NCBI RefSeq assembly: GCF_000234805.1
Contig: NC_016645.1
Span: 1,836,391 to 1,900,390 of the forward strand
Reading direction: 5' to 3'
Origin: Pyrobaculum ferrireducens
GTDB taxonomy: Archaea > Thermoproteota > Thermoprotei > Thermoproteales > Thermoproteaceae
DNA: 64,000 nucleotides
Positions 1 to 64,000 of this stretch are shown here, in pieces (position 1 is the stretch's first letter; each line of letters begins with the position of its first letter). The notes under the pieces are model-generated. The model worked only from the letters and a program-made list of their open reading frames with translations, did no database searches and was not told the origin of the DNA. Both the position numbers and the translations under genes were made by a program.

Positions 1-112
1 CTTCTGGCACAACACACGCGTCTTTACACAGAATTCGCAAAATGGTATCTTGACCATCGGTAGCTATAAATAGGATGTATAAAAACCTATTAACCCACTT
101 CGAAAACAAGGC

Positions 113-1810
113 GTGAGAATTGCCATAGTAGACGGCTACACAGACGAGCCGGCTGGCCTCGGCGTGCCGCCCTACCTCGACGTGTATGCGAGATACGTCG
201 CCGGCGCCGCCGACCTCGCGGGGGTAGACGCCGTGCATTACTTCACGGTAGATCAACTCAGAGCCGACTGGCCGGCTCACTTGAGCCTTCTGTCTAAATA
301 CGACCTAGTAGTGGTAATAGCCGGCGTGACGACCCCTGGGAAGTATCTGGGTGGTACGCCGATTGCTCTAGACGAACTACTTGACATAGGTCGCGTAGAG
401 GGGCCTGTGAAGGTGCTGGGCGGACCCGTGGCCAAGTTTGGCTACGGCATCGCTGGCGGCTCCGTGGCGGTGCCCCCCTATAAATTCCGCAGATACTACG
501 ACTACGTCGTCAGCGGAGACGTGGATCTCGTAGTTTACCGCATTTTAAAAGACGGAGTGGAGAAGGCGCACCCATCTGAAAGACACGAGGACTTCAAACT
601 CGTGGATATATTCGCAACGCGGGGGGCCAAAATCGCCCAGCAACACCCAAACCACGGCCGCAACCTGATCGTAGAGATAGAAACATACCGCTCATGTCCT
701 AGGTACGTCTCCGGCGGCTGTTCTTTCTGCACCACAGTGGCCTACGGCCCCGTTGTAACTCGGCTCATAGAGGGCGTGGTGAGGGAGATAGAGGCGCTCT
801 ACAAGGCGGGAGTTGTCCACTTCAGGCTGGGGAGGCAAGCCGATTTCTACACCTACATGGCCCACGACGTAGGCCGCGACGACTTCCCAAGACCCAACCC
901 CGCCGCGATTGAGAAGCTACTAGTTGGGATAAGGAACGCCGCTCCCGGCCTGAAGACGCTACACATAGACAACGTCAACCCGGGCACTGTGGCTAGGTGG
1001 AAGATCGAGTCCATTGAAATAACCAAGCTCCTAGTCAGCTACGGCACGCCGGGCAACGTCGCGGCCATGGGGGTAGAAACCGCAGACCCCCGCGTCGTGA
1101 AGATCAACAACTTAAAAGTAGGGCCGGAGGAGGCGCTAGAGGCCATCGAGATCTTCACTAGGTACGGATCTGTGAGAGGCCACAACGGCATGCCGTACCT
1201 AATCGCCGGTGTAAACTTCGTCGCAGGCCTACCCGGGGAGACCCGCGAAACCTACCGTCTAAACGTTGAGTTTCTCAGTAAAATACTGGAGAGAAACCTA
1301 CTTGTGAGGAGGGTAAATATCAGACAGCTACTCATCTTCCCAAGCTCCCGCCTGTGGCCCGAGGCGAGGAAGCTCACCGCGAGACTCAGAGAGCACAAGA
1401 TGCGATTCCGCCAGTTCAAGAAGTGGGTGAGGGAGGTTTTCGACAGGGAGATGCTTAGGAGAATCGTCCCGCGGGGCACCGTCCTAAGAGAGGCGTACGC
1501 CGAGGTGCACTACCACGGCGGCACATACGCGAGACAGGTGGGCTCTTACCCCCTCCTCGTGTACATACCTACGAGAATTGAGCTGGGGAGGTATATAGAC
1601 GTCGTCGTTGTGGACCACGGGGCCAGGAGCGTACTGGCACTGCCCTACCCCGTAAACATAAACACGGCTGATAAGCGCGTCTTGAGACACCTCCCCGGCA
1701 TGACTGGGAAAAAGCTCAAGGCCTTGATAGGGGGGAGGCCCTACAAGTCTCTGGAGGAGGTCAAGGCAAGGGTCGGGGAGGGGGAGTTTCTTAACTACGT
1801 CTCTCTGTGA
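113..1810 (+). CDS. Radical SAM protein, COG1031-like, with C-terminal helix-hairpin-helix
   Basis: Likely iron-sulfur radical SAM enzyme of unknown substrate. The cluster region reads ETYRSCPRYVSGGCSFC, with Cys195, Cys203 and Cys206; the CX7CX2C spacing differs from canonical CX3CX2C but is what I associate with the archaeal COG1031 group. The last ~60 residues (NINTADKRVLRHLPGMTG...) form a ComEA/UvrC-like helix-hairpin-helix, suggesting nucleic acid contact. GTG start at 113 is supported by a TATA-like run at 78-85, implying a leaderless mRNA. Family assignment is from memory; the reaction is unknown. Confidence 0.8.
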   Translation: MRIAIVDGYTDEPAGLGVPPYLDVYARYVAGAADLAGVDAVHYFTVDQLRADWPAHLSLLSKYDLVVVIAGVTTPGKYLGGTPIALDELLDIGRVEGPVKVLGGPVAKFGYGIAGGSVAVPPYKFRRYYDYVVSGDVDLVVYRILKDGVEKAHPSERHEDFKLVDIFATRGAKIAQQHPNHGRNLIVEIETYRSCPRYVSGGCSFCTTVAYGPVVTRLIEGVVREIEALYKAGVVHFRLGRQADFYTYMAHDVGRDDFPRPNPAAIEKLLVGIRNAAPGLKTLHIDNVNPGTVARWKIESIEITKLLVSYGTPGNVAAMGVETADPRVVKINNLKVGPEEALEAIEIFTRYGSVRGHNGMPYLIAGVNFVAGLPGETRETYRLNVEFLSKILERNLLVRRVNIRQLLIFPSSRLWPEARKLTARLREHKMRFRQFKKWVREVFDREMLRRIVPRGTVLREAYAEVHYHGGTYARQVGSYPLLVYIPTRIELGRYIDVVVVDHGARSVLALPYPVNINTADKRVLRHLPGMTGKKLKALIGGRPYKSLEEVKARVGEGEFLNYVSL

Positions 1811-1985
1811 GGCGGTACACCACGTAGAGCGTAAAGATTACAAAGGCCGCGGCGACTACTACAAAGAGGTTTACCCGCGCCGCCCCGATGGAGATGTCCG
1901 GCGTCCGGAGGCCCAGCGCGGTGAGCACAAGGAAGTACAGCGCCACCCCCAGCGAAAAGCCCGCATATGCATAAACCAAGCGCAT
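1791..1985 (-). CDS. Small two-pass membrane protein, hypothetical
   Basis: 64 residues with two hydrophobic helices (about residues 4-22 and 38-57) and a charged tail YRLTERRS. ATG at 1985 is preferred over a GTG at 1997 because an AT-rich TATA-like run lies at 2004-2012. The 3' end overlaps the convergent radical SAM gene by 20 bases. No function recognised; it could be spurious, but the membrane pattern and promoter support a gene. Confidence 0.5.
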   Translation of the reverse strand: MRLVYAYAGFSLGVALYFLVLTALGLRTPDISIGAARVNLFVVVAAAFVIFTLYVVYRLTERRS

Positions 1986-2014
1986 AGGCGGACGCACAAC
2001 GGCAAATATATACT

Positions 2015-2371
2015 TTACCTGTAGAGCTTAAGCGAGCCTGTGACCTTATCCACCAGCTCATCCGGCCCCGGCCCCACGCAAATCGCCGTTGGAGTTCCGG
2101 GAGGCACCTCCGTGAGACCTGCGTCCACGACAACAGCCGTTGGGAGGCCAAGCCCCTTCGCTCTTTCATGTAGCTGATAGAGGTGGGCAACATCATCCAC
2201 GGCCAGCACCACCTTCTTCTGGCCCTCCCCCAGCCACTGGTCGAGCCACCTACGCCACCTCGCATCCTCCATGGCCAATAAGACACATTCAACCGCCGCG
2301 TGACCTGCTTGAGCCGCGGCTTTACCACAAGAGATCTTCAAATCCTTCCTAATTACAATTGTCATCTTCAC
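2015..2371 (-). CDS. pth2: Peptidyl-tRNA hydrolase, Pth2 family
   Basis: Archaeal/eukaryotic-type peptidyl-tRNA hydrolase that recycles peptidyl-tRNAs dropped by ribosomes. Full length for the family (118 residues). The N-terminal RKDLKISCGKAAAQAGHA is the Pth2 hallmark, and the C-terminal part has LPTAVVVDAGLTEVPPGTPT and a GPGPDELVDKVTGSL end typical of the fold. A GTG at 2371 or the ATG two codons inside (2365) may start the protein; the TATA-like tatata at 2395-2400 fits the GTG better. Divergent from the protease gene. Confidence 0.93.
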   Translation of the reverse strand: MKMTIVIRKDLKISCGKAAAQAGHAAVECVLLAMEDARWRRWLDQWLGEGQKKVVLAVDDVAHLYQLHERAKGLGLPTAVVVDAGLTEVPPGTPTAICVGPGPDELVDKVTGSLKLYR

Positions 2372-2449
2372 ATATACCTAAAAATAGGTCCAGTATATAA
2401 ACGAGAGGTATAGTCGTAATACTTAAATATAGTCTAAGTTTCATTGATT

Positions 2450-5400
2450 ATGAACGGAAAATATCTACTAACAGTTCTGCTAATCACAACAGTTCTCGCG
2501 TTTGCTCAGACAGTTAAAATCTCAGGAGCAAATCCGGCGATACTTGACACAGACACGCCAATCCTCGCAAAAGTCAAGGTGTCGGATGTGTACACATTTG
2601 CCTCGCAGTGGAAGACAACACCTAAGATAGAGACAGCTAGAGTACTAGGAAAAGAGGTGAAAGTAGCGACCGTGTCCATTAACGGATTAGAGCTCCGGGG
2701 TAGGCTAGACGGCGCCTCCGCTACGCTATACTATAAAGGCCCGGCCAGCGCTTTAAAGTCTATAGTGGAGTCACCCCACGTCGAGTCCATCTTCGTAAAG
2801 GTCATGCCGGAGATACCCCCGAGAGATTTCTTCACCGATGTCGCTAGCCTATTAGAAAAGGGAGGGGGCACCCCACAGCCCACTCTTCCCGTAATGAGGG
2901 AGATCATCGGCGCCAGCAGAGTTGAGCAACTCTTCGGCGTGAACGGCACCGGCGTAGTTATCGCCATCGTGGACACAGGTGTGGACTACGGACACCCAGA
3001 CCTCCAAGACGCCCTAGCCTGGCTCATTAAAACTACAGACGGCAAAGAGATCATAGCCTCCGCGATCGCCCTAGTTGGAGGATCACTGCAGTACAAGACG
3101 TTACGGGGGCAGACTTCAACACTGCCACTTGTTCAGGTAGCCAGCGTCGAGCCCCTCGCCCTCGACGCAGACGAGTCACAGGTGATCCTCCTGCAGAGCT
3201 TCACAGCTTCTGGGGGCTATTTGCAGACGAGCGGCCAAACATTTTATGTAATAGACGGACCGATGGTAAACATCGTTAACGCCGCTTGTAACTACGCTGT
3301 CACCGGCTTGGTAAGTAAGAGTGGTGTCTACAAGTTTGGCATGACCTATCTCTACATACCGTGGTACGGCGGCGTCGTAAAGGTAGGTGTGGTGATGTAC
3401 GACCCTGACCAGCCCGGGGTCTACACGGCGGCGCGTGTCGACTTGAACAGCAACTGCAACTTCTCAGACGACCCGGAGCTGAGGTACTTCGGGAATAGAC
3501 TCATAGTAGACAGCCCAACGGCGCCGACTATTAGCCTCGGCGTCGCCGGGGGCTACTTCTACGACTGGGGGCTGTGGCTAGATGTATACGCCAAGTTCTA
3601 CCCGGGCTGGGACCTTTCGGGCAACTACCTAAGCATATTCTACGACTTCAATAGCCACGGCACCGCCTGTAGCTCGGTAGCCGCTGGGAGGGGGAGGGCT
3701 GTGTACGACCTCGGCTACCTAGGCCAGCAGAGGCTTAGAGGCATCGCGCCTGGGGCCAAGGTGCTCGGCGTAAAGGGTCTGTGGTGGGGCATGGTTGAGG
3801 CTGGCATGATGTGGGCCGCCGGCTTTGACGTCAACCAAGACGGTCAGTGGTACTGGACTAGGCAAAAAAGGGCCCACGTCATTAGCAACAGCTGGGGGAT
3901 CTCTGAATTTATCTACGACTACGCCGCGTTCGGCTACGATTTTGAGTCCGCGGTGATAAACGCCCTGGCGGCGCGGGGGTTCCTCGACAGGAACTACCCA
4001 GGCATCGTTGTGGTGCATGCAGGTGGAAACGGCGGCTACGGCTTTGGCACAATTACAAGCCCCGGCGCGGCGGCGGGCGCCATTACGGTCGGCGCTGCGA
4101 CAAGCGGCCACTTCTGGCTAGCCCTCGGCACCCCCTTCTACGGATTTAGATGGGGCGACATAATAAGCTGGTCCCTAAGGGGGCCAACGGTCGCGGGCTA
4201 TGTAAAGCCCGATGTTGTCAATATAGGCGCATTTGGAATCGCGGCTTATCCAGTTGGGTGGGGCAGGTACTACTACGGCATACCAGAGGACTGGGACATA
4301 TTCGGCGGTACTTCTCAAGCTACGCCTCTAACCGCCGGCGTAGTCGCGCTTGTGCTGAGCGCGGTGGCTGATAAGGTTGACCCAGCGGCTGTCGATCCGT
4401 TCCTCGTGAGGCAGTTCATAGCCAGCACAGCAATTGATATTGGCTACACACCGTTTACTGCTGGCCACGGCTTTGTAAACGCAACTGCGGCCGTCATAGC
4501 CGCCCGCGCCTACTATGGCCTCCCCGCGCCCAGGTCGCCGGTGGCCCTCTTCCAGACTAACTCTGTCGTTAATCTCGGCGATTCTTGGAGCTTCCAGTGG
4601 AGAGTCAACATACCTCTATACTTTGGATACTTAATGAATAACGTATTAACCCCACAGTGGGCCGCATATCTGCAGACGGGCGTCCCCCAGCCGTCCCTCG
4701 GCATGACCAGTATGTACCTCACTGCAAATCCCGGCGGACAAGCAGTCGGCACATTAACAGTAACTGCAGTAGGCTCTAGACTCGCCGTATCCGCCTCCGT
4801 GCAGACCCTTGCACCAATCTACAGGAAGACCACTACGCTGAACATACCTGTGGGGACACTTGGCGGGTACTTCACGATGCAACTACTAGGCTCTGATGAG
4901 GACGTGCTGAGACAGGCAGATCTCGTGGTGTTTAGAATTGCCTACAGCTTCTCAGCCTTTGATCCCGAGTTTGACTACGTCAACAACGTGAGGCCTGTGC
5001 TGTGGGTATTCGGCTGGACGGATCTCAACGGCGACGGCCGTATTGCTGTCAACGAGCTTACGTGGATAAACTACGGCTACCAGCGCGGCACCGCCGTGGA
5101 GGTGCCCGTGTCAAAACTCTCGGCTAAGCTAGGACCCGGCCAGAGGCTTGTTTTGAGAATAGATATTAGACCTGTCACGGCGCCCTACCCAGCATCTGTG
5201 CCAGTCACCCTTGAGGTGGTGGCGTATAAGAGAGTTCCGGCTCCAGATGCAAGCATAACGCCCAGCGCCTATACGCTTGCGCCAGGTCAGCGCTATACGT
5301 TTGTTGTGAGGGTTACTCCGCCTTCCAATGCGGCTCCCACGGTTTATGAGAGGCTGATCGTGCTTAATGTCAACGGCACTTCTTACGTGGTGCCGCTGAG

Positions 5401-6226
5401 CTACGTGGTGCGGGCCGTCGTGCCTGTGAATACCGCGTACGTGCTCACCTCTGGGAGATCTGACAGCTGGTACAGCGCCAGCGAGGTGAGGGGAGGCAAC
5501 GACTGGGCGTGGAGGTATGAGTCCGGCGACTGGAGAGTCTATTATGTCTCTACCCCAACTTTGGCAAGGGGCTTGTATGTGGACTTCAGGTGGAGATGCA
5601 TCAACACGTCACTAATTCTATATACAGTTACGGACAGCGGTTTCTTCGCTGGCTACTTCTGGAACCAAGGCGTGACGTATCACAGATATCTGGGTTCTGG
5701 CAAGTTTAACTGGACTGGCGTCGGTGGACAGGCCAAGGTACTGGCGTTGCCCGCCGCGTCTTTCGCGGTTCCTATAGTGGCGCCGGGGTTGCTGTACCAG
5801 ACTATGTCTGCTTCGTATCCAGTGGCTGGTGCTAGGAGCTTCGCCATTGTCGCCAGAACTTCGCTCTATGGCGGGTGCGGCACCTCTGAGGCGATAGGCG
5901 GCGTAGTGCGGCCGTTTATAGAGACTGGAGACAGCCCGATTACTATAACTACGTCTCCATATGTTAGGGTAGTGCTGAGCAGGCCGCCTATTAGCTACCT
6001 CTTTGCTCTGAAGTCTGCCTCGGTGCTAGGCGGCGGGTTGGTTGTGCCTATGGCCACAGTTGGCGGCGACTTGCGGTTCAGCATGTACTTCATCAGGTTG
6101 CCAGTGTTCGTGGACTACGTGGCTCTGCTGTATTCGCCGGAGAACGCTGTGTGGTCTAGGATCAGCGGTGATAAGTTCTACAGGTATCCGTGGTACGCCG
6201 TTGAGGGTGTCTCTGTAATTAGTTAA
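2450..6226 (+). CDS. Secreted subtilisin-like serine protease (S8), 1258 residues
   Basis: Large exported subtilase. An N-terminal signal peptide (MNGKYLLTVLLITTVLAFAQ) precedes a ~150-residue propeptide-like region. Catalytic residues visible: Asp175 in AIVDTGVDYGHPD, His403 in NSHGTACSS, oxyanion Asn527 in HAGGNGGYG and Ser622 in FGGTSQATP. About 230 residues separate Asp from His, a very large insertion for the family. Two calcium-loop-like motifs occur, DVNQDGQW near 460 and DLNGDGRIAVNE near 858. After the catalytic domain ~600 residues of beta-rich sequence follow, with no membrane anchor seen. ATG at 2450 is favoured over TTG 2444 by a TATA-like acttaaatat at 2421-2430. Probably degrades extracellular protein. 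Confidence 0.93.
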   Translation: MNGKYLLTVLLITTVLAFAQTVKISGANPAILDTDTPILAKVKVSDVYTFASQWKTTPKIETARVLGKEVKVATVSINGLELRGRLDGASATLYYKGPASALKSIVESPHVESIFVKVMPEIPPRDFFTDVASLLEKGGGTPQPTLPVMREIIGASRVEQLFGVNGTGVVIAIVDTGVDYGHPDLQDALAWLIKTTDGKEIIASAIALVGGSLQYKTLRGQTSTLPLVQVASVEPLALDADESQVILLQSFTASGGYLQTSGQTFYVIDGPMVNIVNAACNYAVTGLVSKSGVYKFGMTYLYIPWYGGVVKVGVVMYDPDQPGVYTAARVDLNSNCNFSDDPELRYFGNRLIVDSPTAPTISLGVAGGYFYDWGLWLDVYAKFYPGWDLSGNYLSIFYDFNSHGTACSSVAAGRGRAVYDLGYLGQQRLRGIAPGAKVLGVKGLWWGMVEAGMMWAAGFDVNQDGQWYWTRQKRAHVISNSWGISEFIYDYAAFGYDFESAVINALAARGFLDRNYPGIVVVHAGGNGGYGFGTITSPGAAAGAITVGAATSGHFWLALGTPFYGFRWGDIISWSLRGPTVAGYVKPDVVNIGAFGIAAYPVGWGRYYYGIPEDWDIFGGTSQATPLTAGVVALVLSAVADKVDPAAVDPFLVRQFIASTAIDIGYTPFTAGHGFVNATAAVIAARAYYGLPAPRSPVALFQTNSVVNLGDSWSFQWRVNIPLYFGYLMNNVLTPQWAAYLQTGVPQPSLGMTSMYLTANPGGQAVGTLTVTAVGSRLAVSASVQTLAPIYRKTTTLNIPVGTLGGYFTMQLLGSDEDVLRQADLVVFRIAYSFSAFDPEFDYVNNVRPVLWVFGWTDLNGDGRIAVNELTWINYGYQRGTAVEVPVSKLSAKLGPGQRLVLRIDIRPVTAPYPASVPVTLEVVAYKRVPAPDASITPSAYTLAPGQRYTFVVRVTPPSNAAPTVYERLIVLNVNGTSYVVPLSYVVRAVVPVNTAYVLTSGRSDSWYSASEVRGGNDWAWRYESGDWRVYYVSTPTLARGLYVDFRWRCINTSLILYTVTDSGFFAGYFWNQGVTYHRYLGSGKFNWTGVGGQAKVLALPAASFAVPIVAPGLLYQTMSASYPVAGARSFAIVARTSLYGGCGTSEAIGGVVRPFIETGDSPITITTSPYVRVVLSRPPISYLFALKSASVLGGGLVVPMATVGGDLRFSMYFIRLPVFVDYVALLYSPENAVWSRISGDKFYRYPWYAVEGVSVIS

Positions 6227-6656
6227 TTTTTTCCATTAGCTTCTCTATTTCCAGGATTTTTCTCCACGCCTTGAGCAAGACGGCTCTTGTCTCGTCGCGT
6301 GAAATAAGTTTGAGCGCCTCTTCCTTGTTAGCCCAGATGTATGCGTCGTGTTCTTTTGAGAGAGTTACGTCTCTGTCGCTGGCGCGGGCTAAGAAGTATA
6401 TTACCTCTCGGTAGATGGTGCGGCCCCGCTTGGAGTACTTGTAGCGGATTTCTTCTCTAAAAGCAGGTATTAGCTCTACCTTAAGCCCGGTCTCCTCTAG
6501 TATCTCTCTGAGTGCGGCGGCTTCGTCAGTTTCGTATAGGTGGACTAGGCCGTGGGGGAAGTCCCAGCCGTATTTTCCGTGGAGGAGTAGGTAGAGTACG
6601 CCGCGGCTGTCTATGGCGTACACTACGGCGCCGGCTGAGCGTTCGTAAAATTTCAC
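6219..6656 (-). CDS. Nudix hydrolase
   Basis: 145-residue Nudix-fold pyrophosphohydrolase. The Nudix box is complete: GLVHLYETDEAAALREILEE followed by TGL, with the metal-binding REILEE core. The opening AGAVVYAIDSRGVLYLLLHG and the W-DFPHG before the box resemble the bis(5'-nucleosyl)-tetraphosphatase group, so a dinucleoside polyphosphate or nucleotide substrate is likely. GTG start; TATA-like cttatatg about 25 bases upstream (6676-6684). Overlaps the convergent protease by 8 bases. Confidence 0.85.
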   Translation of the reverse strand: MKFYERSAGAVVYAIDSRGVLYLLLHGKYGWDFPHGLVHLYETDEAAALREILEETGLKVELIPAFREEIRYKYSKRGRTIYREVIYFLARASDRDVTLSKEHDAYIWANKEEALKLISRDETRAVLLKAWRKILEIEKLMEKIN

Positions 6657-6694
6657 ACAGGTAGTGTTGTGTTTGGCTTATATGTCTTGCTTTA

Positions 6695-7297
6695 CTATAC
6701 TTTTAAACCGTATGGACAGAAATATTCTATACCCAGGTCTTTGTAGAGGGCTGACAGCGCTCCGTACATTACCACGGGCTTGCCTAGCTCTTTTGCTTTT
6801 TTTACAAGTTCAGCTATGTCTACATATTGCAACGCCCCCGGCGCGATGACTACCACGCGCGCCTTTTCAACCCAATTGTGCGGGTTAGTTACATCTACAA
6901 ATTCGTAGGGATGGAGTCTGCCCTCGGCATCGGCGACCGCGCCGTTGGTAAAAGAAAGCAACGTGTTGGCAACGCCGTCGCTGAACCCGACCAAGAGGAT
7001 TGGTCCTCCGTATTTCAGAAGTATCTGCTCAGCGAGTTTCTTGGCGCATTTCTCCGACTCTCTTTGTCTGCACACCTCTATTCTCCGCAGTCCTTTTTCT
7101 TTTTGCCTATTTAGCACCTCAACACATATCCTTAGGCTTGGTGACTTTGCCGCCTCTTCGAGCGGGTAAACGCCTGGCGCCACGTCGGCGCCTATCGGCA
7201 CATCTGCACATATCTCTCCTATACAACACCTAGCTAGCACCTGTCCCTCGCAGAGATCTACACCCTCACGTCTTATCCACGCAACAGATAAAGCCAC
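6695..7297 (-). CDS. Hypothetical protein, possible DUF364-like Rossmann domain
   Basis: 200-residue protein. The second half has alternating hydrophobic strands: GPILLVGFSDGVANTLLS, then a short EFVDVTNPH loop, ARVVVIAPGALQYVDI and KPVVMYGALSALYKDLG, ending EYFCPYG. This resembles the C-terminal Rossmann-like domain of DUF364 (putative heavy-metal chelation) proteins, but I cannot confirm it. The N-terminal half carries several cysteines (residues about 16-30). GTG start with a TATA-like gttttaaacc at 7317-7326. Confidence 0.6.
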   Translation of the reverse strand: MALSVAWIRREGVDLCEGQVLARCCIGEICADVPIGADVAPGVYPLEEAAKSPSLRICVEVLNRQKEKGLRRIEVCRQRESEKCAKKLAEQILLKYGGPILLVGFSDGVANTLLSFTNGAVADAEGRLHPYEFVDVTNPHNWVEKARVVVIAPGALQYVDIAELVKKAKELGKPVVMYGALSALYKDLGIEYFCPYGLKV

Positions 7298-7401
7298 TAA
7301 CCCCTTTGGATCTGTAGTTTTAAACCTTGCCGCCGTGTAGATGAATAAGCTTTGGGCTCCTGTCGAAATATAATTAATTATCTCAAACGTACTGAATTAT
7401 T

Positions 7402-9147
7402 ATGGAGGTTTTGAAGTACGACCTAATTATAGTCGGCTCTGGAATTGCTGGTTTAAGGGCCGCCACCGCGGCGGCGTGGGCCAGCGGCGGGAGGATATCA
7501 ATAGCAATTTTGTCGAAGATACAAGCGATGCGTAGCCACAGCTTGTCTGCAGAAGGCGGCATGTCGGCGGTTCTCTATCCCGATAAAACCGGCGACTCGC
7601 TAGAGCTACATGCCTACGACACCGTTAAGGGTAGCGACTTCCTAGCAGATCAAGACGCCGTACAGATTCTCGTGGAGTACGCGCCTAAGGAGGTGAGATA
7701 TCTCGAGAGAATAGGCGTGCCCTGGAGCAGGGAGCCAGATGGCCGGATTTCGCAGAGGCCTTTTGGAGGGATGTCGATTCCCAGAACCACCTTCGCCGCC
7801 GACAAGACGGGGTTTTTCATAATGTCCACGCTGTTTTCAGAAACCAGGAGATTCGACAACATCAACGTATACCACGAACACTTCGTAACCAAATTCATTA
7901 TTGAAGACGGTGAATTTAGGGGCGTCACCGCGTACGACTTAAAGAGGGGGGAGTTCAAATTTTTCTACGCAAAGGCTGGGATTATCGCGACTGGGGGCGC
8001 CGGCAGGCTCTACCGCTTCACCACCACGGCGCACTCCACCACTGGCGAGACCTTAGGGTACGCACTGAGGGCTGGGCTTGCCATAAAGGATATGGAGTTT
8101 GTCCAGTGGCACCCCACAGCCCTGGTCCCTAGCGGGATACTTGTAAGCGAGGCGGCCAGGGGCGAGGGGGGTTATCTAATAAACAAGGAGGGAGAGCGCT
8201 TTATGAAAAGATACGCCCCCCAGAGGATGGAGCTCGCCCCCAGGGATATAGTGTCGAGGGCCATATTGACGGAGTGTATGGAGGGGAGGGGGTTCCAGCA
8301 CGAGTCAGGTATGTGCTACGTCGGGCTGGATCTCAGGCACCTAGGTGAGGAGAAGATTAACAGACGTATTCCGTTTATCAGAGAGCTTGCTCATAAGTAC
8401 GCCGGTATCGACGTGCTATCGGAGCCCATCCCGGTGAGGCCGGCTGTCCACTACACAATGGGGGGGATACATACAGATACATGGGGGCGCGTGTTGACGG
8501 CTGACGGCAAATGGGTTAGGGGCCTGTGGGCGGCCGGCGAGGCGGCGGCTGTCAGCATCCACGGCGCTAACAGACTCGGCTCTAATTCGCTAAGCGAGTG
8601 CTCCGTCTGGGGCAGACTTACAGGAGAGCAAGCCGCTAAATATGTCTTGGAGACCTCGCGACTCCCCGCCCCAGACGGGAAGCTACTTGACGTCGCGAAA
8701 GGCGAAGAAAGCCGCATATTCGATAGACTTCTACATAAAGAGCAGAACGCCCCCTCTCCCTACGAGGTGAAGAAACAGCTGAACGACATAATGGAGGAGC
8801 ACTTCGGGCCATTTAGACACGGCTCTTCCATGGCGGAGGGCCTCGCCAAACTTAAAAAACTCAGAGAGTTCTCCTCCTTCAGAGTTGTTGACAGTAGCCG
8901 TGTTTACAACCAGAATTTGAAAGATGCGCTTGAGGTAGACGGCATGCTAGATTTGGCAATGGTTGTAGGCATTGGCGCCTATGCGAGGTCGGAGTCTAGG
9001 GGGGCCCACTACCGGCTAGACTACCCGAAGAGAGATGATGTTAACTGGCTTAGGCACACTGTTGCCTATATGTACGGCGGCGAGTTGAAGTTACTATATA
9101 CGCCAGTTACAATAACTAAATGGCAACCGGAGGAAAGGAGGTATTAA
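7402..9147 (+). CDS. sdhA: Succinate dehydrogenase/fumarate reductase flavoprotein subunit
   Basis: Catalytic FAD subunit of complex II, 581 residues. The dinucleotide-binding [14 protein letters not shown] lies at the N-terminus; [13 protein letters not shown] holds the histidine expected to bind FAD covalently. Catalytic-loop signatures include [10 protein letters not shown] and [24 protein letters not shown]. First of four tightly packed genes: only one base separates it from sdhB, and the next two overlap by ATGA. TATA-like aatataatta at 7369-7378 precedes ATG 7402. Likely feeds electrons from succinate to the quinone pool. Confidence 0.97.
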
Positions 9148-9148
9148 C

Positions 9149-9859
9149 ATGAAGTCTCTAGTCGTCAAGGTGAAGAAATTCGACGGATCGAGAACCTGGT
9201 GGCAGGAGTATAAAGTCGAAGTGCCCTCGGAAAAGATTTCAGTACTCGATATACTGGTTAAAATAAAAGAGGAACAAGACCCCACACTGGCGGTTCGTTA
9301 TAGTTGCCGCATGGCCATCTGCGGATCTTGCGGAATGGTGATAAATGGCGTGCCTCGTCTAGCGTGCCAGACGCTACTCTCAGAGCTGGGAGATAGCCAC
9401 ATCGTAGTGGAGCCGCTTTGGAACCATAATGTTGTTAAAGATCTCGTAGTTGATCTCGAGCCAGATTTCGAAAAGGTGAGGGCTGTGAAGCCGTATATAA
9501 TTCGAGATGTAAAGGAGGTATATGAGAGTGACAAGGAGTTTGGCCAGAAGCCTGAGGAGCTCGAGAGGTATTATAATTTTGCATACTGCATCCAGTGCGG
9601 GTTGTGTATGGCTGCGTGTCCAATACTGGGATCTAACGACAAGTTCCTCGGTCCTATGGCGCTGAACGCGGCGTATAGGTGGAGCGCCGACAGTAGGGAC
9701 AGGGGGTGGGAGGAGAGAAAGAAGTTGATCGATACAGAGGACGGTGTGTGGCCGTGCCACCTGGCGTATACATGTAGCGCCGTGTGTCCCCGCGGCGTGG
9801 ATCCGGGATATGCAATACAGCTATTAAAAGCCGCAATACTAAGGAAGAAGAGGCCATGA
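9149..9859 (+). CDS. sdhB: Succinate dehydrogenase iron-sulfur subunit
   Basis: 236 residues. An N-terminal plant-type ferredoxin domain has CRMAICGSCGM plus a later Cys in RLAC for the [2Fe-2S] centre. The C-terminal domain has CIQCGLCMAACP for [4Fe-4S] and CHLAYTCSAVCPRGVDP, the pattern of the third cluster. Passes electrons from SdhA to the membrane subunits. Start ATG sits one base after the sdhA stop; the 3' end overlaps sdhC by four bases (ATGA). Confidence 0.96.
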   Translation: MKSLVVKVKKFDGSRTWWQEYKVEVPSEKISVLDILVKIKEEQDPTLAVRYSCRMAICGSCGMVINGVPRLACQTLLSELGDSHIVVEPLWNHNVVKDLVVDLEPDFEKVRAVKPYIIRDVKEVYESDKEFGQKPEELERYYNFAYCIQCGLCMAACPILGSNDKFLGPMALNAAYRWSADSRDRGWEERKKLIDTEDGVWPCHLAYTCSAVCPRGVDPGYAIQLLKAAILRKKRP

Positions 9860-10278
9860 GGGCTGGTAAAGGCATTGGGGAGTGGTTCAGAAGTGTCAAT
9901 TACGAGCGGCTGTTCTTCGCGATACATAGATTAACAGCTATATACCTGGTGCTTTACATATTCCCAAGACCCTATCTCGTGCTGATACATGGATCGTGGG
10001 AGGAGGCTCTGAAGCTGGACATGACTCCTCTAGGCAAGCTTCTGGCTACTTTGTTTGTATTTTCGATACTTTTCCACGGCATAAATGGCCTCAGGATAAT
10101 ATTGATAGAGCTGGGGATCATAAAGGGGTGGCCCCGGCGCGATCCCATAAGGCCGGTGCCTGCGCTGAGAACATCCACGTTACATCTACTGCTTGTAGCG
10201 CTTACAGTAGTGGGAACAATCATAGGCACCGCGCTGGGGTTGTACTTAATACTATATGGTTCCGAGGTGTGGCCATGA
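9856..10278 (+). CDS. sdhC: Succinate dehydrogenase membrane subunit (cytochrome b-type)
   Basis: 140 residues with three predicted helices. Conserved-looking polar residues are in FFAIHRLTAIYL (helix 1, after a WFRSVNYERL opener) and FHGINGLRIILIELG (helix 2), which carries the likely heme-ligand His and the HxxNGxR pattern of SdhC/D. ATG at 9856 overlaps the sdhB stop (ATGA), which decides the start. Anchors SdhAB and reduces quinone. Confidence 0.88.
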   Translation: MRAGKGIGEWFRSVNYERLFFAIHRLTAIYLVLYIFPRPYLVLIHGSWEEALKLDMTPLGKLLATLFVFSILFHGINGLRIILIELGIIKGWPRRDPIRPVPALRTSTLHLLLVALTVVGTIIGTALGLYLILYGSEVWP

Positions 10279-10625
10279 GGGGGAGCACTGAGCGCCTCGT
10301 CTTAATTATCGGCGCCTTTATAATGATAATAGGAATGCCGGCGGTGATCATCGCAGCGATGGCGCTGGGCTACATACCGCTAGGCAAGGCGTTGTCTACG
10401 CATCCGCTGGTCATAATACCATATGCCTTTGTCAAGATAGGATGGGGCTTAGTGTGGGCTATAGTTGCCGTTGACTGGGTAGTACATGGATCTCACGGCA
10501 TGAGGAGAATATTAGGCGAGCTTGTGAAGAGTGAGAAGGGGAGAAGGATACTTGATTTTATTACTAATGCCGTAATGGTAGTGACAGGCGTGGTTATGTT
10601 CTATGTGCTCGTGTTTGTCACTTGA
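10275..10625 (+). CDS. sdhD: Succinate dehydrogenase second membrane subunit
   Basis: 116 residues, three hydrophobic segments (about 8-32, 45-68, 92-115). VDWVVHGSHGMRRILGEL between helices 2 and 3 resembles the second-subunit heme/quinone motif. ATG 10275 overlaps the sdhC stop (ATGA). Last gene of the sdh operon; a C/D box sRNA candidate on the other strand begins four bases after its stop. Confidence 0.82.
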   Translation: MRGSTERLVLIIGAFIMIIGMPAVIIAAMALGYIPLGKALSTHPLVIIPYAFVKIGWGLVWAIVAVDWVVHGSHGMRRILGELVKSEKGRRILDFITNAVMVVTGVVMFYVLVFVT

Positions 10626-10628
10626 GGA

Positions 10629-10677
10629 TCAGAACTGGTGTCTTTCTTCACGGATCAGCAATACCAGCTGACATCAC
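10629..10677 (-). ncRNA. C/D box sRNA (2'-O-methylation guide), between sdhD and pcn
   Basis: Read on the minus strand: C box GUGAUGU (10671-10677), 12-nt spacer CAGCUGGUAUUG, D' CUGA (10655-10658), linker UCC, C' GUGAAGA (10645-10651), 12-nt spacer AAGACACCAGUU, D CUGA (10629-10632). Both spacers are exactly 12 nt and both D boxes are perfect, the canonical archaeal L7Ae-Nop5-fibrillarin guide geometry. Just downstream of the pcn stop on the same strand, so it may be processed from the pcn transcript. Targets not determined. Confidence 0.85.
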
Positions 10678-10706
10678 AGAAGTTGAATAGGTTCTTCTTT
10701 TTATCT

Positions 10707-11477
10707 TCAATCCACCCTTGGGGCTACAATGACCACGAATGTACCTGTTGTGAATTCATAAGTGAGCTTTATTGGCTTGCCTGAGGAGAGCTCTACCCTT
10801 ACGCGTTTTGAAATGCTCTTCATCTTGCTATTGATGTCTCTAAGCATCTCTACAGTATACTTCCCAGACACGGGTTCCTCGGCAGATATATTGAACACCG
10901 ATTCGCTGTCAAAGCCCAACTCTGTCTCGGATGCCTTACCGCCCTCCCCAACACCCCTCAACGATACCTTCTCTGGAGCCACTGCTATCTGCACCCAGTC
11001 GGACACCCCAGCAACCATGGACAAGGTGTCGTCTAGTACATCTGAGTCTATCTCAAAAGAGGCGTCGAAAGACACAGCCAGCTCAGGTATCTCCTCTTCA
11101 ACAACCTGTACTATGGGGAAGGAGAAGCGCCTTATTAGGCCGGCGTCTTTACCTCTTTTGGGGTATATGTAGAGCGAAAACCGGTTTCTCTCCCTGTCAA
11201 CCTCGAGCTCCAGCTTTTCTGTGGCGCCTACACGCTTGATTACGTCTTTGATTGTGGTAAAGATAAGCCCCACCTTGGTCTCCTCCTCGACTAAGTAGTC
11301 TTCTAAAGCAGTGGCGTTGAATCTCAAGTCGAAGAGCGTGGTCTTAGTGGGGTCAAGCGCCTTGAGGGTTATGCCATCGCTAGAGAAGCTGAGCACAGCT
11401 TCGGGCAACATTTTGATAAGGACCTCAAAGGCATAGCGGGGCTCCTTGCCCTTTGGGAATAAAGCTCTTGCACTCAT
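10707..11477 (-). CDS. pcn: DNA polymerase sliding clamp PCNA
   Basis: 256-residue sliding clamp. Clamp-family features are visible: the opening ALFPKGKEPRYAFEVLIKMLPEAVLSFSSDGITLKALDPTKTT matches the first PCNA repeat, LFDLRFNATALEDYLVEEE the interdomain strands, and PIKLTYEFTTGTFVVIVAPRVD the C-terminal strand that binds partners. Ring around DNA that tethers polymerase, ligase and nucleases; its loader RFC is encoded at 18.9-21.1 kb. ATG at 11477 with TATA-like aaataaata around 11498-11506. Flanked on both sides by C/D box sRNA candidates. Confidence 0.95.
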   Translation of the reverse strand: MSARALFPKGKEPRYAFEVLIKMLPEAVLSFSSDGITLKALDPTKTTLFDLRFNATALEDYLVEEETKVGLIFTTIKDVIKRVGATEKLELEVDRERNRFSLYIYPKRGKDAGLIRRFSFPIVQVVEEEIPELAVSFDASFEIDSDVLDDTLSMVAGVSDWVQIAVAPEKVSLRGVGEGGKASETELGFDSESVFNISAEEPVSGKYTVEMLRDINSKMKSISKRVRVELSSGKPIKLTYEFTTGTFVVIVAPRVD

Positions 11478-11529
11478 AGAAGTTGCTAACTTGCAGAAAT
11501 AAATAACTGTGTTTGGCTGTGATGTAATA

Positions 11530-11578
11530 GTGAGGAGGACCCCGATCGCTGATGTGTGAAGAGTGGTATTAACGCTGA
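11530..11578 (+). ncRNA. C/D box sRNA between pcn and etfA
   Basis: Plus strand: C-like GUGAGGA (11530-11536), 12-nt spacer GGACCCCGAUCG, D' CUGA (11549-11552), linker UGU, C' GUGAAGA (11556-11562), 12-nt spacer GUGGUAUUAACG, D CUGA (11575-11578). One mismatch in the C box; spacing is perfect. Overlaps the last 10 bases of the convergent etfA gene. Divergent from pcn. Confidence 0.8.
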
Positions 11579-12612
11579 TTTTTCAGCCTTCTTAATTCCT
11601 CAATTAGAGCTGGTAAGATCTGCTTATAGTCCCCTACCACGGCGTAGTCGGCGTTTTCCATAATTGGCGCGTGCGGGTCTGGGTTTATTGCGACTATTGT
11701 CTTGGCCTCTGTGATGCCCATTAGATGCTGTATGGCGCCGCTTATCCCAACCGCTATGTATAGCCTGGGGCGTATTGTCTTGCCTGTCTGGCCTATCTGC
11801 CTAGTGTGGGGGGCCCAGCCGGCGCGCACCGCCATAAGCGACGCGCCTACTGTTCCGTTGAGCAGTTTGGCCAGGTCTATTAGTAGCTTAAACCCCTCCG
11901 CGGAGCCCAGGCCTCTGCCTCCCGCCACTACAACGTCTGCGGATTCGACAGGAGGTAGATCTGCGATGTCTCTCTCTATTCTCTTTTCGATAGATACTAA
12001 ACGTGTCCTTCTGGTGGGTATCTCTACTCTTTCTACGATAATTTCTCCAGTTCTGCTAGTATCACGTTGTGGTTTTGGAAACACGCCGGGTCTGACGCTT
12101 GCCATTTGCGGGCGCCGCTGGGGCGTTCTTATTGTGGCTAGCTGTGTGCCGCCGAATGTGGGGCGTATTTGCAACAAGTCGCGGGTCTTGGGATCTACCT
12201 CCAGCGCGGTGCAGTCTGCTGTTATTCCCGTTGTCAAAGTGTTTGCGATATACGCCGCAAGCTCCCTACCCCGCTTTGTGGCTCCTATGAGGAAGATCTC
12301 TGGCTTGTACTTCTGCACAACTTGGGCGATGGCTTCGGCGTACTCCATAGGCGTGTACGTCTTTAGATCCGGGTTGTCGATTATTACGACTTTATCAGCG
12401 CCGTGATAAATGGCTTCACGGGCCATTTCTTCACTACCCGCTACAATCACGCCGCCAACCTCGGAGTTTCCGAGTTTCTGAGCCAACTCCCTGGCCTTGC
12501 CCAGCAACTCCAAACCCACGTCTTTCAGCCTCTTGTCGCCATCCCGTTCAAGGTAGACCCACACACCTTTATACTCCTCCTTGTTTACCGGAGGCCAAAG
12601 CTTGCAGGTCAT
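11569..12612 (-). CDS. etfA: Electron transfer flavoprotein alpha subunit (EtfB-partner, FixB)
   Basis: 347 residues. C-terminal FAD domain signature is clear: VVAGGRGLGSAEGFKLL, GASLMAVRAGWAPHTRQIGQTGKTIRPRLYIAVGISGAIQHLMG and IVAINPDPHAPI. N-terminal half is the ETF Rossmann-like domain. Last gene of a minus-strand operon fixC-fixX-etfB-etfA, two bases after etfB. Binds the electron-transferring FAD; with EtfB, C and X forms a bifurcating EtfABCX. Confidence 0.95.
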   Translation of the reverse strand: MTCKLWPPVNKEEYKGVWVYLERDGDKRLKDVGLELLGKARELAQKLGNSEVGGVIVAGSEEMAREAIYHGADKVVIIDNPDLKTYTPMEYAEAIAQVVQKYKPEIFLIGATKRGRELAAYIANTLTTGITADCTALEVDPKTRDLLQIRPTFGGTQLATIRTPQRRPQMASVRPGVFPKPQRDTSRTGEIIVERVEIPTRRTRLVSIEKRIERDIADLPPVESADVVVAGGRGLGSAEGFKLLIDLAKLLNGTVGASLMAVRAGWAPHTRQIGQTGKTIRPRLYIAVGISGAIQHLMGITEAKTIVAINPDPHAPIMENADYAVVGDYKQILPALIEELRRLKNQR

Positions 12613-12614
12613 AG

Positions 12615-13409
12615 CTACAATATACCCTCCTGTTTTAACGCCTCGACTAGTTTTCTCGCGACCTCGCCAGACTCGCCTTGCAACACTATTTTCTTACGTG
12701 GCGGATACACAGCAGGCGCCATGCCGGCGACCACAGTGGGGCTACCTCGTAGACCAACACACTCGGGATCTAGACCTAGTTCCTTATTACTAATTGTCTG
12801 GATACGTTCCCTGGCAGCGAGCTTACGGCTTAGGCTAATCTCTCTCGGCACTTGTGAACCCTTTAGCACAGATACCACAGCAGGCATCTCCACTTCATAA
12901 ACCTCATCAACACCTTCGTCCTCTAAGAAGCGGCGAACTACAATTGTCCTTCCCTTTATCTCCGCGTCATATACGTAATAGACGTATGGCACCCCCAGCC
13001 AGCTCGCCGTCTGCGCGCCTATATGCGCCGTGGTGCTGTCTATAGTCTCCTCGCCAGTAACTATTAAATCGTAGTCTGGAATAAACTTCTCGATTGTCTT
13101 GGCGAGCACGTGCGCCGTGGCCCAGGTGTCAGCACCCGCGAATGCCCTATCCGAGGCGAGGATGGCCCGGTCAACGCCCATACCTATCAAGCTTTCTAAG
13201 GCCGGGATCCCGCTTGGCGGCGCCATGGATAGGGCTATCACCTCGCCCCCATATCGATCTCTAAGTTTCAGGGCAAACTCCACGGCGTCTCTATCCCACA
13301 CGTTTGCTGTGAGTGGCACGCCTTCTCTTATCAGAGTGCCGGTCTTTGGATCGATTCTTATCGCCGAGGAGAGAGGCACAGCTGCCTTTGTGAAAACAAC
13401 GATCTTCAT
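12615..13409 (-). CDS. etfB: Electron transfer flavoprotein beta subunit (FixA)
   Basis: 264 residues. Beta-subunit features: opening KIVVFTKAAVPLSSAIRIDP, ALKLRDRYGGEVIALSMAPP, and GVDRAILASDRAFAGADTWATAHVLAKTI with the nucleotide-binding loop; then YDLIVTGEETIDSTTAHIGAQTASWLGVPYV. In bifurcating ETFs this subunit holds the second FAD where NADH is split. Three bases after fixX stop, two before etfA: one operon. Confidence 0.95.
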   Translation of the reverse strand: MKIVVFTKAAVPLSSAIRIDPKTGTLIREGVPLTANVWDRDAVEFALKLRDRYGGEVIALSMAPPSGIPALESLIGMGVDRAILASDRAFAGADTWATAHVLAKTIEKFIPDYDLIVTGEETIDSTTAHIGAQTASWLGVPYVYYVYDAEIKGRTIVVRRFLEDEGVDEVYEVEMPAVVSVLKGSQVPREISLSRKLAARERIQTISNKELGLDPECVGLRGSPTVVAGMAPAVYPPRKKIVLQGESGEVARKLVEALKQEGIL

Positions 13410-13412
13410 ATC

Positions 13413-13703
13413 CTAGGTGAACCTATACCAAATCCCCATTCCGGATCGCGGATAGTTCCACTCAATTGCGCCGTGTGGACACACCACGCGGCAGGTCCCG
13501 CACTCGACACACGCCTCTGTGCTTAATACTATGTAGTCGCCCTGCTGGACGTAGCACTTCGCTGGGCACATGTAGGTACATGGCTTCTTTTCACATGTCC
13601 TACACTTATCGGGGTCCTTTATCTTTATGTGAGGTCTGTGTATGTCGACATCCCAGGCGTTGGCGTTGAGCCGCTCCTCTATGGTAAAATACTTCAAGCT
13701 CAT
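13413..13703 (-). CDS. fixX: Ferredoxin-like protein FixX/EtfX
   Basis: 96 residues with CRTCEKKPCTYMCPAKCY and CVECGTCRVVCPHGAIEWNYP, the two cysteine groups of the FixX bacterial-type ferredoxin paired with ETF:quinone oxidoreductase. Overlaps the end of fixC by four bases (ATGA). Expected to carry cluster(s) linking FixC to the low- or high-potential branch of the EtfABCX complex. Confidence 0.93.
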   Translation of the reverse strand: MSLKYFTIEERLNANAWDVDIHRPHIKIKDPDKCRTCEKKPCTYMCPAKCYVQQGDYIVLSTEACVECGTCRVVCPHGAIEWNYPRSGMGIWYRFT

Positions 13704-14974
13704 AGGCTTCTTAACATCCTTATCATATTTATCATTGTCTTTAACACACTAACACGTGTCTTCTTCGACGCCTCACGTACAGCCTCAAACATAGTCCTCT
13801 GGTTGTGGTCTATGTTGAAGTATCTGTACGCCGCCTCTGTGGATAAAAGAGTAAGATCTCTGAATAGAGACTCGTCGCCTAGCAGACGATCCGCAGATCT
13901 GAATTTCTCAAGTTGTTGCAAGACGAAGCTTTCTCTAAGTTTTTTCTCGTAAATTGCCAGATCCTCGGCTGAGGGGCTTCTCGCCTCTTTGATAGCCTCG
14001 GCGGCTAATACGCCGGAGGCGATGGCGAAGTCGACTCCGCGTATCAACACGCCTGTGTGCAGTAGAAACCCAGCGGCGTCGCCTACAATTAACAAGCCGT
14101 CGTAGTAGTAACGGGGAGGCGACATATTAATCCCAGCCACCGGCGTCATGTGTCCCCCATACTCCTGTAGAGTGGCCCCCTTTACAAGAGGCGCAATGTA
14201 GGGATGTAGCCTAAACTTCTCAATTAGGTCGTATACCGGCGTTTTCAGCTTTTCCCAGTTCTTTAGATACACAACGACGCCGAGCGCTAGGGAGTCTTTG
14301 TACGTGTAGATGAATCCGCCGCCGGGCAGATACTCTGTGGGATAGCCGGCTAACGCCCACGCAAGGCCTTCGTCTTCGTCGAGGCCCAGCCTCTCCTCAA
14401 GCACCTTCTTGTTTTCAAATTTCAACACCTCTTTTACGCCGACGGCAACCAGCTCCGGCTCTAGCTTCTTCACTATCCCAGCGCGTTCTAGAAGTAGACG
14501 GTTAACCCCCTCCGCATCGATTACATACTCTGCCTGCAAGACGTCGGACCCCGACCGTACCCCAGTAATTTTTCCCTTCTCGTCTTTTACCAAGGCGTCT
14601 ACGGTGACCTCCGTCACGATTTTTGCGCCGGCGCCCTGTACCAATTTAGATAGCCAAGATACAAAGGAGACTAGTGGCACTACGAAACTGGTCTTTTCCT
14701 TTTGAGTTATTGCAAGTTCCACTGTTAAAGCCTTGTCTTCAGTTAGGAAAGATACTCTCTCCTTTCTAACCCACCTATCGACGGGGGCGTCTTTGCGGAA
14801 TTCGGGCAGGTACTTGTCAAGCCAGTACGCGTAGATACGGCCGCCGTAGAGCTCCTTGGCCCCTGGCTCCCTCCCCCTTTCTAAGACTACTACCTTGAAA
14901 CCAGAAGAGGCGAGTCTGTATGCGGCGGCGAGGCCCGCGGGTCCAGCCCCTACTATAGCCACGTCGAACTTCAT
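13700..14974 (-). CDS. fixC: Electron-transfer flavoprotein:quinone oxidoreductase FixC/EtfC
   Basis: 424-residue flavoprotein. GAGPAGLAAAYRLASSGFKVVVLERG is the FAD-binding N-terminus; YYYDGLLIVGDAAGFLLHTGVLIRGVDFAIASG is the typical ETF-QO/geranylgeranyl reductase GD motif. Adjacent fixX, etfB and etfA make this the quinone-reductase member of a bifurcating EtfABCX; the homologous P. aerophilum complex has been biochemically characterised (recalled). First gene of the operon, with TATA-like sequence around 14994-15005, ~25 bases upstream of ATG 14974. Confidence 0.93.
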   Translation of the reverse strand: MKFDVAIVGAGPAGLAAAYRLASSGFKVVVLERGREPGAKELYGGRIYAYWLDKYLPEFRKDAPVDRWVRKERVSFLTEDKALTVELAITQKEKTSFVVPLVSFVSWLSKLVQGAGAKIVTEVTVDALVKDEKGKITGVRSGSDVLQAEYVIDAEGVNRLLLERAGIVKKLEPELVAVGVKEVLKFENKKVLEERLGLDEDEGLAWALAGYPTEYLPGGGFIYTYKDSLALGVVVYLKNWEKLKTPVYDLIEKFRLHPYIAPLVKGATLQEYGGHMTPVAGINMSPPRYYYDGLLIVGDAAGFLLHTGVLIRGVDFAIASGVLAAEAIKEARSPSAEDLAIYEKKLRESFVLQQLEKFRSADRLLGDESLFRDLTLLSTEAAYRYFNIDHNQRTMFEAVREASKKTRVSVLKTMINMIRMLRSL

Positions 14975-15095
14975 AGCAACAGGGCTTGTCTAGATAAATA
15001 TATATGGATCTCGTCAAGAGGCGAATTAGAATTTCTATCAATATATGTGAGTTAGATTCTGGAAAACAACCTCGACGCAATGCCGCTCCAGATCT

Positions 15096-15126
15096 GGTGT
15101 TAGCATTTTTAAAAATGCCTAACACC
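15096..15126. promoter_or_regulatory. 31-base palindrome centred on the moaD-moaE TATA box
   Basis: Left arm GGTGTTAGCATTTTT (15096-15110), right arm AAAAATGCCTAACACC (15111-15126). The arms are perfect reverse complements except for one extra base in the right arm. The centre TTTTTAAAAA is placed ~25 bases before GTG 15136, so it is probably the TATA box. A symmetric operator for a dimeric regulator, or a TATA usable both ways, are the two readings; I favour an operator. Confidence 0.6.
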
Positions 15127-15135
15127 TTCTATGCC

Positions 15136-15825
15136 GTGAAAATTCGTCTTAAGTACTTCTCAGCCCTAAGAGATGTAACTGGCAAAATTTCCGAAGAGTT
15201 AGACGTTCCGCCTGGCTACACATTAGGTCAGTTAATCAACTGGTTTTTTAATAAGTATCCAAAAGCTGAGGTTTTCAAAGAGGAGTTGCTGGTCTTGGTA
15301 AACGGACGGACACTCGACAACTTCTACGTATTGAGGGAGGGGGACGAGGTGGCGTTGATGCCACCTGTGAGTGGCGGCGGCGGTGTGGTTAGCCAACCTG
15401 TAGATTTAAACAGGGAGGTTGTTGACATAATTGAAAAGACTGCGCCGAGAGGCGGAGGGGGGGTGGTGATTTTCGTGGGTTATGTCAAGGGGAGGGTGGG
15501 CGACGCCACCGTAAATATATTGGAGTACGAGGCCTATGAGCCCCACGCTAGTCACAAAATAAGGGAGATTGAGGAGTGGGCTAGGAGTCAGGAGGGGGTG
15601 CTCGAGGCTAGAATTTACCATGTAGCTGGTTCGTTGAGGCCGGGCGACCACACGGTGTACGTCTTCGTGTCTGCGGTTAGTAGAGACGTCGCGTTTAAAA
15701 TAGCTAGAGAGGCGTTGGAGAGGGTAAAGCACGAGGTTCCGATTTTTAAACTCGAAAAGAGAAGCGATGGGGAGTACTGGGTGCTTGGCGACGGCAGACG
15801 CGTGCCTAGAAGTCCTCAATCTTAA
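15136..15825 (+). CDS. moaDE: MoaD-MoaE fusion (molybdopterin synthase, both subunits)
   Basis: 229 residues. Residues 1-81 are MoaD: KIRLKYFSALRDVTG, VNGRTL and the terminal MPPVSGG of the family (GGGG at 80-83). Residues ~88-225 are MoaE: VIFVGYVKGRVG, YEAYEPHA, HVAGSLRPGD and RVKHEVPIFKLEK with catalytic lysines near 198 and 205. MoaD needs a free C-terminal Gly-Gly to become a thiocarboxylate, so cleavage after residue 81 or so is predicted; JAMM-type cleavage of a SAMP1-MoaE fusion is known in Haloferax. GTG 15136 is chosen over ATG 15115 because the TATA box lies at 15107-15114. Confidence 0.93.
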   Translation: MKIRLKYFSALRDVTGKISEELDVPPGYTLGQLINWFFNKYPKAEVFKEELLVLVNGRTLDNFYVLREGDEVALMPPVSGGGGVVSQPVDLNREVVDIIEKTAPRGGGGVVIFVGYVKGRVGDATVNILEYEAYEPHASHKIREIEEWARSQEGVLEARIYHVAGSLRPGDHTVYVFVSAVSRDVAFKIAREALERVKHEVPIFKLEKRSDGEYWVLGDGRRVPRSPQS

Positions 15826-16192
15826 ACGGAGACTCCTCTACCTCTACGACGCCCTCTATCTCAGAGACGTATTGGTTGTGCCGCATCCTAACCACTATGT
15901 TTATGGCATATCCGCTTCTAGTAATGATAACAGTCTTCCCCCTGGTGAATTCTACGTCAAGTACCTGTTCCCCCGCCTCTTCGAGGTGCTTAGCGACTCT
16001 GTTTATTAGGCTCCATAGAAATGTCATGGCCACGTTGATGCTACCGGCCTTAACCTCGATAGGTTTGGCTATGGCCTCTGATAGGAACTCGCCGATTTCT
16101 CTGCTCATCTCCGGAATAGTGGACTCGACCAGCGCGTAGACGCGTAGCTTGCTCACGTTCCTGACGCTCTCTCTTAGCTTCGCCTCCACCAA
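15806..16192 (-). CDS. Hypothetical protein
   Basis: 128 residues, mostly alpha-helical with a beta C-terminus (VIITRSGYAINIVVRM), no motif recognised. Overlaps the convergent moaDE gene by 20 bases and is divergent from the KaiC-like gene. TATA-like tttaaata at about 16210-16217 supports the start at 16192. Perhaps co-conserved with its KaiC-like neighbour, but nothing in sequence proves this. Confidence 0.65.
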   Translation of the reverse strand: MVEAKLRESVRNVSKLRVYALVESTIPEMSREIGEFLSEAIAKPIEVKAGSINVAMTFLWSLINRVAKHLEEAGEQVLDVEFTRGKTVIITRSGYAINIVVRMRHNQYVSEIEGVVEVEESPFKIEDF

Positions 16193-16251
16193 TTAATAGG
16201 CTTCTGGGATTTAAATAGAAGAGTATATATAAGTGCACTTAGTTTCTGTCT

Positions 16252-17028
16252 GTGTCGGAGTACCACCTCTACTACGAGACTATTCCGACGGGGATTGATG
16301 GTCTCGATGCCATAATTGGAGGGGGGTTTATAAGGGGGAGGACATATCTAATTTCTGGGGAGACGGGCACCGCCAAGACGCTAACTGCGTTGACGTTTCT
16401 TCTACAGGGGGCTCTTAAATATGGGGAGCCTGGAATATACATATCCGTGGACGAGACATATGAGCAGTTTGTGGAGGGGGCTAGGAGGTTTGGTTGGGAT
16501 ATTGAAGATCTGAGGGCCCGGGGGCTGATAGAGGTTTTAGTGCCTGAGATGGATATTGTGGAGCGCATTAGGGAGAAGGACCCCACCGCCATCGCCAAAT
16601 CTCTTGTAGCTTCTATACGGGAGTACGTGGCGGCGTTGAACGCGCAGAGGCTGGTTATTGACCCAATTGCGCCGCTGGTCTCGCTTGATAAGGATGTCCA
16701 GGTGTTGAGGGAGTACATTAGGGTTCTTGTCATGAGTATTGAGAGGGAGATAGGCACCACTAACATAATCACGACGGAAATCCCGTCTGGCTCCGGCGCT
16801 ATTAGTAGATACGGCGTCGAGGAGTTTCTAGCAACCGGCGTTTTCATTATGGGAATTGCAAAGGCGAGAGATGGAAGCTTCAAGAGGGTGATGTTTGTAA
16901 GAAAGATGAGGTGGAGCCCCGTCCACCCAGGCATATACGAGATAGAAATAGTCCCAAAAATGGGTATTGTAGTAAAGGGCCAGATTAAAGAGCCCCTCGT
17001 ACCCGTCACCTATCTACCAACTCTGTAA
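16252..17028 (+). CDS. KaiC/RadA-like ATPase, single domain
   Basis: 258-residue RecA-superfamily ATPase of the archaeal KaiC-like group. TGIDGLDAIIGGGFIRGRTYLISGETGTAKT contains Walker A at residues 36-43, where the usual Gly before Lys is Ala (GETGTAKT). Walker B-like AQRLVIDPIAPLVSL follows near 140-153. Probably a nucleotide-binding signalling or regulatory protein; circadian function should not be assumed. GTG start with TATA-like gtatatata (16223-16231). Confidence 0.85.
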   Translation: MSEYHLYYETIPTGIDGLDAIIGGGFIRGRTYLISGETGTAKTLTALTFLLQGALKYGEPGIYISVDETYEQFVEGARRFGWDIEDLRARGLIEVLVPEMDIVERIREKDPTAIAKSLVASIREYVAALNAQRLVIDPIAPLVSLDKDVQVLREYIRVLVMSIEREIGTTNIITTEIPSGSGAISRYGVEEFLATGVFIMGIAKARDGSFKRVMFVRKMRWSPVHPGIYEIEIVPKMGIVVKGQIKEPLVPVTYLPTL

Positions 17029-17086
17029 CTTAGCACAGAGGATTGGCGAACTTCTAGGCGTGGGTTCGTATACCGTGTCCCGTGAC

Positions 17087-17134
17087 TCAGCTGGGTTCTC
17101 TTCGTCATCTTTCTCCATATCCCGTCGTCATCAT
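17087..17134 (-). ncRNA. C/D box sRNA candidate downstream of the KaiC-like gene
   Basis: Minus strand: perfect C box AUGAUGA (17128-17134), spacer CGACGGGAUAUG, degenerate D' GAGA, then degenerate C' around AAGAUGACG, spacer AAGAGAACCCAG and perfect D box CUGA (17087-17090). C-to-D length is 48 nt, matching the other guides here. The internal boxes are weak, so it may be a single-guide RNA. It fills the 167-base gap 17029-17195, which otherwise shows only the promoter of the next gene. Confidence 0.6.
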
Positions 17135-17195
17135 ATTATAACCATAATTCCTACGGGTATGCGTTGTTGATTTAGTTTTTATCGTTTACGTATAC

Positions 17196-17570
17196 GTGTC
17201 GGAGGAGTTAGCTGTGCTGGTGCGCCGTGGTGGGCTCGTTATAAAGAAGACGGTTATTAAGCGTGGGGAAGAGGTCACCGGTGAATATATATACGTGAGA
17301 CGTGGGTTGTTCGAAGCCGAGGCTGAGTTTGACTTAGAGGATGATGTGTTATATTACCTACAGATATGCTGGTTGAGGAGGTGCTACGTTTGGTTTGATG
17401 GGGAGCCCGATAGGGCTGTTCCCAAAACGCTTATAAGAAGGGCGACTTCTATATTCAGAGAGCTAGGCGAATTTTCCGTTGCCGCTAGGGCTGTTCTGAG
17501 GATATTAGCCTCGTCAAAAAGCCGATCGTCACCTGTCAGATCCTCTGACCTCTCTCATCGGCTTGTTTAA
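17196..17570 (+). CDS. Hypothetical protein
   Basis: 124 residues. N-terminal beta-rich part with a charged/aromatic patch (YYLQICWLRRCYVWFDGEPDR), then a helical segment and a Ser/Arg-rich tail SSKSRSSPVRSSDLSHRLV that may be disordered. No family recognised. GTG start with TATA-like tttagttttta at about 17171-17181. Confidence 0.55.
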   Translation: MSEELAVLVRRGGLVIKKTVIKRGEEVTGEYIYVRRGLFEAEAEFDLEDDVLYYLQICWLRRCYVWFDGEPDRAVPKTLIRRATSIFRELGEFSVAARAVLRILASSKSRSSPVRSSDLSHRLV

Positions 17571-17635
17571 TCCACACTAGACATTTTTAGCCTTGTCATA
17601 CATAAGGTATAAATATCTGTAGTGTTAACAGATAC

Positions 17636-17857
17636 GTGAGGGATTTTGCAACCCAGAGGTTGGCAGAGCAGATCATAAACCTCTTGAGGGAGTATGGAGA
17701 GTTAAGTAGTGCAGATATTGCAAAAATGCTTGGGGTTAATAGACGCTCTGTCGCTGCAGTGTTGGCCCGCCTCAGGAGAGAGGGGGTCGTGGAGTATCTA
17801 GGATATTGTTTTGGAGGAAATCGGTGCAACACTAGGTGGAAGCTGAAAATGAATTAG
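17636..17857 (+). CDS. Small winged-helix DNA-binding protein
   Basis: 73 residues, essentially one winged helix-turn-helix: LAEQIINLLREYGELSSADIAKMLGVNRRSVAAVLARLRREGVVEYLG, followed by a CFGGNRCNTRWKL wing with two cysteines. Likely transcription regulator. GTG start; TATA-like ggtataaatatc at 17606-17617 fits a leaderless mRNA. Target unknown. Confidence 0.7.
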   Translation: MRDFATQRLAEQIINLLREYGELSSADIAKMLGVNRRSVAAVLARLRREGVVEYLGYCFGGNRCNTRWKLKMN

Positions 17858-17925
17858 TTTCAGTCTACTCTTACCTCTCTAAAATATTTTGAGAAGCAAT
17901 ATTAACATACAGAGGAGGCGTAGAC

Positions 17926-18129
17926 GTGGGGGATGGTTGTACTGTCGTGTGGCGTGGGGAGAAGTACCGCGTAGAGTGCACCCCATCTTATTTGCTAAGT
18001 CTTGCATGTAAGATCGCGGAGGCTGAGTGCGTACCTTACCCGGAGATTTATCGACAGATATTGAACAGCGTGGAGGGGGAGTATAGGGGGATTAGGCGCT
18101 TAGTGTCTACGATATTGTCCGAGAAGTGA
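17926..18129 (+). CDS. Small hypothetical protein
   Basis: 67 residues: MGDGCTVVWRGEKYRVECTP, then a helical section LLSLACKIAEAECVPYPEIYRQIL. Three to four cysteines. GTG start, 66 bases after the wHTH gene; no recognised family. Upstream gap 17858-17925 holds only AT-rich sequence. Confidence 0.45.
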   Translation: MGDGCTVVWRGEKYRVECTPSYLLSLACKIAEAECVPYPEIYRQILNSVEGEYRGIRRLVSTILSEK

Positions 18130-18170
18130 TTTTCAAAAGTTTTTAAAGTCCTTGAAACCTAGCCTAGCGT

Positions 18171-18842
18171 ATGTCTACGATCTTCGGAGAGCAACTTCCT
18201 AAGAGTAGCCGAGTGGAGTACGTAGGCGATGTGCCCATAATTGAGGAGTGTCCACGTGATGTTAAGACTCTCGGCGGCGAGCCGGTTCTACTGTTTGGTA
18301 AATGGAGTTATGAAGAGGTGGTGGTGAGAGATCCCGGTCTGAGGAGGTATATCTGTCTAAAGCCTGTGATGCTTCCACATACTGAGGGGAGGTTTCAAAA
18401 TGTGCGGTTTGGAAAGGCGCGGATCCCTATCGTGGAGAGACTTATAAACCTCATGATGAGGCCGGGGAGAAACGCCGGCAAGAAGCACAAGGCGTATAAC
18501 ATAGTCAAGAGGGCTTTTGAGCTGGTGTACTACAAGACGGGTAGAAATCCGCTACAGGTTTTCATCGACGCAATAATCAACACGGCCCCGAGGGAGGAAG
18601 TCACGAGGATAATTATGGGCGGCATAGCTTATTCTGTTTCTGTAGACGTATCTCCACAAAGGCGTCTTGATCTCGCTCTCCGCTGGATTACGGAGGGCGC
18701 AAGAACTTGTTCGTTTAATAACCCGAAGCCGATAGAGGAGTGTCTCGCCGACGAGCTCGTTGCGGCGGCGGCGAATGATCCCAAGAGCTACGCCGTGAGG
18801 AAGCGTGAGGAGCTAGAACGCATCGCCGCCGCCTCGCGTTAA
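18171..18842 (+). CDS. rps7: Ribosomal protein S7 (uS7)
   Basis: Small-subunit protein that organises the 16S 3' domain. 223 residues, archaeal length. [47 protein letters not shown] and [22 protein letters not shown] ... [18 protein letters not shown] are the S7 core. TATA-like gtttttaaag at ~18139-18148. Upstream of the clamp-loader genes, 29 bases apart from rfcS. Confidence 0.96.
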
Positions 18843-18871
18843 CTGTTTTTAACAGACAACATCTCTGCCAC

Positions 18872-19861
18872 ATGGCTGAGTTGTTTTGGTTTGAGAAGTA
18901 TCGTCCTCGTTCTTTTGATGAGGTGGTGGATTTGGAGGAGGTTAAGGCTAGGCTTAGGGGTTTTGTGAAGAGCGGCGACATGCCGCATCTCCTCTTCTAC
19001 GGCCCTCCCGGCACTGGGAAGACCACCATGGCCCTTGTCTTGGCTAGAGAACTCTACGGTGAATACTGGCGGGAGAACACGCTGGAGCTCAACGCATCAG
19101 ACGAGAGAGGGATAAATGTAATTCGGGAGAGAGTAAAGGAATTCGCGCGGACGGCGCCCGTGGGCAAGGCACCCTTTAAACTAGTCATACTAGACGAAGC
19201 AGACAACATGACTTCAGACGCACAACAAGCACTACGCAGAATAATGGAAATATACGCACAAAACACAAGATTCATACTACTAGCAAACTATGTATCACGT
19301 ATAATCGATCCTATTATTTCTAGATGCGCCATCTTTAGGTTTTCACCCATGCCGAAGAATCTCATGGCAGAAAGACTCAGGCTCATTGCAAAAAGTGAGG
19401 GTGTTGAGCTTAGGGACGACGCCATTGACATAATATATGAACTGTCGGAGGGAGATATGAGGAAGGCTATAAACCTCCTACAAGTGGTTGCGGCTACGAA
19501 TAAAGTTGTTGACTCCAATGCCGTAGCCGCCGCCGCGGCTACTATAAAGCCCTCAGATATTATTGAGCTATTTAATCTTGCAATCGGCGGCGACGTGTCA
19601 AAGGCCCGGGAGAAGCTCCGAGAACTTATGTACCTCAAGGGCGTTGCAGGTGTCGACTTCATAAGAGCCTTCCAGAGAGAACTTATACGAATGGCGCTTG
19701 ATGATGATGTTAAGGCGGAGATCGCCGAGTTGCTGGCAGACATCGATTATAGACTCACACAGGGAGCGGATGAAGAAATTCAGTTGACTTATCTACTAAG
19801 TAAGTTAGGTGCCTTGGGGAGGCGGATTAGGCCGAGCCCTGCCCAGCAGAAAAAGAGATAA
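18872..19861 (+). CDS. rfcS: Replication factor C small subunit
   Basis: 329-residue AAA+ clamp-loader subunit without intein. [45 protein letters not shown] has RFC box II/Walker [26 protein letters not shown] is Walker [11 protein letters not shown] holds the arginine finger (SRC). Loads PCNA (10.7 kb). Stop and rfcL start share a base (TAATG). The stretch 19180-19310 uses A-ending codons much more than the rest of the gene. Confidence 0.97.
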
Positions 19862-21129
19862 TGCCCCTCCCCTGGGTGGAGAAGTACAGACCCAAGTCTT
19901 TTGCAGATATTGTGAATCAGGAGGAGGCGAAGTACGTCTTGGCGTCTTGGATATGCGCCAAATTCAAGGCCCCTAAGGAGTTCTGTGCGCGCTGGGCTAA
20001 GAAAAAGGACAGGGAGATTACGGAGGCTAGGGCCGTTCTTTTAGCAGGCCCTCCTGGGGTTGGCAAGACTACAATAGTCCACGCCTTGGCGAGAGAAATT
20101 AGATATGAGCTTATTGAGCTTAACGCAAGTGATGTGAGAACTGCTGAGAGGCTGAGGCAGGTAGTGGGCAGTGGGTTGAGGGAGTCTTCTCTCTTTGGCT
20201 ACGAGGGCAAGATAGTCTTGTTTGACGAGGTTGATGGCCTCCATGTAAAAGAAGATAAGGGGGGGCTGGAGGCTATTATCGACATAGTGGAGACGGCGAA
20301 GGTTCCCATAGTCATGACCGCAAATAACCCCTACGATCCAAAGTTCAGGCCTTTGAGAGATCTCTCGCTTGTGGTTAACTTGAGGAGACTTTCTGAAGAC
20401 GAGGTGGTTGAGGTATTGAGAAGGATATGCGTCAACGAGGGGGCTAAATGTGAAGATGAGGCTTTGAGAAGCATCGCAAAGTCGTCTATGGGCGACCTAC
20501 GTGCGGCTATTAATGATCTACAGATGTACCTAACAGGCGGGAGGAAGATGTTGGTGTTAGATGATATAAAGAGGGCGGGGGAGAGAAATCCACAGCTTTC
20601 TATGTTCGAGATTTTGGATCGCGTTTACAAGGCGCGTTGGTTTGACGAGGCCCGTGCCGTGTCTTTCAACCCGTCTTTTGACTGGGAGCAGTACTTCGTA
20701 TGGGCTCTTGAAAGTATCCCAGTTGTGTACAAAGATCTTGAGGCGATGTCGACGGCGTATGACCGGCTTAGCAAAGCCGACGTGTTTATTGGAAGAATAA
20801 AGAGGATGCAGGAATGGGAGCTTCTGCCTTATGCCATGGAGCTCGCCCTCGGTGGGGTTTCTCAAATAAAAGACAAGCCAAGGCTCCCTCCCTTTATTAG
20901 ATATGGATTCCCACAGAGACTTCTCCTACTGGCTAGATCTAGAGAGGCGCGGAGGAGGCGGGACGCGCTTGTTGAATACCTAGCACAGAACTTACATGTT
21001 TCCAAGTCGGCTGTCAGGTCTGAGATATTGTATGTACTTTCAGCGCTGTCGAAAGCCAACCCTAGTGTAGTGGAGAAATTAAGTAAATCTCTGGGCATCA
21101 GCGCTGTAGATATTAGAACCCTGCTCTGA
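19861..21129 (+). CDS. rfcL: Replication factor C large subunit
   Basis: 422-residue AAA+ protein. PWVEKYRPKSFADIVNQEEAK, Walker A AGPPGVGKTTIV, ELNASDVRTAERLRQVVG, Walker B VLFDEVDGLHVKEDKGG and sensor-1 VIMTANNPYDPKFRPLRDLS identify RfcL. C-terminal helical collar follows. Lacks the long basic PIP tail of many RfcL; ends SLGISAVDIRTLL. Translationally coupled to rfcS (one-base overlap) and to the next small ORF (TGATG). Confidence 0.96.
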   Translation: MPLPWVEKYRPKSFADIVNQEEAKYVLASWICAKFKAPKEFCARWAKKKDREITEARAVLLAGPPGVGKTTIVHALAREIRYELIELNASDVRTAERLRQVVGSGLRESSLFGYEGKIVLFDEVDGLHVKEDKGGLEAIIDIVETAKVPIVMTANNPYDPKFRPLRDLSLVVNLRRLSEDEVVEVLRRICVNEGAKCEDEALRSIAKSSMGDLRAAINDLQMYLTGGRKMLVLDDIKRAGERNPQLSMFEILDRVYKARWFDEARAVSFNPSFDWEQYFVWALESIPVVYKDLEAMSTAYDRLSKADVFIGRIKRMQEWELLPYAMELALGGVSQIKDKPRLPPFIRYGFPQRLLLLARSREARRRRDALVEYLAQNLHVSKSAVRSEILYVLSALSKANPSVVEKLSKSLGISAVDIRTLL

Positions 21130-21332
21130 TGGAGAGGGGCCACGTACTTATTAGGACGGCTCCACGGAAAGACAAGGTCGTGGCCAGGGATTTATGCGAC
21201 TGCCTGTATTACTATGACCAGTCTGTTAAATGTGAGGTAATAAAGCCTGGTTTTGTCTATGTCAATACTTTTACTACTTACTTAGGTGAATGTCTAAATT
21301 TATTTTATTTTAAAAAATTATTAAAAATATAG
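21129..21332 (+). CDS. Small hypothetical protein coupled to rfcL
   Basis: 67 residues; ATG overlaps the rfcL stop (TGATG), suggesting coupling. MERGHVLIRTAPRKDKVVARDLCDCLYYYDQSVKCEVIKPGFVYVNT is weakly reminiscent of the start of THUMP-type RNA-binding proteins, but it is short and the tail (FYFKKLLKI) is AT-rich coding. It may be a truncated remnant. Confidence 0.5.
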   Translation: MERGHVLIRTAPRKDKVVARDLCDCLYYYDQSVKCEVIKPGFVYVNTFTTYLGECLNLFYFKKLLKI

Positions 21333-21426
21333 AAATATATGATTATGTATCTAGGGAGAGGCCGGAGTGTAGTAGTTGTGTAGTCGTTGCAGTCGGCGGG
21401 CTGTATTTCGTGCGCAGAGTTGGCTG

Positions 21427-21476
21427 ATACTTTTAGAATACATCTATTTATTACAAGTTATGTAATCTGAAAGTAT
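21427..21476. promoter_or_regulatory. Inverted repeat upstream of orc1/cdc6 (possible ORB pair or operator)
   Basis: Arms ATACTTTTAGAATACAT (21427-21443) and ATGTAATCTGAAAGTAT (21460-21476) match 15 of 17 as reverse complements, separated by 16 bases. The right arm abuts the TATA-like agtatttataa (21472-21482) that lies ~25 bases before ATG 21502. The whole gap 21333-21501 begins with a run of A/T (21290-21345). It could be origin recognition elements or an autoregulatory operator. Confidence 0.5.
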
Positions 21477-21501
21477 TTATAACTGCCTTGTCCTCACCTC
21501 C

Positions 21502-22671
21502 ATGGCTATTGTAGTTGACGAATCTGTTTTTTCACCTAACTACGTGCCGGAGAGGCTACCGCACAGAGAGCAACAGCTCCAGAGCATTGATATGTTGCTC
21601 AGTAGCTGGCTACAGGCGCCGGGGCATCACTACCCCAGGGCGACTCTATTAGGCAGGCCAGGCACTGGCAAAACTGTTACAGTACGTAAACTCTGGGAGA
21701 TATATAAAGAGAGATCTAAAGCACGTTTTGTTTACATAAATGGATTTATCTACAGAAACTTCACTACTATAGTAGGCGAGATAGCGAGATCGCTGGAAAT
21801 TCCGTTTCCGCGCCGTGGCTTAAGTAGAGACGAATTCCTAGCCCTCTTAATTGAACATCTACGTGAACGAGATCTCTACATGTTCCTAGTCCTAGACGAC
21901 GCCTTTAACCTAGCCCCCGACATATTATCCACATTCATTAGGCTGGGACAGGAGGTTGATAAATTGGGCGCGTTTAGAATAGCTCTCATCGTCGTGGGAC
22001 ACAACGACACTGTTCTCAACAACCTAGATCCATCGACTCGTGGAATAATGGGAAAGTACGTAATACGCTTCTCCCCATACACTAAGGAACAAATCTTCAG
22101 CATATTACTTGACAGAGCCAGGGCGGGTCTCGCAGAGGGTTCCTACAGCGAAGACATCCTCCAGATGATAGCCGACATCACAGGCGCCCAGAGTCCGCTT
22201 GATACAAATAGAGGCGATGCCAGACTTGCCATAGACATCCTCTACAGAGCCGCATACGCCGCGCAACAGAACGGAAGGAGACAAATAACACCTGAAGACG
22301 TCAGAAGATCGTCGAAAGAGGTGCTCTTTGGCATATCCGAAGAGGTGCTCGTCGGTCTGCCTCTCCATGAAAAACTTTTCCTACTTGCCATAGTTAGGTC
22401 GCTAAAAATCTCTCATATGCCATATGTAACATTTGGCGAAGCAGAGGAGGCCTATAAAATAGCCTGCGAGGAATATGGAGAGAAGCCAAGAGTACACAGC
22501 CAGCTTTGGACCTACCTCAATGATCTAAGAGAAAAAGGTATAATTGAAACTAGGCAAAATAAAAGGGGAGAGGGCGTGCGGGGGCGCACAACGCTCATAT
22601 CAATAGGAACCGAGCCGCTTGATACGCTTGAGTCGGTGCTCGCCAAACTAATAAGAGAGGAGCTTAGATGA
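21502..22671 (+). CDS. cdc6: Orc1/Cdc6-type replication initiator
   Basis: 389-residue AAA+ initiator. FSPNYVPERLPHREQQLQSI is the family N-terminus; Walker A ATLLGRPGTGKTVTVRKL; Walker B MFLVLDDAFNL; sensor/arginine region LDPSTRGIMGKYVIRFSPYTKEQIFSILLDRA; C-terminal winged helix with LPLHEKLFLLAIVRSL. Binds origins and recruits MCM. ATG 21502 fits the TATA-like box at 21472-21482. Ends overlapping the next winged-helix gene by four bases. Confidence 0.96.
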   Translation: MAIVVDESVFSPNYVPERLPHREQQLQSIDMLLSSWLQAPGHHYPRATLLGRPGTGKTVTVRKLWEIYKERSKARFVYINGFIYRNFTTIVGEIARSLEIPFPRRGLSRDEFLALLIEHLRERDLYMFLVLDDAFNLAPDILSTFIRLGQEVDKLGAFRIALIVVGHNDTVLNNLDPSTRGIMGKYVIRFSPYTKEQIFSILLDRARAGLAEGSYSEDILQMIADITGAQSPLDTNRGDARLAIDILYRAAYAAQQNGRRQITPEDVRRSSKEVLFGISEEVLVGLPLHEKLFLLAIVRSLKISHMPYVTFGEAEEAYKIACEEYGEKPRVHSQLWTYLNDLREKGIIETRQNKRGEGVRGRTTLISIGTEPLDTLESVLAKLIREELR

Positions 22672-22970
22672 TCGAGGAGGTCCTAGGCGCGCCGCTACGC
22701 ATACGTATACTCCTGGCGCTCTGGAAGTGGGGTGAGGTAAACATGACCGAACTCGCCCACATTCTAAACACCAACTACAACCAGCTAGCCCTCCACTTGA
22801 AACTCCTCGTCGACTACGGATTAGTTGAGGAGAAGCGCATCGGGCGCGCTAGACTAGTAAAGCTACGAGACGCAGAACTCATCCACTCTCTACTCCAAGC
22901 CCTGGCATTAGCAGACGAAGAACTCACAAAAAAGACAAACATAGAGAGTTCAGAAAAGCCGCCAAATTGA
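22668..22970 (+). CDS. Winged-helix (ArsR-like) regulator coupled to cdc6
   Basis: 100 residues. VLGAPLRIRILLALWKWGEVNMTELAHILNTNYNQLALHLKLLVDYGLVEEKRIGRARLVKL is a full winged helix-turn-helix. ATG overlaps the cdc6 stop (ATGA), so it is co-translated with the initiator; a role in replication control or expression of cdc6 is plausible but only inferred. Confidence 0.8.
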   Translation: MIEEVLGAPLRIRILLALWKWGEVNMTELAHILNTNYNQLALHLKLLVDYGLVEEKRIGRARLVKLRDAELIHSLLQALALADEELTKKTNIESSEKPPN

Positions 22971-22971
22971 T

Positions 22972-23187
22972 GGATGTGCCAAGCGATTTCGTTTGGCGAA
23001 CACATCGTGAAACATGATACCCCCTCCAGCGTCCCCGGGGCTCGGGGCCCGAGGCGCCTTCGATCCCACAGGGCAGATCGCCAGGTGACTTGACATCGCC
23101 CCTTCTGCAGATGCGTATTAGGCACAGCAACTCCTCCCAGAGCCCCCGCGGGAGGCAAGGGCGCCTACATAGCCTCCCTTTTCTCTG
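22972..23187 (+). ncRNA. GC-rich structured region, candidate unidentified RNA
   Basis: No convincing gene lies in 22971-23281 although GC is high, unlike other gaps here. Hairpins on the plus strand: GAUGUGCCAA...UUGGCGAACACAUC (22973-23008), AUCGUG-AAA-CAUGAU (23004-23018), CCCGGGG/CUCGGGGCCCGAG-rich helices near 23034-23054, and a terminal GGGAGGC...GCCUCCC. G-U pairs in the first two hairpins exist only if the plus strand is the RNA. No match to the landmarks I know of SRP RNA, 5S rRNA or RNase P RNA. Confidence 0.5.
23150..23184 (+). terminator. Stem-loop plus U-tract, with competing upstream pairing
   Basis: GGGAGGC (23150-23156) pairs with GCCUCCC (23172-23178), followed at once by UUUU (23179-23182) and more pyrimidines. 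An upstream CCUCCC (23133-23138) can pair with the same GGGAGG, giving an alternative helix that would dissolve the terminator stem. Confidence 0.5.
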
Positions 23188-23281
23188 TTAAGCTTGTATA
23201 TGTTTAGGCTACTCCGCGTAGGCTTTGGAGGCAGCAGACTAAGCACAAAATGTTATATTTGTATTGTGGAGAGAACACGGC

Positions 23282-23884
23282 GTGGGGGCCCGTTTCGAGC
23301 GTTACGTGTTAGATCTACTACCTGCGATTGGGCTGATTCCCAAAGCTACGCGTTTTAAGGTGTATCGAGAGGGGGTGGAGGTAGGCGAGGTGGACATAAT
23401 CGCCGTCGACGAAAAGGGCAACACCTACGCCATTGAGGTAAAGGCCGGGAGGGTAGACATCAGCGGGATAAGACAGGCGTATGTGAACGCCAAAATACTC
23501 GGCGCCAGGCCCTTGGTGATAGCCAGGGGCTACGCAGATGACGGAGCTAGACAGTTAGCAAAAGAACTCGGCGTCGAGGTAGTCCTACTGCCTGACTACA
23601 TATTTTTATCAATTGACGACTTGTACACAGCCCTCACAAGCGCGTTGGCTAGGTTCATAGCGACAATCCTGGCGGTGTACATAACCCTAGGGGAGAAGGA
23701 GATCGAAGCCATTAAAGAGTGTAGAGATCTACAATGTATATGCGAAAAAGTAGACTGCGAATCTCTATTTCAGAAACTGCCCAGAGAGGCTAAAAACGCC
23801 GAGGTGATTTTGCTGGCTATTGAGCTTCGTAGGTGGCTACCAATTCTATGCTCGGCACCCAAACAAAGAGGAATAGATATTTAG
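23282..23884 (+). CDS. PD-(D/E)XK nuclease-like protein (RecB/Mrr-type fold)
   Basis: 200 residues. The core FERYVLDLLPAIGL...VGEVDIIAVDEKGNTYAIEVKAGRVD shows the D-x(n)-ExK triad of restriction-endonuclease-like nucleases, then a helix and VIARGYADDGARQLAKELGVEVVLL. A C-terminal part has four cysteines (ECRDLQCICEKVDCESL). GTG 23282 is preferred over TTG 23264 because TATA-like ttatattt (23252-23259) is 26 bases upstream. May repair or cleave DNA; specificity unknown. Confidence 0.75.
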   Translation: MGARFERYVLDLLPAIGLIPKATRFKVYREGVEVGEVDIIAVDEKGNTYAIEVKAGRVDISGIRQAYVNAKILGARPLVIARGYADDGARQLAKELGVEVVLLPDYIFLSIDDLYTALTSALARFIATILAVYITLGEKEIEAIKECRDLQCICEKVDCESLFQKLPREAKNAEVILLAIELRRWLPILCSAPKQRGIDI

Positions 23885-23902
23885 GAGACGCGACATACGT
23901 CC

Positions 23903-25003
23903 ATGGAGCCGCTAGTGTCAGAAATTAAACAAAAGTTCCAGCCTAGGCTAAAGCCAATTGAATGGAGGGGGGATAGGCTGGTGCTCCTAGACCAGAGAAT
24001 ACTACCCTTCGAGACTAGGTACATAGAGGCAAAGACCGTGGAGGATGTGGCTCACGCGATCCGCGACATGGCTGTTAGAGGTGCGCCGGCCATTGGCATA
24101 ACAGCGGCCTTCGGCATGGTCTTAGCCCTGGTAGAGAAGACACCCAGTAATACGCAAGAGGCGTTAAAGACCTTGGCGAGGGCGAGGGAAATCCTCTCTA
24201 AAACCAGGCCCACCGCGGTGAACCTCTTCTGGGCACTCGACAGGATGTACAACAAGGCCGTGGAACTCACATCGTCCGCATCCTCCGTTAGGGAGCTCAG
24301 AGACGGGCTAGAAAAAGAGGCTCTGAAGATATTTGAAGAAGAGCTCGATGCCGAGATAAAAATGGGGTTGTACGGAGCCGAACTCCTAGAAGATGGCGAC
24401 ACCGTCTTGACTATATGTAACGCCGGAGGCCTCGCGACTGGCACAGGCCTAGGCACGGCGACGGCGCCTATATACATCGCGTCGATGCTTGGGAAGAGGG
24501 TATCTGTCATCGCCCCCGAGACAAGGCCGTGGCAACAAGGCGCGAGGCTGACAGTGTACGAGCTTATGCAGAACGGGATACGCACCACCTTAATTGCAGA
24601 TACAGCGGTGGGGCTTGTGATGTATAGACGACTAGTGGACATAGTAATGGTGGGCGCAGATCGGATACTACTAGATGGCCATGTGTTTAACAAAATAGGC
24701 ACACTTAACGAGGCTGTCCTTGCTCACGAATTCGGCATCCCCTTCTACGTCTTAGCGCCGACCAGCACGATAGATACACGGAGCAGAGTAGAGGATGTTA
24801 AGATAGAGGAGAGGAGCCCCGACGAAGTCCGCACCGTAAGGACCGCTCAAGGCAGTGTATATGTCACTCTAAAAGAGGTTGCAGTCTACAACCCCGTGTT
24901 TGACGTCACGCCCCCAAAATACGTAACTGGAATAATCACAGAGAGGGGCGTAGCGACGCACCCACTGTCCATAAACTTACGCAAATTGCTAAATAAGACA
25001 TAG
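23903..25003 (+). CDS. mtnA: S-methyl-5-thioribose-1-phosphate isomerase (aIF2B-like)
   Basis: 366 residues, length of Mtn[21 protein letters not shown] at the N-terminal substrate site, [22 protein letters not shown] with the catalytic Cys, and [39 protein letters not shown] with the catalytic Asp. Converts methylthioribose-1-phosphate to the ribulose form in methionine salvage. Related eIF2B-like ribose-1,5-bisphosphate isomerases are shorter, so MtnA is preferred. Confidence 0.9.
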
Positions 25004-25108
25004 CCAGCAGACTTAACTATACGTCTAATATATTTATAAGTAGAACGTCCCATAAGTGTTCTAGACAAAGATGAAAAATTTAAAAAACATGTGATTTCAA
25101 GACTTCGG

Positions 25109-25426
25109 ATGCGATTAGAAATCATAGAAAGAAAACTTGTAGAAGCTTTAGTTATACTATTAATAAATGCAAAAGGAAAAGTAGTCAGTATAAGGGCGAC
25201 ATCGCTTGCAAAAATGGCTGGTTTTGGAAACGACCACAGTGCTATACTAAAAGCCGCGAGGTTTCTACAAAAACTCTCAAAATACCAATTCATCAGAGTC
25301 GCTACTGAAACTAAGCGCAACAAGACCTACCGCTACTTAGTTAAAACAGACGACGAGCTGTGGCAACTAGTGCGCAGAGATCCCGAAAGAGCAAAAGAGA
25401 TAATAATAAAACTTATTTCAAAATAG
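25109..25426 (+). CDS. Hypothetical protein, possible winged-helix
   Basis: 105 residues from ATG 25109 (a GTG at 25091 is also in frame). RLEIIERKLVEALVILLINAKGKVVSIRATSLAKMAGFGNDHSAILKAARFLQKL looks like a helix-turn-helix with a basic wing TETKRNKTYRYLVKT. TATA-like atttaaaaaac (25078-25088) is 26 bases before 25109. Stop is immediately followed by the NSUN methyltransferase ATG, so they share an operon. Confidence 0.6.
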   Translation: MRLEIIERKLVEALVILLINAKGKVVSIRATSLAKMAGFGNDHSAILKAARFLQKLSKYQFIRVATETKRNKTYRYLVKTDDELWQLVRRDPERAKEIIIKLISK

Positions 25427-26566
25427 ATGAATTTTTATGGAATTGAAATTGACGAACTTTTATATAAACACCTCCTAGAATTCCTCAGCGACTCTGAAAT
25501 AGATGCGCTCTTCCGCTCTATTACAACTCCACCACCACGCTACTATATACGTGTAAACACGCATATAACCACTCCCCAAGAACTGATAAAGAGACTTAAC
25601 TCACGTGGGCTCGTCGCCTATAGAGACGAGCGCTTCCACGACGCAATCTGGCTCCCGGTAGAGGGGCCCTTTAAGATCCCCCCAGCGAGGAAGATTGTAG
25701 TAGTCGACAAGAAAGCCGCGGAGAGCATTATGCTAGGCGCAGATCTCTACGCACCAGCCATAGTAAAAACAGACCGCGTACTAAAAGGAGACGAGGTGAA
25801 TATAGTCTCTGACAACGGCGTTGTGGTAGCCTTTGGCTCCGCAGTAGTTGACAGCGACGAGGCGCTGAGGACGAGGAGGGGGCTCTACATCAAGGTGGAG
25901 AAATCGCTGTACCGCACGCCGAAGCTTAGAAATCTCCCCGAATACGACGGCGGGCTTTTCTACAGCCAGAGCCTGCCTGCCATAGCTGTTGGCCACGTGG
26001 CGCGCAGATTTGCCCGCCTAGACGCCGCTGATCTAAACGCGGCTCCCGGCGGAAAAGCAACACACCTAGCACAGAGCGGTCTCAGAGTGGTGGCTGTAGA
26101 TAGATCTCAACCAAAGATAGCTAGGTTAAAAAACGAGATATCGAGATTGAAACTAGATTTCTTTATCGACGTAGTGATGCACGATAGTAGGTACCTAGAT
26201 AGAGACTTTCCAAGACTTAAGACAAGCATAGCGTTGGTAGATCCGCCTTGTAGCGACCTAGGTGTACGCCCAAAAATATACCACAGAGTTACCTACAGCG
26301 CTGTGAAAAACCTGGCTAGGTACCAGATACAGTTCCTGAAAACAGCGTTGAAAATCGCCCCCTTTGTAATATACTCAACATGCACACTAACCTACCTAGA
26401 AAATGAGGAGGTGGTTATGAAGGCAGGCGGCGAAGTTGTAGACGCTGAGCTTAATATAGGCGCCCCGGGGTGGGGCTGCCCCAGTTGCCGTCGATTTCTA
26501 CCGCATATACACAACACGCCCGGGTTCTTCATAGCGCTACTGAAAAGCCCTAGGAGAGAGCCTTAA
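25427..26566 (+). CDS. NOL1/NOP2/Sun (NSUN) RNA m5C methyltransferase with PUA domain
   Basis: 379 residues. N-terminal ~160 residues include a PUA domain (GADLYAPAIVKTDRVLKGDEVNIVS). The SAM-binding motif I DLNAAPGGKATHLAQ, motif IV DPPCSD and motif VI YSTCTL give the two catalytic cysteines of NSUN enzymes. PUA-plus-NSUN in archaea resembles the NSUN6 group that makes m5C72 in tRNA, so a tRNA substrate is likely. The 3' end overlaps a convergent zinc-ribbon gene by 17 bases. Confidence 0.88.
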   Translation: MNFYGIEIDELLYKHLLEFLSDSEIDALFRSITTPPPRYYIRVNTHITTPQELIKRLNSRGLVAYRDERFHDAIWLPVEGPFKIPPARKIVVVDKKAAESIMLGADLYAPAIVKTDRVLKGDEVNIVSDNGVVVAFGSAVVDSDEALRTRRGLYIKVEKSLYRTPKLRNLPEYDGGLFYSQSLPAIAVGHVARRFARLDAADLNAAPGGKATHLAQSGLRVVAVDRSQPKIARLKNEISRLKLDFFIDVVMHDSRYLDRDFPRLKTSIALVDPPCSDLGVRPKIYHRVTYSAVKNLARYQIQFLKTALKIAPFVIYSTCTLTYLENEEVVMKAGGEVVDAELNIGAPGWGCPSCRRFLPHIHNTPGFFIALLKSPRREP

Positions 26567-26777
26567 GCGTCTTCGACACATAGACATCGCACTGCTTCTT
26601 AAAAGAGCAGAAGTTACACGCAGAGGGGCTTTCCCCCCTCAATCTCTTCTCAACAACCTTACATAAATTCTTTACATAATACTGAGGAAAGCAGTCTTTG
26701 CATATAAATATATTTCCATATATGTACGCAATATTTTTAAAATTAACTTCTCGCCCACATACAGTACAAAACGGCAT
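26550..26777 (-). CDS. Small double zinc-ribbon protein
   Basis: 75 residues, two cysteine pairs (CTVCGREV ... CKDCFPQYY) and a second group CNFCSFKKQCDVY. Likely binds one or two metal ions; the second set also resembles small Fe-S sites. ATG 26777; shares its TATA region with the divergent AMMECR1 gene. Function unknown. Confidence 0.65.
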   Translation of the reverse strand: MPFCTVCGREVNFKNIAYIYGNIFICKDCFPQYYVKNLCKVVEKRLRGESPSACNFCSFKKQCDVYVSKTLKALS

Positions 26778-26795
26778 GGAGATACCTAATCAAGC

Positions 26796-26804
26796 ATTTA
26801 AAAG
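26796..26804. promoter_or_regulatory. Shared divergent TATA region (zinc ribbon / AMMECR1)
   Basis: The near-symmetric atttaaaag sits 26 bases before GTG 26822 (plus) and 26 bases before ATG 26777 (minus). Start codons are separated by only 44 bases, so one TATA box could serve both leaderless genes. Confidence 0.55.
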
Positions 26805-26821
26805 CATGATCTAGTGTATTA

Positions 26822-27487
26822 GTGTTCCGTCCCTACTCCATATACGAAGGCACATACCTAGTTAAACTAGCCAGAAAGGCCGTAGACACGTTTCTCACAA
26901 CTGGTAGAGTCGAAATACCGGACGATCCCCCGCCTAAACTTCTCGGCGACGACTATGGAGTATTCACAACAATAGAAACTACCCATGGCGAGAAATATGA
27001 ACTCCGGGGCTGTATAGGCTACCCAGAGGGGTATAGAAACACGCTGTACGCCACGATATACAGCGCCATCGGAGCTTGTTGCCAAGATCCTAGATTCCCA
27101 GCCATGAAGAGAGAAGAGCTTGGCTCTGTAATTTTCGAGATTAGTATTCTAAGCCCATTGACGTACGTCGAGGCGGATCCCCGGAAACTACCTGAAGTGG
27201 TGCAGGTGGGGCGCCACGGCCTAGTAGTGAAGAGAGGCCCCTACTCAGGCCTCCTACTCCCACAAGTGGCGGTGGAGGAGTGCTGGAGCCCGGAGGAGTT
27301 TTTGATGCACACATGCATCAAGGCTTGGCTCTCCGGCGACTGCTGGCTCGACAGAAAGACAAAACTCTACATATACGAGGCACAGATATTCCGCGAGAGA
27401 GCCCCCGGCGGAGAGGTTTATGAACGTGACTTAGTGGCCGAGGCGGCTAGGTGTAGTCAAGAAACTCGCCCAGGAAACGTAACGTGA
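26822..27487 (+). CDS. AMMECR1-domain protein
   Basis: 221 residues with the family motif ELRGCIGYPEG near residue 62 and LLPQVAVEECWSPEEFLMHTCIKAWL. The fold is known from human AMMECR1 and archaeal homologues; biochemical role remains undefined (often near radical SAM and Memo-type genes). GTG start. The 3' end overlaps a convergent membrane-anchored gene by 41 bases. Confidence 0.88.
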   Translation: MFRPYSIYEGTYLVKLARKAVDTFLTTGRVEIPDDPPPKLLGDDYGVFTTIETTHGEKYELRGCIGYPEGYRNTLYATIYSAIGACCQDPRFPAMKREELGSVIFEISILSPLTYVEADPRKLPEVVQVGRHGLVVKRGPYSGLLLPQVAVEECWSPEEFLMHTCIKAWLSGDCWLDRKTKLYIYEAQIFRERAPGGEVYERDLVAEAARCSQETRPGNVT

Positions 27488-27923
27488 GATAGTCCAGATG
27501 CTGGATCCCAGCCGCCACTAGCTTTTTCCCGCCCCTCTTCACTATATATATATACAAATCGCCATGTTTTGCCTGCAGAAGCTCCACGTCCAGATCCTCA
27601 TACCTGTTGACAAGCGCAGGTCTCTCCCCCAGCTCTTTTTCACCAAGCTTTACATAGGTAAACCCCAACAAGTCCTTAAGCTCCTCAAGCGATGACGGGA
27701 TATATCCAACTCTGCCATATGGAGGTATCACCTTATCCAGCCTCTCCTTCAACTCCCCCAGTTGCTTAACTATCTCCTGTTCGCCCGGAGTGAACCTCAT
27801 ACCCTCGTACCTCAACCCCTCTGGAAGGGGCGGGGGCTGTCTTCTAGCCAGGAAGAATATAATAAACGCAAGCACACCTACCGCCACGGCCAGTAGTGAA
27901 ACTTCTACCAACTGGAGGTACAT
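27447..27923 (-). CDS. Hypothetical single-pass membrane protein
   Basis: 158 residues: one N-terminal transmembrane helix (LVEVSLLAVAVGVLAFIIFFLA), a Pro-rich linker RRQPPPLPEG, then a soluble domain with a coiled helix EQEIVKQLGELKERLDKV and a beta region. No family recognised. Confidence 0.65.
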   Translation of the reverse strand: MYLQLVEVSLLAVAVGVLAFIIFFLARRQPPPLPEGLRYEGMRFTPGEQEIVKQLGELKERLDKVIPPYGRVGYIPSSLEELKDLLGFTYVKLGEKELGERPALVNRYEDLDVELLQAKHGDLYIYIVKRGGKKLVAAGIQHLDYLTLRFLGEFLDYT

Positions 27924-27972
27924 ACCACATTGGTGTCTGCAGATATATAATAGTTACAATTATTTTTGCCGC

Positions 27973-28021
27973 AATCCGTAAGGGCATCTCTTCACACGTC
28001 AGAAGACCCTTAGCTCTTCAC
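27973..28021 (-). ncRNA. C/D box sRNA candidate with a degenerate D box
   Basis: Minus strand: C box GUGAAGA (28015-28021), spacer GCUAAGGGUCUU (12), D' CUGA (27999-28002), linker CGU, C' GUGAAGA (27989-27995), spacer GAUGCCCUUACG (12), then GAUU where D should be. Three of four boxes and all spacings fit, so it is probably a guide RNA, perhaps using only the first guide. The rest of the gap 27924-28052 shows nothing else. Confidence 0.55.
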
Positions 28022-28052
28022 CCGGCTCTACTCAAACAACTCCTTATTTATT

Positions 28053-28220
28053 TTACGTCTCTAAAGAGTGTTTCTTTGTCTTAATAATAGCCCTACCAAG
28101 TCTGTGCAAGTTACCTAGGAAGATCATAACTAGTCCAAGAGCTACTAGCTCAGGCTCGTTGCCTACGACCCCCATCGCTAGGACAAAACCGCCATATATC
28201 GCCAGCATCCATATAAACAT
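28053..28220 (-). CDS. 55-residue two-pass membrane protein
   Basis: Short gene beginning MFIWMLAIYGGFVLAMGVVG, with a second helix ELVALGLVMIFLGNLHRL and basic tail IIKTKKHSLET. Good coding signal: perfect TATA-like atataaaa (28241-28248) 26 bases before the ATG. It lies 71 bases downstream (same strand) of the nfeD stop. Unknown function. Confidence 0.6.
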   Translation of the reverse strand: MFIWMLAIYGGFVLAMGVVGNEPELVALGLVMIFLGNLHRLGRAIIKTKKHSLET

Positions 28221-28291
28221 AACCTACGCTTTACACACCAATATAAAACCTATAAATAGGCTTGCGCATTTACGTACACATCTAGGATTTT

Positions 28292-29581
28292 TTAGCACTG
28301 AACCGGCTCTACCTTTAGAGTATCTCCTAGAATCTCGACAACACGTATCCGGCACCCTCTTCTCACTGGTACGCCGGAGACAGCCTTCCAATATTCGCCA
28401 AAAACCTTCACAAACCCGGGGCTGTCAGGTCCCAAGTCGTCAATAGCGACGCCCTCGACTCCTTTAAGACTAGTTAAAATTTCGGAAGGAGGTCTCTGTC
28501 TATGCACAGCTACAACCTTATAAACTATAAACACTATAAATCCAACAAGTATTGCTATGTTTATGTAGAGGCCTATCTGGATAAGCCACCAATCTCTAAT
28601 ATGGATTAACTCGCCGCTGAATAAATTAGCTGGATACGCCGAGAGAAAGCCAATTATTAGGAGCACGGCGCCTACCCCAGCCACCGCCCCGTGTGCCGAC
28701 ATACCCATCAACACCTCCGCCATTATCAATACCGCGCCCATGATAATCAAGGCTAGGCCCAGCCAGGCGGTGGGGAGGAAGGAAAACATAGAGATCACAA
28801 GTAGAATAATTGCAGCCGCCACCGCTATTGGGTGGCCTGTCAAGAAGGCGGCTAGTAACAACAGGAACGCCAGTAGAGACAAGACGCTGGACACAACGGG
28901 GTCGCTGATCCACATCTGCAGGGACTCCGTAAGCGTGGGCTTGACATACCTCAATTCGGCGCCGGCTATCACAAGCTCGGTTTTTTGATTCCGCAGAAGC
29001 ACGACGCTTCCATTAATCTTCTTCAGCAGGTCGCCTATCTCCACCGCCACTACGTCAATTACCCTGTATTTCAAAGCATCCTCAGCGCCTAGATTCACGT
29101 TCCGAGTTATGCACAACCTGGCGAAAGTCCCATTTCTGCCATATGACTTAGACACAGTCTCGAGATATCCTATCAAGGCGTTGAGAGTCTTCGACTCGTT
29201 AATAGGCGTGCCGCCGGCTATAGGCTGACAAGACCCGATGACGGTGTGGGGCGCCATGGCGGCTATATGCGTCGACATAAGGATGTAGGTCCCCGCAGAC
29301 CAGGCATAGCTGTAATCTGGATATACATAGCCAACGACGGGGACAGGGGAGTTCCCAATCTCCTTCATAATCTGGAGCGTGGGATCCGCCAAGCCACCCG
29401 GCGTAGATAGTAGGAGGAGCACCAGCCCGTTGTGCTGCGTCGCTAGGGAAATCGCCCTCTGCATCTGCGAAAGAGTGTAGGGCCCTATGACGTTGTCAAT
29501 CTCAACTACGTATACGGACGACGCCACGTAGGCCTGCGAGAAGACAACTAGTAAGAGGAGGAAGAAGACGATTTTCCTCAT
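28292..29581 (-). CDS. nfeD: NfeD-family membrane serine protease (ClpP class)
   Basis: 429 residues. Signal peptide MRKIVFFLLLLVVFSQAYVA, a ClpP-like crotonase domain with GLVLLLLSTPGG, WSAGTYILMSTHIAAMAPHTVIGSCQPI (catalytic Ser in the WSAG loop) and a Lys-bearing later part; then four to five transmembrane helices and an OB-fold NfeD domain at the C-terminus. Cleaves the partner stomatin; its start overlaps the stomatin stop by four bases, the classic p-stomatin operon. Confidence 0.92.
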   Translation of the reverse strand: MRKIVFFLLLLVVFSQAYVASSVYVVEIDNVIGPYTLSQMQRAISLATQHNGLVLLLLSTPGGLADPTLQIMKEIGNSPVPVVGYVYPDYSYAWSAGTYILMSTHIAAMAPHTVIGSCQPIAGGTPINESKTLNALIGYLETVSKSYGRNGTFARLCITRNVNLGAEDALKYRVIDVVAVEIGDLLKKINGSVVLLRNQKTELVIAGAELRYVKPTLTESLQMWISDPVVSSVLSLLAFLLLLAAFLTGHPIAVAAAIILLVISMFSFLPTAWLGLALIIMGAVLIMAEVLMGMSAHGAVAGVGAVLLIIGFLSAYPANLFSGELIHIRDWWLIQIGLYINIAILVGFIVFIVYKVVAVHRQRPPSEILTSLKGVEGVAIDDLGPDSPGFVKVFGEYWKAVSGVPVRRGCRIRVVEILGDTLKVEPVQC

Positions 29582-30366
29582 TTCTGTTCTTTTTTACCAA
29601 GCGCAAGCGGCAGGGCGACGTACTCCATAGTCGGCGGCGTTACAATTATCAGGTTGTGCTCCCGTGCTATTTCGATGAGCGCATCTATCATCCTTAGCTG
29701 CACGGCTGTGGGGTTTTGAGAGTATCTCTCGGCGGCTTCTAGGTATATCTTGCTCGCCTCGTACTCGGCAGACGCGAGCGTAATTTTCGCACGCCTCACC
29801 CTCTCCGCCTCCGCCTGGCTTGCCATTGCGCGGAGCAACACCTCGGGCAACTTAATGTCCTTAATGGCTACAGCTGTCACTTTAATACCCCACGGAGTTA
29901 CGTGCTCATCTACAATAGACGCTATTCTCTTGGCGATCTCGTCTCTATGCGTGAGAAGTGTGTCGAGATCCACCATACCCACGACGTCGCGTAGAGTCGA
30001 CGCGGCGAAGATCGCCACTGCAGGTATGTGATTCCGCACTGTTAGGGCTGTTTTCAACGCGTCGATGACCCTGAGGTATATCGCGGCATCTATAGTAACC
30101 TCTACGTTGTCTTTCGTCAAGGCCTTCTGCGAGGGGACATCAACTACCTCAATTCTCAAGTCGTAACGTATAATATTTTCAATTATGGGAATTATGAAGA
30201 CGAGACCGGGACCCACCACACCCACCACGCGGCCAAGTCTAAACTTCACCGCCCTTTGGTACTCCGGGATTATTCTAATAGCAGATGAGAGAATAGCGGC
30301 CAGAACAATAATAGCAAAGAGGACTAGTATTGCAAAAGCAACTTGCTCCACAACTTGAAGTATCAT
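29578..30366 (-). CDS. Stomatin/prohibitin-like SPFH (band 7) protein
   Basis: 262 residues. N-terminal membrane helix (VAFAILVLFAIIVLAAILSSAI), SPFH core RIIPEYQRAVKFRLGRVVGVVGPGLVFIIPIIENI ... DVPSQKALTKDNVEVTIDAAIYLRV, and a coiled C-terminus QAEAERVRRAKITLASAEYEASK. Partner and substrate of NfeD. ATG 30366 preferred over 30372: a TATA-like tataaaag lies at 30387-30394. Confidence 0.93.
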   Translation of the reverse strand: MILQVVEQVAFAILVLFAIIVLAAILSSAIRIIPEYQRAVKFRLGRVVGVVGPGLVFIIPIIENIIRYDLRIEVVDVPSQKALTKDNVEVTIDAAIYLRVIDALKTALTVRNHIPAVAIFAASTLRDVVGMVDLDTLLTHRDEIAKRIASIVDEHVTPWGIKVTAVAIKDIKLPEVLLRAMASQAEAERVRRAKITLASAEYEASKIYLEAAERYSQNPTAVQLRMIDALIEIAREHNLIIVTPPTMEYVALPLALGKKEQK

Positions 30367-30498
30367 GGTCATGTATACGAACCGAGTATAAAAGTTTAGG
30401 TCTAATCAATAAAAAATTTTTAAACCACTCTCCCGTTAAGTGTTTGATGAGGTGTTAACGGGGACGGGCTGAGTATGATGTCAATTCCGCGCTACCGA

Positions 30499-30548
30499 TC
30501 AGACGCGAGAAGTCTCTTCATTAAATCCGCCAGTCCTGGAGTCATCAA
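30499..30548 (-). ncRNA. C/D box sRNA upstream of the A-ATPase genes
   Basis: Minus strand: C UUGAUGA (30542-30548), 12-nt spacer CUCCAGGACUGG, D' CGGA (one base off CUGA), linker UUUA, C' AUGAAGA (30515-30521), 12-nt spacer GACUUCUCGCGU, D CUGA (30499-30502). Strong spacing. It occupies part of the 212-base gap 30367-30578; the rest holds promoter-like AT runs (30410-30425) and a second weak TGATGA/CTGA set on the plus strand. Confidence 0.75.
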
Positions 30549-30578
30549 CTTTATATAAGACCCTATACAGGAGATTTT

Positions 30579-30896
30579 ATGTTAAAATTCGACGAGATTT
30601 TAAAAAAGCTTGAGGAAGTAGATAGGGTTATAAAAGATATAGATAATATAAAAAAAGAGATACTACAAAGTATAGATATAATCTCTAGAAAATATTCTGA
30701 TGAAGTAACAAAAAAGATCGAGGGAATTGTTGCAAGTACAGTATCGGAGTACAGGGCGAGGGCACTTGAAGAGGCGAAAAGGGAGGCTGAGAAAATAAAC
30801 CGCGAAGCTGAGGAGAAAGCTAGAATTGTTGAGTCTAGATATAGGGATAGGAAGGAGGTTATAGTTAGGCGGGCTTTCGAAATCCTCAATATATGA
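30579..30896 (+). CDS. atpH: A-type ATPase stalk-like coiled-coil protein (AtpH/E-like)
   Basis: 105 residues, almost all helical with heptad pattern: ILKKLEEVDRVIKDIDNIKKEILQSI ... ALEEAKREAEKINREAEEKARIVESRYRDRKEVIVRR. This is the shape of an A/V-ATPase peripheral stalk subunit (AhaH/NtpF or the E N-terminus). It overlaps the next gene, subunit C, by four bases (ATGA), which supports the assignment. AT-rich first 120 bases. Confidence 0.65.
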   Translation: MLKFDEILKKLEEVDRVIKDIDNIKKEILQSIDIISRKYSDEVTKKIEGIVASTVSEYRARALEEAKREAEKINREAEEKARIVESRYRDRKEVIVRRAFEILNI

Positions 30897-31921
30897 GTAA
30901 CGTCGTTAGGAGGCCCTACCTGGGGCCTAGGGTACGGGGGTTGCGTACAAGAGAGCTTCCGAGAGACAAACTTATTTCATTGATTTATGCAAATACATTG
31001 GATGAGTTTCTAAATATACTAAAAACAACTACGTATAATATAACACTAGATAAGCTTAGTCGTGATAACTTAATTGATTTGCGGAGAGCCTTAGTAAGGA
31101 TATACCTAGAGAAGGTGAAGTCGATCTTTTTAGGATCTGGAAGCGACGCCAGGTCTGTCATTCTCTCCTCGTTGAAGTTTTTCGAGTACGAAAACATTAG
31201 AAATCTTGCTATTGCCGTAAAGGCTGGGAGAAACCCGGAAGACTTCATACTCTGGGAACCACTGGAATTTACTAGAAGACGTTACGTAGTTGCCAGCCTC
31301 ATAGGCGCCAGAGGCATAGAAGAAATTGGAGAGAGGTTAAGGCAGATAAGACACCCGGCTTATAAAGCTTTTGAATTGGCGGCGAGATACGGTGAGGATA
31401 AGCTAAGTATTTTCCTAGATAGGCAGTGGGTTGAGGATTTCTCAACATCTCACATAGCAGAGAAAGACAAGACGTTGAACGCATTTACGACGGATTTAAG
31501 AGAGTACATCAATACACTAATTGCATTGAGAGCCAGGCTGTGGGGGCTGGCAGAGGAGTTAGGCGAATTGCTGATAGGGAAGCCGTCTCCCATAGTTCAA
31601 TCAGCTGTAAGAGATCCACCTACACGTTTTCTAGATATTGCAAATACGGCGCCCTGGGGGAAGATACTAGTCGACATGGTGGCCGAGGCGCCCACACTTG
31701 AGAACATCGTGATAGCAATGGATAATATATACCCCGCTTATGTCAAGCAACTGTCGAATATATACACTGCGAAGTTCTCTGAGTTTTCTCTAGGCGCCCT
31801 TGCGGCGCATATTGAATATCTGAGGGCAGAGGTCATGACTTTGATTAGAGCGGCGTCTTTATTGGCTGAGGGGGTGCCCGCAGAAAAAAGACGAAAAATT
31901 TTTGAGCCGTTAACGAGATAA
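30893..31921 (+). CDS. atpC: A-type ATP synthase subunit C
   Basis: 342 residues. RRPYLGPRVRGLRTRELPRDKLISLIYANTLDEFLNILKTTTYN and the repeated short blocks with FARRR-type patterns fit the 'C' (d-like) subunit linking the rotor ring to the central stalk. Convergent and only two bases from the atpK stop. Start ATG overlaps the atpH stop. Confidence 0.85.
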   Translation: MSNVVRRPYLGPRVRGLRTRELPRDKLISLIYANTLDEFLNILKTTTYNITLDKLSRDNLIDLRRALVRIYLEKVKSIFLGSGSDARSVILSSLKFFEYENIRNLAIAVKAGRNPEDFILWEPLEFTRRRYVVASLIGARGIEEIGERLRQIRHPAYKAFELAARYGEDKLSIFLDRQWVEDFSTSHIAEKDKTLNAFTTDLREYINTLIALRARLWGLAEELGELLIGKPSPIVQSAVRDPPTRFLDIANTAPWGKILVDMVAEAPTLENIVIAMDNIYPAYVKQLSNIYTAKFSEFSLGALAAHIEYLRAEVMTLIRAASLLAEGVPAEKRRKIFEPLTR

Positions 31922-31923
31922 GC

Positions 31924-32187
31924 TTATACTAGTAGTAGGCTGATTAGTAGCCCGTAGATCGCTATTGCCTCTGCCAGCGCCACGAATATTAGATACCAGA
32001 CTCTCTCCTGTGGCTTTTCTATTAATGCAGAAATGGCGGCGGCGCCGGCGATGCCCACTCCTATACCAGCGCCAAGCCCCGCTAGTCCAACGGCAAGGCC
32101 AGCCCCTATGTACCTCTCACCACCTGTAGCTTGTGCAGATGCCAGCGCTACTATTAGCATGAGCGCCATCGCCGCTTTGGGTTTCAT
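31924..32187 (-). CDS. atpK: A-type ATP synthase c-ring subunit K
   Basis: 87 residues. A cleavable-looking signal (MKPKAAMALMLIVALASAQA) precedes two helices: AGLAVGLAGLGAGIGVGIAGAAAISAL and VWYLIFVALAEAIAIYGLLISLLLV. The Glu in ALAEAIAIYG is the proton-binding carboxylate. Forms the membrane rotor ring. Confidence 0.92.
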   Translation of the reverse strand: MKPKAAMALMLIVALASAQATGGERYIGAGLAVGLAGLGAGIGVGIAGAAAISALIEKPQERVWYLIFVALAEAIAIYGLLISLLLV

Positions 32188-32201
32188 AGGCGGTTAACTT
32201 T

Positions 32202-32345
32202 TTAGGTTTTTAAATATTGACGTAACTCCTCTATCTTTTTATCAATGGCGAGTATTAGATCTTTCGTATCTTCCTTTACCCTACTAATGACGATCTCTAT
32301 TTCTTTATCTATAAGCTCTCTAATAGTAACATTGAGATCTTTCAT
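32202..32345 (-). CDS. 47-residue helical protein in the ATPase cluster
   Basis: Short gene encoding MKDLNVTIRELIDKEIEIVI plus a second helix KDLILAIDKKIEELRQYLKT. All charged/hydrophobic heptads. It sits 14 bases upstream of atpK and ~30 bases downstream of atpD on the same strand, so it belongs to the ATPase operon; it may be a small stalk component or regulator. No homologue recalled. Confidence 0.55.
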   Translation of the reverse strand: MKDLNVTIRELIDKEIEIVISRVKEDTKDLILAIDKKIEELRQYLKT

Positions 32346-32374
32346 GGACACGACGGCTCTAAACTAACGGGTTT

Positions 32375-32974
32375 TTAAGTATATGCCACAATTATCTTCC
32401 TCCTTATGAACTCCTCTCTTTCCCCCTCTTCCAAGGCTAGCCGTATGTACTGCATATTGTCCTTAATCCGCGGAATTACTACGTAGTCAATAGCGTTAAT
32501 CATTCTCTGGTACTCTCTAACCCTGTTTAAAAGAGTGTAGAAGAGGGTTTCTTTTTCTGCAAATTCTATTAATTTCTGTAAAAGTTCGCGCATCTTGACT
32601 AAAGCAACGTCTAGCTCCGCGGCTTCTGTTGCTATGCTGTACGTTGGGTAGGCTACATAGCCGCTGACTTGTAGCCCTATGTGCGTGCCTCTGTTCACCA
32701 ACTCGACCTTCACGGTCTTGGGAGTTAACTCAGCGATGCTCTCTATTCTGTCAATCCCAGACTTCGCCACGGCGATTTTAAAATTATCCGCAACCTCGAC
32801 AAACGCCTCAGCTATCTCGCGCCTAAGTCTCTCGAGGTCAAGCACAAGTGCCCTAATTCTCTGGACAGTTGAATTCCTCGCGTCCTCTAGCGTCTTTTTC
32901 ATGCGCTGAAATAGGGCGAGTTGCCTCCTCAACCTTATCAACTCGAGTCTTGAGGGGGGAGGCCTAAACGACAC
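32375..32974 (-). CDS. atpD: A-type ATP synthase subunit D
   Basis: 199 residues. Opening RPPPSRLELIRLRRQLALFQRMKKTLEDAR followed by long helices and ending LLNRVREYQRMINAIDYVVIPRIKDNMQYIRLALEEGEREEFIRRKIIVAYT: the antiparallel coiled-coil central stalk D subunit. GTG 32974 is chosen, since the sequence further upstream is antisense to the GTPase gene; TATA-like run at 32991-33001 lies ~25 bases away. Confidence 0.92.
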   Translation of the reverse strand: MSFRPPPSRLELIRLRRQLALFQRMKKTLEDARNSTVQRIRALVLDLERLRREIAEAFVEVADNFKIAVAKSGIDRIESIAELTPKTVKVELVNRGTHIGLQVSGYVAYPTYSIATEAAELDVALVKMRELLQKLIEFAEKETLFYTLLNRVREYQRMINAIDYVVIPRIKDNMQYIRLALEEGEREEFIRRKIIVAYT

Positions 32975-32990
32975 GTCACGTTGCCTATTA

Positions 32991-33001
32991 TGTTTTTTAA
33001 G
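32991..33001. promoter_or_regulatory. Shared divergent TATA region (atpD / permuted GTPase)
   Basis: gttttttaag lies ~26 bases upstream of GTG 33021 (plus) and ~22-26 bases upstream of GTG 32974 (minus). With 46 bases between start codons no room is left for two separate promoters. Confidence 0.55.
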
Positions 33002-33020
33002 TATTGTAGCGCCGCCAGGT

Positions 33021-33797
33021 GTGAAAGAGACGTGGCGGCTGGTAAGGAGGGTAATTGAGGACGGGGACGTGGTGTTGGAAGTTGTAGATGCCAGAGATCC
33101 CGAGGCTACTAGGAGCAAAGAGGCTGAGGCGTTGGCGGAGAGGCTCGGCAAGAGGCTGTTGGTAGTGTTGAACAAGGCAGATCTTGTAAGTAGGGAGTTT
33201 TTGGAAAAGTGGAAGGCTTTTTTTGAGAGTGCGGGGATGCGTGTTGTCTACATCAGTGCCAAATATAGGCGCGGCACACGAAGGCTGTTGGTCTCCATAA
33301 GGGAGCTGGCTCCTAGAATACCTGTCACGGTGGTTGTCGTCGGTTATCCCAACGTGGGTAAATCCACAATTATAAACTACCTAAAGGGGCGCTACGTAGC
33401 TCCCACTAGCCCCAAGCCTGGGTGGACCAGAGGCGAGCAGTTGGTCAGGGCAAAGAGTTGGCTGGTTGTGCTTGATACGCCCGGTATTGTAAAGACGCCG
33501 TCAACTGGCGACTTGGCGCTGGACGTAATTAGGGGGCTTGTTGACCCGGGCACAGTGGACGACCCAGTCCCCTACGCCTACGCCTTGCTTAAACGGGTAT
33601 TGACGTACAACCCAAATGCTCTTAGGGAGACCTACGGCGTTGTCAGCGACGTAGAAAACGCGCTCGAGGAGATTGGGAGGGCGAAACGCAAGTTGCTTAA
33701 AGGCGGTAGGGTGAATATAGACGAGGCGGCTCGTATAGTGCTGAGGGACTGGGTTACGGGGAAGCTGAGGTACTCACATCCGCCTCCTAATGTATAA
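33021..33797 (+). CDS. Circularly permuted GTPase, YlqF/RbgA-like
   Basis: 258 residues. The G4 motif NKADL (~55) precedes G1 GYPNVGKST (~110) and G3 DTPGIV (~155), the permuted order of YlqF/RbgA/Nug-type ribosome-assembly GTPases. VLEVVDARDPEATRS is the usual start of this fold. Divergent from atpD; followed after 22 bases by a membrane protein. Likely acts in large-subunit maturation. Confidence 0.88.
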   Translation: MKETWRLVRRVIEDGDVVLEVVDARDPEATRSKEAEALAERLGKRLLVVLNKADLVSREFLEKWKAFFESAGMRVVYISAKYRRGTRRLLVSIRELAPRIPVTVVVVGYPNVGKSTIINYLKGRYVAPTSPKPGWTRGEQLVRAKSWLVVLDTPGIVKTPSTGDLALDVIRGLVDPGTVDDPVPYAYALLKRVLTYNPNALRETYGVVSDVENALEEIGRAKRKLLKGGRVNIDEAARIVLRDWVTGKLRYSHPPPNV

Positions 33798-33819
33798 ATA
33801 GGGGGAGGTGGGGAGGGAT

Positions 33820-34293
33820 GTGTTATTGATGCTCGTCGCCGTTATCCTCAGCGCGCTGGTCGTGTTTTTAGAACCGGGGGCAACTCCTATCTACGCTACA
33901 GCCCCAGTAGATGTGAAAGACTATACGATTATAGTAAATAATATACCTGACAAATTTATTCAACTGCCTTTATTATTATATATAATTATTTCGCTTGTTT
34001 TATTATTGGTAACTTTTTACCTTGAGCTTTTACTAAAAATACATATCGGTAGGTTGCCGAAAATAGTAGCAGTACTCTCGTTGCTGTATGCTATTCCTAT
34101 TCCCTATATATACCTTGTGGGCTTTAAAGATGTGGTAATCGTGGTGAGTAACTACGCAAAGACCCTCTCGCTTCCAACTTATGGACTGGCCTTGCTCATA
34201 GCTACGACGGAAAATTTGACAACTCCGAGAAAAAGGGCTAGAGTAATTGCAGACCTCTCGGTAACTGAAGAAAAGACTGAGAGGGGGGCGTGA
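33820..34293 (+). CDS. Hypothetical membrane protein
   Basis: 157 residues with four hydrophobic segments (1-20, ~45-70, ~77-95, ~113-130) and a basic C-terminal tail with LTTPRKRARVIADLSVTEEK. GTG 33820 preferred over 33808: TATA-like tataaata is at 33793-33800. A GGAGG also lies just upstream. The 3' end overlaps the next gene by four bases. Function unknown. Confidence 0.65.
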   Translation: MLLMLVAVILSALVVFLEPGATPIYATAPVDVKDYTIIVNNIPDKFIQLPLLLYIIISLVLLLVTFYLELLLKIHIGRLPKIVAVLSLLYAIPIPYIYLVGFKDVVIVVSNYAKTLSLPTYGLALLIATTENLTTPRKRARVIADLSVTEEKTERGA

Positions 34294-34550
34294 TTTACTG
34301 CTTCTTCTGTGGGAGGCCTCTGAAAGTATACAACATAGTTAAGATAAGAAGTGAATTATCGCTGGATTTATACGTCTACGCATGTGACGAGTGCCTATCT
34401 AAATACAGCGACTTGATTCTTGAAGTCGTTAAAAGAGGCGAGAAAACTCCCTATCTTCCAAGCGGGAACAACCGCCACGCCGCTAGAAATAAGACTGGCG
34501 TCGGTCGAGGTAACTACAATAGGCACGATAGATGGAGAAAAAGCAAGTAG
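34290..34550 (+). CDS. Small zinc-ribbon protein, overlaps a nuclease gene
   Basis: 86 residues; YCFFCGRPLKV ... YACDECLSKYSDLILEVV gives a C4 zinc ribbon. The last ~25 residues (RHAARNKTGVGRGN...) are read from DNA antisense to the nuclease-like gene and look non-native, so the conserved part probably ends near 34470. ATG overlaps the preceding membrane-protein stop (ATGA). Confidence 0.6.
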   Translation: MIYCFFCGRPLKVYNIVKIRSELSLDLYVYACDECLSKYSDLILEVVKRGEKTPYLPSGNNRHAARNKTGVGRGNYNRHDRWRKSK

Positions 34551-34946
34551 CTTGCCTACGCATCTTGCAACTTTTTTCAAGTGTCTCTGGGCCACCTCGG
34601 CCCATCTGCCGCCGCCTTTCCACTTTTTCGCCTCTATGACAAACGCCACTTCCCTACTCCACGCAATAATGTCAAACTCCGCGCCGCCGTCGCACTCCAG
34701 TCTCACATTTGAAGACGTGTTGAAGCCATATTCCGAGAAGACGTACCTTATATACTCCTCGAATTCGTACCAGTTAAGCTTCTTGATGTAGCTAGACACC
34801 GGGATTCCCATTTTCAACGCCTTGTACAGTACATAGCTTCTGGTAAGCGGCTCGCCTCTGTCTAGGATGCCAAGCGCGGTTAGGCACTCTGCAGATGACT
34901 TGTCTCCTTCAAGAAAGCTCTTGACGGCGATCTCGCGTATACACAT
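34395..34946 (-). CDS. Restriction-endonuclease-like (Mrr/Hjc-type) nuclease
   Basis: 183 residues. KLNWYEFEEYIRYVFSEYGF, then GGAEFDIIAWSREVAFVIEAKKW with the D...ExK catalytic set, then IVPIVVTSTDASLISSGVAVVPAW. Likely Mrr-like DNA nuclease. N-terminal ~55 residues appear helical (CLTALGILDRGEPLTRSYVLYKAL). Overlaps the convergent zinc-ribbon gene by 156 bases. TATA-like sequence upstream is weak. Confidence 0.7.
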   Translation of the reverse strand: MCIREIAVKSFLEGDKSSAECLTALGILDRGEPLTRSYVLYKALKMGIPVSSYIKKLNWYEFEEYIRYVFSEYGFNTSSNVRLECDGGAEFDIIAWSREVAFVIEAKKWKGGGRWAEVAQRHLKKVARCVGKLLAFSPSIVPIVVTSTDASLISSGVAVVPAWKIGSFLASFNDFKNQVAVFR

Positions 34947-34974
34947 ATATTAAGACAATGCGCTTGGTTAAAAA

Positions 34975-35024
34975 GTGATGAGGAGCGTCTATTGACGCCG
35001 GATGAAAGAGGTCCAAAGCGCTGA
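34975..35024 (+). ncRNA. C/D box sRNA upstream of the FAD oxidoreductase gene
   Basis: Plus strand: perfect C box GUGAUGA (34975-34981), spacer GGAGCGUCUA (10), D'-like UUGA, linker CGCCGG, C'-like AUGAAAG (35002-35008), spacer AGGUCCAAAGCG (12), perfect D box CUGA (35021-35024). It fills most of the 119-base gap between the nuclease and oxidoreductase genes. Confidence 0.75.
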
Positions 35025-35065
35025 TCTCGGCGCCATAATTTATATAGTGTCTTCGTGGCGTAGCC

Positions 35066-36475
35066 GTGAGTTGCTCCTCCGTACTCTACTGTGAACCCGA
35101 GGCGACGCGCGAGGAGGAGTTAAGCACAGACATCTTAGTGGTGGGCGGTGGCCTGGGCGGCTTGGCGGTTGCCGTCGAGTTAAAAAAGTACGGGTATGAG
35201 CCTAAGGTAGTCTACGTAGGGCGCCTCGGCGGCCACCACATCCTAGGCGACGCCCCGCGTTTCTCAGATGACGTAGACGTAGAGACCTTCATAAACAAAG
35301 CCGGCAGTCTCGACGTATCCCAGGGGTTTTTCGATGGGATGTATCTATACAGCGGGGGGGTTAGGTACAGGGTGCAGTATAGGCATCTAGTGCTAGCCAC
35401 CGGGGGCGTAGACGTGCCCATCACCTTTCCCGGTGGCCATAAGGCTACTCAAAAAACTGCGGAGGAAGCCCTCGCAGAGCCTCCCACTGGGCGTAGAATA
35501 GTTGTGTGGGGAACCACCGAGTGGGGGCTACGCACGGCCTTGACTCTGCGAAGCCGTGGAAACGATGTAGTGGTGCTAGACAACTCGGCGACGTTGCGAG
35601 ATACGAAATATTTTGAGAAGGTGAGGGGGAAGATAGATTTTCCAATAATAACGGCTGTGAGGGTCAGGGAGTTTCAGAAAGGCGCCTTGGTGCTTGAGGT
35701 GGTGACTGGGAAGAAGGAGAACGAGGTGAGGCGTATAGATGCGGACCTGATAATTTCCGCGGTGAGGTTGGTGAACCCCTATGTCCCGGTTAAGCTGGGG
35801 TTCAAGGTTTACTACAGCTTTGAGCTGAGCTCTCTCGTGCCGAGGCGTAGTAACTACGGCGAGTTGTTAATAGTGGATGACAGAGGTAAGGCGGTGGGCG
35901 GTAGCAATGTGTACGCCACGGGGCACCTCTACGGCGCTGTTCGGGAGCGCCACATCGTAGAGCATGCAAAACTTTTGGCCAAGTACATAGCCGCCAAGGA
36001 CGGGGTGGAGTCGTTGGACAATGTTAAAGATGCGCTTGATAAGTTTCTCGTGATGTTGACAGTGGAGGCAAACTGGCTTTATAACCTTAGCAACAGGCTG
36101 GAGCGCGGCACCGATGGGACTGGGCGTTACGTCGAGCCTAATGTAATAGATGTGCCGTTCTGGGCCTCCTACTGGCCCCAGATAGAAGAAGCCGGGGAGG
36201 TGATCGTTTGCCCATGCGACAATACTCCTATAGAGAGGGTGTTGAGAGAGATAAAGCAATTAAACAAGCTGAGAGAGTTGAAGGTCAAGATTACTCACGA
36301 GGAGACGGATTTGTTGCGTCAAATGAAGCTCCCGAGGCTTTCTTTTGGAGAGGGCGTCTGCGCCGAGAGTGTGTGTCTGACATATGCGTCGATTATGTTG
36401 GGGGCTTTGCTGAGCCAAAAGCCGTCGTACTTCCTCTATGGAAAGCCGGAGATGCTCTACGGCGAGGTGAGCTGA
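35066..36475 (+). CDS. FAD-dependent pyridine nucleotide-disulfide-type oxidoreductase
   Basis: 469 residues. N-terminal DILVVGGGLGGLAVAVELKKYGYEPKVVY is the FAD Rossmann motif; a second one, RRIVVWGTTEWGLRTALTLRSRGNDVVVLD, binds NAD(P). The tail carries CPCDNTPIERVLREIKQLNK...CAESVC, resembling the [2Fe-2S] BFD-like segment of opine/proline dehydrogenase subunits but with non-standard spacing. GTG start; TATA-like atttatata at ~35037-35046. Substrate unknown. Confidence 0.75.
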   Translation: MSCSSVLYCEPEATREEELSTDILVVGGGLGGLAVAVELKKYGYEPKVVYVGRLGGHHILGDAPRFSDDVDVETFINKAGSLDVSQGFFDGMYLYSGGVRYRVQYRHLVLATGGVDVPITFPGGHKATQKTAEEALAEPPTGRRIVVWGTTEWGLRTALTLRSRGNDVVVLDNSATLRDTKYFEKVRGKIDFPIITAVRVREFQKGALVLEVVTGKKENEVRRIDADLIISAVRLVNPYVPVKLGFKVYYSFELSSLVPRRSNYGELLIVDDRGKAVGGSNVYATGHLYGAVRERHIVEHAKLLAKYIAAKDGVESLDNVKDALDKFLVMLTVEANWLYNLSNRLERGTDGTGRYVEPNVIDVPFWASYWPQIEEAGEVIVCPCDNTPIERVLREIKQLNKLRELKVKITHEETDLLRQMKLPRLSFGEGVCAESVCLTYASIMLGALLSQKPSYFLYGKPEMLYGEVS

Positions 36476-37746
36476 GAGAGGAGCGACTTGAGCTTTTCAA
36501 GCCCCTCCTTTGTCTGTGACTCTACCTTGACTCTAACTACAGGCTCCGTGTTGCTGGGCCTTATGAGTAGTCTCCCCTCCTTGGTTCTTATGTCGAGCCC
36601 GTCGATTTCGTAATACTCCATGTTGGCCACCCTCCGCTTAACATCCCCAACGACTTTCCTTGGATCGGCCGCCTTTATATCAAGGCGCTCTTCGTATATC
36701 TTTGGCGCTGTGTCAAGAACCTTGTCTAGAGATACCCCAGCCTCGCCGAGGGTCGACAGAAGCTTTAATGCAGCGTAGATCCCGTCGTCGAAGTAGTTGT
36801 GGTCTCTGAAGCCTACGTGGCCGCTGTATTCGGCCCAGAACAGCGCGTTGTGCCTCACCGCGGTCGGCTTCTGGAAGCTGTGCCCCACCCTCTGTCTAAC
36901 TATTTTAACCCCGCGTTCCTCGGCCACCTTCTCTAGGTAGAGCGGCATCGTGACGTCCAGTACAACCACATCCCCCGGCTTTGCGTAGTAGTTCAACAGG
37001 GCGTACACCATCTTTTCGGGTCTGAAAATCTCCCCCCTACCTGTGACTATCCCCACTCTGTCGCAGTCTCCATCAAGCGCGATGCCCACATCCAGCTTAT
37101 TACTTACCACCAAGCTACGTAGCTGCTGTAGGTTCTCTGCCTTCTCCGGATCTGGGAGATGCGCCGGGAAGCGCCCATCGGGGAAGTCGTTTATCGCCAC
37201 GAGCCTGTGGAAGACTTGGCTGAGCAACGGCTTCAGTATAACACCAGCGGCGTTAGCTGGGTCGAAACCCACTGCGAGATTCAACTTGCCAAATCTCCTA
37301 GCTATGTATTCCGAGTACCTAGCCAACGCGTCGTATGTGTAAACTACTCCACGCCTAGCGGCGGGGGGAGCCTCTAGCAGATTTGCCAATTGTTGAATTT
37401 CATGGCTTTCTAGATCTAGACCCCCGCTCTTCATGATCTTAAACCCGTTGTACTCAGGCGGGTTGTGGGAGGCCGTTATCATGACGGCGGGCTTCTGGAG
37501 AAGGTGAGATGCGAAGTGGGTTATCGGCGTGGTCGATGTTCCGATAAACACAATACTGCCGCCAGCCAGGAGGCCTCTTGACAGAGCCTCTGCAATTCTA
37601 AAAGAATGCGTCCGCACGTCCATCCCCACCACAACGTCCTCTCCATTGAAAAACTTCGATATGGCGTAGCCAATCTTCTCAACAAGCTCAGTCGTCAACT
37701 CGCTATCCACCACTCCCCTTATGTCATAGGCCTTGAATACACTCAT
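36457..37746 (-). CDS. manB: Phosphomannomutase/phosphoglucomutase
   Basis: 429 residues. TASHNPPEYNGFKIMKSGG is the phosphoserine loop, ALDGDCDRVGIVTGRGE the metal loop, and EYSGHVGFRDHNYFDDGIYAAL the sugar-binding loop; RPSNTEPVVRVKVES is the phosphate-binding loop. Interconverts hexose-1- and -6-phosphates for polysaccharide or N-glycan precursor synthesis. Convergent with the oxidoreductase gene, 19-base overlap. TATA-like gaatatatattt (37767-37778). Confidence 0.95.
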   Translation of the reverse strand: MSVFKAYDIRGVVDSELTTELVEKIGYAISKFFNGEDVVVGMDVRTHSFRIAEALSRGLLAGGSIVFIGTSTTPITHFASHLLQKPAVMITASHNPPEYNGFKIMKSGGLDLESHEIQQLANLLEAPPAARRGVVYTYDALARYSEYIARRFGKLNLAVGFDPANAAGVILKPLLSQVFHRLVAINDFPDGRFPAHLPDPEKAENLQQLRSLVVSNKLDVGIALDGDCDRVGIVTGRGEIFRPEKMVYALLNYYAKPGDVVVLDVTMPLYLEKVAEERGVKIVRQRVGHSFQKPTAVRHNALFWAEYSGHVGFRDHNYFDDGIYAALKLLSTLGEAGVSLDKVLDTAPKIYEERLDIKAADPRKVVGDVKRRVANMEYYEIDGLDIRTKEGRLLIRPSNTEPVVRVKVESQTKEGLEKLKSLLSQLTSP

Positions 37747-37864
37747 GACTCGCCAAATTTCTGTAGAATATATATTTCATTACGTCTCCGCACCCACGTC
37801 GCGGTTCAAGGCCTCCGATCGCCACGTAGCAATTAGGTATATAACCTAACCTACATGTTTAGAT

Positions 37865-38977
37865 GTGAGGCTTTCGGGCGTGGCTGACCTCCCGCTTCAC
37901 GGAGGCCACGTGCCGTATTGGCTACTCGCCCGTATGAGGAAGCTCTCCTTCCTTATTTTACATGTGATGAATGATTTATATGGGCCGGATGGCGTCGTAG
38001 AGAGGTTCGCCCACCCCGTCTTTTTCCAAGCCTTCAGCAACATAATAGGCATGGACTGGGACAGCTCGGGTAGCACCACCGTCACGACGGCCGTGGTTAA
38101 AGAGGCGTTGAGGAGCTCAGACATACCCGTCAGGGTGGCTGGCGGCAAGGGGAGACATGCTTTGAATACGCCTAACGAGCTCAGCGAAATATCGCGGCTC
38201 TTCGGCCTAGACGCCGATGTTTTAATAACTGCGTCAAGGCTGGTGGCTAAGGTAGACAACGCGTTGGTGCAGGACGGATACGAGCTATACCACCACGCCT
38301 TCTTCGTCTCCGAGACGGGGAAGTGGAGCGTGGTCCAGCAGGGGCTGAGCCAAGAGTTGAGAATGGCCCGGCGATATCACTGGATTGCGACGGTAGACTT
38401 CTTCAACAGTCCTCACGCTGGCGTCGTGGGGATCCGCCACGACGGCGTCCTCAACCTAGCTTCTAGAAACAGCAGAGAGAACAGGGAGGTTATATTAGAA
38501 CTTGTTAACGAGGGGCCGTCTAGGGTGGCTAGGTATCTAAACCTCCTGCGTGGACAGGCGACTTTGTTCGACGTCCCGCGCTACCACCCCTACGCCAAGG
38601 TGGATTTTGATGTCAATGCTGTTGTGAAGAATCTGCCGCCGCCTAAGTCTGTGGCCGACTTTAAAGAACTTATCTTAAGACACCGCGTAGGCCCGAAGAT
38701 CTTCCGCGCCTTGTCGCTTGTGGCAGAGCTCGTATTTAAGGCGCCCGCCGACTGGAGCGATCCAGCTGTCGACCCGTTTAAATTCGCCTTCGCCGTCGGC
38801 GGAAAAGACGGCGCCCCGCATCCAGTCAACAGGAGAGTCTACGACGAGTTGATCGCGTTGCTAGACGCGGTGGTTAGCAAAGCGAGGGGCGATCCAGGCC
38901 TTTATAGATACCTCTCGCACCTAGCCCGTAAGGCCGAGGCATGGAGCTATCCCAAGGATAAGAAGAGGCCCACCTAA
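37865..38977 (+). CDS. DUF763 family protein
   Basis: 370 residues. The family signatures LPLHGGHVPYWLLARM, RFAHPVFFQAFSNIIGMDWDSSGSTTV and VQDGYELYHHAFFV are clear. DUF763 proteins occur in many hyperthermophiles; biochemical role unknown, a nuclease or structural role has been suggested. GTG start. Overlaps pyrF by four bases at the 3' end. Confidence 0.88.
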   Translation: MRLSGVADLPLHGGHVPYWLLARMRKLSFLILHVMNDLYGPDGVVERFAHPVFFQAFSNIIGMDWDSSGSTTVTTAVVKEALRSSDIPVRVAGGKGRHALNTPNELSEISRLFGLDADVLITASRLVAKVDNALVQDGYELYHHAFFVSETGKWSVVQQGLSQELRMARRYHWIATVDFFNSPHAGVVGIRHDGVLNLASRNSRENREVILELVNEGPSRVARYLNLLRGQATLFDVPRYHPYAKVDFDVNAVVKNLPPPKSVADFKELILRHRVGPKIFRALSLVAELVFKAPADWSDPAVDPFKFAFAVGGKDGAPHPVNRRVYDELIALLDAVVSKARGDPGLYRYLSHLARKAEAWSYPKDKKRPT

Positions 38978-39573
38978 GGAGTCTCGAAACATCGAGGCTT
39001 GAAGCCGATCCACTCCCTAACCCTCTCCTGATCCTCTATGACGTACCTCCCAACTATCTCAAAGTCGGCACCCGCCCTGAGGGCCTCCCCAGGCCGGCCG
39101 CCTTGCGCCCCTATACCTGGCGATATTATCCTATAGCTACACCCAACCATCTTCCTCGCGCGTGCTACTAATTCAGGCTGATTTCCAGGCAGGACGAAGC
39201 CTCTGACGTTGCTAACCTTCTCGATTAGTTTTTCCCAGATCTCGTCGTACAGAGTAGGAACCGTCATCTTAACAAGCACGTAGATGTTATCCCCTCTCGG
39301 TAGAGATGGGTGTAGAAAGCCGTGTACTATTACGCAACACGCGCCGCGCTCAATTACCTTGTTTATCACTTTCTCCGCTATGTGGGGCACATCGGCGATT
39401 TTCAAATCAACAATGACATTTCCATACCGTGAGATCTCGCCTATTATCGATACGCCGCCCTCGAATACTAGATCCCACCCAATCTTGAATCCGGCTACCT
39501 TATCCCTCAGCGTCTTTACCAGATCCAGCGCTCTGAGGACGTCAACGTCTAGGGCGACGATTAGCGGATTCAT
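38974..39573 (-). CDS. pyrF: Orotidine-5'-phosphate decarboxylase
   Basis: 199 residues. LIVALDVDVLRALDLVKTLRDKVAGFKIGWDL and VDLKIADVPHIAEKVINKV contain the catalytic Lys-Asp set (DLKIAD instead of DxKxxD); GFVLPGNQPE, ISPGIGAQGGRPGEALRAGADFEIVGRYV is the phosphate loop. Last step of UMP synthesis. Divergent from pyrB, 41 bases apart. Confidence 0.95.
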   Translation of the reverse strand: MNPLIVALDVDVLRALDLVKTLRDKVAGFKIGWDLVFEGGVSIIGEISRYGNVIVDLKIADVPHIAEKVINKVIERGACCVIVHGFLHPSLPRGDNIYVLVKMTVPTLYDEIWEKLIEKVSNVRGFVLPGNQPELVARARKMVGCSYRIISPGIGAQGGRPGEALRAGADFEIVGRYVIEDQERVREWIGFKPRCFETP

Positions 39574-39580
39574 GCGCTCA

Positions 39581-39600
39581 TTTTTTATAAAGATATATAA
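39581..39600. promoter_or_regulatory. Overlapping pyrF/pyrB core promoters
   Basis: ttttttataa (39581-39590) lies 26 bases before pyrB ATG 39615; agatatataa (39591-39600) lies ~26 bases before pyrF ATG 39573 on the other strand. The two TATA boxes abut, so both pyrimidine genes likely compete for or share one preinitiation site. Confidence 0.6.
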
Positions 39601-39614
39601 GTAATGGACCCAAT

Positions 39615-40532
39615 ATGTGGAGGAGGAGAGACGTCGTTTCAGCCCGCGATTTTGACAGGCGAGATCTCGAGGATCTGTTTGAAACTGCTAAGTACATGGA
39701 GAAGTATGCAAAGAGCCGCGTCGAGTTCCTAAAGGGCAGAGTAATGGCTGTGGCCTTTTTCGAACCCTCTACGCGGACTAGGCTTAGTTTCGAAACCGCC
39801 ATGAAGAGGCTCGGCGGGGAGGTGGTGGGCTTCTGGGGCGCCGAGGGCACAAGCGTAGAGAAGGGAGAGACTCTTGCAGACACCGTCAGAATGCTGGATG
39901 CGTACTCCGACCTCATAGTTATTAGACATAGGTATGAGGGCGCGGCAAAGCTAGCAGCCGAGGTTGCAGAAAACCCCGTCGTCAACGGCGGCGACGGGGC
40001 CTCCAACCACCCCACACAGGCAATGCTAGATCTCTACACCATCTGGAGAGAATTCGGCTACATAGACGGGCTGAATATAGGCGTCGTAGGCGATCTGCGC
40101 CACGCGAGGACTGTAAACAGCCTCCTCGAGGCACTTACAAATTTTAATGTAAAGGTGTTCCTAATTTCGCCGGAGTATCTACGCCCTAGGACGGAGACTG
40201 TTGACTACATACGCTCAAGAGGTTTAAGACACAGCTTCCATACCAGTTTAGAAGAGGTGTTACGTGAACTCGACGTGCTGTACGTGGTGAGGATACAAAA
40301 GGAGAGGTTTCTAGACCCGCTAGAGTACGAGAGGGTGAGGGGTAGCTACAGGATTTCCCTAGATATGTTGAAAAACGCCAAGAGGCACTTGGCTATCCTA
40401 CACCCACTTCCACGAGTTGACGAAATTGACCACAAGGTAGACTCGACCCCCCACGCCAAATACTTCAAACAGGCGGCGCTCGGCGTGCCCCTGAGAATGG
40501 CTCTTATATACCTAATCCTTATGGGGCCATGA
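39615..40532 (+). CDS. pyrB: Aspartate carbamoyltransferase catalytic subunit
   Basis: 305 residues. Carbamoyl-phosphate binding motif [57 protein letters not shown] and [26 protein letters not shown] are complete. Second step of pyrimidine synthesis. The regulatory subunit gene pyrI is not adjacent in this window; the next gene is an acetyltransferase, overlapping by four bases. Confidence 0.96.
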
Positions 40533-41059
40533 CTCTAGACGTAAGTACTGAGGGGCCGCAGAGGATGCTGGGCAAGGACGGGAAGACCGAGTTTGTAATC
40601 CGCGAAGCCACGTATAGAGATCTCAACGATGTAATAGCTATTAATCGTAAGGTCCTGCCTGAAAACTACCCTAACTGGTTTTTCGTAGAGCACCTGGAGC
40701 AGTTCCCCAAGGCGTTTATAGTGGCTGAGGTTGGCGGAAGAGTGGTTGGGTACGTCATGTCGCGTGTAGAATACGGGTGGAGCAACGTGAACAAGGGCAA
40801 GGCCGTGAGGAGGGGCCACATAGTATCTGTCGGCGTGTTGCCAGAGGCTAGGAGGCTTGGCATCGCCACGGCAATGATGTTGAGAGCCATGAAGGCTATG
40901 AAGATATACTACGGCGCGTCTGAGGTCTACCTAGAGGTGCGTGTGTCCAACACACCAGCCATCTCCCTGTATGAAAAGCTCGGCTATAAAATAGTGGGGA
41001 GGATACCGCGGTATTATAGCGATGGCGAGGATGCCTTTTTAATGGCTTGTCCATTATAG
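40529..41059 (+). CDS. rimI: N-terminal acetyltransferase, Ard1/RimI family
   Basis: 176 residues. GNAT fold: [41 protein letters not shown], acetyl-CoA loop [26 protein letters not shown], and [41 protein letters not shown]. Most like archaeal Ard1 (Nat). ATG overlaps the pyrB stop (ATGA). Confidence 0.92.
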
Positions 41060-41103
41060 GGGGCACAAAGCAAAATATTTAAGTCGCTATCACGTAGGGT
41101 GTT

Positions 41104-42627
41104 GTGTTTGGCGCTATAGCCAAGTGGCAGTTGAAGGGGATAGAGAAGACGGACATAGATCCTCTGAAGTTTAGGAACACGGCGAGGCTATTCGGCATTC
41201 TGGGACTTGGCGTGTTGGCGGCAGGTGCGGCGTTCTCAGCGCTGGGTCTCTTTCCCCTCGGTCCTGTGTTTCTGGGAGTCGGAGGCTTGGTGTTTTTCCT
41301 CCCCAAGCTCTTGGTGTCCGTACGCGCCGGCTCTATACGGGAGATGCTGTCTACGGAGATGGTGTTTTTTACGGCGCTGGTCCAAATGGCGTTCGCGACG
41401 AAGGCTCATCTTAACCTGCTTATTGAGCGCATGACGCGCTACAGAGAGCTCCCAGGCGTGAGGACCCTCGCCATAGCCGCTTGGAACAACGCTAAGATGG
41501 TGGGGCTTGAGCCGCTGGACGCAATGAAGCGCGCCGTGGAGAAGCTGGCCCCGCAGAAGCTGGTTTACCGCTTCAACTCCCTGTACACATCCCTCAGAAT
41601 TGGAGAGGATATAGTGGCGAAGCTCTCCCTCTACATGGATATGGACATCGTGGAGTTCTCCTCGGCAATGCAGAGACGCATGGATAGAATGACCTCGCTC
41701 ATCTCATCCCTCGTCGTAGGTCTGGCGATGCTTTCCGTAACCGCCGTGGTGATAGGAAGGGGCAACCCCGCCATGTTAGTAATAATGGGTGGGCTCCTCC
41801 CCGCTGTTTTAGGCGTCGTGATGGCTCTCTTCATCAACGTGCCCCTTATGAAAATGGAGTTTAGAAAAGTCCCTTTAATCTTTGGAGTTGCGTCATCCAT
41901 TGCCATGATAGTATTAGGTTTTACGCCAGCCGCCTTCTACGCGCCTCTAATGGCCTTTGCTGTGGCTTTAGCTGGGTGGATACTCACGAGAGAAAGGATA
42001 AATGCGAGGGCTTTCGAGAGGGGGTTTATGGATTTTGTATATACGGTTTTTGATGAGCTTAAAAGAGCGCCGTCTGTTTTCCGCGCCGTTGAAAACGCAA
42101 TTACCTTTGGAGACTACGGACCCTTTAATAACAAAGCCGCCGCGGTATTACAAACTATGAAAGTGGGCGACAGCCGGCTAGAGGATGTGGTTTTAAAAGA
42201 CATGCAACCAGTTATGTCTGTGATCTTGAGAATGTTGTTCGACATCTACCGCTTGGGTACTCTGCCCCGCGCGACGATTGACCAACTACAGAACTTTGTT
42301 ATGAAACTCTTTGAATACAGGACAGAAATTGGGAAGACTTTAAACATAACGCGTTTCTTGGCCCTCGCCGGCGCCGCCATGGTGGCTTTTGTAAACACCT
42401 CTATGATAAAACTGACGGAGGCTATGTCTAAAATCTCAGGTGGGGCACAGCTAGGCGGTGTTGGAATGAGCATGTTGTACATGGCACTGGGCATAATGGC
42501 TGTGGGCTACTACTTCCTCTTCGCCCGTATTAGCTTCTCCACGAGGGGGGGTTTGCTGTACCTCGCCATGCTCTTCCTAGCAATTTTCGTGGCCTCATTC
42601 TCAGTCGGACTATTCCTACACGCATAG
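41104..42627 (+). CDS. Type IV pilus/archaellum-like membrane protein (FlaJ/TadC-type)
   Basis: 507 residues with several transmembrane segments (about 34-75 in two, ~195-245 in two, ~252-290, and four at the C-terminus ~418-505) and two cytoplasmic helical domains. The layout and pairing with a secretion ATPase three bases downstream indicate the T2SF/FlaJ membrane platform. GTG start with TATA-like atatttaag (41080-41088). Confidence 0.85.
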   Translation: MFGAIAKWQLKGIEKTDIDPLKFRNTARLFGILGLGVLAAGAAFSALGLFPLGPVFLGVGGLVFFLPKLLVSVRAGSIREMLSTEMVFFTALVQMAFATKAHLNLLIERMTRYRELPGVRTLAIAAWNNAKMVGLEPLDAMKRAVEKLAPQKLVYRFNSLYTSLRIGEDIVAKLSLYMDMDIVEFSSAMQRRMDRMTSLISSLVVGLAMLSVTAVVIGRGNPAMLVIMGGLLPAVLGVVMALFINVPLMKMEFRKVPLIFGVASSIAMIVLGFTPAAFYAPLMAFAVALAGWILTRERINARAFERGFMDFVYTVFDELKRAPSVFRAVENAITFGDYGPFNNKAAAVLQTMKVGDSRLEDVVLKDMQPVMSVILRMLFDIYRLGTLPRATIDQLQNFVMKLFEYRTEIGKTLNITRFLALAGAAMVAFVNTSMIKLTEAMSKISGGAQLGGVGMSMLYMALGIMAVGYYFLFARISFSTRGGLLYLAMLFLAIFVASFSVGLFLHA

Positions 42628-42630
42628 GCT

Positions 42631-45315
42631 ATGTTGGACTTTCGGCTAGACTCCTGCCAGGGCGCCATTGTTGAGGAATACCTGTCCGAGGGAGCGAGGA
42701 TTCAGATTTACCAATCGGAAGACGGCTACTGCTACAACGTGGCCTATGCATTCCCCTACTCAGAGAGGGTAGGTGAATATGCGTATAAGGTAGTGGAATA
42801 CCTAACTGCCAACCAGATAATTAGACCCAACATCTCAAGGGAGGAGCTTGGCAAACTGATAGAGATGGCAATGACGGACATCGGGGTACCTAAGCAACTG
42901 CGCGCCGCGGTTAGGTACTACGTCCAGCTCGAGGCGGCGGACTACTCCTACCTAACGCCTATACTATATGACATCAGACTTGAAAATGTCAACATAAATG
43001 GAACTGACAACCCAATCTTTGTAGATCACCGCGATTATGGATACAACGTAAAGACAAATGTTATACCAACTAATAGGGAGTCATTAATAAAAATCGTGGG
43101 GAGAGTCTACGCGGAGACCGGAAGACCACTAAACGAGCAGTACCCAATTCAAGACACTTATATCAGGCTGAGGAACGGGGCACTACTGCGCTTCGCAACT
43201 GCGATGTCCACACGCGTATCGAGGAACCCGCCGTACGTATCCGTGCGTATCCAGCCGCCCTTCCCAATATCCCCCACTGAGCTCATTAAGAAGCGTACCA
43301 TCTCCGCGCTTGCGATGGCCTACCTCTGGTACCTCTTCGAACACCATAAATCTGTTATGGTTATCGGAGGCACGGGCACCGGCAAGACTACATTACTAAA
43401 CGCACTGCTTGTCCTCCTGCCTCATAAACGCCTCGCCATCGCCGAGGAGACTCCGGAGATAAGAGTCCCCCCGAGCTACCAGAACGTGGTAATGCTCTTC
43501 ACATCGCCCATGTACGACTACATGAAGCACCTGCCTGGGTCTGAGTCCGCCATATATCTAATAGACTTGGTTAAGTACCTCCTACGCGCCAGGCCCGACA
43601 TAATTATAATCGGCGAGAGCCGCGGTCGCGAGATACACGAGCTGATACAAGGCGTGTTGACAGGCCACGGAGGCGCCACCACGTTCCACGCGGAAGACAT
43701 CATGGAGGTCTTCATGCGTCTCACTGGAGAGGCCATGGGCGTCTCGGCGGAGCACCTCTCCGCTTTCCACGTGTTGGCCACTATCAGAAGATTCGAATTC
43801 GGTAGGAGGGTCACGTCTCTGACGGAGGTGGTGTGGCTGAGGGCGTATCCGTACGCCGCCCCAGGCAAGATAAAGATTAAAGAGGAGGAGTTTGGCTTAA
43901 TAAACGTGGGTTGGTACGACCAGCGTACAGACACCGTGGAAGTGGATCTAAGGAGATCCTACTGGCTACAGAAAGTAGGGGGGTACGACGAGATCCTCGA
44001 AAGAGCTAAGTTCTTGGCAGGCGGCAGGGCGGTAGACGTTAAGAGAGTTTTGGGCTGGGATGACGTGGTCATGACCGACTCGGGCGCCTACCAAATAATG
44101 AGGTACGGGAGTATCGAGGTGGATCCCGACGAGATTTTGCTTTACCAGGCCAGCATCGGGAGCGATATCGGCGTAATACTAGACCTACCCTTTGACTACG
44201 AGGAGCCGTACGAAAGCGCCTTGCTAAAGGTAGAGGAGACTATCAGGAGAGCAAAAAGAGCCGCGGCTATGCTGGAGAGGCTAGATATGTTGGTTGTGGG
44301 CCCTATACAAGGCGGTCTGCATCTAGATCTCCTGACTAGATCCGCGCGTGAGATCTCTAAGCTCGGCTTCCACATCTTCGCTATTGGTAGCCCCACGACG
44401 TTGCTTGAGGAGTATAAATTTGACTTGTTGCTTGAAGCCGTACTGCACGTCAAGGCAAATATCGTGAGAGAGGCGCCTCTACACCTCTTTGGCGCTGGTC
44501 ACCCACTAATCCTCCCGTTTGCGGTTGCTCTAGGTGTCGACCTCTTTGACAGCGCTTCCTACGTGTTATACGCAAGAGACGGCAGGATAATGCTTAGAGA
44601 TAGAACCCTCCGCCTTGACGATGTGAAGACAGATTACCTCCCCTGTAGCACGAAGCTGTGCTACACGCCAGTAAAAGAAATACGGGAGATGACCAGAGAA
44701 GAGCGCACTCAACTAATCGCCGAGCACAACCTAGCAGTTCTGAGAGAGGAGCTCCTCGAGGTAAAACAGAGAATACACGAGGGGACGCTGTGGGAGTACC
44801 TCGAGATAAAAGCCAGGGCACACCCATCGCTGTACAGGTTTCTAAGAGGTCTTGCAAAGTTTAGGAAGCTTATAGAGGAGTACGACCCCGAGACTCACCC
44901 AAAGCCGCACGGACTCTTTTTCTACCAAGACACCGCCGACTCCCGGCCAGAGCCACTTAGACACTGGACTAGGATGGCGAATCTGTACACGCCCTCTAGA
45001 ACCGCCGTGGTGATTAGGGTAGACGAAAAACCCTACAGCAGAACTTGGGAATACCGCTACGTCAAGAAGTTAACCGGGGGAAGGGCCCACATCCTCTTCT
45101 ACGACCCCGTGTTTGGCATTGTGCCGGAGGAGGTGGCCGAGGTGTACCCCCTCTCCCAGAACGAGGCCGAGGGCGAGGGCGAGGGGGCACGTGCCCATGC
45201 ATACGAGTGGCTAAGTCAATACGACGTCGTCTTGACGTACAACGTCGATTTGCCTATTATTGGCAAAAGAGTCGTGAAGCTAAGGACTCTTGACGAGGTG
45301 TCTCTATATATATAG
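42631..45315 (+). CDS. Type IV secretion ATPase fused to archaeal tRNA-guanine transglycosylase
   Basis: 894 residues in one uninterrupted frame. Residues 1-~463 are a FlaI/TadA-type ATPase: GGTGTGKTT Walker A (Lys252), AEETPEIRVPP, RARPDIIIIGESRGREI and GHGGATTFHAEDI. Residues ~466-894 are ArcTGT: MTDSGAYQIMRYG (Asp483), IGSDIGVILDLPF, GPIQGG, and DLFDSASY (nucleophile Asp640). The zinc site reads CSTKLC...H: Cys672, Cys677, His699 at correct spacing but Thr674 replaces a Cys. The first ~80 residues of ArcTGT (TPHG...NP region) and its PUA domain are absent; a separate PUA protein is at 48253. Start three bases after flaJ-like gene. A genuine fusion, or an assembly deletion, would give this pattern. 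Confidence 0.85.
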   Translation: MLDFRLDSCQGAIVEEYLSEGARIQIYQSEDGYCYNVAYAFPYSERVGEYAYKVVEYLTANQIIRPNISREELGKLIEMAMTDIGVPKQLRAAVRYYVQLEAADYSYLTPILYDIRLENVNINGTDNPIFVDHRDYGYNVKTNVIPTNRESLIKIVGRVYAETGRPLNEQYPIQDTYIRLRNGALLRFATAMSTRVSRNPPYVSVRIQPPFPISPTELIKKRTISALAMAYLWYLFEHHKSVMVIGGTGTGKTTLLNALLVLLPHKRLAIAEETPEIRVPPSYQNVVMLFTSPMYDYMKHLPGSESAIYLIDLVKYLLRARPDIIIIGESRGREIHELIQGVLTGHGGATTFHAEDIMEVFMRLTGEAMGVSAEHLSAFHVLATIRRFEFGRRVTSLTEVVWLRAYPYAAPGKIKIKEEEFGLINVGWYDQRTDTVEVDLRRSYWLQKVGGYDEILERAKFLAGGRAVDVKRVLGWDDVVMTDSGAYQIMRYGSIEVDPDEILLYQASIGSDIGVILDLPFDYEEPYESALLKVEETIRRAKRAAAMLERLDMLVVGPIQGGLHLDLLTRSAREISKLGFHIFAIGSPTTLLEEYKFDLLLEAVLHVKANIVREAPLHLFGAGHPLILPFAVALGVDLFDSASYVLYARDGRIMLRDRTLRLDDVKTDYLPCSTKLCYTPVKEIREMTREERTQLIAEHNLAVLREELLEVKQRIHEGTLWEYLEIKARAHPSLYRFLRGLAKFRKLIEEYDPETHPKPHGLFFYQDTADSRPEPLRHWTRMANLYTPSRTAVVIRVDEKPYSRTWEYRYVKKLTGGRAHILFYDPVFGIVPEEVAEVYPLSQNEAEGEGEGARAHAYEWLSQYDVVLTYNVDLPIIGKRVVKLRTLDEVSLYI

Positions 45316-46020
45316 CCTAGACGCCTCCTCGCGCTTGCTCTGCTCCTCCATCCGCCTCCGAACCTCCTCAATCTCCCTCTCAAGCTCCTCTGCCATCTGC
45401 CTAAGCCCACTGGTGTCCACCGGGAAGTCGAACAATTTAGAAAAGTAGTCAACGGCGACGCTGGCGGCGTAGGGATCCGCCGGCCTTGCCACGTCGGCGT
45501 ACGGCAGTATCACCAGCGTGGGGAAGTCAAGCTCCTCTAAAAATGAGGTCAGGTAGGCTAAAGGCCCCACTATCTGGAGACCCGGCTCTAATATCTTCGC
45601 ATCTCCTGTGGGGAGCCCCGCCTTTTTGTATGCCGATGTGTAGACAATACGCAACTTATCCTCGCCTCTCTGTAACCTCCCGTCTAAGCCGCCGAAAAGC
45701 ACAGCAAGCTTAAACTCATTCGCAACAACCCACGTGGCGAGAGCTTTAGTATAGTCATAAACCGCCGCCTCATGTATTCCGTAGTTGTTCACGACCCCCA
45801 CCACCCGGCCGCATGAAAAAATCTCGTTCTGCAACAACAGCCTGTCCCCCTCCACAGACACTATGGGCGGCTCCCCCCTGTACCTCACGACGCCCACTAC
45901 GTCGCAGTTCCGCGCTATATACTTAGTCGCCAGGTGGCCAACAATGCCGATACCAGCGAAGCCGGTGATAAAAATTTCGTGGTTCTCGACAGGCTTGAAA
46001 ATTCTAAACTCCACTTTCAT
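45304..46020 (-). CDS. PAC2-family protein (proteasome assembly chaperone-like)
   Basis: 238 residues. IFITGFAGIGIVGHLATKYIA, LAVLFGGLDGRLQRGEDKLRIVYTS, GPLAYLTSFLEELDFPTLVILPYAD are PAC2 features; the C-terminus is a charged coiled coil REIEEVRRRMEEQSKREEAS. Archaeal PAC2 homologues bind proteasome precursors. Its ATG overlaps the TFE stop (ATGA); it overlaps the fusion gene by 12 bases at the 3' end. Confidence 0.85.
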   Translation of the reverse strand: MKVEFRIFKPVENHEIFITGFAGIGIVGHLATKYIARNCDVVGVVRYRGEPPIVSVEGDRLLLQNEIFSCGRVVGVVNNYGIHEAAVYDYTKALATWVVANEFKLAVLFGGLDGRLQRGEDKLRIVYTSAYKKAGLPTGDAKILEPGLQIVGPLAYLTSFLEELDFPTLVILPYADVARPADPYAASVAVDYFSKLFDFPVDTSGLRQMAEELEREIEEVRRRMEEQSKREEASRLYI

Positions 46021-46529
46021 AATTTTTCAAGTTTTTCAAATACCTTAGTCAGTTTATTTATCCCCTCCACACTTTCTACGTATTCTAACTGAGCTCCACA
46101 TATAGGGCATAAACCACCTCTATTAACCGCCTCGTCTAGCGTATACATAGTAAAACAGTTTGGACATATGTAATATGCCCCCTCCGTCAGTGATCTTATC
46201 AACATAGATATCTTCTCCCTGGCAACCCTAGCCCTGCTACTAATTGCTTGTCTTATAATCTCGTCATCAACGTACCAGGTATACTCAATGCGGTAATCCT
46301 CCGTCGTCTTCTTTCTCACGCCAACCAAACCCAGCCGCATTAAATATTGTAAAATCCTCCTTGTCTCAGCAGTAGATATGTTAAGGAGGATTGCAATTCG
46401 GTCATCTGAGAGATCCTCCTTCCTCTCGTAGAGCATATCCACAACCTTCCGCGCAAGCCTCCCATACTCAGGGCTGTCGAACTCCCACGCTACGCTCTTC
46501 TCAACAATATACATATACACATCTCTCAT
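46017..46529 (-). CDS. tfe: Transcription factor E alpha subunit
   Basis: 170 residues. N-terminal winged helix EYGRLARKVVDMLYERKEDLSDDRIAILLNISTAETRRILQYLMRLGLV, middle helix, C-terminal zinc ribbon YICPNCFTMYTLDEAVNRGGLCPICG. Stabilises the open promoter complex with RNA polymerase. TATA-like ctatataag at 46549-46557, ~25 bases upstream. Confidence 0.95.
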   Translation of the reverse strand: MRDVYMYIVEKSVAWEFDSPEYGRLARKVVDMLYERKEDLSDDRIAILLNISTAETRRILQYLMRLGLVGVRKKTTEDYRIEYTWYVDDEIIRQAISSRARVAREKISMLIRSLTEGAYYICPNCFTMYTLDEAVNRGGLCPICGAQLEYVESVEGINKLTKVFEKLEKL

Positions 46530-46570
46530 CCCCCAGCCCCCCGCACGCCTATATAAGCATTGCCCCCCAC

Positions 46571-47731
46571 CTAGCGAGTCGGCCCGTTACTGCGGAGCGG
46601 TACAAATACAACATCGCCAACACGAAGCCCCCTCGCGCCGTCGTCACTACTCGTCCTAACTATACTATACCCCGGCACCTGGAAGAACAACACTACTTTA
46701 AGAGCCTCGATGCCGAAGCCTGTCAACGCAGAGACTGGGACGAACCAGCTAAAATACCTTCCCAACACCCCGCGCAACTTCTTCACATCCTCAAGTCTAA
46801 TTTTGTCAACTTTATTCACCACAGGAATTATTTTCTCGAGATCTACCCCGACCTCTCCCAGCGTCTCTATAGAAGTCTCGAGTTTCCTAGCGATCTCCTC
46901 AGGCGGCTCAGATCCGTCTATGACCAGGAGTATCCTGTCGGCGTCTATAATTTCTTGCAGAGTAGAGTGAAATGACTCTATTAGCAACGGCGGTAGGTCG
47001 TCTATGAAACCTATCGTATCTGTCAACACGATTTTCTTTCCCCATAGGTCGAGCGCCCTGCTGTATGTCTCAAGCGTGGCGAAGGGTCTCCCATCGACAA
47101 GTTTATTCTCATTTACCAGCCTATTGAAGAGGGTGGTCTTACCTGCGCTTGTGTAACCTGTCAGCACAACCTCAGGTATGCCGGCCTCTCTCCTCTTTGC
47201 GATGTGCATTACCCTTCCCCTCTTGGCGTCTTCTAGCTTCTTCCTAATAGTGGAAATACGTTTCACAATGTGGCGGTAGTAGGCGTCGATTGCGTACTCG
47301 CCGGCGCCCATGAAGCCCAGTTGCTCGCCCATCTTAGCCCTTCTTAGGTATTCCTTAACCTTTGGCAATTCATATCTCAGCCTCGCCAGTTCTATCTGCA
47401 ACTTAGACTCTAGACTCCCCGCCCTCTTTTCAAATATTGAGAGTATCACATATATTCTATCAATAACCCTCCGTTTAAAAAGTTTTTCTAAATTAAATAT
47501 TTGTAAAGGGGTTAAGCCGTGGTATGCTATAAACACGTCGAAGTCCTTCTCGGCAATCTCTCTCGCCTTGCCGGCCCCGAGATAAAACCGAGTATCTGTC
47601 TTTGCAAACTGCGTCACTAGCTCAGCTACCTCAAACCCAGCCACCTCTACAAGCGATATAAACTCCTCCAGCTTGTAGCCTAGATTCGGCGTCTTTGAAC
47701 CCACATAGGCGAGAAGCGCTCTACTCCTCAC
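46571..47731 (-). CDS. hflX: HflX-family GTPase
   Basis: 386 residues. N-terminal HflX domain (ATLEARRLRYELPKVKEYLRRAKMGEQLGFMGAG-like, partly visible), then G1 GYTSAGKTTLFNRLVNE, G3 DTIGFIDDLPPLLIESFHSTLQEI, G4 NKVDKI. Ribosome-associated GTPase that splits stalled 50S-containing particles in bacteria; archaeal homologues bind 50S. Its start overlaps MBF1 by 11 bases. Confidence 0.94.
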   Translation of the reverse strand: MRSRALLAYVGSKTPNLGYKLEEFISLVEVAGFEVAELVTQFAKTDTRFYLGAGKAREIAEKDFDVFIAYHGLTPLQIFNLEKLFKRRVIDRIYVILSIFEKRAGSLESKLQIELARLRYELPKVKEYLRRAKMGEQLGFMGAGEYAIDAYYRHIVKRISTIRKKLEDAKRGRVMHIAKRREAGIPEVVLTGYTSAGKTTLFNRLVNENKLVDGRPFATLETYSRALDLWGKKIVLTDTIGFIDDLPPLLIESFHSTLQEIIDADRILLVIDGSEPPEEIARKLETSIETLGEVGVDLEKIIPVVNKVDKIRLEDVKKLRGVLGRYFSWFVPVSALTGFGIEALKVVLFFQVPGYSIVRTSSDDGARGLRVGDVVFVPLRSNGPTR

Positions 47732-48206
47732 CGTCCTCTCTAATTTCCGCCACCTCGCCCAGCGTTAGACCCCTCTCCACCCCGCCCCCGCCCTTGACGC
47801 CTCCCTCGTCTTGTGCTTCTACTAGTAGCTTAACGCCGAGCGTCTTCTCCAACTTCTTGGCCAGCGAGATGTCGGGCTGTAGCTGTCCCGCCTCTATCCT
47901 CCTCAATATTGTCTCCTTGATCCCCAGCATGACTGCTAACGTCTCTCTCGCGAGGCCGAGATTCTCCCTCGCCCTCCTAATCACCTCGCCATAGTTTTCA
48001 ACAAGCTCCACCTCCACCGGCGGAGGGCGCGGCGCCGGCGCAGGCCTAGGCCTCGGCGGAGGCGCCCTCCTCTGTTGCGGAACTTGAGAAAACACCTTTT
48101 TGCCGTAGCGGGCTGCGCAACTTCTACAGACGTACAACACGGCTTTGTCCACCTCTACGGGTACAGGCTCGCCCTCTATAGGCCTTCCACAGATTTCGCA
48201 ATACAC
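47721..48206 (-). CDS. mbf1: Multiprotein bridging factor 1 (archaeal MBF1)
   Basis: 161 residues. N-terminal zinc ribbon CEICGRPIEG ... CRSCAARYGKKV, Pro-rich linker, then a classic Cro-type HTH NYGEVIRRARENLGLARETLAVMLGIKETILRRIEAGQLQPDISLAKKLEKTLGVKLL. Transcription coactivator that binds the ribosome in archaea. GTG start 48206. Confidence 0.94.
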   Translation of the reverse strand: MYCEICGRPIEGEPVPVEVDKAVLYVCRSCAARYGKKVFSQVPQQRRAPPPRPRPAPAPRPPPVEVELVENYGEVIRRARENLGLARETLAVMLGIKETILRRIEAGQLQPDISLAKKLEKTLGVKLLVEAQDEGGVKGGGGVERGLTLGEVAEIREDGEE

Positions 48207-48221
48207 ATACCCACAGTGGCA

Positions 48222-48235
48222 ACTTTATTTAAAAG
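48222..48235. promoter_or_regulatory. Shared divergent TATA region (mbf1 / PUA protein)
   Basis: ctttatttaaaagg lies ~26 bases from GTG 48206 (minus) and ~26 bases from GTG 48253 (plus); 46 bases separate the start codons. Confidence 0.55.
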
Positions 48236-48252
48236 GTTAGCTACCTAGCCAC

Positions 48253-48711
48253 GTGGCACTCGACGCCTTACAGATAATCGCGTATTTGTATGGTAGAGAG
48301 GTGGCGGAGAGGCTCAGGGGCCGCGATGTTAAGATCGAGCGCAATAAGGCCGGCCGCATTAGATACGTCTATGTAGATGGCAAGCTGGCGTTCGTGTTGA
48401 GAAACAACGACGGCTACTTGTTGCCTACGATCTACGGCGCGCAGTTTTTAGACAGGGGGGTCGCCATTAGTGGTGAGGTTCCCGAATATATAAAACAGGG
48501 CCGCAACGTCCCAGCTAAGTATGTACGAGACGTATCAGGTCAAGCAAGGCCCAACGGCGAGGTTGCCGTCACTGATCCAGCAGGCGCCGTCATAGCCGTT
48601 GGGAGACTGCTATACAGTAGAAGAGAGCTCACGCTAGGGAGGGGATACGCCGTCAAGGTGAGGGAATCTCTAAAAGGCGCTAGTGCAAAGCGGACAGAGC
48701 CTCCTCAATAG
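48253..48711 (+). CDS. Stand-alone ArcTGT C2-PUA protein
   Basis: 152 residues. KIERNKAGRIRYVYVDGKLAFVLRNNDGYLLPTIYGAQFLDRG resembles the C2 domain and VAVTDPAGAVIAVGRLLYSRRELTLGRGYAVKVRESL the C3 PUA domain of archaeal tRNA-guanine transglycosylase. It matches the segment missing from the ArcTGT part of the fusion at 42631, so the enzyme appears split in this genome. GTG start, shared TATA with mbf1. Expected to bind tRNA for archaeosine at position 15. Confidence 0.85.
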   Translation: MALDALQIIAYLYGREVAERLRGRDVKIERNKAGRIRYVYVDGKLAFVLRNNDGYLLPTIYGAQFLDRGVAISGEVPEYIKQGRNVPAKYVRDVSGQARPNGEVAVTDPAGAVIAVGRLLYSRRELTLGRGYAVKVRESLKGASAKRTEPPQ

Positions 48712-48958
48712 AATTGTATACCCCTAGAAGCTCCGAGCCTCTGTACACCTCCACCTTCCTGAGGACACATTGTTGTAGTATATTCTGAGGAGTTACCCCG
48801 GGGAAAATACGTGGCCAAGGTGCCGGCCTGCCCTCTTCATCAAGGGCCTTCACCTCTCTGTCGATGCCGACCTTCCCCCGACACTTGGCGAAGTGCAGGA
48901 CAAAACGCACACCGCGGCTCCTCGAAGCCTCTACCAACCGCTCAAATAGCTTCAGCAT
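48680..48958 (-). CDS. Hypothetical protein
   Basis: 92 residues: helical start LKLFERLVEASRSRGVRFVLHFAKCRGKVGID, a middle GRPAPWPRIFPGVTPQNILQQCV and a short helical end. Two or three cysteines. Overlaps the convergent PUA gene by 31 bases and the next upstream gene by 17. Translation is plausible but no family is recognised. Confidence 0.5.
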   Translation of the reverse strand: MLKLFERLVEASRSRGVRFVLHFAKCRGKVGIDREVKALDEEGRPAPWPRIFPGVTPQNILQQCVLRKVEVYRGSELLGVYNSIEEALSALH

Positions 48959-49235
48959 AGACGTTCCGAGGCAACCTAATCTTCCTCACGAAGTAGTACG
49001 TCGCTGTGCCGTCGTTGCTCACCAGCGCCAACACGGTCGGCATGGACAGGGTCTCGCCCATATTTATAACACTTAACAGAGCCTGTATTGTGATTTCTAC
49101 ACCCTCCACCATTACGTAGAAGAGGTACCTGTCCTTCTTCTCCGCCACGAACATACTATCGCTGAGCTTCTCAACTATCTTAAACCCCCTTGACTGAAGA
49201 TCCCTAAACACCTGCTCCAGCAACACGTCGCTCAC
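48942..49235 (-). CDS. Hypothetical protein
   Basis: 97 residues, beta-rich (RYLFYVMVEGVEITIQALLSVINMGETLSMPTVLALVSND). GTG start; a long TATA-like run gttttttttaag is centred near 49257, ~22 bases upstream. Overlaps the previous hypothetical gene by 17 bases. No function recognised. Confidence 0.6.
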   Translation of the reverse strand: MSDVLLEQVFRDLQSRGFKIVEKLSDSMFVAEKKDRYLFYVMVEGVEITIQALLSVINMGETLSMPTVLALVSNDGTATYYFVRKIRLPRNVYAEAI

Positions 49236-49313
49236 GGCGGTTGCTACGCCGTTTTTTTTAAGTTTAGCTCTCTCACGTCAATAAATTTTATAAACCGCAC
49301 CCACTTCACGGCC

Positions 49314-49556
49314 ATGGCTTCGGATATATCTAAGTGCTTTGCCACGCTGGGAGCCACGCTACAGGACTCAATTGGAAAACAGGTGTTGGTAAAGCTAAGA
49401 GACAGCCACGAAATAAGGGGGATACTCCGCTCCTTTGACCAACATGTAAATCTGCTACTTGAAGACGCTGAGGAGATAATTGACGGAAATGTTTACAAAC
49501 GCGGCACTGTGGTTGTAAGGGGAGAAAATGTGTTGTTCATATCGCCGGTGCCATGA
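49314..49556 (+). CDS. smap1: Sm-like protein (SmAP1/LSm)
   Basis: 80 residues with Sm1 [32 protein letters not shown] and Sm2 [19 protein letters not shown]. Forms heptameric rings binding U-rich RNA. The sequence agrees, from memory, with P. aerophilum SmAP1, whose structure is known. Co-transcribed with L37e (ATGA overlap). Confidence 0.96.
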
Positions 49557-49711
49557 AGGGCACGCCCTCAATGGGTAAGCACAGCAAGGGAAAGACCCAT
49601 ATTAGATGTCCGCGTTGTGGCAGACATTCATATAACGTCACGAAGGGGTACTGCGCCTCCTGTGGATGGGGCAGATCTAAAAGATTAAGGAAGTACAGCT
49701 GGGCGAAGTAA
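49553..49711 (+). CDS. rpl37e: Ribosomal protein L37e (eL37)
   Basis: 52 residues. [20 protein letters not shown] then [19 protein letters not shown]: a CxxC...CxxC zinc ribbon with basic ends, exact eL37 length. ATG overlaps the SmAP stop (ATGA). The common archaeal SmAP-L37e operon is well known. Confidence 0.96.
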
Positions 49712-49741
49712 AGATATAAATTAAGTGGTATTGCTGAGGGG

Positions 49742-49792
49742 GTGGAGAGGGCCCGTCATCGCTGAGAAGTGATAGAGAAATCTGGGTTCTGA
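49742..49792 (+). ncRNA. C/D box sRNA ending two bases before marC
   Basis: Plus strand: C-like GUGGAGA (49742-49748), spacer GGGCCCGUCAUCG (13), D' CUGA (49762-49765), linker GAA, C' GUGAUAG (49769-49775), spacer AGAAAUCUGGGUU (13), D CUGA (49789-49792). A TATA-like gatataaatta (49713-49723) lies ~30 bases upstream. It occupies the place of a marC promoter. Confidence 0.7.
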
Positions 49793-49793
49793 C

Positions 49794-50375
49794 ATGTTAA
49801 CAGATCTCCTAGCTTCTATAGTGGTGTTATACGTGGTGGTGGACCCAATAGGCAATATCCCCCTCTTCATGGCCGTCACTTCTAAACTAGACGCAACACG
49901 CAGACGAAAAGTGTTGATAACCTCCGTCGCCGTTGCAACTACGATTCTTGCGCTCTTCGCTGTTTTTGGCATTAGCTTTCTTAGTTACTTTGGGGTTGGT
50001 ATTGGCGACTTTATGGTTGCGAGCGGTCTTGTTCTCACCGCGTTTTCACTATACTACCTTCTGAGGCCTTACGAACAAGGCGCAGTTTCTGAAGGCGTGG
50101 AGATAGCCGTGGTGCCTCTGGCAGTGCCATTCCTGGCCGGGCCTGCCTCAATTTCGTACGTCTTGGTAGTTTCAAGCCATATAGGCCCCCTACTTGCCCT
50201 TGTGGTGGTGGCCGCGGCGTCTTTTCTTACGTTAATTACTCTAATGGCCTCTAGCCTCTTGACAAGGTTGTTGGGAGTTCTTGGAATTAGGGTGCTTGAA
50301 AAAATTATGTTAATCCTGAGCGTCGCCATAGGCATCTCGCTTGTGCGTAGAGGCATATTGATGTGGATTGCGTAA
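49794..50375 (+). CDS. MarC-family membrane protein
   Basis: 193 residues, six transmembrane helices. LLASIVVLYVVVDPIGNIPLF is the MarC N-terminus; later AVVPLAVPFLAGPASISYVLV. Function of the family is not settled. ATG 49794 lies two bases after a C/D box sRNA, with no separate promoter visible. Confidence 0.9.
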   Translation: MLTDLLASIVVLYVVVDPIGNIPLFMAVTSKLDATRRRKVLITSVAVATTILALFAVFGISFLSYFGVGIGDFMVASGLVLTAFSLYYLLRPYEQGAVSEGVEIAVVPLAVPFLAGPASISYVLVVSSHIGPLLALVVVAAASFLTLITLMASSLLTRLLGVLGIRVLEKIMLILSVAIGISLVRRGILMWIA

Positions 50376-50417
50376 CGTCGTGTATCAGTATAAATATTCC
50401 TAACATTAAAAGTAACA

Positions 50418-51344
50418 ATGTCGGTTAGGGTTAACATACGTGGCCAAGCCCCGGCGCCTGGCTCTCTCGCCGATGCGCTGAAAAATGTTAAGCTAAAACT
50501 AGTCACAATCTCCGGTAAGGGTGGTGTTGGGAAATCTCTTGTGACCACGTCAATTGCGGTAGGGTTCGCCATGAGGGGGTACAAGGTAGGTATCCTAGAC
50601 GGCGACGTCTACGGGCCAACGGTTCCAAAAATGTTAGGCCTCTCCGACAGCACTTTATACGTCGATCAGAAGACTAATAAAATTATTCCAGTAGTTGGCC
50701 CCCTTGGGATAAAGGTTGTGTCTATAGAATTCGCTTTGCCGAGCGACGACACGGCGGTGATTTGGAGAGCCCCCCTCGTAAACCAGACGTTGAGGGACTT
50801 TATAGCACAGGTCGAGTGGGGGCCTCTCGACGTTTTAGTAGTTGATCTCCCCCCTGGCACTGGAGACGCCCCGTTGACAATTGCCCAGAGCTTGCAAGGC
50901 GGACTCGACGGAAGCGTTATTGTAACAATACCTACGGAAATATCCCGGAGAATTGTACTTAAGTCAATCGACTTCTCCAGAAAGCTCAATATTAGGGTAG
51001 CTGGCGTCGTTGAGAATATGTGTTGCTTTAAATGTCCAGATAACGGAAAGGTGTACTATATCTTTGGCAAAGACGCCGGGCGGAGAATAGCCGAGGCCGC
51101 CGGCGTGCCCTTCCTGGGGGGCATCCCAATAGATCCAGAGTTTTCGCAGTACCTAGACTCGGGGAGACTACATGAATTTCTAGCTCAAGATAACGAAACT
51201 GCAAAGGCTATATTAACTATTTCTGATAAACTGATAGAAATGTATAAAGAGAAGCTGAGCCAGCAGATCGCCCCCAGGGAAGAGAAGCCGAAAAGAATCT
51301 CCTTATTAAAGCTACCAGGCGAGGAGGAAGAGGAGGATAGTTAA
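50418..51344 (+). CDS. Mrp/NBP35-family P-loop ATPase (Fe-S carrier)
   Basis: 308 residues. Deviant Walker A LVTISGKGGVGKSLVTTSIA, switch motif GVLDGDVYGPTVP (here ILDGDVYGPTVPKML), LVVDLPPGTGDAPLT, and Cys pair ENMCCFKCPDNGK for cluster binding. Likely scaffold/carrier for [4Fe-4S] delivery, relevant to the many Fe-S enzymes in the window. Convergent with cdd, four-base overlap. Confidence 0.94.
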   Translation: MSVRVNIRGQAPAPGSLADALKNVKLKLVTISGKGGVGKSLVTTSIAVGFAMRGYKVGILDGDVYGPTVPKMLGLSDSTLYVDQKTNKIIPVVGPLGIKVVSIEFALPSDDTAVIWRAPLVNQTLRDFIAQVEWGPLDVLVVDLPPGTGDAPLTIAQSLQGGLDGSVIVTIPTEISRRIVLKSIDFSRKLNIRVAGVVENMCCFKCPDNGKVYYIFGKDAGRRIAEAAGVPFLGGIPIDPEFSQYLDSGRLHEFLAQDNETAKAILTISDKLIEMYKEKLSQQIAPREEKPKRISLLKLPGEEEEEDS

Positions 51345-51727
51345 GTGCGTAGTTTTTCTCCAGTAAACGCGTTTGGCAACAGCTGGGAGAGGTTGCTCTC
51401 TACCACCTTCTTCTTGCTCGCCATTATTATCAACGCATTTGGGTTAAACTCAGCAATTACTTGTCTACAAGCTCCGCATGGGGGCGTGGGCTCCTCCGTG
51501 TCTGTATACACCACGACAACCTCTATGTCTCTATCCCCCTCGGAAACCGCCTTAAATACAGCAACACGCTCGGCGCAGACGGTCAGCCCGTAAGATGCGT
51601 TTTCTATGTTTACCCCCGTATAAATCTTGCCACTCCTGGTCTTCACCACCGCGGCTACTCTAAACTTGGAATATGGAGCGTAGGCATTACCTATCACCTC
51701 CTTAGCTTTCTCTATGAGTTCCTCCAT
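51341..51727 (-). CDS. cdd: Cytidine deaminase
   Basis: 128 residues. NIENASYGLTVCAERVAVFKAVSEG and TPPCGACRQVIAEFNP give the zinc ligands Cys (CAE) and PCxxC. Deaminates cytidine/deoxycytidine in pyrimidine salvage. Divergent from the Fe-S glycosylase-like gene, 37 bases between start codons. Confidence 0.94.
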   Translation of the reverse strand: MEELIEKAKEVIGNAYAPYSKFRVAAVVKTRSGKIYTGVNIENASYGLTVCAERVAVFKAVSEGDRDIEVVVVYTDTEEPTPPCGACRQVIAEFNPNALIIMASKKKVVESNLSQLLPNAFTGEKLRT

Positions 51728-51735
51728 GGCATAGC

Positions 51736-51754
51736 TTTATATATGGATTTTAAG
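51736..51754. promoter_or_regulatory. Overlapping divergent TATA region (cdd / Fe-S protein)
   Basis: tttatatatgg (51736-51746) is ~26 bases before GTG 51765; the reverse strand cttaaaatcc (51746-51754) is ~24 bases before ATG 51727. Confidence 0.5.
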
Positions 51755-51764
51755 GAATGGGCGC

Positions 51765-52703
51765 GTGCCCACCGCCGATGATATTAGAAAGAGAATTGTG
51801 GAACACGGCATGTCGATAAACGATAGGGTAATCGCCGCTCTCCCGCCGAGATACGGCTTAATGGTGGAGCAGATCAGATCTATTTCACGTGCCTACAAGA
51901 ACGACTTAGACACTTTTTTAGCAAATCTATCCACGGTGAAGAGTTTAGACATTTTAGTGATATATCTAGCGCTTCTTGCAGTATTGTATAAACACAAAGC
52001 CCTGGGTGATGATGAGTTAAGAAAACTTGGCGAAGCCTTTGAGAGATATGTATATGACGTCTTCTCAGCCTCAAGAGCCCGCAAGGCGCTTGAGGAGGCT
52101 GGAGTGGAGAGGGAAGTGGCAAACGACGCTATTTTCAACGTCGTGAGAGCGCTTAATATAACGGGTAACAAGTACAAGTCAGCCTACCTGTGGGTAGCTA
52201 GACAACGCAAGATATCTCATTTTGAGAATAGTATTAGAGCACTACTTTTTCGCAACGAGGGAGGTAGCAGAGTTGGTAGAGGGGTAAAGCTCTTCCTTCG
52301 CCTATTTATACACGACTCTAACATACCCCTGGCGATAAAAATAGCCTATACACATGAACACAAGAAGTATATACTGCATGGCGATATCTATACCGCCCTA
52401 GTAACGTTGAGATCTGGGGCTTTCGAGGACGTTGCGTCTCTCACAGCCGAGAAAGTGAAGGCGAGGGTGGCGAGGCGTCTCCTATGCGAGGCTAGAGAGG
52501 GGGGGCAGAGGTGTAGGGAAGTGGTAATTAGACTAGAGAGCGTACGCGGGCTCGTCAGACACGTAGGTAAGATAAGCGGGGATCCCCTCCTATATGAGCG
52601 CGGGGCTTACGACATTGGCATTAACTACTGTAGAGATCTCAAGTGTGATATCTGTCCTATTAAAGATGTGTGCAGACGCTACACCTTTGTAAGATTGAAA
52701 TAG
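51765..52703 (+). CDS. HhH-GPD-like protein with C-terminal iron-sulfur loop
   Basis: 312 residues. Helical throughout. The middle VKLFLRLFIHDSNIPLAIKIAYTHEHKKYILHGDIYTALVTLRSGAFEDV resembles a DNA-glycosylase-like domain, and Cys289, 294, 297, 303 (CX4CX2CX5C) at the end resembles the endonuclease III/MutY [4Fe-4S] loop (usually CX6CX2CX5C). Not a standard EndoIII, and the catalytic Lys/Asp could not be placed. GTG start. Confidence 0.55.
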   Translation: MPTADDIRKRIVEHGMSINDRVIAALPPRYGLMVEQIRSISRAYKNDLDTFLANLSTVKSLDILVIYLALLAVLYKHKALGDDELRKLGEAFERYVYDVFSASRARKALEEAGVEREVANDAIFNVVRALNITGNKYKSAYLWVARQRKISHFENSIRALLFRNEGGSRVGRGVKLFLRLFIHDSNIPLAIKIAYTHEHKKYILHGDIYTALVTLRSGAFEDVASLTAEKVKARVARRLLCEAREGGQRCREVVIRLESVRGLVRHVGKISGDPLLYERGAYDIGINYCRDLKCDICPIKDVCRRYTFVRLK

Positions 52704-52729
52704 ATATATACAACACTCTTTGAAGGCTC

Positions 52730-53512
52730 ATGTTGCTTAAAAACCGCGTCAGTATCGTGACAGCTGCCAGCAGAGGCATTGGGGCAGGCGTCGCAAGCGT
52801 TCTCGCGAGAGAGGGGTCGAATTTAGTAATCGCCGCGAGAAGTATCGGCAGACTAGAGGAGTTGGCAAAAAATTTGGAGAATCAATATGGAGTCTCTGTA
52901 GTACCTGTACAAGCCGACTTGACAATTAGAGAGGATATCAAAAAGATTGTAAACACCGCGATTCAAAACTTTGGCAAGGTAGACATATTGGTCTACAACA
53001 CTGGGCCGCCTAAGCCCGGCGCCTTTCTTGAGCTGACTGAGGAGGACTGGGACTACGGCGTAAGGCTTCTTTTAATGAGCGCCGTTTGGATAACCAGAGA
53101 CGTCCTGCCGTATATGATAGAGAGGGGGTGGGGGCGACTTATCTACATCACCTCCTCTACGCTTAAGCAACCTATCCCCACGCTTACGCTATCTAACGTT
53201 ATCAGAATTTCGCTGGCTGGCCTTATTAAGACACTGGCATACCAATATGGGAGGTACAATATCTTAGTTAATGGAATTATGCAGGGGTATATCGATACTG
53301 AGCGCGTGAGGGAGGTTGCTATGGCGAGGGCCCAGAGAGAGGGGCGGCGCGTTGAGGAGATACTGGGGGAGCTTGAGAAGGAGATCCCGCTTGGCCGGAT
53401 AGGAAAGCCGGAGGAAATAGGGGAGCTGGTCGCCTTTCTGGCCTCGGAAAAGGCTAATTACATTACGGGATCTCTTATTCTCATAGACGGTGGGAGGACG
53501 CTATGTATATAA
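52730..53512 (+). CDS. SDR-family oxidoreductase, non-canonical active site
   Basis: 260 residues, FabG-like fold: cofactor loop [41 protein letters not shown] and C-terminal [33 protein letters not shown]. The usual YxxxK of the catalytic tetrad aligns with SNVIR, so Tyr is Ser and Lys is Arg. Similar BKR-like variants without tetrad are known. Convergent with glyA, overlapping 12 bases. Confidence 0.85.
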
Positions 53513-54793
53513 ATTAAGTGAACCAAGGAATTTATCTACGAGCTCCTTATCAATCTTAAAGCCGTATTTTATCTCTAAATACATCTTCCTGAACTCAACA
53601 ACGTCGCGCCTAACCGCCTCAGTATCCTCGCCTTTGATTACCCTGGCGATGAATCTAGCTATTTCTCGCATCTCGGAACGCCCCATGCCGAAGCGCGTCA
53701 TCTCCTGCACCCCGATTCTAATGCCGCTGGGTTTCAACACGCTTTTATCCCACGGCAACGCGTTTTTATTAACGATAATGTTCGCCTCCTCAAGCCTTAG
53801 AGCGATTTTATCTCCTCCGCCATATTTAGAAACATCGACAGCGACTTGATGCGTCTTTGTGAAGCCCTGGCGCTCGGCGACAGGCGTTATGCCTTCCTCA
53901 GCCAAGGCCTCCGCCAAGGCTCTGGCATTTTCTCTAATTCTATACGCGTACTCCGCGCCGAACAGCTCCATCTCCACCAGAGTTATGTAAGTCGCGGCGT
54001 AGCGATGAAGGTGGTAATTAGACGTAAAGACGGGGAACACCGCCCTTTGAATTGAGCTGTTTACCTCATCATCTGAAACCGTCGCGATAAGCCCGCCTTG
54101 GGGACCTGGAAACGTCTTGTGAGTAGACGAAGTAATTACGTGGGCGCCCTCCCTTAGAGGATTTGGGAAGACACCGCCTATAATTAGACCCAAGACGTGG
54201 GCCGAGTCGTGGAGTACATAGGCGCCGACTGTTTTTGCGATTTCTGCAATTTCTTTCACGGGGTGTGGAAAGAGGTATAGAGACGCCCCTGTGATTATGA
54301 GTTTTGGCTTCTTCTCTTCAATAACTTTGCGGGCGCCGTCGACGTCTATGTTAAAATTGTCTAGATCCCACGGCAACTCGACAGCCTTTATCCTCAATGC
54401 CTTAAGCCCCCCTACGTTGTTGTGGCTTATATGTCCGCCGTATTTAACAGGTAGCGAGGCGACGGTGCCGCTCTCGGGAACTAGCGCATAGTAAGTGGCC
54501 AGATTTGCGACAGTGCCCGAGACGGGTCTCACATCTACGAACTTAGCCCCCAAGACGTTTGCAAAACGTCTAGAGAGGGCGTCTTCCAATGCGTCGACGT
54601 ATTTAGTGCCTTGGTAATACCTGCTGCCTACGGTGCCCTCGGCGTATCTCCCCGCTAGATCATTTAAATAGACTAGTTCAGCTAGGGGAGACATTACGTT
54701 TTCGCTTGCTATTAAGTTTATGGTCTCCCTCCTCCTCCACATGTTGTGCGTCAACGTTATGTTTAGCACCTCTTCAAGATCTCGCGGGAGCAT
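53501..54793 (-). CDS. glyA: Serine hydroxymethyltransferase
   Basis: 430 residues, PLP enzyme. [76 protein letters not shown] with the PLP lysine, and [17 protein letters not shown]-type end are intact. Converts serine and a pterin C1 carrier to glycine. Divergent gap to moaC-like gene is 40 bases downstream of that gene's stop. Confidence 0.96.
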
Positions 54794-54833
54794 TGAGGTG
54801 ACAACGGCCGAGTATTAATAACTTCCCGGCGCC

Positions 54834-55565
54834 CTACTCTAGACGGAGCAACTTGATGTGTGTATTTGGATATTGACCACTGTCGTCTTTTTCATACTTC
54901 TTCGCCATGTCCCATATCGTGAGGAGGGCCACGCCGGTTGCAAACAACGCCTCAGGCGCGGGCGTGAAGTCCCGCGCCTTTATAGACACGCTCACTTCGA
55001 CGCTCTCTCTGACGTCTATATCTATCTTGAGATATTGTATAGAGGGACAGGGCCCTCCTATAAGTTCGCACAGTCTTTTGGCGTTGAGAGCCGCCGCAGT
55101 CTGCGCGGCGTAGATGGGGTGGCCCTTCTCCACGGGGCCCTTCACCACGTTGTAGTTCTTCATTTTCATCACCCCGTAGGCAGAGGCCGTTAAACCCCCT
55201 TCTCTCACAAGGGCCGTCTCTGTAAGTGCCGCTTCGCTCAGCGCTTGCGCCAAGTTTTTTAGCTTTATCTCTACTGCCAAGTCCTCTATCTTCACAGCCC
55301 CCGACCCGATTAAGCCTACCAGGGCGCCAAAGAGGACGTCCATCTCGACGCCTGTCTGCCACTCAGTAAACCCCTCTACGTATAGCCTACCGTCTCTACA
55401 CCACGCCGACGCTGTGAGGGGGAGGGGGTGTAAAAACGGGAGGTATCTACTAGCCACAACGGCGGCTCTCACCGCGGCGGCTGTGTTGCATATCTGCACT
55501 GAGGCGCTTGCGGAAGCTCTTGCATATCTATAGACGTCTGGTTTTTTAGAAACGTCAACAATCAT
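54834..55565 (-). CDS. moaC: Tandem MoaC-like protein (two degenerate complementary domains)
   Basis: 243 residues from ATG 55565 (ATGA overlap with the upstream gene decides the start). Family MoaC is ~160 residues; here two MoaC-like halves are fused. First half keeps [14 protein letters not shown] (His46) and TGVEMD (Glu74) but loses KGDV and DMCK. Second half keeps the KGPVEKG equivalent (Lys147), [15 protein letters not shown] and [10 protein letters not shown] (Asp219, Lys222) plus IKLL, but lost HPL and GVEME. Because MoaC active sites form at a dimer interface, one complete site per fused pair is likely. Makes cyclic pyranopterin monophosphate with MoaA. Confidence 0.85.
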
Positions 55566-55900
55566 TGAAAACACCTTTCTGCATCGTCATACAGTTTTTT
55601 CAACTCTGCTGGCGTCGTCCTACGCCTCTCGGCTCTCTGCAGTAGGATTTTAGCGGCCAGCAACCTAGCGTTTTTCTCATCAAGCTCTTTTAGAAGCTGG
55701 GATACCAACTCCTCACAGCTATCCACAGGCGCATCGATATACTTTTCGAAAAGCTTCGCCTTTTTTATCTCCACCTCTATCCACGTATAATCTGCCTGCG
55801 GCATTGGCCACCTATGGCCGCATTTCTTACACACATATTCGTTGGTGGGGAGCAACATCACGTCTTTAGAGCCGCATTTGGGACAAGACACGGAGAACAC
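55562..55900 (-). CDS. Zinc-ribbon protein upstream of moaC
   Basis: 112 residues. N-terminal [27 protein letters not shown] is a TFIIB/TFIIS-like C4 ribbon; the rest is helical, [38 protein letters not shown]. Overlaps moaC by four bases, so co-translated. Possible nucleic-acid binder; function unknown. Confidence 0.7.
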
Positions 55901-55921
55901 AAACCCTTGGGCTATAAATTC

Positions 55922-56980
55922 TTAACAAGATAGGCGCCTCTGCTCAATCCAATTTCTAAGCCTTGGCCCATATACACGCGGCACCAGCGACAAATCCCGC
56001 ACGGTGCGGGCGCCTGTTAGAAACATGGCGGTTCTCAACTCGGCGATTACAGCCTCAATTTCGCCCCGCAACCGACCCTCAAGCGCCGCCTTTAATAGAG
56101 GTTGGGACATCGTGAAGAAGTGGGCGCCCATCGCTAAGGCCTTCGCGCCATCTAAGCCGCTTCTAATCCCGCCAGATGCAATTATGTATCCTGCGTATGC
56201 CGACCTCACTTCGCATATAGAAGCCGCCGTGGGTATCCCCCAGAGCCTAAACGTCTCTGCAAGTCTCCTCTGCAACGACGATTCTCCAGCTCTGGCGCCC
56301 TCTATCGCAACGAAAGACGTTCCGCCGAATCCCCCGATGTCTATAGCATCTGCGATTCCCGACAGCCGCGCCGCCACCTCCTTCGAAATGCCGGTGCCGG
56401 TCTCCTTTACGATAAGAGGCTTACCTGCGGCTTTCTTGACAATCTTCAACTTCTCCAGCACCCCCCTGAAATTCGGCTCACCCTCTGGTTGCACCACCTC
56501 TTGAGCCGCGTTTAGATGCACAGCAATTGCATACGCATCTATCATATCCACGGCCTCCACAACCCACGCCTCAAGCTCTTTTTCTGAAAGCTCGGCCAGT
56601 TGTGGAGCGCCGAGATTTGCCACCTTAGGCACCGACGGGGCGTTTTGCTTAACTACTTCAAACGTCCACCTAACCTCCCTCTTCACCAGCGCCACCCTCT
56701 GGGAGCCCACGTAGATAGGTATGCCGAACTCCTCCGCGGCTTTCGCCAACTCGGCGTTTATCTTCCCCGCAAGCTCCGTCCCCCCAGTCATCGCCCCTAT
56801 TCCAAACGGAGCCTTTACTGAAGCGCCTAGAAAACGAGTGCTCAGCTCCACATCGGAGATGTCCATCTCTGGAAGGGCGTTATGTATCAAAACAACCTCC
56901 TCAAACCACGCAGAGCCGACTTGTGAAATTTCCGAAGAGGCTATGTAGATGTGGTCGTCCTTTCTCTTCTCTATGCCCAT
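55922..56980 (-). CDS. fni: Type II isopentenyl-diphosphate isomerase (FMN)
   Basis: 352 residues. [55 protein letters not shown] and [27 protein letters not shown] (FMN/phosphate loops) match Fni/Idi-2. Interconverts IPP and DMAPP for ether lipids. Start shares one base with the rpl2 stop (TAATG). Confidence 0.94.
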
Positions 56981-57720
56981 TACTGTTTCTGCTGCGCCCT
57001 AGCTCTCACACAGCCGCGGCCGGTGCACTTCGAACCAATAAAGCCGACTTTCTGACCCGGCGGCGCCGTCCTCGGCACAGGCGTACCGCCCTTCTGGTGC
57101 GAACCTCCGCCGTGCGGGTGCGCGTATGGAGACATCGCCTTGCCCCTGACGGTGGGGTACTTCCACGCCTTCGCTCTAGCCCTGTGGTACTTCTTCCCCG
57201 CTTTTAGAAACGGTCTCTCAATCCTGCCGCCACCTGCCACAATGCCCACGGTGGCCCTACCTCTGGAGTCCACCTCCACAGTCCTCCCGCTGGGCAACCG
57301 AATTATGGTCTTATTCTCCTCCGGCTTCTGCCCCACCACCACTGCGTAGGTGCCGCCCGACCTCGCGAACTTGCCCCCATCCCCCGCCCTCTTCTCAACA
57401 TTGAATATCATGGTGCCCTCTGGAATTTCACCAAGGATCATTATGTTGCCGGTTTTTGGAGGCGCCCCCCTGCCTATTTCAATTACCTGCCCCACGTAGA
57501 GTCCCTCCGCCGCGTAGTTTAGAAACTCAACGCCGTTTTCAGTTTCTATCCTCGCCACGGGGGCGTTGAGCCCCGGCTCGTGCACTATATCAACTACATA
57601 CCCCCTCCCGGACAAGGCCTCCAGAGGCGGATACCTCACTGGGCCATCTCTCTTCCAGCTCGGCGACCTGAACTGAGACCCTCCTCTTCCACGCCTCTGT
57701 ACTAAAATCCTCTTACCCAT
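56980..57720 (-). CDS. rpl2: Ribosomal protein L2 (uL2)
   Basis: 246 residues from ATG 57720. [35 protein letters not shown] and the C-terminal [30 protein letters not shown] define uL2, including the peptidyl-transferase-proximal His. An extension to 57759 is in frame, but TATA-like tttataaatatt at 57742-57753 fits 57720. Confidence 0.96.
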
Positions 57721-57770
57721 CGCGCCTTGTGGTTTAGACACTTTATAAATATTAACCACACGGCTTTAGT

Positions 57771-57820
57771 GTGAAGAAATGCGCCTCACCTGATCCGTGA
57801 TGAGCTACACGGCGCACTGA
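57771..57820 (+). ncRNA. C/D box sRNA between rpl2 and rps17e
   Basis: Plus strand: C GUGAAGA (57771-57777), spacer AAUGCGCCUCAC (12), D' CUGA (57790-57793), linker UCC, C' GUGAUGA (57797-57803), spacer GCUACACGGCGCA (13), D CUGA (57817-57820). All four boxes near perfect. Divergent from rpl2, immediately before the rps17e promoter. Confidence 0.88.
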
Positions 57821-57852
57821 ATATTTAAATATATAACTCACGTGAAGGCGCC

Positions 57853-58068
57853 ATGGGTCGCGTCAGACCTCGATATATTAAATCGCTGGGTGAAAAACTC
57901 CTTGAAATGTACCCAGATAAATTTACCGATAAATTTGATGAAAATAAAAAGGCGGTAGCCGAGCTCGCCGAGATCCCAAGTAAGACGGTGAGAAACCGCG
58001 TCGCTGGTTACATAACTAGACTTGTCAAGAGACGCAAAGCGCAGGAAAAGGCTGAATCCTCTGCTTAA
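57853..58068 (+). CDS. rps17e: Ribosomal protein S17e (eS17)
   Basis: 71 residues, [56 protein letters not shown]: complete archaeal eS17. TATA-like atatttaaata (57821-57831) 26 bases before ATG 57853. The FKBP gene starts two bases after the stop. Confidence 0.96.
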
Positions 58069-58070
58069 AT

Positions 58071-58760
58071 ATGACCCTGGCAAAGGGCGACTACATCCTC
58101 CTCGACTACGCAGTTGTTTCAAAAGACGACGGGAAGGTGGTGGAGACTAGCCAGGAGGCGGTAGCCAAGGAGGCTGGTATATACCGACCTGAGGAGGTAT
58201 ACGGGCCGCGGCTTATTATTCTCGGCGAGACGCCGCTGTGGGAGCCCGTGGAGAACGCCCTGCTTAGCCTAGACGAAGGTCAAGAATTCGAGGTGGAGGT
58301 ACCCCCCGAGAAGGCCTACGGCGTAAGAGATCCTAACAAGGTCAAGGTTGTTTCTATTAGGGAATTTCACCGCCACGGCGTGATTCCCAGCGTGGGCGAC
58401 GTCGTGGACTTCGAGGGGCAACGAGCGAGGGTGGTGTCTATCTCAGGTGGGCGGGTGGTGCTAGATTTCAACCACCCCCTGGCCGGGAAGACGTTTATAG
58501 TCAAGGGACGTGTAGTGAAGAAGTTAAACACCGTAGAGGAGCGGGCCGTGGCTTTGCTGAGGCTCTACCTGCCAAGGGTCTCCGAGGAGAAGATCAAGGT
58601 ATCGCTAGATGGAGACGTCATGACAGTGATCCTCCCAGCCGAGGTTCTGCTATACGAGCGCATAGGCGGAATTCTGTTGCAGTACACCTCAGAGGTTTCT
58701 AGCAAGTTCCAGGAGGTGAAAAAGGTGAGATTTGTAGAAGAGGTGGAGCTTAAGTCCTAG
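58071..58760 (+). CDS. FKBP-type peptidyl-prolyl isomerase (long archaeal type)
   Basis: 229 residues. GDYILLDYAVVSKDDGKVVETS, then VPPEKAYGVRDPNKVKVVSIREF and FEGQRARVVSISGGRVVLDFNHPLAGKTFIV are the SlyD-like FKBP with insert-in-flap chaperone domain; a C-terminal ~90-residue domain follows, as in archaeal 26-kDa FKBPs. Folding chaperone. Confidence 0.92.
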   Translation: MTLAKGDYILLDYAVVSKDDGKVVETSQEAVAKEAGIYRPEEVYGPRLIILGETPLWEPVENALLSLDEGQEFEVEVPPEKAYGVRDPNKVKVVSIREFHRHGVIPSVGDVVDFEGQRARVVSISGGRVVLDFNHPLAGKTFIVKGRVVKKLNTVEERAVALLRLYLPRVSEEKIKVSLDGDVMTVILPAEVLLYERIGGILLQYTSEVSSKFQEVKKVRFVEEVELKS

Positions 58761-58796
58761 CCAGAACACTTAAAAGGAGTTTCCAACACCCTTCCG

Positions 58797-59402
58797 ATGA
58801 CGACAACCGTCGGCATTGTGGTAAGAGATGGGGTGATCCTGGCGACAGACAAACGAGTAACTGCTGGATACTACATCGCCCACAAGAGGGGGGAGAAAAT
58901 CTGGAAAATAGACGACCACGTGGCGGCTACGATGTCCGGCGGCGTTGCAGATCTGCAGTCCGTGTTGTCGTTTCTTACTCTACGCGCCCGCGAGTACAGG
59001 ATGGAGCACAAAAAGCCTATCCCGATAAGCGCCTTGGTGAACTACATGTCGCTAATCCTATTCTATTCACGTCCCTACGTCTACATCGTACATTCAATTA
59101 TTGGCGGTGTCGACGAGGGGGGAGCGGCTCTCTATATGATAGACTGGCTGGGGACCGTCACCAGGGAGAGGTACATAGCCACCGGTAGCGGCTCGCCGTA
59201 CGCCAAAGGCGCCCTGGAGGTGGGGTATAGAGAAGATATGTCGCTGGAAGAGGCCATCGACCTCGCTATAAAATCTGTCAAGGCGGCGATTAGAAACGAC
59301 CCGGGCTCCGGGGAGGGGATTGATGTAGTTGTAATAACTAAGAAGGAGGGCTTCAGGAGGGTGTTTACAACACAGCAAAAAATAGTACTACCAGAGATAT
59401 AA
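58797..59402 (+). CDS. psmB: Proteasome beta subunit
   Basis: 201 residues. TTTVGIVVRDGVILATDKRVTAG begins directly after Met, so Thr2 would be the catalytic nucleophile with essentially no propeptide; Lys of DKR is present, and SGGVADLQSV and GSGSPYAKGALE are conserved. Other beta genes usually have propeptides. Part of the 20S proteasome. Confidence 0.95.
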   Translation: MTTTVGIVVRDGVILATDKRVTAGYYIAHKRGEKIWKIDDHVAATMSGGVADLQSVLSFLTLRAREYRMEHKKPIPISALVNYMSLILFYSRPYVYIVHSIIGGVDEGGAALYMIDWLGTVTRERYIATGSGSPYAKGALEVGYREDMSLEEAIDLAIKSVKAAIRNDPGSGEGIDVVVITKKEGFRRVFTTQQKIVLPEI

Positions 59403-59423
59403 ACTAGATACTTTACGCCTCAT

Positions 59424-60680
59424 ATGCAGATTAGCGACGTCTGGATACGGAAGGTATTTACCGGCAGAGGGGACGTCACAGTAGAAGTCGAGCTGACAGT
59501 CGAGAATCCAGCTACCGGTGAGGTGTTGACAACCAGAGCCGCGGCGCCTGCGGGGGCCTCTAGAGGCCTCCACGAGGTTGCGTATTTCCCCGAGGGGGGC
59601 ATCGACGCGGCTCTGGCCGCTTTCGAGAAGCTAGTAGCGCCTGAAATCGTCGGCCTGGACGTGACGGAGCCATACTCTGTGGACGGGAAGCTGGAGGAGA
59701 TAGACGACACATACAGGTTTGAGAAAATCGGGGGGGCCGTGGCCATAGCCACATCATTTGCAACCGCAGAGGCGGGCGCCGCCTCGCTGGGCATCCCCCT
59801 ATTTGCCTTTATAGGCGGAGCTTACGCAAGGCGGCTCCCGTTGCCTCTCGGCAACGTCATCGGCGGGGGCAAGCACAGCAGGGGGCTGGGCCCCGATATA
59901 CAGGAGTTCCTCGTCGTGCCGCTTAGCCCCCCTGATATATACACGGCGGTGTACGCCAACGCCGAGGTACATAAACGCGTCCTCAAGCAGATACTCAAAG
60001 TAGATACCTCGTTTACCGGTGGGAAAAACGATGAGGGGGCTTGGACACCCCGTATATCGTCGACAACTGCCTTGAAAATTTTGAAAGAGGTGGCGAGGGA
60101 TGTGGGTAGTGAGGTGGGCGTAGAAATCGGCCTCGGCGTTGACATGGCTGCCTCTAGTCTGTGGAGCGGCGAAAAATACATCTACAAAAACGAGGGCGTT
60201 GAGCGGAGTCCACATGAGCAACTACAATTTGTGTCTAGGCTAATTGAGGAGTTCGATCTCATATATGTGGAGGACCCCTTCCACGAGGAAGATTTCCAAT
60301 CCTTCGCTGAGTTGACGGAGAAGTTTAGAGACCGCCTTATAGTGGGGGACGATCTCTTCGTGACAAACCCCGAGCGTATAAGAGAGGGCGGGAGGGCGAG
60401 GGCCGCCACTGGCGTGATTATAAAGCCGGATCAAATAGGCACGTTGCTCAGAGCGCACCAAGCGGTGCAGACAGCCAGGCATTTCGGCATGCGCATTATC
60501 GTGTCGCACAGGTCGGGCGACACCGAGTACAGGACTCTTTCACACATAGCCGTTGGGTTCGGCGCGGAGATCATCAAGACGGGGATAATGGGAGGGGAGA
60601 GAACCGCCAAGTTGAACGAGTTGATCAGAATCGGCGAGTACCTAGGCAAGTGGGGCGCGATCTCTCGACTCCATTTATGA
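59424..60680 (+). CDS. eno: Enolase
   Basis: 418 residues. ENPATGEVLTTRAAAPAGASRGLHEV, GNVIGGGKHSRG, EEVIGLGVDMAASSLW-type metal-binding region, YVEDPFHEEDFQSFAELTEKF, VGDDLFVTNPERI, IIKPDQIGTL, ISHRSGDTEYRTLSHIAV match enolase. Glycolysis/gluconeogenesis. ATG 59424 preceded by the psmB stop at 21 bases. Confidence 0.96.
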   Translation: MQISDVWIRKVFTGRGDVTVEVELTVENPATGEVLTTRAAAPAGASRGLHEVAYFPEGGIDAALAAFEKLVAPEIVGLDVTEPYSVDGKLEEIDDTYRFEKIGGAVAIATSFATAEAGAASLGIPLFAFIGGAYARRLPLPLGNVIGGGKHSRGLGPDIQEFLVVPLSPPDIYTAVYANAEVHKRVLKQILKVDTSFTGGKNDEGAWTPRISSTTALKILKEVARDVGSEVGVEIGLGVDMAASSLWSGEKYIYKNEGVERSPHEQLQFVSRLIEEFDLIYVEDPFHEEDFQSFAELTEKFRDRLIVGDDLFVTNPERIREGGRARAATGVIIKPDQIGTLLRAHQAVQTARHFGMRIIVSHRSGDTEYRTLSHIAVGFGAEIIKTGIMGGERTAKLNELIRIGEYLGKWGAISRLHL

Positions 60681-60710
60681 ATCTATTTTAACTCTCTTAA
60701 ACAGAGCTCT

Positions 60711-61121
60711 GTGGTTGTTAAGATAAAGATGCGCATATGGATAGACAAAGACGGACAGGAGATAATGGGGCCCGGTATATACAACATTCTTAAAGCTCTG
60801 GAGGAGACAGGCTCCATAGCCTCAGCCGCTAGGAGGCTCGGCTACTCCTACAAGTTTATCTGGACCTACATCAAGAAGCTTGAGGAGGCCCTAGGCGTCC
60901 CCCTTGTGGAGTCGAGGCGGGGGGGCAAAGAGAGGGGCGTGTCGGAGCTCACAGAAGTGGGCAAGCTACTCCTGAGCTACTACGAAGCTATGAGCAAGGA
61001 GGCCGAGCAGGTAGTGGCGACTTGGGAAAGGCGGTTCTCGGAGCTATTGTCTAATCTTGAGCAATACGCTACTAAGCCCAGTAGAGACGAGGAGGAGATC
61101 CCATACTACGAGGAGGAGTAG
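60711..61121 (+). CDS. ModE N-terminal-type HTH regulator
   Basis: 136 residues. IKMRIWIDKDGQEIMGPGIYNILKALEETGSIASAARRLGYSYKFIWTYIKKLEEALGVPLVESRRGGKERGVSELTEVGKLLLSYY is the LysR-like winged HTH of ModE; no MOP molybdate-binding domain follows, only an acidic tail. Next to moaA and likely a Mo/W-linked regulator. GTG start with TATA-like ctattttaac (60683-60692). 3' end overlaps moaA by 16 bases. Confidence 0.8.
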   Translation: MVVKIKMRIWIDKDGQEIMGPGIYNILKALEETGSIASAARRLGYSYKFIWTYIKKLEEALGVPLVESRRGGKERGVSELTEVGKLLLSYYEAMSKEAEQVVATWERRFSELLSNLEQYATKPSRDEEEIPYYEEE

Positions 61122-62038
61122 AGCTTGAATTTGGGCTCTCTCTTTGCAAGCGCTTGGCGTACGGCGTAAACCAAGCCTTCGACGTCGCGCGTCTTTATAT
61201 ATGGCAACAGATCGACGGCTGGTTCAGCGTATATACACGTCTTTAACTTGCCGTCGCTTGTCAACCTCATAGTAGTGCACCCGCTACAGAAAGTGGGGTT
61301 ATTGAAGTTCTTAATTAACTCTATGGTCACCCCGGCCACGACGTATAGAGGTCTATTATGGAGTTCTCTCCTCATTCCAACAGGCCTACCTCCCAGCTCG
61401 TTAATGATAGATACCACCGTCTCTACGGGCTCGTAGTAATTGTCGAAGATCTTGACACCTGATCCGTTTGGCATTAGTTCAATAAATTGGAGAGAGGCCC
61501 CAAGCGACGCGGCAAGTCTAATTAGACCCTTTACGCTTTCTCTATCTGTATTTACTCCGCGCATCACCACTGCATTTAGCTTAAGCAAAATACCCCTGTT
61601 TCTAGTCTCGACAAGACCTCTTAAAACCTCGCGAAAAGCACTGGGCGGCACGCCGGCGATTTTTGAGTATTTCTCAGGATCTGCGACATGCACCGACACA
61701 TTGATTCTCCTCAGCCCCGCCGCCTGTAACTTATCAATCCACCTTCTCAACAAGTAGCCATTTGTAGTCAACGTAACCACCGCGCCGCTCTTAGCAATAT
61801 TTGAAATTACTAGATCTATATCACTTCTCAGAAGAGGCTCGCCGCCGGTGATCTTGAAGTCGGAGACCCCCAGCGATTTAAACACCGACGTAACAAAACC
61901 ATAGTCCTCAGCCGTTAAGCCTCTACCTTGGCGCCTCAACTGACCCTCAAAGTGGCAAAAGATACAGTTATAGTTACATTCGTCATTAACCACGTATCTA
62001 AGCTTCTGGAAAGGTCTGCCATATCTATCAAAAAGCAC
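61106..62038 (-). CDS. moaA: GTP 3',8-cyclase MoaA
   Basis: 310 residues. DECNYNCIFC is the radical-SAM CX3CX2C; FKITGGEPLLRSDI, LTTNGYLL, RINVSVHVADPEKYSKI and FCSGCTTMRLTSDGKLKTCIY contains the C-terminal second cluster. First step of molybdopterin synthesis, paired functionally with the MoaC-like gene at 54.8 kb. TATA-like ttaaatac at 62060-62067, ~24 bases upstream. Confidence 0.95.
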   Translation of the reverse strand: MLFDRYGRPFQKLRYVVNDECNYNCIFCHFEGQLRRQGRGLTAEDYGFVTSVFKSLGVSDFKITGGEPLLRSDIDLVISNIAKSGAVVTLTTNGYLLRRWIDKLQAAGLRRINVSVHVADPEKYSKIAGVPPSAFREVLRGLVETRNRGILLKLNAVVMRGVNTDRESVKGLIRLAASLGASLQFIELMPNGSGVKIFDNYYEPVETVVSIINELGGRPVGMRRELHNRPLYVVAGVTIELIKNFNNPTFCSGCTTMRLTSDGKLKTCIYAEPAVDLLPYIKTRDVEGLVYAVRQALAKREPKFKLYSSS

Positions 62039-62122
62039 AGACCAGACACGATTGGTAGGTTAAATACATTAAGCAGTTTACGTCTACTACACGTATACTT
62101 ATATCTCTTCTTCTTTCTAGCA

Positions 62123-63583
62123 GTGGTGGATAGCTGGCTAGCGGCAACTCCGGCTGTTGTGTCCTCACTTGCCAGCTGGTTTGTATACAGACACTACGCT
62201 GTGCTAGCTTGGATTATCCTGTCAGCCCTTTTGCTAATCCTCTCAGGTAACGGCGCTGTCTTACTCCTAAATACTACATTGATAACGTTGGTAATCTTTA
62301 GGGCTATCTACGATAGATATAGAATTGCAACAATGATTTTATTTACAATAGTTACTTTTATAAAAATACTAATTCTTATAGAATACTACTTGAATGAAAT
62401 ATTAATCTATATATATTACTTAGTTGATGAAGTATTTACAGGATACTCAATTGCATTAATGTACCTATACAACTTCAAGCCAAGCCAGCTCGGCAAATCC
62501 CTATGGTTGCTATTACCGGCGTCTGCCTTAGTCTCTACGTCCACGCTACCGCTTTCGGTCTTAGCTGGGAGCACGGCGGCTTTAGCCGACGTGTCGCCTA
62601 TGTTAGTGATAGCTCTGGCGGCTTTCAACGTTTACTACCTCACATCTCTAGGCGAATTCCTAAGCATTTTGCCTGCGTTAATGCTTCTACTATCTTATGT
62701 ACTCACTTATAAGAGGGTTCTCTACCTCTCCACACAGCCACCTCTGGGCTGGCTATATTCTTGGCTAGGCGGGCGGTATAAGGTGGTCCGCCTCCTAGGG
62801 ATAGGCGGATTTAGCTATGTACTAATGGTGAGGCAGAAGGGGAGTGTCTACGCCGCGAAGATACTACGTTATCTTGACGACTACGGGGCGCCGTTGGCTG
62901 GAGACGAGAATATCTTACGCCATTTTGGACAGGAGATGAACCGATACCTCGAAATAAGGTCGAATTACGTAGTAAAGGCTTTTGAGGTATACCTACCAGC
63001 GGTGGGGTACAACGACATGCGCCAATATATGAAAAACCCGCCCTACATATTGCTAGAGTATATGGAGGGGGGGACGTTGAGAGATCTGCTGAGGGCTCGG
63101 AAGAGGCTACCGCCGGGCCAGGTGGCGGAGTTGTTTAAACAGCTGGCCCAGGGGCTGTACGAAATTCACAAACACAACATCGTCCACCTGGACATAAAGC
63201 CTGAGAATATAATGTTCACAAGAGACAGGAAGACGGCGAAAATAGGCGACATGGGAATAGCCAAGGTAGTAACTGGCGGCTATGTGCATAGTAGCTTCAT
63301 GTCGCCTGCATACGCAGCGCCTGAGGTTAAGAAAGGCACCGCGTCGTTCGCCTCTGATATATACTCGCTGGGGTGCGTCCTCTACGAGGCGTTGACTGGC
63401 ATAAACCCCAACGTGTTTGTTGAAAATGGCTACCAGATACCGCCCCCAAGTACTTATGCCGCTGACGTACCTGCATGGATGGACGATCTTATCCTGAGAA
63501 TGCTGAGCATAGATCCGTCGAAGAGGCCGAGCGTCGCCGAGTTAGTTAATTTTATATCAGGCATTTTAGAGGGTCGACGATGA
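62123..63583 (+). CDS. Membrane-anchored Ser/Thr protein kinase (eukaryote-like)
   Basis: ~486 residues. The first ~200 residues contain about six to eight hydrophobic helices; the kinase domain follows: GIGGFSYV (Gly226), AAKIL (Lys246), HLDIKPEN (His355-Asp357), GDMGIAK (Asp376, DMG rather than DFG), YAAPEV and ASDIYSLGCVLYEAL. Start is uncertain: GTG 62123 fits TATA-like cttatatct (62098-62106); earlier in-frame ATG at 61928 would run antisense into moaA. ATGA overlap with the FHA gene. Confidence 0.85.
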   Translation: MVDSWLAATPAVVSSLASWFVYRHYAVLAWIILSALLLILSGNGAVLLLNTTLITLVIFRAIYDRYRIATMILFTIVTFIKILILIEYYLNEILIYIYYLVDEVFTGYSIALMYLYNFKPSQLGKSLWLLLPASALVSTSTLPLSVLAGSTAALADVSPMLVIALAAFNVYYLTSLGEFLSILPALMLLLSYVLTYKRVLYLSTQPPLGWLYSWLGGRYKVVRLLGIGGFSYVLMVRQKGSVYAAKILRYLDDYGAPLAGDENILRHFGQEMNRYLEIRSNYVVKAFEVYLPAVGYNDMRQYMKNPPYILLEYMEGGTLRDLLRARKRLPPGQVAELFKQLAQGLYEIHKHNIVHLDIKPENIMFTRDRKTAKIGDMGIAKVVTGGYVHSSFMSPAYAAPEVKKGTASFASDIYSLGCVLYEALTGINPNVFVENGYQIPPPSTYAADVPAWMDDLILRMLSIDPSKRPSVAELVNFISGILEGRR

Positions 63584-64000
63584 CGTGGAGATGCCCCGTC
63601 TGCGGCACCGAGAACCGAGACGACGAGTTGATGTGTAGGGTGTGCGGCGCGTATAAGCCCGAGGCAACGACTAGAAAAATAAGTCAAGTGGTGAAAGAAG
63701 CGGTCTCCGCTGTGGTTGCCGTAGAGATCTTGGAGAGCCCCATCGAGACGCTTGTGGGTAGGAGGTTCGAGTTTAAGGCTGGTTCTCCAGGTGCTGTCGT
63801 TACTGTGGGGAGGGCTGTGGAGAACAACGTCGTGGTGCCCGACCCAGCGGTGTCGCGGAGGCATCTGAGGCTTATAGTAACTTCTAATGGGATAGTTGTA
63901 GAGGATCTGGGTAGTAGCAACGGCACGTACCTAATAGAGGGGGAAAAGGAGCGCCAGATTAAGGTTGAGAACGTCGGCGGAGGGGCTCTGGTTAGGATAG
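63580..64000 (+). CDS. Zinc-ribbon FHA-domain protein (partial, cut at window end)
   Basis: At least 140 residues, 3' end outside the window. MTWRCPVCGTENRDDELMCRVCGAYK is an N-terminal zinc ribbon; VTVGRAVENNVVVPDPAVSRRHLRLIV ... VEDLGSSNGTYLI is a canonical FHA domain with the phosphothreonine-binding SRRH and SSNG. Overlaps the kinase stop by four bases. A zinc-ribbon-FHA layout is known in crenarchaeal ArnA, regulator of archaellum genes; here it is the likely reader of the kinase's phosphorylation. Confidence 0.9.
   Translation, partial: MTWRCPVCGTENRDDELMCRVCGAYKPEATTRKISQVVKEAVSAVVAVEILESPIETLVGRRFEFKAGSPGAVVTVGRAVENNVVVPDPAVSRRHLRLIVTSNGIVVEDLGSSNGTYLIEGEKERQIKVENVGGGALVRI

Follow-up and report, generated by a model that had tools for sequence, protein, structure and literature searches.

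A single open reading frame in the hot-spring archaeon Pyrobaculum ferrireducens joins a FlaI/TadA-type secretion ATPase to an archaeal tRNA-guanine transglycosylase (ArcTGT), which raises the question of whether it encodes a working protein of two functions, records a deletion between two genes, or reflects a fault in the genome record. The frame occupies positions 42631-45315 (plus strand) of the window, that is, of the whole 64,000-nucleotide stretch analyzed. The genome carrying the window (G000) is a single contig of 2,467,972 bp, and the nearest genome (G003) has ~95-96% DNA identity to the window.

The fused open frame and its two parts

An earlier reading made from the sequence only had described this frame as an in-frame fusion; the open reading frame list and the translation bear this out, giving 894 amino acids with T2SSE and TIGR00432 matches. 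The features of the locus are as follows:

41104-42627, plus strand: TadC-like membrane protein of 507 aa, intact; an open reading frame, first gene of a conserved row, with a 507-aa orthologue in G003
42631-44016, plus strand: ATPase part (T2SSE match), residues 1-462 of a 494-aa orthologue, the C-terminal 32 residues being gone
44015-44017, plus strand: deletion junction; compared with G003, the left match ends at 44015 and the right match starts at 44017
44014-45312, plus strand: ArcTGT part (TIGR00432 positions 70-440), residues 462-894 of the fusion, the first 61 residues of the orthologue being gone
45313-45315, plus strand: stop codon of the fused frame, from the open reading frame and its translation

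The ATPase part is matched by Pfam T2SSE (PF00437) at residues 149-378 (E 4.6e-25; 88.5 bits against a cut-off of 24.9), and its translation contains both the Walker A (GGTGTGKTT) and the Walker B (PDIIIIGE) motif, as had been noted. It is 99% identical to its G003 counterpart and 92-95% identical to those of most other Pyrobaculum species, falls short of the full orthologue by the 32 residues listed, and scores below the cut-off for the FlaI archaellum motor (NF058587; 163 bits vs 550). The TadC-like protein, which gives a weak UpsF match, is found beside the ATPase throughout the genus.

The TGT part is 97% identical to the G003 ArcTGT and is matched by Pfam TGT at residues 467-732 (E 8.2e-62) and by NCBIfam TIGR00432 (TgtA) at residues 468-847 (466 bits; curated cut-off 350). 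The latter match covers positions 70-440 of the 441 in the profile: It starts at 70, not at position 1, and the catalytic domain is thus incomplete. In an alignment with the Pyrococcus horikoshii enzyme (1iq8), Asp483 and Asp640 correspond to D95 and D249, so that their designation as the retained catalytic aspartates was correct. The proposed two-part layout, with ATPase residues 1-463 and TGT sequence from about 466, also stands, with the break placed at residue 462; likewise, the start of the enzyme is indeed truncated, by 61 residues of the local enzyme and not by ~80, a figure that follows P. horikoshii numbering.

Two further features of the TGT part had been reported with the truncation, namely Thr674 in place of a zinc-binding cysteine and the lack of a PUA domain. 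Both are real: Thr674 aligns with Cys281 of 1iq8, and the three-cysteine zinc site is absent from the window, where the motif reads CSTKLC. Both are also genus-wide and lie outside the event. In each of the eight further Pyrobaculum ArcTGTs that were aligned, the middle zinc cysteine is a threonine (CSTKLC in the genus; CNTKLC in G008 and CSTRLC in G001), and all eight share a length of ~495 aa and a short C-terminus without PUA; no PUA domain was found in the G003 ArcTGT. On the evidence of the aligned sequences, these traits are not caused by the fusion, and as signs of decay they were rejected.

The locus in relatives and the missing block

Eight other Pyrobaculum genomes in which the locus could be read whole (G003 and seven more) all carry five separate genes, encoding a TadC-like protein, an ATPase of 493-494 aa, a ~70-aa protein whose gene overlaps the end of the ATPase gene, a ~170-aa protein, and an ArcTGT of 489-501 aa; a tenth genome has the same row, running over two contigs. 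The comparison with other Pyrobaculum species, to which the sequence-only reading had pointed, thus finds the ATPase and the ArcTGT as two genes of normal length with two small genes between them. The latter are located as follows:

L021 6463-6972, minus strand: gene for a 169-aa protein between ATPase and ArcTGT
L021 6969-7181, minus strand: gene for a 70-aa protein between ATPase and ArcTGT

Neither protein has a Pfam, NCBIfam (above cut-off) or PHROGs match. Both accompany the ATPase where ArcTGT sits elsewhere, for example in G012 and G015, and are therefore part of the ATPase row; ArcTGT is merely the next gene after this row in Pyrobaculum. The two proteins are likely to be unnamed parts of a pilus-like system. 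Across the family, their genes are retained beside the ATPase. Within the same family (Thermoproteaceae), the ATPase orthologue is broken by a frameshift or stop in G016 (G016:C1:778263-779673) and G018 (G018:C55:22512-23393); these split orthologues suggest that the ATPase system is dispensable.

Relative to G003, 1,020 bp have no counterpart in the window, and the flanks are collinear and gap-free up to 44015 and from 44017, as expected from the clean splice described before. The lost block spans residues 463-494 of the ATPase, the two small genes, and residues 1-61 of ArcTGT, and is somewhat A+T-richer (47% G+C vs 56%). Base 44016 agrees with neither side of G003 and may be a filler base or simple divergence. 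The longest word common to both breakpoint neighborhoods is 7 bp, and random pairs mostly share 6-8 bp; a repeat-mediated deletion was ruled out, there being no repeat above chance at the breakpoints. A register shift of 1,019 bp unites the two frames, and a random deletion keeps the frame one time in three.

Among 148 G003 open reading frames over ~218 kb, the ATPase and ArcTGT are the sole pair apparently cut by a deletion in G000. A search of that genome for a second, full ArcTGT or a close orthologue of the ATPase, either of which the sequence-only reading had thought worth looking for, found none, and the lost 169-aa protein gave no match there. The junction sequence is absent from 10 other genomes of the genus. 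In the 45 genomes of the order surveyed, TIGR00432 is matched from position 1 in every other complete genome, and partial ArcTGT profile matches are confined to draft assemblies. By these comparisons the fusion is specific to this one genome sequence, and a conserved architecture was rejected, the fusion being seen in this genome alone. Open frames of 1235 aa in G006 and 1300 aa in G002 were dismissed as natural fusions because their ATPase frames stop after 494 aa; a TGT-only search gave frames of 497 and 508 aa, respectively. A literature search found no paper on an ATPase-TGT fusion of this kind.

Selection on the two halves and the truncated transglycosylase

Between G000 and G003, the TGT part shows 68 synonymous and 11 nonsynonymous differences and the ATPase part 56 and 3, giving omega values of 0.042 and 0.014, respectively, which average over the whole branch and are silent on the time after the deletion. 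The median over 105 neighboring genes is 0.093, and the TGT part lies below it. Of its 11 nonsynonymous changes, four can be assigned to the G000 lineage and two to that of G003, five being ambiguous; the portion of the G000 branch that could have evolved neutrally has a 95% upper limit of about 7-20%, varying with the placement of the ambiguous sites. A long-standing pseudogene is rejected by omega. The TGT part was under selection until nearly the present. This leaves three possibilities: a young deletion, a fused protein that still works, or a deletion that the organism does not really carry.

The 61 residues lost from ArcTGT include 31 positions invariant among the eight genus enzymes and presumably supply barrel strands 1 and 2, going by the known TGT fold; the ATPase helix that now replaces the segment bears no resemblance to it. 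In an alignment with the Zymomonas mobilis TGT, the segment holds the counterparts of Val45, Leu68, and Asn70; in that enzyme, Val45, Leu68, and Val282 make up the floor of the ribose-34 pocket, and Asn70 is adjacent (PMC5395182). The strand carrying the first catalytic aspartate is unformed in an AlphaFold model of the fusion and formed in one of the G003 enzyme, a weak hint only, as these low-confidence models (mean pLDDT 70 and 52) were built from too-shallow alignments. Most likely, judging from what is missing, the TGT activity of the fusion has been lost. We consider it very unlikely that a tRNA-guanine transglycosylase could work without N-terminal barrel elements while forming the C-terminal domain of an ATPase of the pilus type.

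Transposon mutants of tgtA in Thermococcus kodakarensis, which have no archaeosine, grow at 85 °C and poorly at 93 °C (PMC6393311). These mutants live, and the loss of archaeosine is therefore survivable in principle; by analogy, it should be costly at ~90 °C. The gene for the next enzyme of the pathway, QueF-like, is intact in G000, which is in keeping with a recent event; the P. calidifontis product converts preQ0-tRNA to archaeosine (PMC5485725). The genome also encodes a second TGT-like protein:

G000:C1:898054-898962 (locus L062, 552-1463), minus strand: TGT-like paralogue of 303 aa, matching phrog_887 at 88.6 bits

The paralogue is kept across Pyrobaculum and present in much of the order, and in G012 it lies ~0.4 kb from the QueF-like gene. 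Its substrate may be tRNA or, by analogy with DpdA, it may act in DNA 7-deazaguanine modification.

Origin of the fusion and comparison with known systems

On balance, we think it probable, without great assurance, that a recent strain-level deletion of ~1.02 kb fused remnants of the ATPase and ArcTGT genes in frame by chance and left the ArcTGT crippled or dead. The deletion, which would have occurred in the strain itself or shortly before in its lineage, would be a real change of the DNA, made by the joining of unrelated ends; the ATPase gene would have lost its end and the ArcTGT gene its start, together with the two small genes in between, leaving the remnants in one frame by the one-in-three chance. 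The chimera would be produced as one polypeptide, in which the TGT part, without its 61 N-terminal residues (expected to contribute the initial two strands of the barrel and a portion of the substrate pocket), would be inactive or nearly so, and the ATPase part would retain its motor core, minus its tail and two operon partners. Position 15 of the tRNAs would then carry little or no archaeosine. Some points count against this reading: With the TGT omega below the neighbor median, the deletion must be young; the QueF-like gene is intact; and archaeosine loss at ~90 °C is expected to carry a cost.

Alternatively, the fusion may stem from an error in assembly or finishing, in which the sequences on either side of a gap were put together with ~1 kb left out, the strain itself having the usual row of five genes; we regard this as unlikely, though a serious contender. 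The strong past constraint on both halves and the intact QueF-like gene fit it, as do the A+T-richer composition of the missing block and the finding of a sole deletion-cut pair in ~218 kb, as in a genome with nothing lost. However, assembly software collapses at repeats or relies on overlaps, and the junction has no repeat above chance; the base-level quality is high, short indels being few across the 188 kb aligned, and the join is in frame and clean to the base. It would be decidedly unlikely that the chimera folds and exchanges the base at G15, perhaps because other sequence substitutes for the lost barrel elements or their loss is tolerated, with the ATPase still active. The single open frame, the two catalytic aspartates, the low omega of the TGT part, the lack of another ArcTGT in the genome, and the intact QueF-like gene all speak for a working fusion, but the loss of the genus-invariant residues and pocket-lining counterparts, the dissimilar ATPase helix in their place, and the strand missing from the low-confidence fusion model argue against it, and the constraint, covering the whole branch, is uninformative on the time after deletion.

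That the short TGT-like paralogue took over and made ArcTGT dispensable is hardly to be expected: It keeps DSGG and DSA motifs, and the QueF-like gene is only 7 kb away, yet its scores do not reach the cut-offs of TgtA and Pfam TGT, its match is to phrog_887, and it also occurs in the other Pyrobaculum genomes, all of which have a full ArcTGT. The sequence-only reading had offered a deletion fusion still yielding both functions or, as its alternative, a deletion introduced in sequencing or assembly; a deletion that joined neighbors standing apart in relatives agrees with our results, whereas a designed protein keeping both motor and tRNA enzyme functions is not supported.

Should the deletion be real and the enzyme dead, the strain would represent a hyperthermophile that lacks archaeosine by nature, offering a direct test of the need for this tRNA modification near 90 °C, conditions under which tgtA mutants of Thermococcus fail. 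A working fusion would alter current ideas of how little a TGT fold requires. If the junction is an assembly error, the genome record is to be corrected, and the annotation of a "fused secretion ATPase/TGT" should not spread. The interest of the locus is modest unless the strain turns out to do without archaeosine or to manage with a shortened TGT.

Compared with known systems, the fusion resembles ArcTGT (TgtA, TIGR00432; 1iq8) in matching profile positions 70-440 far over the cut-off and in both catalytic aspartates. It differs in that an ATPase stands where the genus enzyme has its first 61 residues, and, together with the whole genus, in the threonine for Cys281 and the missing PUA domain. 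It shares the Walker A/B core of FlaI/TadA/VirB11-type secretion ATPases (PF00437), whereas its C-terminal 32 residues are gone, 433 TGT residues are added, and it scores below the FlaI equivalog cut-off. As in other fusions of neighboring genes by deletion, two codirectional genes are spanned and one frame is left; unlike in those, one partner here is deprived of an apparently essential N-terminal part.

Follow-up and report, generated by a model that had tools for sequence, protein, structure and literature searches.

The locus described here raises the question of whether two copies of MoaC joined in one protein can still work as a cyclic pyranopterin monophosphate (cPMP) synthase, and how many active sites such a protein would have. 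The window, that is the whole stretch of 64,000 nucleotides that was analysed, comes from Pyrobaculum ferrireducens, whose genome is complete in a single contig of 2,467,972 bases and has Pyrobaculum oguniense TE7 and Pyrobaculum sp. WP30 as its nearest named relatives. The gene lies on the minus strand at 54837..55565, starts with an ATG at 55565, ends with a stop codon at 54834-54836 and encodes 243 amino acids. Its start codon overlaps the stop codon of the upstream open reading frame (ATGA). This upstream frame (55562-55900, minus strand, 112 amino acids) encodes a TFIIB-like zinc ribbon (PF08271) and is retained at the start of the fused moaC across the Pyrobaculum-type relatives examined. 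On the 3' side the gene is followed by glyA (53501-54793, minus strand). Farther upstream, on the same strand, are open reading frames that read as a type 2 isopentenyl-diphosphate isomerase and the ribosomal protein L2. In the Pyrobaculum-type relatives examined, the gene order around the fused moaC is conserved.

An earlier note on this DNA had described the protein as a double MoaC with its active-site residues divided between two degenerate copies. The presence of two copies was borne out by the profile searches. The Pfam model PF01967 matched the whole protein in two stretches with 71.2 bits (cut-off 27), and when the halves were scored apart, the C-terminal half (C half) reached 49.3 bits and the N-terminal half (N half) 27.3 bits. 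A sequence search of the solved structures returned only MoaC, with the S. tokodaii protein 2ohd as the best match and the best stretches all in the C half. At the level of the fold, MoaC was recognised in both halves. The N half (residues 1-109, 55239..55565, minus strand) was modelled with a pLDDT of 93.2 and aligned to 2ohd with a Z score of 16.6 over 104 residues. It is devoid of helix alpha1 and of the K51 loop, and its helix alpha3 is shortened. The C half (residues 114-243, 54837..55226, minus strand) aligned to 2ohd and 2ekn with a Z score of 12.9 over 127 residues. The motifs were found where the earlier note had placed them, with HPLPLT and TGVEMD in the first half and EKG, WDMAKK and IKLL in the second. 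However, IKLL did not hold as a conserved C-terminal feature, since the neighbouring genus does not have it. It is the first half that retains the C-terminal lysine conserved in MoaC (E. coli K147), as residue K101.

The genome was then searched for a second MoaC. A genome-wide Pfam search matched MoaC in one place only, and a profile built from 22 single-domain MoaC proteins of the Thermoprotei, run at E<=10, found only the two halves of this open reading frame. By both searches, a normal MoaC is absent elsewhere in the genome. The partner enzyme of MoaC, the GTP 3',8-cyclase MoaA, is encoded in the window at 61106..62038 on the minus strand (PF06463, 85.3 bits). A ModE-like DNA-binding open reading frame (60711-61121, plus strand) is convergent with moaA; in the sister genus (g2) it lies between moaA and the fused moaC. 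The later steps of the pathway are represented by MoaD and MoaE, which are joined in one open reading frame of 273 amino acids at 15004..15825 on the plus strand (PF02391, 87.3 bits; the MoaD part was read from the sequence). A 2024 survey gives a MoaD-MoaE fusion for 18 of 35 Thermoproteales and remarks that the C-terminus of MoaD should need freeing (PMC11237513). Several molybdopterin (Moco) oxidoreductases are encoded elsewhere in the same genome. In g2 the fused moaC stands beside the ModE-like regulator and moaA. The fused gene also adjoins moaA in a genome from another family (G053), as does the single moaC of genome G019. This shared neighbourhood indicates that the fused gene occupies the place of the ordinary moaC.

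The active-site residues were followed in an alignment of the halves with 26 single MoaC proteins; these include that of E. coli, whose numbering is used for the conserved positions. The counts below refer to positions that are invariant in the single proteins. The same fusion was found in 36 further proteins, giving 37 in total from eight genera, and 36 N halves and 37 C halves could be scored. All 36 N halves carry K21, R26, H77, T109, G110, E112, M113 and K147, and none of them has K51, D128 or M129. All 37 C halves carry K51, G52, K67, D128 and K131; K21, E112 and K147 occur in none of them and R26 in 5%. In the window protein, K21 and R26 correspond to K8 and R13 of the N half (55527..55544, minus strand, as are all segments given here), conserved in 36/36 N halves. 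H77-P78 corresponds to H46-P47 (55425..55430), the histidine being present in 36/36. The segment T109-E114 is TGVEMD at T71-D76 (55338..55355), with E112 in 36/36. K147 and the conserved lysine following it are K101 and K103 (55257..55265), again in 36/36. In the C half, K147-G148 of the window protein corresponds to K51-G52 of E. coli (55122..55127), a pair found in 37/37 C halves with the lysine in 0/36 N halves. W218-K222, WDMAK, corresponds to Y127-K131 (54900..54914), with D128 and K131 in 37/37 C halves and D128 in 0/36 N halves. An EKxxxGQYP segment typical of archaeal MoaC aligns at 54867..54893. Numbered along the window protein, the positions invariant in all 37 fused chains are L45, H46, P47, T71, G72, E74, M75, D76, L78, V98, K101 and K103 in the first part and G131, K147, G148, K163, W218, D219, K222, E225, K226, G230, Y232 and P233 in the second. 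E114, which is invariant in single MoaC proteins, is an aspartate in 36/36 N halves (D76 of the window protein, 55338-55340) and a glutamate in 92% of the C halves.

The set of conserved charged residues is thus complete across both halves, with K21, R26, K51, H77, E112, D128, K131 and K147 present and E114 replaced by Asp. No single unit of about 150 residues holds all catalytic residues, since the N halves are without K51 and D128 and the C halves without E112 and K147. The claim of the earlier note that each half lacks what the other retains held for K51, D128, E112 and K147, with no exception in the 36 further fused proteins. As a strictly mutual loss it went too far: the E114 position is kept in the C half as well, and the longer fused forms also have H77 there, while their N half retains a lysine at K131. 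Chance can be dismissed as the cause of the split because the same split recurs in the 36 further proteins. However, the fusion probably arose only once, so that the many species with the split are not independent trials. A column-wise test of whether positions lost in one half tend to be spared in the other gave P = 0.09, which is only suggestive and was not taken as proof.

Whether the retained residues could form one pocket was examined with published contacts, from which the pocket residues were assigned to chains. In the MoaC2 protein of Mtb, GTP is contacted by three residues of chain A (K62, D137 and K140) and by one of chain B (H88). The T. thermophilus complex agrees with this, and helix alpha3 lies at the dimer interface (PMC3602415). 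By alignment these four residues correspond to K51, D128, K131 and H77 of E. coli. The published division between chains is the same as the division between halves, with K51, D128 and K131 in the C half and H77 in the N half. Four residues would be split correctly by chance in 1 of 8 cases, so that this agreement is a modest test when taken alone. The geometry of alpha3 adds to it. In the model of the C half, the positions of E112, D128 and K131 (residues 203, 219 and 222) lie on one unbroken helix spanning residues 203-224. E112 is 16-19 residues away from D128 and K131, which by an estimate of the helix length at 1.5 A per residue amounts to about 24-28 A. At this distance along one helix, E112 and D128/K131 cannot share a pocket within one domain, and a pocket that uses both ends of alpha3 must draw them from two domains. 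We infer from the published chain contacts and the helix length that the retained residues of the two halves converge on one pocket. By their conservation, E112, R26 and K147 are expected to line the same pocket.

The two halves of such a site could come from one chain or from two. In the second case each N half would find its partner C half in a neighbouring chain, in a domain-swapped or ring-like arrangement. The residue partition predicts the same for both cases, and MoaC does have interfaces both within and between dimers (PMC3602415). However, the AlphaFold2 model of the whole chain, based on the alignment of 37 sequences, had a mean pLDDT of 95.8 and a pTM of 0.94, which makes the relative placement of the two halves within a single chain a confident feature of the model. 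YkoF, a tandem ferredoxin-like protein, aligned over both halves (Z 7.3, residues 13-243); this fits a side-by-side packing of the halves without proving it. In addition, the linkers of the Pyrobaculum proteins are short. We therefore regard pairing between chains as unlikely and favour the pairing of the two halves within one chain.

Do the residues kept in this protein still serve catalysis? The fused protein could be a MoaC-derived pseudoenzyme or have another role, with cPMP being made otherwise or not at all. Both halves are degenerate, and the NCBIfam equivalog models TIGR00581/PRK12343 recognise the protein below their cut-offs (65.7 vs 141.5 and 94.5 vs 171 bits); for this reason these archaea may be recorded, wrongly, as having no moaC in surveys of the pathway. 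This explanation is difficult to reconcile with a genome that has moaA, MoaD-MoaE and the Moco oxidoreductases and no other MoaC, and with the finding that at least one of the two halves retains each invariant charged MoaC residue (for E114, as Asp). Selection also speaks against it. Compared with the nearest relative (G009), dN/dS (NG86) came to about 0.07 in the N half, 0.18 in the C half and 0.12 over the whole gene; in the comparison with a second genome (G005), where dS is near saturation, the corresponding values were about 0.06, 0.15 and 0.1. The low value in each half indicates that both halves are maintained by purifying selection. We consider a pseudoenzyme very improbable. The best reading of the fused protein is that of a working cPMP synthase, an activity that we infer from these data.

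The distribution of the fusion was followed among the relatives. In the organism's own family (f1), 18 of 19 genomes have the fused moaC, and the lone exception is an incomplete genome. In a related family, f3, which is apparently made up of Vulcanisaeta/Caldivirga-type organisms, the fused form is longer, with about 325 residues, and both Pfam domains are strong in most genera. One genome from another family, the above-mentioned G053, also has a fused MoaC. The remaining MoaC-bearing genomes, in the class and in a sample of 398 genomes of the phylum (290 with a MoaC match), have a single-domain MoaC, with four exceptions. These four genomes, listed with more than one MoaC match and lying outside the fused group, have separate copies or fragments and no intact double frame; no further self-fusion was found among the 398 genomes outside the fused group.

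Frameshifts do occur in a few relatives (G015, G034 and G039), as would be expected if the division were due to alignment noise or to a sequencing or assembly artefact in one genome. In G015, a frameshift between the two halves breaks the fused moaC (L078, on a contig of 1,841,542 bases of an otherwise complete genome); it may be a sequencing error, a private loss or a case of recoding. The frame is open in 37 proteins from eight genera, several of which come from finished, single-contig genomes, and identical residues are lost every time. With these comparative data the probability of an artefact is close to nil and this explanation was rejected.

Decay is more advanced in the short forms, whose N half no longer has helix alpha1 with the K51 loop or the end of alpha3 and whose C half is without His77. 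Most f3 genera have long forms in which Leu replaces K51, Asn replaces D128 and Ala takes the place of E112 in the C half, while this half still retains its His77. The extra losses in the short forms hit the side that is predicted to be dispensable if each chain is a pseudo-dimer. The f3 proteins (L024-L040) have a Cys-rich insert in the N half directly past helix alpha3, at the lost half-site. Genus g8 has C-x3-C and a third Cys, g5 has HCVCGPNGDC and g7 has YCLCSGGKC; the insert possibly represents a metal site or disulphides.

In a maximum-likelihood tree, the N halves formed one clade (support 100/100) and the C halves another (87/77), the C halves being located close to the single MoaC proteins of the Thermoprotei. 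When the trait columns were removed, this changed little (N clade 100/100, C clade 87/69). Since the N halves and the C halves each form their own clade with or without these columns, a single duplication and fusion is favoured and probably lies behind the Thermoproteota cases. G053 is placed outside the order and G019, with its single moaC, within it, so that an early origin with losses and a transfer are both possible.

Taken together, these results support the reading of the earlier note, as there is no other MoaC and the split between the halves matches the published chain contacts and the helix geometry. The fused MoaC is very probably a cPMP synthase in the form of a covalent pseudo-dimer, each chain having a single composite site; three chains would probably assemble into a trimer with three sites. 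According to this model, an ancestral moaC would have been duplicated in tandem and then fused. The halves of each chain would pack like the two subunits of a MoaC dimer, creating two potential interface pockets. In the pocket that would have been retained, the N half would supply H77, E112, D114, R26 and K147 and the C half K51, D128 and K131, whereas the mirror pocket would have decayed. The chain would then be an asymmetric, covalently linked pseudo-dimer with a single active site. A set of three such chains would rebuild the MoaC hexamer, probably with three sites in place of six, and the fused protein would be the sole cPMP synthase of the organism. Three observations weigh against this model: the Asp at E114 in every N half beside the Glu of most C halves, the frameshift in the gene of G015, and the scores below the equivalog cut-offs. 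There is a small chance that the decayed mirror pocket has taken on a new use, for instance in docking MoaA, in regulation or in binding a metal; the fused protein would then be a MoaC with distinct catalytic and non-catalytic faces. The Cys-rich insert of the f3 proteins sits at the lost half-site after alpha3.

The fused MoaC would represent a natural experiment: an enzyme that had been symmetric, with sites between its subunits, was fused and then lost its redundant half-sites. A stepwise route from a symmetric to an asymmetric enzyme can be followed in Pyrobaculum and its relatives, where three stages are found in living organisms: the single gene, the long fused form with milder decay and the short fused form with heavy decay. 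This graded series of living intermediates is the best feature of the finding. Mutations could be placed on one side of the pocket at a time within a single chain, something a homo-hexamer does not allow, and the protein offers a test of whether MoaC requires all six sites.

Ordinary MoaC (PF01967; E. coli 1ekr/4pya, S. tokodaii 2ohd, T. thermophilus 3jqm) has the same fold as each half, and the fused protein also shares with it the set of conserved residues over the whole chain, the pathway context and, in relatives, the synteny with moaA. Ordinary MoaC is a single domain of about 150 residues with all catalytic residues in each chain, and its hexamer has six equivalent sites at the interfaces, whereas in the fused protein two domains are joined and the residues divided. 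Self-fusion of MoaC in archaea is already catalogued as cluster 625.1, said to have occurred on multiple occasions with frameshifts as a possible cause (mSystems 2024, PMC11237513). Going by the excerpted parts of this survey, the cluster probably equals or includes the set described here and the fusion alone is reported, without a division of the active site; the survey describes multiple occasions, whereas the Thermoproteota cases look like one origin. In the open literature searched, no report of a divided MoaC active site was found. The principle is already known from other enzymes. The double-length tyrosyl-tRNA synthetase of trypanosomatids (PMC8319005) is likewise a pseudo-dimer and a precedent for it, but in that enzyme one half carries the catalytic residues and the other recognises the tRNA, whereas in the fused MoaC a single pocket is split. 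The monomeric dUTPase of herpesviruses (PMC8961515) is likewise an oligomeric enzyme that became double in length with a single site after gene duplication; it differs in having another fold and in that what had been a homotrimer became a monomer in which a motif is displaced.
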